A DNA stretch of 26,388 bases from IMG/VR virus record IMGVR_UViG_3300032665_000168, positions 1-26,388 of that record; one strand, given 5' to 3'. The notes below the pieces were generated by a model that worked only from the letters and a program-made list of their open reading frames with translations, was not told the origin of the DNA and ran no database searches. Made by a program: the position numbers and the translations under genes. The stretch's first letter is position 1; the number at the start of each line of letters is the position of its first letter. Shown piece after piece: positions 1 through 26,388 of this stretch. The stretch comes from a virus.

Positions 1-2163
1 CTCGTTCTTGTGGATCATCGCCAACTGGTCCGAGGGCACCCGGTCCCAGCCGCCCGCCGCGCTCGCCAGGGCGATCCCACCCATGAAGCCCATCGTGGTC
101 GCACCCGCCGCAGCCGCAGCCGCCGAAGCCAGCTCCGGGCCGACGATGGGGATGCCGATGTAGGCGGCGTAGGCGGCGGCCTCTGCCACGGCGGCCGAGT
201 CGGCGATCCGCACCATCGCACTCAGGGCGGCGGCGTTGTCGATCACCACCGTGGAGGTGGCGGCGGCCGTGGTCTGGGCGGCGGCGGCGCTCGCGGCCGA
301 GCCGGACTTCGCGGCGTCCGTGGCCTGGTGCCGCACCAGGCTGATCGCCAGGTGGTTGACCTCGTCCAGCCCCTGCTTGATCCAGTAGTCGGCCCAGTAG
401 TTGGCCATGCTACCCAGCCCCGCCTTGAGCCCCTGGCTCAGGGTCATCTGGCCCGCCAGCATCTTCTGGATGCCCTGGCTCCAGCCCGCCTCCATGCCCT
501 GCAGGTTCGCCATGTCGGCGTCGTGCTGCTTCTGGGCCGCGTCCCGCTTGATGTCGTTGATCTGGGCGGTGGTCTTGCGCTCGAGGTCCACAATCTGGGC
601 GTTGATGCTCGCCTTCTGGACCACAGTCAGGGACTGGTCGGTCAGTTCGTCCAAGAGCTGCTTCTTGGTGGCGGCCTCCTCCTGCTGAATGAAGGCGATC
701 CGCTGGTCCAGCTCCTGTTTGGCGCTGATCTGGCCAAAGGCGACCTTCTGGTCCAGGTCCCGCTTCTGCTCGTTGATGGCGTCTTTCGAGGCCGCGAGCT
801 GCTCGTGGGCCGCGATCCTGGCCACCGCGGCGGATTCCCTGGCCTCCTGGTCCCGGAGCTTGGCCATCTCCCGATCGGTCTCCCGCTCGACGTTGATCCG
901 CATCTGGGCTTGCTGGTTGTCCAGGTCAGACGTGGTGGCGTTGAACTGGCGCTGGGCGGCCGCCAGCTCCGCATTGGTCTTCTGTAGTTCCAGCGGCTTC
1001 CCGGCCTCAAGGGCGGTCTCTTTGGCGGCCCTGTCCTGGGCGATCTGGAAGACCTCGGCGGCGTGCTGGCGCTCGAGAGTGATCTGCTCCTCAAAGCTGA
1101 TCTGCCCCTGGTCGGCAAGGCTCTTCTCGGCCTTGAGCTGCACCTGGATGCCATCCAGGGCGGCCTTGGCGATCTCCTCGGCCGTGCCCTTCGCCAGGGC
1201 GATCCGCTCCGCCGCGTCGGCCTTCAGGACCTCCGGGTCAATCAGGTGCTTCTTGGCCTCTCCGCCGCCGCTCATGCCCTTGGCGTGCATCTCCTCGCGG
1301 CCCTTGTCGGTGGTGCCCTCATTGTACTTCGCGCCAGAGAGTTCCTCCCGCTGGTATTTCAGCATCGCCTGGTGGTCGATCTCGGCCTGCAGGTAGGCGG
1401 TGTGCATGTCCCGGAAGAAGTTGGCGATCGGCGTGGCTTCGGCCGAGACCTCAGCGGCGTACTCCTGCTGGGCGATCTTCAGCCGGCCGATGGACTCCTT
1501 GGACTCCTCCATGTTCTTCAAGGACTCGGGCGTGATGATGTGCGCGCCTTCGCCCTTCTTCATGTTCTCGATGAACTCGTTCAGCATCGGGCCCGCGGTC
1601 GCCCCGGCCCGGCCCAGGGCCAGGATCAGGAACTGCTCACGCTCGGTCGGGGTCGCCATCTCGTCGGCGATCTCATGGACCCGGGTGAGGTACTGCTCGA
1701 AGGTCATTCCCTGCAGGGCCGCCTTGTTCGCCGCCACGCCGTTGTCGATCAGGGCCTCGCTGTTGGCCTTGATGCCGCGCTGCATGCCCACCATGAGGCC
1801 CTGGAGGGTCTCGGTGCTGCCTCCGGACAGTTCGATGGCGGCGGTGTACTGGTTCATCTCCGTCAGGGAGGCGCCGGTCTCGTAGCCCAGTTTCTTGAAT
1901 CCCTCGGCCAGCTCGAACGTGCTGGTGACGGCCTCGCTGACCCAGGAGAATCCTCCATGCAGGGCCTCAAGCGCAAGCCCGGCGGCGCCCATGAAAACCG
2001 CCACGCTGCCCATCTTCTCGAAGGCTTCGATCGCTGAACCCAGATCGCCCTTGATGCCCTCGGTCGCCATCTTCACGGCGTCCTGGCTGTCCTTCATGCC
2101 GGTCAGCAGCCCTTTGACGTCGGCGCTGAACTTGATCTGGAGTTCCTTGTCCTTCTCGCTCAC
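1..2163 (-). CDS. Phage tail tape measure protein (partial, C-terminus beyond window)
   Basis: This frame stays open for 721 codons from a GTG at 2163 to the left edge, so the C-terminus is missing. The GTG follows a good ribosome site (GAGGAG) and overlaps the stop of the preceding gene. The visible protein is long, Ala/Gln/Lys-rich and largely helical: an N-terminal part with a hydrophobic stretch near residues 50-70, then coiled-coil-like segments rich in E, K, Q and A (about residues 330-580), then an Ala-rich region near residues 640-700. It ends at the edge with AMIHKNE, typical of the C-terminal part of tape measure proteins. Size, composition and position directly after the tail tube and chaperone genes all fit. 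Tape measures set tail length and help DNA passage through the envelope. The family call is confident; the exact subtype is not known. Confidence 0.9.
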   Translation of the reverse strand, partial: MSEKDKELQIKFSADVKGLLTGMKDSQDAVKMATEGIKGDLGSAIEAFEKMGSVAVFMGAAGLALEALHGGFSWVSEAVTSTFELAEGFKKLGYETGASLTEMNQYTAAIELSGGSTETLQGLMVGMQRGIKANSEALIDNGVAANKAALQGMTFEQYLTRVHEIADEMATPTEREQFLILALGRAGATAGPMLNEFIENMKKGEGAHIITPESLKNMEESKESIGRLKIAQQEYAAEVSAEATPIANFFRDMHTAYLQAEIDHQAMLKYQREELSGAKYNEGTTDKGREEMHAKGMSGGGEAKKHLIDPEVLKADAAERIALAKGTAEEIAKAALDGIQVQLKAEKSLADQGQISFEEQITLERQHAAEVFQIAQDRAAKETALEAGKPLELQKTNAELAAAQRQFNATTSDLDNQQAQMRINVERETDREMAKLRDQEARESAAVARIAAHEQLAASKDAINEQKRDLDQKVAFGQISAKQELDQRIAFIQQEEAATKKQLLDELTDQSLTVVQKASINAQIVDLERKTTAQINDIKRDAAQKQHDADMANLQGMEAGWSQGIQKMLAGQMTLSQGLKAGLGSMANYWADYWIKQGLDEVNHLAISLVRHQATDAAKSGSAASAAAAQTTAAATSTVVIDNAAALSAMVRIADSAAVAEAAAYAAYIGIPIVGPELASAAAAAAGATTMGFMGGIALASAAGGWDRVPSDQLAMIHKNE

Positions 2164-2378
2164 AGGCCCGCTCCTCTTGCCATCGCCATGAACTGCTCAG
2201 GAGTGACGCTCACGGGTGCCTCATCCTTGTGATCCTTGATGCCCATGTAGTCCTTGACCATGAGATGGACGGGTGGGCAGTCCAGCCAGTAATCAAGGAG
2301 ATCCAGCGCGTCGGGCCACGGGGTTTCATCCAGTTCGCGGATGGTCCACCCCGTGGCCGTGACGATCAGCCCCGTCAT
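2160..2378 (-). CDS. Tail assembly chaperone, second part (gpT-like)
   Basis: This is a 72-aa acidic protein with a central LDYWLDCPPVHLMVKDYMG segment that resembles the C-terminal part of siphophage tail assembly chaperones. It lies between the first chaperone gene and the tape measure gene, the classic place for the lambda G/T pair. The ATG at 2378 has only a weak ribosome site (GGCAGG). Its frame is -1 relative to the upstream gene and stays open upstream across that gene's end, so it may be made partly as a frameshift fusion instead of only from its own start. It overlaps the tape measure start by 4 bases. Function is inferred from position and resemblance; the mode of expression is uncertain. 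Confidence 0.7.
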   Translation of the reverse strand: MTGLIVTATGWTIRELDETPWPDALDLLDYWLDCPPVHLMVKDYMGIKDHKDEAPVSVTPEQFMAMARGAGL

Positions 2379-2389
2379 CCTGCCCAGGC

Positions 2390-2665
2390 TCAGGGGTTCT
2401 GAGGAGCCGGGGCGCTTTCTTCCGGGCGGGAGAAGGTCTCGGTGTGCAGGGCCTGGGCCGCAACCTTGATCGCGGCTGGGCTGGCGCCCTCGAAGTCGGC
2501 GTCCGGAACCGAGAGCCGCAGGAAGGCGATGTTCACCTCCGCCCGGGCGTAGAGGTCCGGGGCATCGCCGACAAGCGCGTCGATGACCTCCCGGTTCTTC
2601 CGTACCGCCCGGAAGGAAAGCGGTGGCAGTTGGACTTCGATGCCATCAATCTTGATGCTGGCCAT
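2390..2665 (-). CDS. Tail assembly chaperone, first part (gpG-like)
   Basis: This is a 91-aa protein starting at ATG 2665 behind a strong GAGGAG site. It begins with a small beta-rich segment (MASIKIDGIEVQLPPLSFRAV) and continues with helices and a Pro/Ala-rich tail. It sits immediately after the tail tube gene and before the second chaperone part. Tail assembly chaperones of this kind coat the tape measure protein and recruit tail tube subunits during tail polymerisation. The last sense codons end in C-CCC-TGA, where a -1 slip would continue into the downstream gene's frame. Assignment rests on gene order, size and weak sequence resemblance. Confidence 0.75.
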   Translation of the reverse strand: MASIKIDGIEVQLPPLSFRAVRKNREVIDALVGDAPDLYARAEVNIAFLRLSVPDADFEGASPAAIKVAAQALHTETFSRPEESAPAPQNP

Positions 2666-2681
2666 GCTGGCTCCTCAGTTT

Positions 2682-3422
2682 CTAGACGCTGGTGTAGGCG
2701 GCGTAGACCTGGCCGGAAAGGTTCTGGCAGGCTTCGAAGTCCACCTGGTCACTGGTGAAATCGTTGTTCTTGAATCCCAGCGCCATCTTGTTGAAGACCA
2801 CGTTGGGCAGCAGGATGCCGGCGAGGCCGCCGATCGGGCTGGAGCTGTAGTTCTCGAACAGGGCGAGCTGGAAGTAGGTGTTCGTGCCCATGAGCTGGTT
2901 CTGCAGCGAGACGGTGACGCCGGTGGCGGCCACGGTCCAGCTGTAGTTGAGACTCATCAGGTGCGCGGAGTCGGCGGCGGCGAAGGTGTAGACGCCGGTC
3001 GTGGTGACCACCGAATACTGGCCGGTGACCGGGCCGGAGGCGACCCAGGTGAGCCACTTCTGGGCGGTGTTGTCCCAGACGCCCAGGTCCTGCTTGTAGG
3101 TGGCGCCATGGACCGCGGTGATGCTGTTCGCGGTGGGAGCGGCCGGACCTTCCAGGTAGACGCCCTGGACGTTGCCCGCGGCCGTGGTGGCGCCGCTGGT
3201 GAGCTGGGCCATCAGGAGGCTGTTCAGGGTGGCGAAGGTCGCCTTCCCGGTGAGCTTGCCCTCGGCCTTGGCGATGTCCAAGGGGAACTGGCTGGAGCCG
3301 ATTAGGCTCTTGGTGGTGTAGCTGATGTCGATGCTGACGTCCTTCAGGACGCCGATGGGGATGGGCTGGGAACCCACGATGGCCGTTAGGAAGCCCACCC
3401 CGAAGTTGACGATCTGGCCCAT
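2682..3422 (-). CDS. Major tail tube protein
   Basis: This 246-aa protein is rich in beta-strand-forming residues and starts at ATG 3422 after GGAGGA. The opening (NFGVGFLTAIVGSQPIPIGVLKDVSIDISYTTKSL) is typical of siphophage tube proteins: a short conserved start, then a strand pair followed by a variable loop (SLIGSSQFPLDIAKAEGKLT). The middle (about residues 85-140) looks like an inserted beta domain, and the C-terminal part (NDFTSDQVDFEACQNLSGQV) returns to the conserved fold. It polymerises into the tail tube around the tape measure. Its place just before the chaperones and tape measure supports the call. Confidence 0.85.
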   Translation of the reverse strand: MGQIVNFGVGFLTAIVGSQPIPIGVLKDVSIDISYTTKSLIGSSQFPLDIAKAEGKLTGKATFATLNSLLMAQLTSGATTAAGNVQGVYLEGPAAPTANSITAVHGATYKQDLGVWDNTAQKWLTWVASGPVTGQYSVVTTTGVYTFAAADSAHLMSLNYSWTVAATGVTVSLQNQLMGTNTYFQLALFENYSSSPIGGLAGILLPNVVFNKMALGFKNNDFTSDQVDFEACQNLSGQVYAAYTSV

Positions 3423-3434
3423 GGCAGGGTCCTC

Positions 3435-3794
3435 CTAGAAGAGGCTCAGGATCTTGGAGCGCAGGGTCTCCTTGAGGTCGCTGAGCGTGTTGTGGATGGC
3501 GGTGGGGACCTTGATGGAGACGTTCTGCACCACGTCGTTCCAGAAGGCGTCGATGTGGGCGCTGGCGGCCTCGGCCTTGGACTGGGCCTCGGTGAGGACC
3601 GCCTTGACCTCGGCTTCGGCCTGGGCCGGCAGGGCGGCGATCGCGGCCTCCGCCTCCTTCACGTCGGCCTCGAGGCGCTCGGCCAGGGACGGCTCGGCCG
3701 GCGGAGCGGGCTCGGAGACAACCACTTCGGCCGGGGCTTCTGCAGGCGCGGCGGTTTCCGGGGCGATCTGGGGATCCTGGATTTCTTCGGACAT
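3435..3794 (-). CDS. Small coiled-coil protein between tail terminator and tail tube, function unknown
   Basis: I place the start at ATG 3794 (MSEEIQDPQ, 119 aa) because AAGGAG lies 7 bases upstream. An in-frame ATG at 3818 would add 8 residues but overlaps the previous gene and has no good site. The first 45 residues are Pro/Ala/Glu-rich and probably disordered. Residues about 45-85 are a strongly charged Ala/Glu/Lys helix, probably a coiled coil, and the tail end is amphipathic (LSDLKETLRSKILSLF). It has no recognisable family. Its position inside the tail gene run suggests a minor virion component or assembly factor, which is inference only. Confidence 0.65.
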   Translation of the reverse strand: MSEEIQDPQIAPETAAPAEAPAEVVVSEPAPPAEPSLAERLEADVKEAEAAIAALPAQAEAEVKAVLTEAQSKAEAASAHIDAFWNDVVQNVSIKVPTAIHNTLSDLKETLRSKILSLF

Positions 3795-3804
3795 GGCGTC
3801 TCCT

Positions 3805-4269
3805 TCAGACGAATTCAATTTCGATGGGGATGATGGCGATGGCCTGGGGTCCGAGGACGCCCTCGTCGGTCTCGATGGCGCCGGAGATCCAGGCGTGCTG
3901 CACGCGCCCGGTCAGGTCGCCCAGGACCTGCTTGCGACTCGCGCCTGGCGGCCCGCTGATGGACGGCTTCAGGGCGATCTCCAGGGCGTCGACGATGGGA
4001 TTCAGGAGCGTAGAGGGGGAGCAGGTCTGGTCGCCGTTGTAGGCGTAGAGGTAGATCTTGTAGTCGTAGCGCCAGACGGAGGGGAGCCCGCTGGCGTCCT
4101 GGAGGGGGGTCTGGTTGCCCTCGGCCAGGAAGGCGGCCGGCTGGCTGGCCGGGGCCACTTCGGACCAGTGCAGCAGCCGCCGGGAGGAGGTTTGGAGCCC
4201 GGGGAGGGCCTGGACCAGGGAGAACAGGGCGGCCGCGAGGCCCTCGCGGGTGAGGGTCGGCTGGCTCAT
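3805..4269 (-). CDS. Tail terminator / tail completion-like protein
   Basis: This 154-aa protein starts at ATG 4269, which overlaps the upstream stop as ATGA; a GTG three codons earlier (4278) is possible but less likely. It begins with a helix (LTREGLAAALFSLVQALPG) and continues with beta-strands (RYDYKIYLYAYNGDQ, AIAIIPIEIEF). This alpha-then-beta pattern, the size of about 150 aa and the site between the gp10-like gene and the tail tube gene match siphophage tail terminators, which form the ring that ends tail polymerisation and docks the tail to the head. No diagnostic motif is visible, so the name rests on gene order and fold pattern. Confidence 0.6.
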   Translation of the reverse strand: MSQPTLTREGLAAALFSLVQALPGLQTSSRRLLHWSEVAPASQPAAFLAEGNQTPLQDASGLPSVWRYDYKIYLYAYNGDQTCSPSTLLNPIVDALEIALKPSISGPPGASRKQVLGDLTGRVQHAWISGAIETDEGVLGPQAIAIIPIEIEFV

Positions 4270-4814
4270 TTGAGGCACCCCATGATGGCGGCGGCCAGGT
4301 CGGCGCGGATCTCCGGACCCAGTTCGTTGAGGGCGGAGCGCAAGAAGGACCGCTCAGGGAGTTTGATGTGTTGCATCCGCTGGAATTCCCCTACATGGGC
4401 GATTCCTTCGGCCGAGAGTTTGACCATGCTGACCGCGCCCTGGAGGGAGAAATACTTGCCCTTCTTCATGGTGTAGACGTTGCGGGACTTGCACTTGCGG
4501 ACGAAGGCATGGACCGTGCACTGCTTGATCATGTCCACCCCGAACTCATGGGCGGCGGCATAGACCACGTTGGTGCCGACCACGCCCGAGACCAAGCCGG
4601 CCCCTTCCTCGACGACCCGGGAGGTGATCGAGCGCCGGAGCCTGCCGGTCTGGACATGCAGTGGGTCGCCGCTCAGCTTCGAGGTCTTCACGTAGCCCAT
4701 CAGCATCACGGCCAGGTTGCGGACCTCGGTCTTGACCACTTCGTGGACGTTGCTGCCGGCCTGCTCCATGAAGGAGACGACCCGTTCCACTCCGAGGAGC
4801 TGCGCGATCACCAT
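4266..4814 (-). CDS. HK97 gp10-like head-tail / tail joining protein
   Basis: This 182-aa protein starts at ATG 4814, overlapping the end of the upstream connector gene by 7 bases. It shows the pattern of the gp10-like family: an N-terminal helix, VQTGRLRRSITSRV (the family's TGxLRxS motif), then VYAAAHEFGV, and LPERSFLRSALNELG near the C-terminus, corresponding to the usual PARPFLxPAL motif. Members act at head-tail joining. A Cys/Lys-rich segment near residues 97-117 (KQCTVHAFVRKCKSRNVYTM) is longer than usual and may be a small insertion. Its place between gp6-like and terminator genes agrees. Confidence 0.85.
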   Translation of the reverse strand: MVIAQLLGVERVVSFMEQAGSNVHEVVKTEVRNLAVMLMGYVKTSKLSGDPLHVQTGRLRRSITSRVVEEGAGLVSGVVGTNVVYAAAHEFGVDMIKQCTVHAFVRKCKSRNVYTMKKGKYFSLQGAVSMVKLSAEGIAHVGEFQRMQHIKLPERSFLRSALNELGPEIRADLAAAIMGCLK

Positions 4815-5389
4815 GGCACGTTCTTCTTGTATTTGTTGAGGGTGTACATGGCATCCTTGGGCGCCATGGAGTTGTCGTAGGAGGTGCTCTGGCCGGCCAT
4901 CCCTTCGGAGTTCTTGCCGATCCGGGTCCTACCCTTGAAGCGCAGCGCGACGGTTTCAACTACGGCGAACTGCAACTCCATGGGCAGGCCGGTGATCGCG
5001 CTCACAGACCAGACGTACGGGTATCCGGCCGTGTATGTGATCAACACGTTCTTCCGGCCCGCGCAGAACTGGCCTCCGATGATCGAGATGCTGCGGTCAT
5101 CGGCGAGCCAGCCGCTGCTCTGGCCGTCGGAGGGGAGGACGGGGTTGCCGTCGATCGAGACGGAGAGGATGGAGACCACCGGGCCTTCCGGCAGGGGCAA
5201 GGTGTCCCCGCCGTGGCCGTCGGTCATCCAGTTGTAGGTGAGGATCCCACTGAGGTTGCGCTCGCAGTAACTCTGCACCCAGGCCGACACCTGGGTGATC
5301 AATGCCCCCAGCACACCAGCCGATTGGCTGGTGGCATCGCCCAGGTAGGTCTGGACATCGGTCAGGGTGCAGAGGTCTCCGGCGGGCAT
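4808..5389 (-). CDS. Head-tail connector protein (gp6-like adaptor)
   Basis: This 193-aa protein begins CTLTDVQTYLG and continues with LGALITQVSAWVQSYCERNL, the standard start of gp6-like adaptors (a helix opening with a 'tl.dvk.yL' motif, then a second helix ending at a C or Y). Downstream are beta-strands (GPVVSILSVSIDGNP, NVLITYTAGYP) and then the helix LPMELQFAVVETVALRFKGR, all characteristic of the family. Such proteins form a ring under the portal and carry DNA to the tail. No clear ribosome site precedes ATG 5389. The capsid gene stop is only 4 bases upstream, so translation probably restarts there. Confidence 0.87.
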   Translation of the reverse strand: MPAGDLCTLTDVQTYLGDATSQSAGVLGALITQVSAWVQSYCERNLSGILTYNWMTDGHGGDTLPLPEGPVVSILSVSIDGNPVLPSDGQSSGWLADDRSISIIGGQFCAGRKNVLITYTAGYPYVWSVSAITGLPMELQFAVVETVALRFKGRTRIGKNSEGMAGQSTSYDNSMAPKDAMYTLNKYKKNVPW

Positions 5390-5393
5390 GGAA

Positions 5394-6908
5394 TCAGCCG
5401 TTGGCGATGTTGGAAATGACGCCCATGCCGGCGGGCAGGTAGGTCGCCAGGGTCTCCTCGGCGTAGACGCCGACGTCGCGGGTGCGGCTCACCTGGGGCC
5501 AGAAGGTCTGCACGTAGTCCTTGCGGATGTGCATCTCGGCCACATTGGGGGTCTCGTTGCTCTGGTACTGCGAGGGCAGGTTCTCGCACCAGGCCATGAT
5601 CGTGCCGGGCGGGACGTTGGGGTGCAGTACGAAGGGGATGACCAGGCCGCCGTGCCCGGCGGTGAAGGGGTTGAAGTAGCCGGACACCTGGCCGTTGGCG
5701 ACCACTGCGTAGGGGTCCGGATTCTGGGTCATCAGCAGCGGGGCGGCGCTGGTGTTCATCACCTTGTTGGTGATGTTCTGGAGTTCCTGGCTGTTGACCA
5801 GCATGACGGTCGGGCTCAGGCGGCACTTGTCCCACATGGTCTTCAGCATCACGTCGATCTCGAGGACGTTCCGGCGGCCGCCGGCGGTCAGGACGGTGCC
5901 GGTGCCCGCGGTGCCGGTGGCCAGCGCATTGACGTAGGCGCCGGATCCGGACGCGAGGGCGGCGTAGAGCAGGCCGTCCCAGGCGGTGTTGACGTTGCGG
6001 CTGCAGTCCGCGGTGATCGTGGAGTTGAGCTGCCCGGTGCCCGCCAGCGGCAGGGTGACCAGGATGCTGTTGGTGGTGGTGATGTACTCCAGCCGGGTGA
6101 CGCCCGAGCCGGCAGCCCCGACGATGAACCAGGCGTAGGCGACCGCGCCGTTGATGGCGGGAACCGTCAGGCCCAGCCCCTGGCCCAGGGTGATCGCCTG
6201 GGTCTTGGTGCCGGAGATCTGCGAGCTGCCACCGTTGACGGTGTAGGTCTTGGAGTCCGCGCCGGTCACGGTCACGGCCTGCTGGATGGTCTGGCCCGAG
6301 GCGGCCCCAACCACGCCGCCGGCGGCGATCCAGCCCTCGAGGGTGAGCGCGACGACCTGGATGGAGTAGGTGTCGGTCGGGAGGGTGGCGCCGGAGGTGG
6401 CGGGCGCGGTGGAGACGATGGTGCCGGGGGTGCCCAGGGCGGTCGAGGCGTTGCCGCCCAGGATGCCGAACTCCTCCTTGATCATGCAGCCCTGGAGCAG
6501 CCGCATGGTCATGGTGGACATCAGATCCTCAAAGCCCACGGCGGCGTTGATCGCCTCCTCGGTGATGTTGTCTTCCTCGCCGATCGTCCGGTAGCTGGCG
6601 GCCTTGTCGATGGCGCTGTAGTTCATGCGCCCCGACCGCTGGCCTTCAGGCAGCCAGCCCATGGAGGTGACGCCCGAGCCGGTCAGGCCGAAGATGGCCT
6701 TCCAGTTCGTGGCGCGGCCGCCGTGGCCCATGACCCGGGGGATCCGGTTGCGCAGGGGGGTGATGACCGGGTACAGGTTCTTCGAGGGAGCCTGGAGGTC
6801 GTAGTTGACGATGTTGCTGGTGGTGGTGAGGGCCTTCTGCAGAGCGTTCTCGCTCATCCCCTTGGCCACCTCAGCCTGAAGCTTCCGGAGGGTCTCCTGG
6901 ATGCTCAT
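5394..6908 (-). CDS. Major capsid protein, HK97-like fold with inserted domain
   Basis: This 504-aa protein starts at ATG 6908, 9 bases after AAAGGAG. The N-terminal part (about 1-150) holds typical capsid elements: a charged N-arm, LYPVITPLRNRIPRVMG and the strand/helix block TGSGVTSMGWLPEGQ...ASYRTIGEEDNITEEA. Residues about 165-320 are Gly/Thr/Ser/Ala-rich and beta-like with repetitive Ig-type spacing, which looks like an inserted surface domain. The HK97 core resumes near NVLEIDVMLKTMWDKCRLSPTVMLVNSQE and runs to the end. It is larger than the usual 300-400 aa because of the insertion. The preceding protease-scaffold and portal genes give the standard head order. It forms the icosahedral shell. 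Confidence 0.88.
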   Translation of the reverse strand: MSIQETLRKLQAEVAKGMSENALQKALTTTSNIVNYDLQAPSKNLYPVITPLRNRIPRVMGHGGRATNWKAIFGLTGSGVTSMGWLPEGQRSGRMNYSAIDKAASYRTIGEEDNITEEAINAAVGFEDLMSTMTMRLLQGCMIKEEFGILGGNASTALGTPGTIVSTAPATSGATLPTDTYSIQVVALTLEGWIAAGGVVGAASGQTIQQAVTVTGADSKTYTVNGGSSQISGTKTQAITLGQGLGLTVPAINGAVAYAWFIVGAAGSGVTRLEYITTTNSILVTLPLAGTGQLNSTITADCSRNVNTAWDGLLYAALASGSGAYVNALATGTAGTGTVLTAGGRRNVLEIDVMLKTMWDKCRLSPTVMLVNSQELQNITNKVMNTSAAPLLMTQNPDPYAVVANGQVSGYFNPFTAGHGGLVIPFVLHPNVPPGTIMAWCENLPSQYQSNETPNVAEMHIRKDYVQTFWPQVSRTRDVGVYAEETLATYLPAGMGVISNIANG

Positions 6909-6953
6909 GGTGTAGTTCTCCTTTCCACTGGTGAAGTGGGTAAAAGGGGCCGA

Positions 6954-8231
6954 CTACCGGCCGCCCGTCTTGTGGGTGAAAGTGATGAGCGCCTTGGCCT
7001 TTTCCGGGCCGTCGGGCATCTCGTTGATCTTGCGGAGCTCGTCGTCCAGCGACTGGGTCTTCTCGATCCCGTTGAGGGTGATTTCGTCAGCCTTGTCCAG
7101 GAAGGCCAACAGGACACCACGGGCCGGTTCGGGCAGGTTGCCCAGCTTGTCGACCTCGGCCTGCAGGGTGGCGATGGTGCCGTCCCGCTTCGCCAACTCG
7201 GCCTCCAGGGTGGCGACCTTGGCGAGGGCCTCGGTCGCTTCGCCCTGGAGCTTGGTGAACTCGGCGGTGTCGGCGTTCTCGACTTTGTCAGGCCCGGCCC
7301 AGCATTTCGCCAGCTCGCCCAGGGCCGCCTTGAGGTTCTCCATGTGGTCGCAGGCGACCTGGTGCTTCTCGGCCAGGTCCTTCTGGGTGGCGGCGCTGAA
7401 CTTGGCGCCGGCCTTCGCCAGTTCGAGGCCCAGTCCCGCGGCGAGCTGCAGGACCTCGGGCTCGGTCGGAGCCGGGGGCGCCGGGATGTAGGTCATCAGC
7501 TCGGCGGTCTCCTCGGCGCTCATGGCCGTGAAGGTGCTGATCAGGGAGGCGAGGCAGTTCCGGAGCTGGGCGGGGACCTTGGAGGCGTCGCCCTCCTGCT
7601 CGGCCTCGTAGACCGAATGGGTGCACATCCAGGACAGCCACTGGATCAGGCTGGCGAGGTCGGCCACGGTGCCCATGCCCTTGCGCAGCTCGCCGATGGT
7701 CTCGGCGGTCTTAAAGAACGGTTCCGGCACCGGATCCTTGAAGGCGACCTGCTCCAGCACGCCGTCGGCCTTGACCACGTCGAAGAATTTGGCCGTGGGC
7801 ACGCAGGGACTGTCGACGATGGAGATCTCCGCCGGGTCCGCGGTAAAGCGCACCGCGTCCTTGTTGGCCGGGTCGGACCACTTCTTGACGTAGGAGCCGC
7901 CGATGGAGAACCCGGTGTAGCAGCCCTCCTCGACCTTCTCCCACTCGTTGTCGTCGACGATCTTGGTGCCGATGTCGATAGCCTTCTCGGCGGCGTTGAA
8001 GTCGATGCTGATGCACTTCCCGGCGGTGACCTTGCCGTGCATGGCCCGGATATTTCCCAGGCTCTTGCCGTCGGTGTCCTTGGCGAAGCCCTCGGACCAC
8101 GCCTTGAAATAGGGCACGCTGGACTCAAAGTCGAAGATCTCACCGGACTTGTCGACCACTTCCTGGGTGGCCCGGCCCCACACTTCGCGCTTGGCGACAT
8201 CGACCTTGGTGATTTGGGCAAAAATGCGCAT
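6954..8231 (-). CDS. Prohead protease (XkdF-like) fused to a scaffold-type C-terminal region
   Basis: This 425-aa protein starts at ATG 8231 behind AAGGAGG. The first ~150 residues match XkdF-like/HK97-type prohead serine proteases: NIRAMHGK with candidate catalytic His65, YTGFSIGGSY with candidate nucleophile Ser109, and AEISIVDSPCVP as the conserved last core segment. The rest (about 170-425) is helical, Ala/Glu/Lys-rich and includes a coiled-coil stretch (about residues 315-375), as expected for a scaffold. The gene therefore likely supplies both the maturation protease and the scaffold. It lies directly between portal and capsid genes, and no separate scaffold gene is visible. Confidence 0.85.
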   Translation of the reverse strand: MRIFAQITKVDVAKREVWGRATQEVVDKSGEIFDFESSVPYFKAWSEGFAKDTDGKSLGNIRAMHGKVTAGKCISIDFNAAEKAIDIGTKIVDDNEWEKVEEGCYTGFSIGGSYVKKWSDPANKDAVRFTADPAEISIVDSPCVPTAKFFDVVKADGVLEQVAFKDPVPEPFFKTAETIGELRKGMGTVADLASLIQWLSWMCTHSVYEAEQEGDASKVPAQLRNCLASLISTFTAMSAEETAELMTYIPAPPAPTEPEVLQLAAGLGLELAKAGAKFSAATQKDLAEKHQVACDHMENLKAALGELAKCWAGPDKVENADTAEFTKLQGEATEALAKVATLEAELAKRDGTIATLQAEVDKLGNLPEPARGVLLAFLDKADEITLNGIEKTQSLDDELRKINEMPDGPEKAKALITFTHKTGGR

Positions 8232-8232
8232 T

Positions 8233-10350
8233 TCAGTCCTCCTTTTCGGGGATCACGGGGGCCACGTCGCAGCGGCAGTTGGGGTGCGCGGGGGGCATCT
8301 CCCCGTCAACGGAGATGGTTTTGCCGTCCAGGGCCTCGCACTCGTCGCAGGGGGCGGTGTCGGCGGCAAGCCACACGAGCTTCTCGATCCCGGCCTCGCG
8401 GTAGAGCGCCAGGTTGCCCTGGACATCGGCGAAAGCAGTTTCGGTGCGGGCGATGACTTCGGCCCTGCTGGCGCTGAAGGACCAGGAGTCGGAGATCTTC
8501 TCGGCGAGCTGGTCGTTGCTCCAGCCCTCCTGCAGGGCCTGGGTGACGATTCCCTGGAGGTCGTTCTTGGTGGCGTCCTCGAAGTCGGTGATCAGGTCTC
8601 CGGCGTGGTCGATGGCCCAGTCGATGCCCTTCTGATTGGCCAGGTTGACCATGGCGTCGTTGGCGTCCTTCGAGAGCTGCTCGGCGGCGGCCAGGACGCC
8701 CTTCTGGTAGGTGTCCAGGCCCTCGTCCTGCAGGTAGCCGCCCAGGGCGTCGAACTGCGCCTTGGTGATCAGGTTCACGATCTTCTTGGCCTGGGAGGCG
8801 TCGTCCTTGCCGATGGCGCCGTAGGCGGATACCAGGATGGGGGCGATCGTCTTGGAAAGGCCATGCAACCGCTTGGAGACGCCCAGGGCGACCCGGGTCT
8901 CCTGCTTGAGCATCTCCGGACGCTCCCGCCGGCTGAGCATGGCCTTGTGCAGCTTGGCCGCCGGGGGCTTCGCGCCGGCCTTGGGCGGCGGGGCGCCGAT
9001 GCTGGGCGGCTTCTCGCCCCCAGGCTTTTCGCCTGGAGCCCCGCCACCGGGAGCCATCGGCGGCGGGGCAGGCTTACGGGCTTCCAGTTCCTCGGGAGAA
9101 AGGGGCTGCAGCCCGCGGCCGTCTCGGCATTCGTTGATGTCGCGGATCCCGTTGTGCACGTCCAGGTCGTCGATCTGAGCCTGGATCAGGGGCTGAATCG
9201 CCTTCTCCTCCTCCGGGATGATCTCAAGGTCATCGGACTTCCAGAGGTCGGCGCAGATGATCCGGGTGAGCTGCTTGGAGACGAAGTCGAGGATTGGCCG
9301 GGTGCCCTCGGACTTCGCGGCCTCCTGCTGGGTCTCGTCCTTGCCGCGGTTCTGCTCCTTGATGAGCTGGGAGGGGGAGACGCTGAAGGCGTAGCAGATC
9401 AGGCGGCTCAGGTAGTCGTCGTATTCGTCCTTGAGTGCGGCTTCCTTGAGGTTGTGGAGCTGCGATCCGTTGGGGATCACCATGGCCTTGCGGCGCTCCT
9501 CCAGGTTGCCGCTCAGCAGGTCGTTCCACCACTGGCGGAAGACCTTGAGCTGCTCCATGGTGGCGTTCGGCGGTCCTTCGAGGATGGTGTCGGGCAGGCT
9601 GCCCTTGGTGTAGTAGCTGAGCTTGTACAGCTGGCGGTTCAGGGCGATGTTGACCGTCGTGATGATCTGCTCGACCCGGCCGTAGCCGTAGATCTTGTGG
9701 GTGCGCACGTTCTGCGGCAGGTAGTAGAGCTGGCCCGGCAGGAAGTTGCCCACGATGACGCCCTTGAGGACCTGCTGGTAGACCGGGCCGTCGGTGGGCC
9801 GGCGTCCGTCCAGCCCGACCACGGGCTTGATGGTGGTCCCGTCGATCAGTTCCAGGGCGTAGGGGTCGCCCTTGCGGGTGCGGCGCGGCAGGATGGCCCA
9901 GGCGTCCGAGACGAGCAGGTCCTCCATGTTGGCCCGGAACCACTGCGGCCAGAGGTTGATGCCGTCCGGGCACTCCATGAAGGAGTTGATTTCGTCGCAG
10001 CGGCCATCGGCCTTCTTGGACTTGTCCTTGGGGCAACAGGTCCAGCGCGTCTGCACGAGCTGGTCCTTTTTGGTCTCGATGGCCATCCGCATCAGGTCGT
10101 AGCCGTCGGCCACGTTGCGCATGGTGTCGAAGGAGATCCGCTCGCCCAGGCGGGGGATGTAGCGGGTGTTGACGTTGACGTCGTAGTCAAGCTGGCGGCC
10201 TTCGGTGCCGGCGGGCGCCACTGGGACGGGCGGCGTGCCCGGGCCGAACCAGCCGTCGTAGATCTTCGTGTCCCCGCTCACCACGAGGCGCACGCCCGCA
10301 GCCAGGCGCTCGATGACGCCAGGAGCAAAGGGGACCTCGCGGGCGGCCAT
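8233..10350 (-). CDS. Portal protein fused to a MuF-like head morphogenesis domain
   Basis: This single 705-aa frame contains two normally separate proteins. Residues about 1-420 are a portal: YDLMRMAIETKKDQLVQTRW near the start, the crown/stem region with TTVNIALNRQLYKLSYYTKGS, and FSVSPSQLIKEQNRG near its end. A Pro/Gly/Ala-rich linker follows (about 423-467). The C-terminal part is a MuF-like domain, recognised by SRAEVIARTETAFADVQGN (about 623-641), CDECEALDGK (about 666-675) and PPAHPNCRCDVAP at the end; these Cys/His residues probably bind metal. The portal is the DNA channel, and MuF proteins are minor head proteins that enter the head. The fused state looks natural because no stop or frame change separates the parts. 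Confidence 0.92.
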   Translation of the reverse strand: MAAREVPFAPGVIERLAAGVRLVVSGDTKIYDGWFGPGTPPVPVAPAGTEGRQLDYDVNVNTRYIPRLGERISFDTMRNVADGYDLMRMAIETKKDQLVQTRWTCCPKDKSKKADGRCDEINSFMECPDGINLWPQWFRANMEDLLVSDAWAILPRRTRKGDPYALELIDGTTIKPVVGLDGRRPTDGPVYQQVLKGVIVGNFLPGQLYYLPQNVRTHKIYGYGRVEQIITTVNIALNRQLYKLSYYTKGSLPDTILEGPPNATMEQLKVFRQWWNDLLSGNLEERRKAMVIPNGSQLHNLKEAALKDEYDDYLSRLICYAFSVSPSQLIKEQNRGKDETQQEAAKSEGTRPILDFVSKQLTRIICADLWKSDDLEIIPEEEKAIQPLIQAQIDDLDVHNGIRDINECRDGRGLQPLSPEELEARKPAPPPMAPGGGAPGEKPGGEKPPSIGAPPPKAGAKPPAAKLHKAMLSRRERPEMLKQETRVALGVSKRLHGLSKTIAPILVSAYGAIGKDDASQAKKIVNLITKAQFDALGGYLQDEGLDTYQKGVLAAAEQLSKDANDAMVNLANQKGIDWAIDHAGDLITDFEDATKNDLQGIVTQALQEGWSNDQLAEKISDSWSFSASRAEVIARTETAFADVQGNLALYREAGIEKLVWLAADTAPCDECEALDGKTISVDGEMPPAHPNCRCDVAPVIPEKED

Positions 10351-10595
10351 CAGGCGCCCTTCCTGCGGTCACAGGCAGCATCGGTAAAACAGCCGTTCAG
10401 TTCCAGCACGGTCTCCACCCGAGTCAGGCGGTTGCCGTGGGAATCCGACTTGGCGTTGAGCTTGGTGACGCCCTCCTGGAGGTCGTCCAACCGCTGGCCG
10501 AGGAGACCCTCGATGGTGCGGCGCATGGCGACGATCAACGCCACCACGGCGGTCGTCCCGGCGGAGATGGCGATGATCCAGTCGGAGGTGGTCAT
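10350..10595 (-). CDS. Small membrane protein with coiled-coil tail, probable lysis-associated
   Basis: This is an 81-aa protein with one hydrophobic N-terminal segment (WIIAISAGTTAVVALIVAM, about residues 6-24). A charged helical stretch follows (about 25-65), containing LNAKSDSHGNRLTRVETVLE, and the protein ends in a short Cys-containing tail. This resembles small phage haemolysin XhlA- or i-spanin-like proteins in layout, but I see no decisive motif. The start overlaps the holin stop as ATGA and its stop overlaps the portal start as TGATG. Being next to the holin suggests a role in membrane lysis; that is inference from context. Confidence 0.65.
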   Translation of the reverse strand: MTTSDWIIAISAGTTAVVALIVAMRRTIEGLLGQRLDDLQEGVTKLNAKSDSHGNRLTRVETVLELNGCFTDAACDRRKGA

Positions 10596-11161
10596 TTTGC
10601 GGCTCCGTCCGTGGGGGTACTGTTGTAGAGCAGGTCGGTCTTCTGCTTCTCCCCGGCGCTCCCGCCGAAGTAGTAGCCGTAGACGGTGTCGGTCTTGGCG
10701 CTGACGTAGCCGATCAGGGTGCCGATCATGCCGATCGAGGCCGGGTCCTTCAGGGCGCCGACCCGGCCGCTCAGGACGTAGTAGACCGCCCAGAGGAACC
10801 CAAAAACGATCAGTCCCGCCAGGATCCGGGGCGTCCAGGAGTCCTTGGCGTCGACCTCGCGCTTGCGGGCTCCTTCCCGATCTGTGAAGACCAGGGTCTC
10901 CTTGGCCAGGTCGTAATCCATGCCCATCTTGCGGAGCTGGGCGATGGAGTCGCTCTCGACCTTGCGCAGCTGCAGGAGCTGGTCGCCCGTGAGGGAGCCG
11001 GCGGCGACCTGCTCGGCCACCTTCTGGGCATTCTCCTGGCTCGGCTCGAGGCCGAGGATCCCACAGAGCCCAGCGACGGCAGCGCCGGCCGCAGGCGTGC
11101 CCAGGATCCCCGCGAGGGCGGGAGCGACCTGGCCGATCGTGCCTTTCCAGTCGAATGCCAT
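10592..11161 (-). CDS. Holin, 3TM (GTA-holin-like) family
   Basis: This 189-aa protein has an Ala/Gly-rich hydrophobic N-terminal stretch (about 14-38), a soluble helical middle (about 40-108), and two hydrophobic segments near the end (about 112-131 and 142-165). The middle carries the string seen in the 3TM holin family: TDREGARKREVDAKDSWTPR followed by the membrane segment, and later YYFGGSAGEKQKT. Holins of this family assemble in the inner membrane and time lysis, giving endolysins access to the cell wall. The two M15-like genes about 3 kb upstream in the same operon are the likely partners. The Lys/Asp-rich C-terminal tail is probably cytoplasmic. Confidence 0.8.
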   Translation of the reverse strand: MAFDWKGTIGQVAPALAGILGTPAAGAAVAGLCGILGLEPSQENAQKVAEQVAAGSLTGDQLLQLRKVESDSIAQLRKMGMDYDLAKETLVFTDREGARKREVDAKDSWTPRILAGLIVFGFLWAVYYVLSGRVGALKDPASIGMIGTLIGYVSAKTDTVYGYYFGGSAGEKQKTDLLYNSTPTDGAAK

Positions 11162-11169
11162 GGCCGACC

Positions 11170-13824
11170 TCAGTTCAGGACGTGGAAGAAGATGGCGACC
11201 TCAGCCGTGGCCGCCGCGTTGAGGGTGAAGGTGCAGCTCCCGGCGCCAGGTACCGCGACCACGCTCTTGGCCGTGGTGTCCACGGTCCCGAGGTTGCAGA
11301 GCACGACGCTGTTGGCGGTGATCAGGGAGTCGGTCAGGACGACGCTGGTCCCGGCCGCCGCGATGCGGATGGAGCCGATCGAGACGTTGTAGGTCTGGGC
11401 GCCGGTGGTGCCGGCGGTGGTGATCGTCTTGTCGAGGGTGAGCATGGTCTTCGTGCCAGCGGCGTTCATACCGTAGAGTTGATGTGCCGTAGAGTCGGCG
11501 TAGACCTTGCCCCATCCTGAAGTAAGCGATGGAGCAGCGGCCTCTGCGATGTTGAACGTGCCGTTGCCAGTGAACTGGAATTTGTTCGCACCGGAATTTC
11601 CAATGGTCAGGCCCGCGCCAGTGGTGATGGCAGACCCATAGGTCAGGCCAAAGAAACCGTTGGTGGTCTCAGGCGTATTGATCTGCAACTGGGCGTTGTT
11701 TCCAGTGGTGTTGATGACGTTGTTTACCACGCCCAGGTTGTTCCGCATGGACAGTCCGCACTGCCCATTGGTGCCGCTCGCCCCAGACAGCCACAGACCA
11801 CCATTCACGAAGCCACCAGACTTGACCACGCGGATCGTCAGGGTGCCAGTGGCCGTGCCTGAGCCAGTAGCAGCCGCGCTGTTGTAGGTCAGCACTGTGC
11901 CGCTGGTGTAGCCAGCGACCACGAAGGTGCCATTGATTCCGGCATCGATGGTGTCACCATCGACATAGATCAGGTCGCCAACCTGAGCATTGTGTCCAGA
12001 GGCGCAGGTGAAGGTGACTACGCCCGCCGACCAAGTGGCAGAGTTGCCGCTGTTGATGGTGGTCGCCGTCTGCAGGAAGTAGCGCGGGTTCGTTGCAAGG
12101 TCATCCACCACACTGTAGCTATTCCAGGGCGCGATTGACCCCACGTTGCCAGCCCGGTAGGTGGTCGGTACCATGGTAGAGGCGAGTCCAGTTCTGACTG
12201 CCTGGGCAGAGGTCCAGATCACACCAGGAGTACCCAGGTAGCTGTGAATTTGACCAGAAGTTTCCAGGGCTGTGATGTCGCCGTAGCCAACATCGTTGTT
12301 GCTCACAGTGACGACCGCCGTGGTCGAGCCGCCGTCCAGGGTCAGGACGTTGCCGGAAATGGCGGTCACGGTGCCGACCAGCGGCATGTAATACCCGGTC
12401 GCCATGAGAGGGCCAGCCCCAGCGATGGAGATCTGCCGCCCCACCCTGATGCCAGTGGTCGAGGCCACGGTTACGGTGGACTGTCCGGCAGTGATCGACC
12501 CGGTGGTGTGCCCCGCGATGACGTAGAGTTGGCCCCCGGTGTTGACCGTGCCAGTTAGAGGAAGCGCGTTGCCCCACTGAGCACCAACCCGAAGATCAGA
12601 GCCACAGTCATGAACAACGGAAACATATCCGAAATTGAGCGGGTGGTTCTGAACAGAGTCCATGTCCACGCCGTTGATGTTGATGTTGGGGCCATTCGTC
12701 CAGGTGCCCATGTAGGTCAGGCCGATGCCGCTGTAGCTACCCTGAAGGTAGCCGTTCGCCAATCCGCCGCAGCCGAAGCTGCAGGACTCGACCAGAACCT
12801 GGGGGCCGAGCGAGGTCTTGGACTCGAAATTTACAACGTAGTTCGCGGTAGTCCAGCCCAGGCCATTGTGGGTGATGACCCCGGTCCAGGAGGTGCTGGA
12901 GACGCTCAGGTAGTAGGTGCCCGCGCCACCCGTGCCAGTGGTCCCGCTGGTGCCGTAGGGCTGGATCACGGCTGCATTCAGGGAACCAGCCGAGGTCGAG
13001 AACGCCGAGATGGACGCGCCAGCCGCGATCACACCGGGATTCGCAGCCTGGGCGGTCGTTGCCGGGGTGGTGATGGTCAGGACGTTCCCGGCCACCGAGG
13101 CGTTCCACTTGCCGCCGTATTTGTCGATGTAGGCAATGCCTGCGCCACCCCCCCCGCCGTAGGTCGCCACGGTGGATGAAATACAAGAAAGCCTGTCCAC
13201 CTTGTTGTAGGAGCAGGGCCAGCGGTCATTGTTGGTGAACCCCAGGCACCACTGGGTGAACCCGATGGAATGGATGTTGCTGGCGAAGCACTTGAACGCG
13301 CCACCCGCGAAAGTGATACCCTGGCGCGACAGCCCGGTGTTGTCGTAGACGCAGAGGTCCCGACCGCCTGAGCCGTAGATATAGCCAGCGTCCGCGCCGA
13401 TCTGGATGACGGGTTTGGTGGTGTCGTAGGGGGCCAGGTAATCGGTGACGGGCGAGATGCTGCCCGATTCCTGGCCTTGGAGAACCACGCCGCCGTTGGC
13501 GATGACCACGTTCATCTTGATGATGCCCGGAGGCATCTGGATGACCCCGCCGCCAGCCGCGCCGACCGCGTTGATGCAGTTCTGCATGGCCGCGGACTGG
13601 TCCGTCCCGGTGTTCATCACCACGCCATAGTTGCGGGGATCGACCACGTTGGCGTCCAGGAACTTCTGGAGGGTCAACGGGGTGCTGCCGCCGGTGGCCG
13701 TGTAGTTGATCGTGCCGGGCGTCGCGGTGCCCTGGCCCGTGGTGGGCGTGCCGGCCCCCGTCGCCTGGCCCCAGAGCAGGGCCGGGGCCAGGAGAAGGAT
13801 TGCGAGGGCGCGGAGGAATCTCAC
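11170..13824 (-). CDS. Secreted or virion-associated beta-helix (pectate-lyase-superfamily-like) protein
   Basis: This 884-aa protein starts at GTG 13824, which overlaps the upstream stop as GTGA and follows GGGAG. The first ~22 residues look like a signal peptide: MRFLRAL, a hydrophobic core ALAILLLAPALLW, then GQA. At about residues 50-100 are VVDPRNYGVVMNTGTDQSAA and AVGAAGGGVIQMPPGI, the classic opening of the Pectate_lyase_3 family found in phage tailspikes. A long Gly/Asn/Thr/Ser-rich beta region follows with repeated short strands, and the last ~150 residues resemble a beta-rich trimer tip (GAQTYNVSIGSIRIAA). The middle of the gene (about 11.5-13.3 kb) is visibly less GC-rich than its neighbours. 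Possible roles are a polysaccharide-degrading spike or a secreted enzyme; substrate unknown. Confidence 0.7.
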   Translation of the reverse strand: MRFLRALAILLLAPALLWGQATGAGTPTTGQGTATPGTINYTATGGSTPLTLQKFLDANVVDPRNYGVVMNTGTDQSAAMQNCINAVGAAGGGVIQMPPGIIKMNVVIANGGVVLQGQESGSISPVTDYLAPYDTTKPVIQIGADAGYIYGSGGRDLCVYDNTGLSRQGITFAGGAFKCFASNIHSIGFTQWCLGFTNNDRWPCSYNKVDRLSCISSTVATYGGGGGAGIAYIDKYGGKWNASVAGNVLTITTPATTAQAANPGVIAAGASISAFSTSAGSLNAAVIQPYGTSGTTGTGGAGTYYLSVSSTSWTGVITHNGLGWTTANYVVNFESKTSLGPQVLVESCSFGCGGLANGYLQGSYSGIGLTYMGTWTNGPNININGVDMDSVQNHPLNFGYVSVVHDCGSDLRVGAQWGNALPLTGTVNTGGQLYVIAGHTTGSITAGQSTVTVASTTGIRVGRQISIAGAGPLMATGYYMPLVGTVTAISGNVLTLDGGSTTAVVTVSNNDVGYGDITALETSGQIHSYLGTPGVIWTSAQAVRTGLASTMVPTTYRAGNVGSIAPWNSYSVVDDLATNPRYFLQTATTINSGNSATWSAGVVTFTCASGHNAQVGDLIYVDGDTIDAGINGTFVVAGYTSGTVLTYNSAAATGSGTATGTLTIRVVKSGGFVNGGLWLSGASGTNGQCGLSMRNNLGVVNNVINTTGNNAQLQINTPETTNGFFGLTYGSAITTGAGLTIGNSGANKFQFTGNGTFNIAEAAAPSLTSGWGKVYADSTAHQLYGMNAAGTKTMLTLDKTITTAGTTGAQTYNVSIGSIRIAAAGTSVVLTDSLITANSVVLCNLGTVDTTAKSVVAVPGAGSCTFTLNAAATAEVAIFFHVLN

Positions 13825-14222
13825 AGGACGTCTCCCGACAGGTTGATGGTCAGCGCGGCGGCGGTGCCGCTGATGGCGGTGACGTTGTAGCGGACCCAGG
13901 CGCAGGTGCCCTGGAGCTGCCCACCGTCCCCGGTGTCGTCCGCGGTGAGCGTGCCGGCCCGGGTCGCGGCGACCTGGGAAGTGCCCGCCTGCGTCCAGGT
14001 CATGGCTGGGTCAGAGATGAACAGCGGGACCGCGCCGGCATCGCCGTTGCCGGGGTCCAGGCTGCCCTCGATGACCACCGTGGCGCTCCCGGCACCGGTC
14101 ACCCGGAGGTGAAGGTGCGCGAAGGCCAGGGTGTAGTTGTTCCGGACCCACGGCCCCTTGCCGACGGCAGAGACCATGTTGCCCTGGCCCGCGAGGTTCG
14201 TGATGGAGCGGTTGCTAGGCAT
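13821..14222 (-). CDS. Small beta-rich protein upstream of the beta-helix gene, function unknown
   Basis: This is a 133-aa protein with alternating strand-like segments (FAHLHLRVTGAGSATVVIEGS, CAWVRYNVTAISGTAAALTINLSG), few charges and many Gly, Thr and Ala residues. It looks like a compact beta-sandwich. ATG 14222 follows a G-rich site (AGGGGG) and overlaps the end of the endolysin-like gene by 8 bases; its stop overlaps the beta-helix start. I recognise no family. A structural or decoration protein, or a partner or base for the beta-helix protein, is plausible from layout only. Confidence 0.6.
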   Translation of the reverse strand: MPSNRSITNLAGQGNMVSAVGKGPWVRNNYTLAFAHLHLRVTGAGSATVVIEGSLDPGNGDAGAVPLFISDPAMTWTQAGTSQVAATRAGTLTADDTGDGGQLQGTCAWVRYNVTAISGTAAALTINLSGDVL

Positions 14223-14697
14223 GCTGCACCCCCTGTGCCGTCCAGAAGCCCATGAGCGGGTAAGTGCGGACGCCGTTCACGTCCTGATCAAGGCGCAGCT
14301 CGTGCCGTGGGACATTGCCGTGGGCCGGTATTGCCAGGCCGATATGCACGCAGCCGCGCTCGATGATCAACTGGTCGACGTCCTCGCAGAACGAGGGATC
14401 CGCCACCAGGGCGTCAAAAGCCTCACGCAGGGTGAGGTTGGTGGGCACCGCGTCGGCGGCCAGGGCCAGAAGATGGGCGCTGGTGTCGTGGCTGCCCACG
14501 GCGTCATTCAGGGCCTTGCAGCGGTAGCCGTAGGAGATCAGCACCGGGCAGGCCCAGATCGCCCGGGCCTGCTCCAGCTTCTGGGCGACCCGCAGGAGGC
14601 TGCCGGCCAGCTCGGGAGCCGGTGTGTTGTCGATGCCCGCGTGGGATCCGACCTTGGTCAGCTCCTCCAGGCTGAAATGCTCGGTCAGGGGCGTCAT
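14215..14697 (-). CDS. Peptidase M15-type endolysin (probable L,D- or D,D-carboxypeptidase)
   Basis: I start this at ATG 14697 (MTPLTEHFSLEEL, 160 aa), where it overlaps the upstream stop as ATGA; upstream in-frame sequence belongs to another gene's frame. It has the M15 zinc peptidase pattern: N-terminal EHFSLEEL, central YGYRCKALNDAVGS, then SAHLLALAAD giving the first zinc ligands (His75 and Asp82), and CVHIG near the end giving the third (His118). Such phage enzymes cut peptide cross-links or side chains of peptidoglycan. With the holin 3 kb downstream it forms the likely lysis pair. All ligands are present, so activity is expected. Confidence 0.82.
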   Translation of the reverse strand: MTPLTEHFSLEELTKVGSHAGIDNTPAPELAGSLLRVAQKLEQARAIWACPVLISYGYRCKALNDAVGSHDTSAHLLALAADAVPTNLTLREAFDALVADPSFCEDVDQLIIERGCVHIGLAIPAHGNVPRHELRLDQDVNGVRTYPLMGFWTAQGVQHA

Positions 14698-15053
14698 GCT
14701 GTCACCGCGGGAGGAACGGACAAGTGGATATGGAAGGAGCGGTCCTTGCCCTCCTCGAGCGAGAGGATCTGGACCGGGATCGGGCTGGCGTAGATGGCGT
14801 CGAGCGCGGCTTTCAGGGGCCAACCATGGACGCGGAAATTGCAACCCAGACCTTCGGCATGCTCCGGGTCGTCCGGATCGAACCCGGAGACAATCTCCAG
14901 CGGCACGCCCAGCAGTGAGCGGATCGCCTCAAGGGTGGGGTCGCAGAGTATGGCGAGGTTCGCTCGCTGCGCCAGGTCCGGGTTCGCCCCGGGCACGACC
15001 ATCTGGTCGAAGCTGAAATGCTCGCTGGGGTTGAGAGGTCCCGTTTCGGCCAT
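14694..15053 (-). CDS. M15-like paralogue with altered zinc site
   Basis: This is a 119-aa protein starting at ATG 15053 (MAETGPLNPSEHFSFDQM). Its overall order copies the neighbouring M15 protein: SEHFSFDQM matches TEHFSLEEL, VPLEIVSGF matches CPVLISYGY, and FHIHLSV matches VHIGLA. It lacks the segment corresponding to RCKALNDAVGS, and the SxHxxxxAxD motif reads PEHAEGLGCN, so His65 remains while the Asp ligand is Asn72. It is probably a duplicated and partly degraded or repurposed relative. It may be inactive, or may bind peptidoglycan or assist the active enzyme. The ribosome site is weak, and the start is chosen by homology to the paralogue. Confidence 0.65.
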   Translation of the reverse strand: MAETGPLNPSEHFSFDQMVVPGANPDLAQRANLAILCDPTLEAIRSLLGVPLEIVSGFDPDDPEHAEGLGCNFRVHGWPLKAALDAIYASPIPVQILSLEEGKDRSFHIHLSVPPAVTA

Positions 15054-15058
15054 GGCGG

Positions 15059-15364
15059 TCAGGAGTGCGCGAAATAGGGGATGGCGACCTTGGTGCCGTC
15101 CTGGAGCGTGCCCTGCAGCCATCCCAGCCCGGCGGTGTTGTAGCCGGCAGGGAGGTGGTTCAGGGTCAGGGCGGTCGCGTCCGCGCTCACCGCGAGCTTG
15201 GAGGCGGGTTCGATGGCCAGTGTGAAGCCTGCCGACATCATCGGGCCGATGTGGTCAATGGGGACGTCGAAGGTCCCGTCGGCATTCTGGATCGCCGAGG
15301 AGCCGTTGTTGAAGCACGCTTTGTTCGTGGCAGGCGGAGGCAGCATCTTCACGGTCGTCGTCAT
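15059..15364 (-). CDS. Hypothetical 101-aa phage protein
   Basis: This starts at ATG 15364 (MTTTVKMLPPPATNKACF), directly behind GAGGTG. It is neutral, with Gly/Ala/Thr-rich strand-like segments (FDVPIDHIGPMMSAGF, LAIEPASKLAVSADATALTL) and a closing LGWLQGTLQDGTKVAIPYF. I see no catalytic motif, membrane segment or signal peptide. It is the first gene after a 100-base intergenic region with tandem repeats, and precedes the M15-like pair. It could be a small beta-structured virion protein; no function can be assigned. Confidence 0.6.
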   Translation of the reverse strand: MTTTVKMLPPPATNKACFNNGSSAIQNADGTFDVPIDHIGPMMSAGFTLAIEPASKLAVSADATALTLNHLPAGYNTAGLGWLQGTLQDGTKVAIPYFAHS

Positions 15365-15426
15365 GAGCACCTCTCGATGCCTCAGACTCACGTCTCGGAA
15401 GTGCTGTGTCCGGTGTGCTAAACGTC

Positions 15427-15456
15427 AAGGTGTGCCAAGGTGTGCCAAGGTGCGGC
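15427..15456. repeat. Three tandem 10-bp repeats (AAGGTGTGCC)
   Basis: The unit AAGGTGTGCC occurs exactly twice head to tail (15427-15436 and 15437-15446), followed by a third copy ending CGGC (15447-15456). The 10-bp period puts the copies on one face of the helix. The repeats lie in the only sizeable gap (15365-15464) between the terminase side and the lysis/structural genes, just downstream of a small HTH-like gene. They may be a protein-binding site controlling the downstream late genes. No convincing sigma-70 promoter is visible next to them. Confidence 0.6.
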
Positions 15457-15464
15457 TAAAACAC

Positions 15465-15674
15465 CTATCCGGCGATGCCCCGCTCCTCCTCGATGAGGGC
15501 GATGAGGGCGACCCGGATGATCAGGATCACCCTCCGCTTGGCCTTCCTGACCCGCAGGCCGTGCCGTTCCTCCAGGACCGGGCAGATCTTGAGCCGAAAT
15601 GTCTCGATGCGCATGCGGGGGTTGTAGAGGGCCGCCGCCTCCTTGACGGTGAGCAACTCGGGGTCCATCACCAT
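15465..15674 (-). CDS. Small HTH-like DNA-binding protein after terminase
   Basis: This is a 69-aa basic protein starting at ATG 15674, 5 bases after GGAGG and overlapping the terminase large subunit stop. The N-terminal LLTVKEAAALYNPRMRIETFRL resembles excisionase/MerR-type winged-helix starts, where 'LTVKEAA' leads into the HTH. The C-terminal part has the basic KAKRR followed by a hydrophobic strand/helix (VILIIRVALIALI). It probably binds DNA. Its position at the terminase-to-structural junction, right before a gap with tandem repeats, suggests a regulator or packaging helper. The family is not certain. Confidence 0.6.
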   Translation of the reverse strand: MVMDPELLTVKEAAALYNPRMRIETFRLKICPVLEERHGLRVRKAKRRVILIIRVALIALIEEERGIAG

Positions 15675-17014
15675 GCCGCCTCCTGGGACTTGCTGCGCTC
15701 GGCCATGTCCTCGTTGATCATCAGGAAGAACCCGTCTCGTGCGGTGCTCAGTTCGGTCAAGGCCCAGACCAGGGCGTCGACCCGGTCGGGACTCTTGGTG
15801 GACAGGGCGGGATCCCAGTCACACATCTGGTCCTCAAGGGGGCCGAAGGCTCCGACGTGGTGCACGCGGCCCTGCTCGTAGAGGGCGGCAATCGGCTCGG
15901 CCCGGATCTGCTTGCCCCTGGTGGCGTGGACAGCCGTAAATGGGATGTCGGCGTCCTTGTGCCGGATGACCGCCTCGATCATGTCCCCGCCGTTGTTCAC
16001 CTCTCCGATGACCCGGTCAGCCTGGTTGACGTGGTAGGCCAGCACGACCACGCTGGCCCACTGATCAGGGCTGGCGATCAGGGAGCGGTCATCCAGGATG
16101 TAGAAGTGCTGGGGGCTCTGGTTGTCCACCCCGGCGGCGATGATGCCGGTGAGGTCCGAATCCTCCTTGGCGGTGACGGCCGGGTCAACACCGATCACCA
16201 CGCGGACCAACTCGGGTCGGTCGGTGATCCTGCCCGCGTCGATCTGGGACCGGTGCCAGAGGGCGCCCGGGTTGTCCTCCAGCAGCTCGGCCATGATCTC
16301 CTGCCGGCCCAGGCGGGTGCCCTCATATTTCCCAAGGATCTTCTTCAGGAAGGTCGGGGCCAAGTTGCGCTGGTTGTCGTAGGTGCTGCCCCGGGTGATG
16401 AAGGTAGTTGGGTCGGCGATGATGCTCTTCACCAGGGCGTTGGGCCGCGGGGTGGTGGTCACGACCCCCTGGGGCTTGGCGCCGAGCCGCAGGCCGAAGG
16501 CAAGCTGATCCCATGCCTCGGCGTAGCGCCAGGCGCCGACCTCGTCAGACCAGAACTTCATGTGCTGTTTGCCCCGTAGGCGCTCCGGTTCGTCCGCGGT
16601 GAAGATCAGGGACCTGGCGCCGTTCGGCCATTCCAGCCTGCGCTTGGACGGGAGGTAGACCGGGCGCTCGTCGGGCGGGCAGATGGCAAGGATGCCGCTC
16701 TCGCCCTCGATCATGATGTCCCGGGCGTCGTCCGCGGTGGCACCCACCAGGGATACCAGGGGGAAGTCCTTCACCCACTGGCGCACCGTCTCGGCCCCGA
16801 CCCTGGTCTTGCCCCAGCCGCGCCCGGCCATCGCCAGCCAGGTGACCCACTCGCCCGGGGGGATCATCTGGGAGGGCCGGGCCCACCAGCCCCAGTCGAA
16901 CTCCAGGCCCGCGACCTCGGCGTCCGTCATGGCGTCCAGGCGCCGGCGGCGCTCCTCCACTGGCAGGAGCTTGAACAGGTCGGCCCGGGAGGTTTCAGCC
17001 GAGGAGCTTTGCAT
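15668..17014 (-). CDS. terL: Terminase large subunit
   Basis: I choose ATG 17014 (448 aa), which has AGGGAAAGGG just upstream; a TTG at 17059 would add 15 residues and is less likely. The ATPase domain has Walker A GRGWGKTR (about 64-71), a Walker B-like MKFWSDE (152-158) and the coupling motif TTTPRP (186-191). The nuclease domain starts at VVIGVDPAVTAKEDSD (candidate Asp277), with VIGEVNNGGD and DRVDALVWAL holding further acidic metal ligands. This matches Terminase_6-type enzymes. It powers packaging of DNA into the prohead through the portal and cuts concatemers. The small subunit gene is directly upstream and overlaps its start. Confidence 0.95.
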   Translation of the reverse strand: MQSSSAETSRADLFKLLPVEERRRRLDAMTDAEVAGLEFDWGWWARPSQMIPPGEWVTWLAMAGRGWGKTRVGAETVRQWVKDFPLVSLVGATADDARDIMIEGESGILAICPPDERPVYLPSKRRLEWPNGARSLIFTADEPERLRGKQHMKFWSDEVGAWRYAEAWDQLAFGLRLGAKPQGVVTTTPRPNALVKSIIADPTTFITRGSTYDNQRNLAPTFLKKILGKYEGTRLGRQEIMAELLEDNPGALWHRSQIDAGRITDRPELVRVVIGVDPAVTAKEDSDLTGIIAAGVDNQSPQHFYILDDRSLIASPDQWASVVVLAYHVNQADRVIGEVNNGGDMIEAVIRHKDADIPFTAVHATRGKQIRAEPIAALYEQGRVHHVGAFGPLEDQMCDWDPALSTKSPDRVDALVWALTELSTARDGFFLMINEDMAERSKSQEAAW

Positions 17015-17576
17015 AGACCCTTTCCCTGGATTCCTGCTGAACCTGGACGGTGACGCCAACGTTGACCTGGGTGGCCGGCTGGTCTCGCATCAGGCCCATG
17101 ATCTTGGCCAGGCTATCCAGGGCGCCCTTCTTGTCGGCCAGTTTGATCTTGTGCAGGGTCGCCAGGAGGACCGAGTCCGGGGCCTCGATGTCCTTGAGTT
17201 GCCGGATCTCCAAGCCCGAGATGGCCCGGCGGGCGTCCTCGGGGATCTCGTGCAGTGGCTTCATGGACCCGTCGGGGTTGAATAGGTCGATGGGGTCCAG
17301 GAGGGCCAGCCGCTCATACTCCTGCATGACCCTATCTGCTGTGACCGCCAGCCTTGCGGTCTGTTCCGTAGCTCGCTCCTTAACATCGGCCTGAATGTTA
17401 AGTCTTTTTAGGAGTTGGCACCCCTGAACGCCCGCCGTCTTCGGGCTATAACCCGCACGGATAGCGGCTTGCGTGGCGTTCCGGTCCACCATGAATTCTT
17501 CGACAAACCGGGCCTGGCGGTCCAAGGCCACCACGGGCTTCTTCCTGGGTTGCCTCTTCGCCTTCGGCTTGGTCAC
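16995..17576 (-). CDS. terS: Terminase small subunit
   Basis: This 193-aa protein starts at GTG 17576, overlapping the previous stop as GTGA and preceded by GGAGAAG. After a basic tail (KPKAKRQPRKK) it has LDRQARFVEEFMVDRNATQAAIRAGYSPKTAGVQGCQLLK, the typical Terminase_2 N-terminal HTH ('F..eyl.d.nat.Aa.raGYs...a...g..ll'). The central part is helical (oligomerisation), and the C-terminal tail probably contacts the large subunit. It recognises the packaging site and loads the large subunit. The gene overlaps the large subunit start by about 20 bases. An inverted repeat inside this gene could be a packaging-related site (listed separately). Confidence 0.93.
   Translation of the reverse strand: MTKPKAKRQPRKKPVVALDRQARFVEEFMVDRNATQAAIRAGYSPKTAGVQGCQLLKRLNIQADVKERATEQTARLAVTADRVMQEYERLALLDPIDLFNPDGSMKPLHEIPEDARRAISGLEIRQLKDIEAPDSVLLATLHKIKLADKKGALDSLAKIMGLMRDQPATQVNVGVTVQVQQESRERVYAKLLG
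17379..17402. repeat. Inverted repeat inside terS (8-bp arms)
   Basis: CTTAACAT (17379-17386) and ATGTTAAG (17395-17402) are perfect inverted copies with an 8-base spacer, set in an AT-rich patch inside the GC-rich terminase small subunit gene. On the plus strand it is followed by TCTTTTTA. Packaging initiation sites often lie in or near terS, so a TerS-binding or pac role is possible. It may also be a chance feature of the coding sequence. Confidence 0.35.
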
Positions 17577-17773
17577 GGCTTCTCCTCAGCCCAAGCCTTC
17601 CGGAGGACCTGGAGCAGTTCGTGGAAGCCGAGGGGGGCGGCTGGGATGAGCCCGTGGGGCACACCCAGGACCAGGAGGTAGCAGAGGTTCGTCCTCCAGG
17701 CCGGGCGGATCCTTGGCGGGGTGGGCGGGGTGGTGGGCTTGTAGGTGGGGCGGGTGGGGCGGTCCTGGCTCAT
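17573..17773 (-). CDS. Small Pro/Thr-rich protein with hydrophobic middle, function unknown
   Basis: This is a 66-aa protein starting at ATG 17773, which overlaps the stop of the 30-aa gene as ATGA. The first ~25 residues are rich in Pro, Thr and Arg. A moderately hydrophobic stretch follows (NLCYLLVLGVPHGLIPAAPLGF, about 29-50), then a short charged helix. It may associate with membranes, but the segment is interrupted by Pro and His. No family is recognised. It is the last gene before the terminase pair and is probably translated by coupling. Confidence 0.5.
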   Translation of the reverse strand: MSQDRPTRPTYKPTTPPTPPRIRPAWRTNLCYLLVLGVPHGLIPAAPLGFHELLQVLRKAWAEEKP

Positions 17774-17862
17774 AGGTCGTCCTTGAAGTTGGCGAAGGGT
17801 AGGAACATCAACGCGATCAACCCGCATAGGCAGAGGACCAGGAACCGGGCGAGGCGGATCAT
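17770..17862 (-). CDS. 30-aa single-membrane-span microprotein
   Basis: This tiny gene begins at ATG 17862 with a good GGAGGT site and overlaps its neighbours as ATGA on both sides. It encodes MIRLARFL followed by a strongly hydrophobic stretch (VLCLCGLIALMFLPFANF) and the tail KDDL. The basic N-terminus and acidic C-terminus predict one membrane span with the N-terminus inside. Position between a NinB-like gene and a small Pro-rich gene gives no function. Exact coupling and a strong ribosome site make it a credible real gene despite its size. Confidence 0.6.
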   Translation of the reverse strand: MIRLARFLVLCLCGLIALMFLPFANFKDDL

Positions 17863-18329
17863 GCGACCTCCCGGGGCCCGGGAATGTAGTGGGGCTCCTC
17901 GAAGCGGCCGTCCACGTAGGAGAGGTCGATCGGGGGGTCCTGCTGGGCGGAGATGGCGTGGAGATACTCCAGGAAGGCGCTGAACTCCCGCTTGCCCATC
18001 GCCCGGGTGCTGGCGCCCAGGAAGACCATGCCGCCGGTCAGGTTCGGGGCGACCCGGCCCATCTCCTTGCGGAAGTCCACGGTGTGGATGTTCTTCCAGT
18101 CCTCGGGGGTCAAGTGGCCAGGCTTGCCGTTCACCCACCAGGGCTTCTGCTTCGACCAGGCCGCGAGGATCGGCCAGAGTGCCCGATTCTGCTCGATGCT
18201 ACGGGTCGGGTCGCCGATCTCGATCACGAGCTGCTGGCCGGCGGTGATCGCATCGGCAGCGGCCCGGTGGATCTCGGCGAAGGCGTAGTCCAGGCCAGAG
18301 AGGGCGGAGATCAGGAACGGGCGCTTCAT
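17859..18329 (-). CDS. NinB-like recombination protein
   Basis: This is a 156-aa protein starting at ATG 18329 (MKRPFLISALSGLD), overlapping the upstream stop as ATGA. It carries NinB family signatures: DPTRSIEQNRALWPILAAWS (the 'R..eQN...w..l' motif), then HLTPEDWKNIHTVDFRKEM, and APNLTGGMVFLGASTRAMGKREFSAFLEYLHA, matching the family's 'P...G..v..g.sT..m...e...l.e.i'. NinB (Orf) proteins bind single-stranded DNA and help replace RecFOR in phage recombination. Here the gene is in the late part of the leftward early block, separate from the ERF/exonuclease module on the other strand. Confidence 0.8.
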   Translation of the reverse strand: MKRPFLISALSGLDYAFAEIHRAAADAITAGQQLVIEIGDPTRSIEQNRALWPILAAWSKQKPWWVNGKPGHLTPEDWKNIHTVDFRKEMGRVAPNLTGGMVFLGASTRAMGKREFSAFLEYLHAISAQQDPPIDLSYVDGRFEEPHYIPGPREVA

Positions 18330-18586
18330 GCCGCACCGTCCCGCTTGCCCTGGGTCCTGCTGGCCGCCAGCAATGGGCATTCCTGGATCTCCCGGGTCGC
18401 CCAGCGGGCGAAGGTCTCCAGGCTGACCCGGCGGGTGGCGCCGGCCGGGAGGACCGCGCCGTTCGTCACGGGGGGTCCGCCGATCTGCCGGTAGACCATC
18501 GTGTCGGCGTCGATGCTGACCACTTCGCGGAGTTGGAGGCCGCCTCCGATGCAGACCATTCCGGGTTCAATGTCCAACATTTTCAT
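18326..18586 (-). CDS. Hypothetical 86-aa phage protein
   Basis: It starts at ATG 18586, overlapping the upstream stop as ATGA, with AAGAAGG upstream. The first half is strand-like (PGMVCIGGGLQLREVVSIDADTMVYRQIGG) and resembles a small SH3-like barrel; the second half is helical and basic (RRVSLETFARWATREIQE). I recognise no family. It is coupled to the NinB-like gene and probably belongs to the DNA metabolism or regulatory accessory genes of the early operon. Confidence 0.6.
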   Translation of the reverse strand: MKMLDIEPGMVCIGGGLQLREVVSIDADTMVYRQIGGPPVTNGAVLPAGATRRVSLETFARWATREIQECPLLAASRTQGKRDGAA

Positions 18587-18888
18587 GAGATTGCCTTCTT
18601 TTTGGTGATCGGCGACGGCTTGGCAGGCTGGGGGTGGCTGTTGCGGTAGGCCAGACGCTTGCGGAACTGGTATTCATCCTCGGCCTCCCAGCATTCCGGG
18701 TGGCCGCAGGTCTGACGGTTGCCCTGGAAGACGTTCGGGCTGTCCTGGTCGAACACGTTGGGCATGAGCGGCATGTCTTCCCGCTCGTAACCCAGGAACT
18801 GCGCCCCACACTGGGGACAGGCCAGGAGGTGGGTCTTGGTCCAGCCGGGTTGGTCCACGGCACCCCGGGTGAATAGCTGGATGTTCAT
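18583..18888 (-). CDS. Zinc-finger-like 101-aa protein
   Basis: This 101-aa protein starts at ATG 18888, overlapping the replication gene stop as ATGA. Two Cys pairs are visible: CPQC near residue 24 and CGHPEC near residue 61, about 35 residues apart, consistent with a single zinc-ribbon or zinc-knuckle fold. The C-terminal third is basic (FRKRLAYRNSHPQPAKPSPITKKK). A nucleic-acid-binding role in the replication/recombination block is plausible, but no family is recognised. Confidence 0.6.
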   Translation of the reverse strand: MNIQLFTRGAVDQPGWTKTHLLACPQCGAQFLGYEREDMPLMPNVFDQDSPNVFQGNRQTCGHPECWEAEDEYQFRKRLAYRNSHPQPAKPSPITKKKAIS

Positions 18889-19733
18889 GCCGGCACCTCG
18901 GTTTGATTCGCCTTGGCCCGGTTGTGCCAGATCAGGGCCGCGTAGGGATGCCAGTTGGCGCCCTCGCCGTTGTCCTCGCGCTTGCCAAAGAAATACTGCG
19001 GGGCCTTGATTTTCAATGGTTTAGAGCCGAGGTAGTCCCGCCAGGACTCGACCAGGAGGTCGGGGGTGATGGCGGTGTTGCCGGCCATGAGCCCCCGGAT
19101 CCGCTCGGCAAGGGTTGCCACGTCCACCCGGATGATCCGGCCGTCCGAGTCTTGGGAGGGCGTGAGGAAGTAGATCTCGTTCACCGTGTCCACGACTGGC
19201 TGGGGGATGATCGGCTCGTCCTTGGGCTTCTCGGCCACCCCCCGCGGCTTTCTCGGCGACCGCCCCTTCCGCGCAGCGGAGGGGGTTGGGGGTAGTACTT
19301 CTTTTTCTCTTTCTTCTTCTCCTTCTTCTTCCGGACCCATTTGCTTAAGCATTTGCTTCCCAGAATCGGAAGCATTTGCTTTAGCATTTGCTTTCGGAGC
19401 GAGCCCCCCCCTTCGCCCGGTCTCCCGCAGGCGCTCCACCTTCGTCTCGTAGGCGTTCAACTCGGCCTTGAGTCGGATGCTCTCAAGCATCCCAGGGTGG
19501 CATTCGCTTGCCGAAAAGAAAGCAGCGAGCGAAAGCATATGCTTAAGCATTTGCTTTGGTGTCGTTCCAGGGACCAACCGGCTAAGTGCGGCAGGGTCAG
19601 AAGGTATGGCTCCATCGTTGCAGTTGATCGCCCACAACCGGACAAGAATCCCGACTTGTTCATGGGACAATTGCAGGATTTTTGAGTCCGAAAGGAACTC
19701 TTTGACGTGGAGTTTGAACCATGTGGCGCCCAT
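18885..19733 (-). CDS. Phage replication initiator-like protein (DUF1376/lambda O-like role)
   Basis: I start this at ATG 19733 (MGATWFKLHVKEFLSDSKI, 282 aa), where it overlaps the previous stop as TGATG. The N-terminal ~60 residues resemble DUF1376-type domains: WFKLHVKEFLSDSKI, then LSHEQVGILVRLWAIN and GAIPSDPAALSRLVPG. A low-complexity acidic/basic linker follows (about 115-170, including EEEGEEEREKE). The C-terminal domain (about 180-280) has LAERIRGLMAGN and a closing WHPYAALIWHNRA. Proteins with this layout usually act as phage replication initiators or helicase loaders. The gene contains a striking iteron array, which supports an O-like role. No helicase or loader gene is visible beside it. 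Confidence 0.7.
   Translation of the reverse strand: MGATWFKLHVKEFLSDSKILQLSHEQVGILVRLWAINCNDGAIPSDPAALSRLVPGTTPKQMLKHMLSLAAFFSASECHPGMLESIRLKAELNAYETKVERLRETGRRGGLAPKANAKANASDSGKQMLKQMGPEEEGEEEREKEVLPPTPSAARKGRSPRKPRGVAEKPKDEPIIPQPVVDTVNEIYFLTPSQDSDGRIIRVDVATLAERIRGLMAGNTAITPDLLVESWRDYLGSKPLKIKAPQYFFGKREDNGEGANWHPYAALIWHNRAKANQTEVPA
19298..19332. other. 35-nt uninterrupted pyrimidine tract beside iterons (possible unwinding element)
   Basis: All 35 plus-strand bases are C or T (purines on the coding strand), with a T-rich composition unlike the surrounding GC-rich gene. It encodes the Glu/Lys/Arg-rich linker of the replication protein. It ends two bases before the first 12-bp repeat. A strand-asymmetric, AT-richer tract next to iterons inside the initiator gene is the arrangement of the lambda origin, so it may serve in strand opening. 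Confidence 0.5.
19335..19556. repeat. Iteron-like array: six 12-bp repeats in three tandem pairs (putative origin)
   Basis: The 12-bp word AAGCATTTGCTT (plus strand) occurs at 19347-19358, 19370-19381 and 19545-19556. Variants lie at 19335-19346 (last nine bases match), 19382-19393 (one mismatch) and 19533-19544 (AAGCATATGCTT, a perfect palindrome). They form three head-to-tail pairs with a 12-bp step; pairs one and two are 11 bases apart and the third lies about 140 bases away. Pairs one and three are read as KQMLKQM and KQMLKHML, but pair two as KANAKANA in another frame, so the DNA word, not the peptide, is what is kept. Likely role: binding sites for the initiator encoded here. Confidence 0.75.
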
Positions 19734-19903
19734 CAGAACGGAATCTCCCAGAAGGGCTTGATGCCGCAGGATTCGGCCCACTGGTGGTATTCCTCATACC
19801 GCGGGTCGTTGGTCTCGCATTCGTCAAAGCTGTTGATGTGGCACCAGGCTTCGTAGGACCCTTCGGTCCAGCGCGTCCGGTTGAAGGGGATGATCTCGGC
19901 CAT
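19733..19903 (-). CDS. Small acidic 56-aa protein upstream of the replication gene
   Basis: The gene starts at ATG 19903 with an excellent AAGGAGG site, overlaps the previous stop as ATGA and ends in TGATG at the replication gene start. The protein (MAEIIPFNRTRWTEGSYEAW ... ending GIKPFWEIPF) is acidic and rich in Trp, Tyr and Cys. There is no membrane segment and no family I recognise. The good ribosome site and overlaps on both sides make it a confident gene; its function is unknown. It may be an accessory of replication given its place. Confidence 0.65.
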   Translation of the reverse strand: MAEIIPFNRTRWTEGSYEAWCHINSFDECETNDPRYEEYHQWAESCGIKPFWEIPF

Positions 19904-20235
19904 CAGGCAACCTCCTTGATCCGGATGCCGTAGCGTTCCAGGACGAGCTTGCGCTTGAGGGTATAGAGCGGGGTCCGGACGCCTTTGACGTCCTCCACGA
20001 CCTGCTGGCCGGTCTTGCAGTCGATGTACACGAAGTCGGCGAGGTAGAACGCCTCGCGCTCGATGAGCTTCCCTTTGGCGTCCTTCTGGGCCGGGCAGAC
20101 CACGAATTTGACCTGCTCCTGCAGATCCCGGATGACGCCGGCCCGCTCCATGAGGTGCAGCTCCTGGGCGCGGCGGGCCTCCGCTTTGCTATCGTAGCCG
20201 TTGCAGGGGATGGAATGGTATTTGGCGTTGCTCAT
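19903..20235 (-). CDS. DUF1064 family nuclease-like protein
   Basis: This 110-aa protein carries the DUF1064 pattern: KYHSIPCNGYDSKAEARRAQ at the N-terminus, ELHLMERAGVIRDLQEQVKF, then FYLADFVYIDCKTGQQVVEDVKG and TPLYTLKRKLVLERYGI. The Glu in the N-terminal helix with the D...(E)xK of ADFVY and VEDVKG fits a small PD-(D/E)XK-type nuclease fold. Family members are found in phage early regions and are proposed to act on DNA junctions or ends. ATG 20235 overlaps the antirepressor stop as ATGA. Confidence 0.8.
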   Translation of the reverse strand: MSNAKYHSIPCNGYDSKAEARRAQELHLMERAGVIRDLQEQVKFVVCPAQKDAKGKLIEREAFYLADFVYIDCKTGQQVVEDVKGVRTPLYTLKRKLVLERYGIRIKEVA

Positions 20236-21023
20236 GCCGGCAGGTCCCGAGGCCCAGGGGTCTCAAGCCAAGTGATACCCTTGGGGGATAGGAGGGGACG
20301 GGTGTCGGCGTCCCATTCGGCCTGGAGGCGGCGCTGCCCTTTGCCGGTGATGAGGGTCTTTCGGGATACCCGGTCCATGCCGTGGACATCCTCGAAAAGG
20401 CGCTCCACCACCACAAAAAGGCCCTGTTCAACCCAACGCTGGTAGGGCTCGGTGGAACCGGCGATCAGATAGCCCTTCTGGCGAAGCCATTGGAAGAACC
20501 GATTCTGGCCGGTGTCACCAAGGATCTTGGCGAACTCCCGGATCATGATGGAGTCCTTGGTCCCGCTCACCCTGTCAGCGAAGGCGGCGGCCGGCTCGAG
20601 TTCCTTGACCTTGCTTTCCAGGGTCAGAACCTTCTCGGTGTATCCGAGGAGCAGGTTCCGCATTGAGGCTGGGTCGTTGAGGATAGCCATGGGGTCGCGC
20701 TGGGCCCCGTAGGACCCGGTTTTCCGGATCGTGGGCAGGATTTCATCCATGACCTTCGACTCGAACGCCTGGGCATCCGGCAGTTTCGATTTTAGGACCA
20801 GGCGGAAAACATCGCCTTCACGGATGATCTTGCTGACTTGAGGACCACCAGCAGAAGGGGTGACCGTTTCGTTCACCCCTTTGCAGTGGTCGCGGATCGC
20901 CTTGAGTGGGTTGCTGTACCCAAGCACCTTGGCAACGTCTGCGGCGATGAACCAGGGTTCCCCATTGAGCAATACCACCCGAACAGGGTTGCCCCGGAAG
21001 TCGAAAGAGTTTAGATTGTTCAT
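20232..21023 (-). CDS. BRO-N/KilAC phage antirepressor
   Basis: This is a 263-aa protein starting at ATG 21023 behind AAAGGAGGG. Residues about 1-110 form a BRO-N domain: FRGNPVRVVLLNGEPWFIAADVA, VLGYSNPLKAIRDHC, IIREGDVFRLVLKSKLPDAQ and EILPTIRKTGSY. Residues about 140-245 match the KilAC domain: MIREFAKILGDTGQNRFFQWLRQKGYL, then a strand region and KTLITGKGQRRL. Antirepressors of this type bind and inactivate phage repressors. Placed early in the leftward lytic operon, and with a repressor that lacks a self-cleavage domain, it is a good candidate for the induction trigger. Confidence 0.92.
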   Translation of the reverse strand: MNNLNSFDFRGNPVRVVLLNGEPWFIAADVAKVLGYSNPLKAIRDHCKGVNETVTPSAGGPQVSKIIREGDVFRLVLKSKLPDAQAFESKVMDEILPTIRKTGSYGAQRDPMAILNDPASMRNLLLGYTEKVLTLESKVKELEPAAAFADRVSGTKDSIMIREFAKILGDTGQNRFFQWLRQKGYLIAGSTEPYQRWVEQGLFVVVERLFEDVHGMDRVSRKTLITGKGQRRLQAEWDADTRPLLSPKGITWLETPGPRDLPA

Positions 21024-21047
21024 AGGTCGGCCCTCCTTTGGCCGGTG

Positions 21048-21233
21048 CTAGCAGACCCCCGGTTGCACGGGGGTTTCTTCGTTGTGGTTGGGACTGAGCA
21101 GCGCATAGAGTCCGGTGGCGGCACGGCGTAGGTGCGGCATCGGCTCGGAGAGTTTTCCCAGACACGCAGCATCGGCGTCCTGGATGTTGTGCAGGATCAA
21201 GAGGAGGACTTCGCGGTCGACGAGGATTTTCAT
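21048..21233 (-). CDS. Hypothetical 61-aa protein
   Basis: This starts at ATG 21233, overlapping the HTH gene stop as ATGA. The N-terminal half is helical and hydrophobic with acidic residues (VDREVLLLILHNIQDADAACLG); the rest is mixed and ends in a Pro-containing tail. There is no motif or membrane span. It is co-translated with the HTH gene and may be a partner or an unrelated small early protein. Confidence 0.5.
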   Translation of the reverse strand: MKILVDREVLLLILHNIQDADAACLGKLSEPMPHLRRAATGLYALLSPNHNEETPVQPGVC

Positions 21234-21496
21234 GCGGACGTATCCTCCATGACCATGTGACCCAGTTCCCGGTGGATGTAATCCACAAGGGTCCGGTCCC
21301 CGGTCAGGACCTCGAACACGAGAAGTTCGGTGAGGTCGAACTCGTGCGGGTGTTCGGGCGAGAGCTTCCTGCTGATCGGTCCCTCGGTGGTTCCCAGGGC
21401 ATCCGCCAGGGTCTTCCGGTTCACCCCGGAGCGGATAAGCGCCAGTCCCGCCAAATTCTTGAGCGCAAGAGTATGCCGATTGATCTGGTCAGGCAT
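21230..21496 (-). CDS. Small HTH regulator (Cro/CII-like)
   Basis: This is an 88-aa protein with a helix-turn-helix pattern at about residues 12-45: ALKNLAGLALIRSGVNRKTLADALGTTEGPISRKLSPEH, where the 'tLAdaLGtt.g.iSRkl' part is the recognition unit. The C-terminal half (FDLTELLVFEVLTGDRTLVDYIHRE) resembles the oligomerisation part of CII-type or prophage activators. It follows a 70-base gap. It is likely a second regulator of the early operon. Its ribosome site is weak. Confidence 0.75.
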   Translation of the reverse strand: MPDQINRHTLALKNLAGLALIRSGVNRKTLADALGTTEGPISRKLSPEHPHEFDLTELLVFEVLTGDRTLVDYIHRELGHMVMEDTSA

Positions 21497-21566
21497 GGCC
21501 TATCTTTCGAATTGTAGGAGTGTTTTAGGAGCGGAAATGGAGCCGAAAAGAGAATCCCCGCCCGGG
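21497..21566 (-). promoter_or_regulatory. Possible internal promoter with direct repeats before HTH gene
   Basis: On the minus strand a TACAAT hexamer (21510-21515) lies just before the HTH gene, without a good -35 box at the expected distance. The sequence CTCCTA occurs twice at an 11-bp step around it. Direct repeats without a -35 box can mark activator-dependent promoters, but this is weak evidence. Confidence 0.3.
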
Positions 21567-21713
21567 TCAGGGCAGGGCATGGGAACGCTGATTGTCTTTG
21601 CGACCCTGGACGAGCTGCGGCTGTGGGGTCCCCTGGCGGTACGGGAGATGCTCAAGCGCGCCCGCCGTCCGCAGGTCACAGGGGTTGCCCAGCTCGTGGA
21701 GTTCGTAGGCCAT
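21567..21713 (-). CDS. Small 48-aa protein after the Cro-like gene
   Basis: It starts at ATG 21713, overlapping the Cro-like stop as ATGA, with AAGGCGG upstream. It encodes a polar peptide beginning MAYELHELGNPCDLRTAGAL and ending in a Gln/Arg/Asp-rich tail. It has no recognised domain. Coupling to the upstream gene suggests it is translated, but composition gives little support, so I keep moderate confidence. Confidence 0.4.
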   Translation of the reverse strand: MAYELHELGNPCDLRTAGALEHLPYRQGTPQPQLVQGRKDNQRSHALP

Positions 21714-21937
21714 CAGACCGCCTTGTCCAGGGGAGATGGCTGATGCTCGGGGGGCGTCTCGAGTTCCAGGAGCCAGACGGCGCGGATCGCTCCGTTGGTG
21801 GCTGCTTCGATCCGCTTGGCCAGCTTCCGGCCAGGGTAGATCGACCCCTTGAGGACCCCGTGCAGGTGGGAATAATCTGCGTCGAGGTCCCGAGCGAGGG
21901 CAGAGATGTTCGGGACAGAGGAACGAAAATCGGTCAT
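21713..21937 (-). CDS. Cro/YdaS-like HTH regulator, predicted leaderless
   Basis: This is a 74-aa protein with a compact HTH (ISALARDLDADYSHLHGVLKGSIYPGRKLAKRIEAATNG). It matches YdaS/Cro-like antitoxin-type regulators in which 'LARxL..d.shlh.vl.G...pg..lA.rIe.at.G' is common. It diverges from the CI-like gene across an 81-base control region. No Shine-Dalgarno sequence precedes ATG 21937 (the minus strand reads CTCCCCTC there), and the promoter predicts a start exactly at the A of the ATG. It is likely the Cro-like lytic regulator opening the leftward operon. Confidence 0.8.
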   Translation of the reverse strand: MTDFRSSVPNISALARDLDADYSHLHGVLKGSIYPGRKLAKRIEAATNGAIRAVWLLELETPPEHQPSPLDKAV

Positions 21938-21972
21938 GAGGGGAGTATAGGTTTAAAACCTGGAACATTCAA
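21937..21972 (-). promoter_or_regulatory. Leftward early promoter with start at the ATG
   Basis: On the minus strand: -35 TTGAAT (21972-21967), 17-bp spacer, -10 TATACT (21949-21944). The expected start, 7 bases downstream of the last -10 base, is position 21937, the A of the regulator's ATG. This would give a leaderless mRNA. The operator palindrome fills the spacer. Confidence 0.7.
21949..21961. promoter_or_regulatory. Operator palindrome in the leftward promoter
   Basis: AGGTTTAAAACCT is an odd palindrome with 6-bp arms and one central base. It sits between the -35 and -10 boxes of the leftward promoter. The same GGTTTAAAACC core, in the same orientation on the plus strand, recurs in the rightward promoter at 22823-22839. 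It is probably bound by the CI-like repressor and perhaps the Cro-like protein. Confidence 0.65.
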
Positions 21973-21985
21973 CCCCAGCCCATAT

Positions 21986-21996
21986 GGAAATTTTCC
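21986..21996. promoter_or_regulatory. Second palindrome in the switch region (GGAAATTTTCC)
   Basis: GGAAATTTTCC is an 11-bp odd palindrome with the same GG-3-1-3-CC layout as the main operator but with the A/T order reversed. It lies 36 bp (centre to centre) from the first operator and just upstream of the CI-like gene start. It could regulate the repressor promoter, or be a chance AT-rich palindrome. Confidence 0.4.
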
Positions 21997-22018
21997 CCAC
22001 AATCCTGAAGATGGGGAC

Positions 22019-22402
22019 ATGGACGAATGGGCATACAGAAAGCAGTTCCGGGAGCGCGTCGCCGAGTTCCGATCCAAGCACCACCTGTCCCCAGAGGAGA
22101 TGGCGACCAGGCTGGGGCTGAAGCTCACAACCTATTCCGGCTACCTCTACAAGAAGAAGGGGAAGCCTGGCGTCGAGGTGCTCCAGCTCGCCGCCGGCCT
22201 GTTCGGGTGTTCCGTCCTGGAGTTCATGGATGACCCGGGTTCACCTGTCGCCGGCGTCACCCAGGGATCATTTGGTGAGGCGACCGAGCAAGAACGGGTT
22301 ATGCTCAGGGCAATGTCCCAAGACCTCGCCAAACTGAACCCCGACCAGCGCAGAGCCGCATTCGAGGCATGGAGCGCCATCGTCAGGGGTTTCCTTTCTT
22401 AA
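22019..22402 (+). CDS. CI-like phage repressor without peptidase domain
   Basis: I start at ATG 22019 (MDEWAYRKQFRERV, 127 aa). Upstream in-frame codons overlap the divergent gene and promoter. Residues about 8-62 form an HTH_3-type domain: FRERVAEFRSKHHLSPEEMA, RLGLKLTTYSGYLYKKKGKP, VEVLQLAAGLFGCSVLEFM. The remaining ~55 residues are helical (EATEQERVMLRAMSQDLAKL, DQRRAAFEAWSAIVRGFL) and probably oligomerise. There is no S24 self-cleavage domain (no Ser/Lys catalytic part). It faces the Cro-like gene across a shared control region and is probably the lysogeny repressor. The ribosome site is weak (GGGGAC). Confidence 0.82.
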   Translation: MDEWAYRKQFRERVAEFRSKHHLSPEEMATRLGLKLTTYSGYLYKKKGKPGVEVLQLAAGLFGCSVLEFMDDPGSPVAGVTQGSFGEATEQERVMLRAMSQDLAKLNPDQRRAAFEAWSAIVRGFLS

Positions 22403-22412
22403 GGAACCGCTC

Positions 22413-22721
22413 ATGGCAGACATCAAATGCCCCAAGTGCGACCGCACCATTGACTCAGGATCGAAGGTCTGCCCCTTCTGCCAGGACGGCTTGGCAACAG
22501 TGCAGGGATTCAAACCGCCCAAGCCTGAATCTGATGGTGTGGCGACTTTCCTGAATGTCCTGGGCGTCATCGTCCTGGTTGGCGGCGTAATCGGGGCCAT
22601 CGTTGAGGGCTCGCCAATGCCGCTGATCTACGGCATGGCGGGTGGCGCGATGCCGATAGGGCTGGCCCGGATCATCGGAATCCTCAACATGGTCAAGGCG
22701 AACACAGCCCCGACCAAGTAG
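22413..22721 (+). CDS. Zinc-ribbon membrane protein in the repressor operon
   Basis: This 102-aa protein starts at ATG 22413 after AAGGAA, 10 bases after the repressor stop, and ends just before a strong terminator. It begins with a zinc ribbon (CPKC at 6-9, CPFC at 20-23), then a short polar linker, then two hydrophobic segments (about 44-64, FLNVLGVIVLVGGVIGAIVE, and about 68-92). It is therefore a small inner-membrane protein with a cytoplasmic zinc head. Being co-transcribed with the repressor it should be made in lysogens. Superinfection exclusion or lysogenic conversion is a reasonable guess; no family is certain. Confidence 0.72.
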   Translation: MADIKCPKCDRTIDSGSKVCPFCQDGLATVQGFKPPKPESDGVATFLNVLGVIVLVGGVIGAIVEGSPMPLIYGMAGGAMPIGLARIIGILNMVKANTAPTK

Positions 22722-22741
22722 CCCAACCCCACCCTGAACAG

Positions 22742-22763
22742 CCCCGGCTTGCCGGGGTTTTTT
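22742..22763 (+). terminator. Rho-independent terminator of the repressor operon
   Basis: CCCCGG-CTTG-CCGGGG forms a perfect GC-rich 6-bp stem (7 bp if the C/G closing pair is counted) with a tight loop, followed immediately by six T residues. It lies 20 bases after the zinc-ribbon gene stop and separates the repressor transcript from the rightward early promoter. Confidence 0.93.
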
Positions 22764-22812
22764 ATGTCCAATCAAAGTTACAACATTGTGACAAATCTCT
22801 CGAACTGAGGGC

Positions 22813-22849
22813 TTGACTCCGCATGGGTTTAAAACCCATACTCTGCTCA
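22813..22849 (+). promoter_or_regulatory. Rightward early promoter
   Basis: On the plus strand: -35 TTGACT (22813-22818), 18-bp spacer, -10 CATACT (22837-22842), predicted start near 22849. It follows the terminator and precedes the recombination operon. The -10 and spacer are covered by the operator palindrome. The spacing is one base over the ideal. Confidence 0.6.
22823..22839. promoter_or_regulatory. Operator palindrome in the rightward promoter
   Basis: ATGGGTTTAAAACCCAT is a perfect 17-bp odd palindrome (8-bp arms, one central A). It shares the core GGTTTAAAACC with the leftward operator at 21949-21961 and occupies the equivalent place between the -35 and -10 boxes. It is longer and more symmetric than the leftward site, so it may bind more tightly. 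Confidence 0.75.
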
Positions 22850-22890
22850 TCGAAGTTCACCCGCTCCTACCCTTTCACCCCCACAACAAG

Positions 22891-22915
22891 AAGCCCCCTG
22901 GATCAGAGGGGGCTT
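22891..22915 (+). promoter_or_regulatory. Strong hairpin in the leader of the rightward transcript
   Basis: AAGCCCCCT (22891-22899) pairs fully with AGGGGGCTT (22907-22915) around a 7-base loop (GGATCAG). It lies about 40 bases after the predicted start and 30 before the first gene, with no T-run after it. It is not a standard terminator; an antitermination, pausing or RNA-stability element is possible. Confidence 0.6.
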
Positions 22916-22944
22916 CCACAACCGCGCCTCATGCAGGAGGACAC

Positions 22945-23025
22945 ATGACCATCATCCGCTTCAAACCCACGAGGCGCAAGCCCCGCAACCCGGAGCCGAC
23001 CGCTCCGATCAGGAGGGCCGCCTGA
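22945..23025 (+). CDS. 26-aa basic microprotein, first gene of the rightward operon
   Basis: It starts at ATG 22945 behind an excellent AGGAGG site and ends in TGATG, overlapping the next start. The peptide (MTIIRFKPTRRKPRNPEPTA, then PIRRAA) is strongly basic and Pro/Arg-rich, like a small RNA- or DNA-binding tail. A short Arg-rich first gene in a phage early operon recalls the place of antiterminators such as N, but this is far shorter and the link is only suggestive. It could also be a leader peptide for coupling. Confidence 0.5.
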   Translation: MTIIRFKPTRRKPRNPEPTAPIRRAA

Positions 23026-23186
23026 TGTGCAACCTCCTCGACATGACCTTCCGCCCCTCTGGCCGCATCGAGCGATGCGCGGCCTGCGGCGACCAACTGA
23101 CCATCGAAATGGAATTCGACCAGCACCTCTGCTGCGAGTGCCAGAAGGACGTGGCCGAGCTGCACGACGGGAGGGAGGCTTGCTGA
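23025..23186 (+). CDS. 53-aa zinc-ribbon protein
   Basis: ATG 23025 overlaps the previous stop (TGATG) with GGAGGG upstream. The protein MCNLLDMTFRPSGRIERCAA continues CGDQL..., then CCEC and a charged helix. The CAAC and CCEC pairs, about 17 residues apart, predict one small zinc ribbon. Its stop overlaps the next start as TGATG. Such small zinc proteins are common in phage early operons and function is unknown. Confidence 0.6.
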   Translation: MCNLLDMTFRPSGRIERCAACGDQLTIEMEFDQHLCCECQKDVAELHDGREAC

Positions 23187-23413
23187 TGTCCCACCGCTGC
23201 CAGAAAGCCGCAGACGAGCTGGCCCGACGCCTCCTCATCTTCCGTGAACTCCAGGCCAAGTGCCGCGAGCGTGGCGACGATGGTGAGTGGATCGACGCCC
23301 GCGACATGTGGAACCCCGCAGACCAGGCCGCCATCGACGAATTTCTCGCTGCCCGCGCCGAGCTGTTCTGCCTCCAACCCCTCTTCCCCGACTTCAAGGA
23401 GCAATCAGTATGA
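23186..23413 (+). CDS. 75-aa helical protein, function unknown
   Basis: It starts at ATG 23186 (MSHRCQKAADELARRLLIF), with GGAGG upstream and a TGATG junction. The sequence is mostly helical, with charged heptad-like parts and WIDARDMWNPADQAAIDEFLAARAELF in the second half. There are no metal or catalytic motifs. Its stop overlaps the ERF gene start as ATGA, so the two are probably co-translated; it may be an accessory to the recombination module. Confidence 0.6.
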   Translation: MSHRCQKAADELARRLLIFRELQAKCRERGDDGEWIDARDMWNPADQAAIDEFLAARAELFCLQPLFPDFKEQSV

Positions 23414-24204
23414 CGCCGCCCAAGAATGCCGCCCCCCTCATGGAAGCGCCTCCTCTGGAGCTTCTCCCCATCGCGCAGCCCGGCGTTTCGATCACCCCCT
23501 TCCGCCAGAGCCCGACGCCGATGATGCTGATCGAGCGCGCCCTTTCCCAGGGCTCCGACATCGACCTTGACCGCATGGAGCGGCTCATGGAGATGCAGGA
23601 GCGGTGGGACAAGGAGAACGCCCGGAAAGCCTTCCTGGAGGCCATGAGCGCCTTCCGCGCCAACGCCCCCGAGCTGCACAAGAACTGCACCGTGGACTTC
23701 TCCAGCGCCAAGGGGCGCACTCATTACAAGCATGCCGACCTGGAGGAGGTCTCCATGCCCATCGGTCGCGTCATGGGTCCGCTGGGCCTGTCCTTCCGCT
23801 GGGAGCCCAAGCAGATCGGCGGCCGGATCCATGTCACGACCATCCTGCAGCACTCCGCCGGCCACTCCGAGCAGCTCACCCTCGAAGGCGCTCCTGACGA
23901 CTCTGGCAACAAGAACAACATCCAGCAGGTCGGCTCCACGATCACCTACCTCCAGCGTTACGGCCTCCTGGCCATCACCGGCATGGCCGTCCGGGGCCAG
24001 GACAGCGACGGACGCATCGCCCAGGCCCCCATCGACACCGAGGCCGACGAGCAGTACATCCGCGCCGCCAGGACCCTCCAGGACCTCCAGGAGATCTACA
24101 CCGAGGTCTACCTGCGCATCAACCCCACCAAGAACAAGACGGCTCTCGACGCCATCGCCAAGGCGAAGGACAAGCGCAAGGCCGAACTTCAGAAGGGAGC
24201 CTAG
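23410..24204 (+). CDS. erf: ERF-family single-strand annealing recombinase
   Basis: This 264-aa protein starts at ATG 23410 (ATGA overlap, AAGGAG upstream). After a Pro-rich N-terminal tail of ~35 residues it shows the ERF core: ERWDKENARKAFLEAMSAFRANAPELHKN, the 'Y.Yadle.v' motif as THYKHADLEEV, LSFRWEPKQIGGRIHVTTIL, and GSTITYLQRYGLLAITGMA. The last ~60 residues are a charged helical tail. ERF proteins bind single-stranded DNA and anneal homologous strands during phage recombination and circularisation. The exonuclease-like gene directly after it makes a classic annealase-exonuclease pair. Confidence 0.93.
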   Translation: MTPPKNAAPLMEAPPLELLPIAQPGVSITPFRQSPTPMMLIERALSQGSDIDLDRMERLMEMQERWDKENARKAFLEAMSAFRANAPELHKNCTVDFSSAKGRTHYKHADLEEVSMPIGRVMGPLGLSFRWEPKQIGGRIHVTTILQHSAGHSEQLTLEGAPDDSGNKNNIQQVGSTITYLQRYGLLAITGMAVRGQDSDGRIAQAPIDTEADEQYIRAARTLQDLQEIYTEVYLRINPTKNKTALDAIAKAKDKRKAELQKGA

Positions 24205-24206
24205 AA

Positions 24207-24869
24207 ATGAAGCTCAACATCATCAACGTCGAGCAGGGAACGCCCGAGTGGAAGCAGGCCCGGGCCGGCCGCGTCACCGCCAGCCGCATCAAGGACGTGC
24301 TGGCCAAGGGCAAAGGCTCCGCCGAATCCGCCTCCCGCGCCGACTTCCGGATGGAGATCGTCTGCTCCATGCTCACCGGGGAGCCCCAGGAGGACGGGTT
24401 CTTCAGCAAGGACATGGCCTGGGGGGTCGATCACGAGTCCGAGGCCCGGGAGGCATACAGCGTCGAGAACGGCGTCCTGGTGGATCAGGTCGGCATGGTC
24501 GTCCACATCGGCGACGACCGCTGCGCGGCCAGCCCCGACGGCATGGTGGGATGGGACGGCGAGAACGAGCCCGAGGGCCTGGTCGAGATCAAGTGCCCCA
24601 AGACCAAGACCCACATCGGCTACCTGATGGCCGGCGGCGTCCCCACCGAGTACCAGCCCCAGATGCTCTGGCAGATGGCCTGCACGGGCGCGCAGTGGTG
24701 TGATTTTGTTTCCTACGACCCCCGGCTGTCCGAGGCCCTGCAGCTCTACATCTGCCGGTTCCCCCGCGATGAGGCCCGGATCGAGGAGATCCAGAACGAG
24801 GTTTCCCGGTTCCTGGACGAGTGCGAGAAGTTGCACGACACCCTTGCCAAGATGGGCGAGGCGGCCTGA
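24207..24869 (+). CDS. YqaJ-like viral recombinase / lambda-type exonuclease
   Basis: This 220-aa protein lies 2 bases after the ERF stop. It matches the YqaJ family: GTPEWKQARAGRVTASRIKDVL near the start (the 'gt.eW...R.g.ita S' motif), AWGVDHESEAREAY (about 71-84), ASPDGMV (about 108-114, catalytic Asp111), LVEIKCPK (about 125-132, Glu127 and Lys129) and YQPQMLWQM. These are the PD-(D/E)XK active-site residues, all present. It should digest one strand of DNA ends, producing single strands for the ERF protein. Confidence 0.92.
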   Translation: MKLNIINVEQGTPEWKQARAGRVTASRIKDVLAKGKGSAESASRADFRMEIVCSMLTGEPQEDGFFSKDMAWGVDHESEAREAYSVENGVLVDQVGMVVHIGDDRCAASPDGMVGWDGENEPEGLVEIKCPKTKTHIGYLMAGGVPTEYQPQMLWQMACTGAQWCDFVSYDPRLSEALQLYICRFPRDEARIEEIQNEVSRFLDECEKLHDTLAKMGEAA

Positions 24870-25915
24870 TGGCAGTCCGCGGCAAGTCCCCCATCACCGT
24901 CATGGAGCCCCGCGCGGTCGATGTCCCCTGGGCCACGGAAGGCACCAGCGCCCTGGATTCGGCCCCCCTGGAGGGGACCATCGAGCCGCTGGATCTCGTC
25001 AAGATCGAGCCGGCCAACGCACTGGAGCTGTTCACCGTCTCCGGCGCCCTGACCCCGATCCTGGAGCGCCTGGCCCAGGAGGTGCGCAGCATCATCCTCG
25101 ACCCGGGGACTCCCCAGGGCCGGGAGGCCATCAAGTCCCTGGCCTTCAAGGTCGGGAAGGCCAAGAACTACATCGAGGAGCAGAAGGTCGCCCTGAACCG
25201 GAAGCTGAAGGAGCAGCCCAAGCTCGTGGACGCCAATGGCAAAGCCGCCTGGGACTTCCTGGAACGGCTCCAGAAGGACACCCGCAAGCCCCTGACCGAC
25301 TGGGAAGCCGAGCAGGAGCGCCTCGAGGCGGCCCGGGTCGAGGCCGAGCGCCAGGCGGCCCTGGCCCTGGAGATCGCCAACTCCCATGAGTTCGCCATCC
25401 TGCTCGACCGGCAGATCACCGCCGAAAAGGAAGCCGCCCGGCTGGCCAAGATTGAAGCCGACCGGCTGGCCCAGGAGCGGATCCAGGAGGAGGCCGAGCG
25501 CAAGGCCCAGGAAGCCGCCAAGGCCGAACTGGAGGCCGCCGCGCGCCGGGAGCAGGAGGCCAAGGACCGCGCCGAGAAGGCCGAGGCCGACCGGATCGCC
25601 GCCGAGGCCCGGGCCGCCCAGATGCGCCAGGAGAACCTGGAGCGCGCAGCCCGGGAGCGCGAACTTGCCGACCAGCGGGTCGCCAAGGCGGCCCAGGAAG
25701 CCACCGAGCGCGAGCATGCGCGGCAGCTCGCCGCCCAGAAGGCCGAGGAAGAGGCGACCGCCGCCCGGACCAAAGACAAGGAGCACCGCGCCACCTTCAA
25801 CAGCGAGGCCCTGACCGACCTCATGAAGATGACCGGCATGAACGAGGATGCCGCCAAGAAGGTCATCGTCGCCATCGCCATGGGCCGGGTGCGCCACATC
25901 CGGATCGAATACTGA
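24869..25915 (+). CDS. Long coiled-coil protein in the recombination module
   Basis: This 348-aa protein starts at ATG 24869 (TGATG overlap). Residues about 45-150 are a helical globular part (ELFTVSGALTPILERLAQEV, AWDFLERLQKDTRKPLTDWE). Residues about 150-300 are a continuous Ala/Glu/Arg/Lys coiled coil. The last ~45 residues (FNSEALTDLMKMTGMNEDAA, then KKVIVAIAMGRVRHIRIEY) match a C-terminal module I have seen in prophage proteins beside Erf- or RecT-like genes. Its function is not established. Position suggests a partner of the annealase/exonuclease, perhaps an organiser of DNA ends. The function is inference only. Confidence 0.75.
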   Translation: MAVRGKSPITVMEPRAVDVPWATEGTSALDSAPLEGTIEPLDLVKIEPANALELFTVSGALTPILERLAQEVRSIILDPGTPQGREAIKSLAFKVGKAKNYIEEQKVALNRKLKEQPKLVDANGKAAWDFLERLQKDTRKPLTDWEAEQERLEAARVEAERQAALALEIANSHEFAILLDRQITAEKEAARLAKIEADRLAQERIQEEAERKAQEAAKAELEAAARREQEAKDRAEKAEADRIAAEARAAQMRQENLERAARERELADQRVAKAAQEATEREHARQLAAQKAEEEATAARTKDKEHRATFNSEALTDLMKMTGMNEDAAKKVIVAIAMGRVRHIRIEY

Positions 25916-26244
25916 TGCGCCCGCACCCCAAGACCCCCGCCTTCCGCAGCCAGAAACTGCGCGACCTGGCCCGCTTCGCCCCCCGCTGCATGTCCTGCGG
26001 CGGGGGCAGCGAGGGCGAGATGGTCGGCTGCCATTCCGACGCCCTGGAGGACGGCCACGGCGCCGGCCACAAGGCCCACGACGTGCTGGCCTACTGCTGC
26101 GCGACCTGCCATCACCGGATCGACGGGCGCCCCGAGGGCGGCCCCGCCCTCCCGTTGGCCGAGCGTCGAACCATGTTCTACCGGGCCGCCTACCGGACCC
26201 AGGCGTGGCTGTTCCTGGAAGGGTACCTGCAGGTGGTCGCATGA
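25915..26244 (+). CDS. YbcO/DUF1364-like nuclease
   Basis: This 109-aa protein starts at ATG 25915 (TGATG overlap). It carries the family pattern: FRSQKLRDLARFAPRCMSC near the start, VGCHSDALEDG in place of the family's 'aH...' segment, GAGHKAHDVLAYCCATCHHRIDGR as the conserved core, and a C-terminal helix (FYRAAYRTQAWLFLEGYLQ). The Cys/His residues fit an HNH-like, zinc-containing nuclease. Members occur in lambdoid recombination/nin regions and are proposed to process recombination intermediates. Confidence 0.82.
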   Translation: MRPHPKTPAFRSQKLRDLARFAPRCMSCGGGSEGEMVGCHSDALEDGHGAGHKAHDVLAYCCATCHHRIDGRPEGGPALPLAERRTMFYRAAYRTQAWLFLEGYLQVVA

Positions 26245-26351
26245 AGATCCGCGCCGCCATCTTCCTCACCAACTGGGACCTCGTCTGGGGCGTCCTCGCC
26301 CTGGGCGCGATCCTCGTCATCTGCCTGCTTCAGAACTGGAGATTGAAATGA
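26241..26351 (+). CDS. 36-aa single-span membrane microprotein
   Basis: ATG 26241 overlaps the previous stop as ATGA and its own stop overlaps the next start the same way. The peptide (MKIRAAIFLTNWDLVWGVLA, then LGAILVICLLQNWRLK) is mostly hydrophobic with basic ends, giving one probable membrane span. There is no family. The junctions on both sides support it as real, similar in type to the 30-aa microprotein on the other strand. Confidence 0.55.
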   Translation: MKIRAAIFLTNWDLVWGVLALGAILVICLLQNWRLK

Positions 26352-26388
26352 TCCATCAGGTCTACGTGGCCGGTCGTTACACGGCCCC
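26348..26388 (+). CDS. Partial gene, DUF4406/nucleoside 2-deoxyribosyltransferase-like start
   Basis: Only the first 13 codons lie in the window: MIHQVYVAGRYTA. The 'VYVAGRYTA' string is the characteristic start of DUF4406 and related nucleoside 2-deoxyribosyltransferase-like proteins (usually 'VYVAGPYTA'), which are common in phage genomes. ATG 26348 overlaps the previous stop as ATGA. The Pro-to-Arg change is visible, but the rest cannot be judged. Confidence 0.6.
   Translation, partial: MIHQVYVAGRYTA

Follow-up and report, generated by a model that had tools for sequence, protein, structure and literature searches.

The initiator gene and its repeats

The DNA analysed here (the window) is a whole contig of 26,388 bases, a virus record with a GC content of 65% and a preference for the codons GCC, AAC and CAG. 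Positions 15668-26241 correspond to a temperate-phage early region, the left part of which carries antirepressor, CII-like, DUF1064 nuclease, initiator, NinB and terminase genes, and the right part genes for an Erf annealing protein, a YqaJ exonuclease and an HNH protein. The features in and around the initiator gene are the following:

18885-19781, minus strand: putative replication-initiator gene holding the candidate origin (ORF; 298 aa from the GTG at 19781)
19479-19733, minus strand: predicted N-terminal winged-helix domain, probably iteron-binding (AlphaFold2, model residues 1-85)
19545-19556, minus strand: iteron 1 in gene order, exact; reads KQML; within the N-domain coding region
19533-19544, minus strand: iteron 2 in gene order, AAGCATATGCTT, one mismatch; reads KHML; within the N-domain coding region
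19404-19418, minus strand: GRRGG, part of the basic motif RLRETGRRGGLAPK where the helix that follows the wing ends; a GG-type motif, predicting AGCAAATGCT
19382-19393, minus strand: iteron 3, one mismatch; reads ANA
19370-19381, minus strand: iteron 4, exact; reads ANA
19347-19358, minus strand: iteron 5, exact; reads KQML
19335-19346, minus strand: iteron 6, ACCCATTTGCTT, two mismatches; reads KQM; abuts the pyrimidine tract
19298-19332, no strand: 35-nt tract, pyrimidine on the plus and purine on the minus strand, the longest such run of the contig; putative DNA unwinding element
19293-19352, no strand: least stable 60-bp segment of the 26.4 kb contig (nearest-neighbour profile)
18888-19178, minus strand: C-terminal domain, predicted with modest confidence (AlphaFold2, model residues 186-282); probable contact to the helicase machinery

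The ATG at 19733 (282 aa) is a likelier start of the initiator gene than the GTG at 19781. The six words form three head-to-tail pairs with a step of 12 bp, share the DNA core GCAWATG and are near-palindromes. Their number, pairing and positions agree with the original prediction of six 12-bp iterons; exact copies account for three of the six, the others having one or two mismatches. The 35 uninterrupted pyrimidines described beside the repeats were found at 19298-19332, the runner-up purine or pyrimidine run in the contig being 15, and the peptides KQMLKQM, KQMLKHML and KANAKANA are encoded as claimed, the word being read in two frames of the initiator gene (minus strand, 18885-19781). If both strands are searched with up to two mismatches, the window word has 10 matches, compared to 0.78 ± 0.81 in shuffled sequences, and none of 100 shuffles reached 10. 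GC skew, suggested earlier as a check, showed no switch at 19.3 kb in the window. The split pair at 19533-19556, in the N-domain coding region, may have a role in looping or autoregulation. As in the window, extra words 137-177 bp off the main array were observed in five DUF1376 genes (L007, L063, L070, L106 and L123), some of them lying inside the DNA that codes for the N-domain.

The protein matched the Pfam family DUF1376 with an E value of 9e-4 (20 bits), below the cut-off of 30.1 bits; this match and the shared gene plan suggest that it is likely a distant DUF1376 relative. In the same Pfam scan, extended to E 1, DUF1376 was the sole family found, and neither the lambda O nor the RepA_N family was matched. 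PHROG matches, all weak, were to replication initiation and primosomal proteins. An AlphaFold2 model built with 54 relatives has pLDDT values above 90 over most of residues 11-110 and a confident N-domain consisting of a wing followed by a long helix. The linker, which covers the two iteron pairs further downstream in the gene (the remaining pair falls in the N-domain coding region), is of low confidence, and the C-terminal domain is less certain than the N-domain. Structure matches of the N-domain are winged helices, including the DnaD N-domain and iteron-binding RepA initiators (Z 6-7); Z values of 6.3-6.9 with the RepA and DnaD N-domains are at the same level as those with other winged helices, so that the matches to the model support a winged-helix fold rather than membership in a family. 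Searching solved structures by sequence produced no useful hit.

Pfam and PHROG profiles revealed no helicase or loader family close to the initiator gene in the window, a contig that may be incomplete. Among named phages, tblastn gave no match for the initiator gene, and blastn with the region around it touched the neighbouring DUF1064 gene only.

Conservation of the word as DNA and its recurrence in other phages

The window gene contains six cores; with codons redrawn from contig usage the mean was 0.41 and none of 5000 redraws reached six, whereas synonymous shuffling of codons within the gene gave a mean of 1.98 and reached six once in 5000. The word is written in codons that are rare in the contig, and the probability of writing ANA as GCAAATGCT is 0.0005 per site under contig codon usage. 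The redraws bear out the proposal that conservation of the word across two frames results from selection on DNA.

Paired AGCAAATGCT words occur in at least 119 viral contigs, compared to 2 with the reversed word as control, and only 23 were found in 257 Gb of bacterial and archaeal genomes, about nine of these in the same kind of gene. Many of the viral pairs sit in linkers of replication proteins: among 63 distinct ORFs with word pairs, 17 matched DUF1376, 15 DUF6291 and 2 Lin1244_N, and many were labelled primosomal or replication initiation in PHROGs. Word spacing across the family ranges from 10 to 12 bp, the 12-bp step not being fixed, and the plan, described originally as a new origin, is shared with these contigs. 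The same design of putative origin recurs in hundreds of other phages.

A low-complexity KQML/ANA linker maintained at the protein level and devoid of DNA function would fit the low model confidence in part of the linker, and such linkers are often free to vary. This explanation retains hardly any plausibility: relatives read the word core in all three frames (47, 9 and 31), the codons of the word are rare in the contig, and the lag-11 and lag-10 repeats described below are impossible as peptide repeats. Related genes that kept the peptides and scrambled the DNA word would have spoken for it; the opposite was found, relatives keeping the word and changing the peptide. As part of the origin reading as a whole, the KQML/ANA peptides are very probably a mere reading of DNA kept for binding.

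A set of 80 viral loci, representing 62 distinct linkers, was drawn by the DUF1376 N-domain alone, without use of the word. De novo repeat detection in the 62 linkers yielded two elements, AGCAATGC, present in 29 of them, and a TTCACC tract, present in 45. Exact lag-11 repeats, which cannot be peptide repeats because 11 is not a multiple of 3, were present in 19 of 43 genes (2.9 with codons shuffled, maximum 8), and, among named phages, in 6 of 17 (0.33 expected). In DUF6291 genes lag 10 was found in 15 of 35 (1.07 expected); their words differ and precede GTAAAT/GATAAT tracts. In 42 of 82 genes (9.7 expected) and, in a second set, in 15 of 22 (2.6 expected), the 45-bp window of lowest stability was located 0-90 nt beyond the last word. 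Judged by their sequences, genes picked by the N-domain alone are organised alike, their words being different ones and followed by an apparently easily melted tract. A universal word for all DUF1376 proteins was considered and rejected, the words differing by subfamily. Several named relatives have the gene beside a DnaB, DnaC-like (helicase loader), P-like or DnaA-like gene, and in some it lies after Cro or CII. In genome-wide comparisons of eight named phages the array neighbourhood was not the least stable place in most, and the mean distance of the array to the nearest GC skew extreme was no better than chance.

The linkers with TTCACC hexamer tracts after AGCAATGC iterons (loci L151-L230) come from phages of 35-65% GC; these tracts are not AT-rich and may serve in single-strand binding or helicase loading. 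In ydaU of Rac-SA53, a Rac prophage relative (L235, 856-1926), a GKASVQARR motif and degenerate AACG/GTTC-like sequence were seen with no clear iterons, which have perhaps decayed.

A group of marine phages has a short initiator that lacks the linker and precedes a DnaB-like gene; their words are found between genes, behind that for the terminase large subunit, about 5-6 kb from the initiator and the DnaB-like gene. This intergenic site consists of 3-4 AGCAAATGCT words with an 11-bp step and AT-rich GATAA repeats, a placement suggesting that the array is able to move out of the gene, as would be possible for an origin. Such intergenic AGCAAATGCT arrays were seen in L074 (at 12305) and about 20 similar contigs (L008, L015, L027, L028, L037, L068 and others).

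A candidate origin inside its own initiator gene

The region is very probably a phage replication origin located inside its own initiator gene, at which the N-domain would bind the iterons, the tract would melt and the C-terminal domain would recruit the helicase. Codon-level selection, the melting tract, the winged-helix N-domain and recurrence in the family agree on this reading, which is the best supported one and upholds the original prediction on this point. What the computations show is a word conserved as DNA, repeats at helical spacing across the family, a neighbouring stretch of low stability, the family context of the gene and the coupling between motif and word (see below). Binding of the iterons, melting, helicase recruitment and the start of replication at the site are deduced by analogy, the steps being modelled on lambda O (PMC7466680, PMC5043065) and pSK41 Rep (PMC5703833). 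The winged-helix N-domain, with its basic helix end GRRGGLAPK, would bind the GCAWATGC iterons, and bound N-domains could form a helically stacked array at the near-helical spacing. Strain in the array might then open the tract beside the last iteron, and the C-terminal domain would recruit the replicative helicase, directly or via a loader not seen in the contig.

Operators are often near-palindromic, as are the words of the window, and iteron-binding initiators often autoregulate. The words could thus be operator sites through which the protein or another regulator controls the operon, rather than an origin. We consider this improbable, since in roughly half of the family members or more the words lie in mid-gene beside the melting tract, the repeats are at helical spacing, and in the marine phages the words accompany an AT-rich repeat a long way from the initiator gene.

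The origin reading has parallels in known systems. In lambda the iterons are in the middle of the initiator gene O beside an AT-rich tract (PMC7466680, PMC5043065), and two features of a lambda-type origin, direct repeats in mid-initiator gene and an adjoining low-stability, strand-asymmetric tract, are present in the window. Some relatives of the window gene also resemble lambda in having Cro or CII upstream and a helicase-loader gene downstream. In contrast to lambda, the window iteron is about 11-12 bp instead of about 19, the N-domain belongs to a different family, and no P-like neighbour was seen in the contig. The lambda parallel drawn originally stands for iterons beside a tract in mid-initiator gene and fails for the protein, whose closest family is DUF1376 and not lambda O.

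The staphylococcal RepA_N protein pSK41 Rep has a winged-helix N-domain with similarity to DnaD, and its binding boxes are in the central, linker-coding part of the rep gene (PMC5703833). The window gene likewise has sites in its linker-coding part, and its N-domain is predicted to be a winged helix; unlike pSK41 Rep, its product is from a phage, not a Gram-positive plasmid, and lacks a RepA_N family match, the likeness in fold being Z 6-7 only, which is in the common range. Six imprecise 11-bp repeats in the initiator gene 18 of Salmonella phage L were proposed to be an origin (PMC8022706). They, too, are inside an initiator gene, whereas that case is a single sequence-based proposal and the word is different, being closer to the AACG..GTT class. 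Nearest to the window are the DUF1376, DUF6291 and Lin1244_N 'primosomal' phage proteins, which share the gene plan, the motif position and the linker arrays and are annotated as proteins of unknown function or primosomal proteins. Searches of the literature outside subscription journals found no description of an origin in DUF1376, DUF6291 or Lin1244_N genes, nor of a rule linking motif and word. In-gene iteron origins are already known (lambda, pSK41) or proposed (phage L), and what is new is that a short motif predicts the iteron.

Phages commonly encode DUF1376, DUF6291 and related proteins, and reading their linkers (KQML/ANA, PSPSPS, NVNVNV, NHKPITNN) as DNA would give a predicted origin for many such phages.

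Coupling between a basic motif and the iteron word

In more than one family, a short stretch of residues behind the N-domain is associated with the iteron word downstream of it. GGRPK (GGRP) is found with AACCCA (7/8 and 10/11), GNLKRW with ATCGC (6/6), GxxGG with AGCAAATGCT (GCAWATGC) and ARW with AGCAATGC (GCAWTGC); GKxSAxxR goes with AACGnCCGTTC in 7/18 and 4/8, the rest being mostly without a recognised word. The window fits the rule, with GRRGG and AGCAAATGCTT. The short initiator of the marine phages is an exception, having no GxxGG motif despite its AGCAAATGCT word.

The motif classes were defined after the first sets had been seen, and the regular expressions were fixed before a new set was drawn; some were too narrow, missing 'SANSRW' in L378 and several GxxSAxxR variants. 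Part of the same data had already revealed the word classes, and relatives are not independent. Held-out tests comprised the new set and a word-first scan for AACGACCGTT, another held-out query being excluded as it had only its own kin. In the held-out set 37 of the 38 genes with a word class obeyed the rule, although, the genes being related, these are not 37 independent events; the sole exception was an RW motif with an RW word. The scan for paired AACGACCGTT gave 63 distinct ORFs, 41 of them with strict SAxxR and none with GGRP, ARW or GNLKRW, the remainder being mostly near variants and about five differing. With AGCAAATGCT as the starting word, GxxGG was present in 28 of 37, and GGRP or GNLKRW in none. 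DUF6291 pairs with N-domains at least 40% identical and different motifs had different words in all 182 cases, some with N-domains 72-75% identical. The motif is kept as protein with its codons free, and the word is kept as DNA with its frame free. Independent pairs on the N-domain tree showed the expected direction nearly always where the word differed; with 2-3 supported switches per class this test is not significant alone.

These sequence comparisons make it about an even chance that specificity for the iteron resides in the basic motif, at the helix end behind the winged-helix domain, in a code common to several families. It is also conceivable, if on balance rather doubtful, that the origin is real and that motif and iterons are swapped together as a recombination cassette, with another part of the protein actually reading the word. 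Adjacency of motif and words and the 2-3 independent pairs per class on supported branches fit such a cassette, whereas it does not readily account for the same pairing in DUF1376, DUF6291 and Lin1244_N, for different words going with different motifs in N-domains up to 75% identical, or for motif codons varying freely while the word DNA does not. If the specificity code is true, the origin sequence could be predicted from the protein. A causal motif-word rule would explain how initiator and origin specificity change jointly, and would make origins predictable from sequence and yield a panel of orthogonal small replicons for testing; the pairing of initiator and origin is now directly testable through motif-to-word prediction. 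In five loci (L521, L524, L545, L549 and L565) the AACGACCGTT pairs come after KTHPELYEELK...EEFKRLT and before PSPSPS, a class outside the rule.
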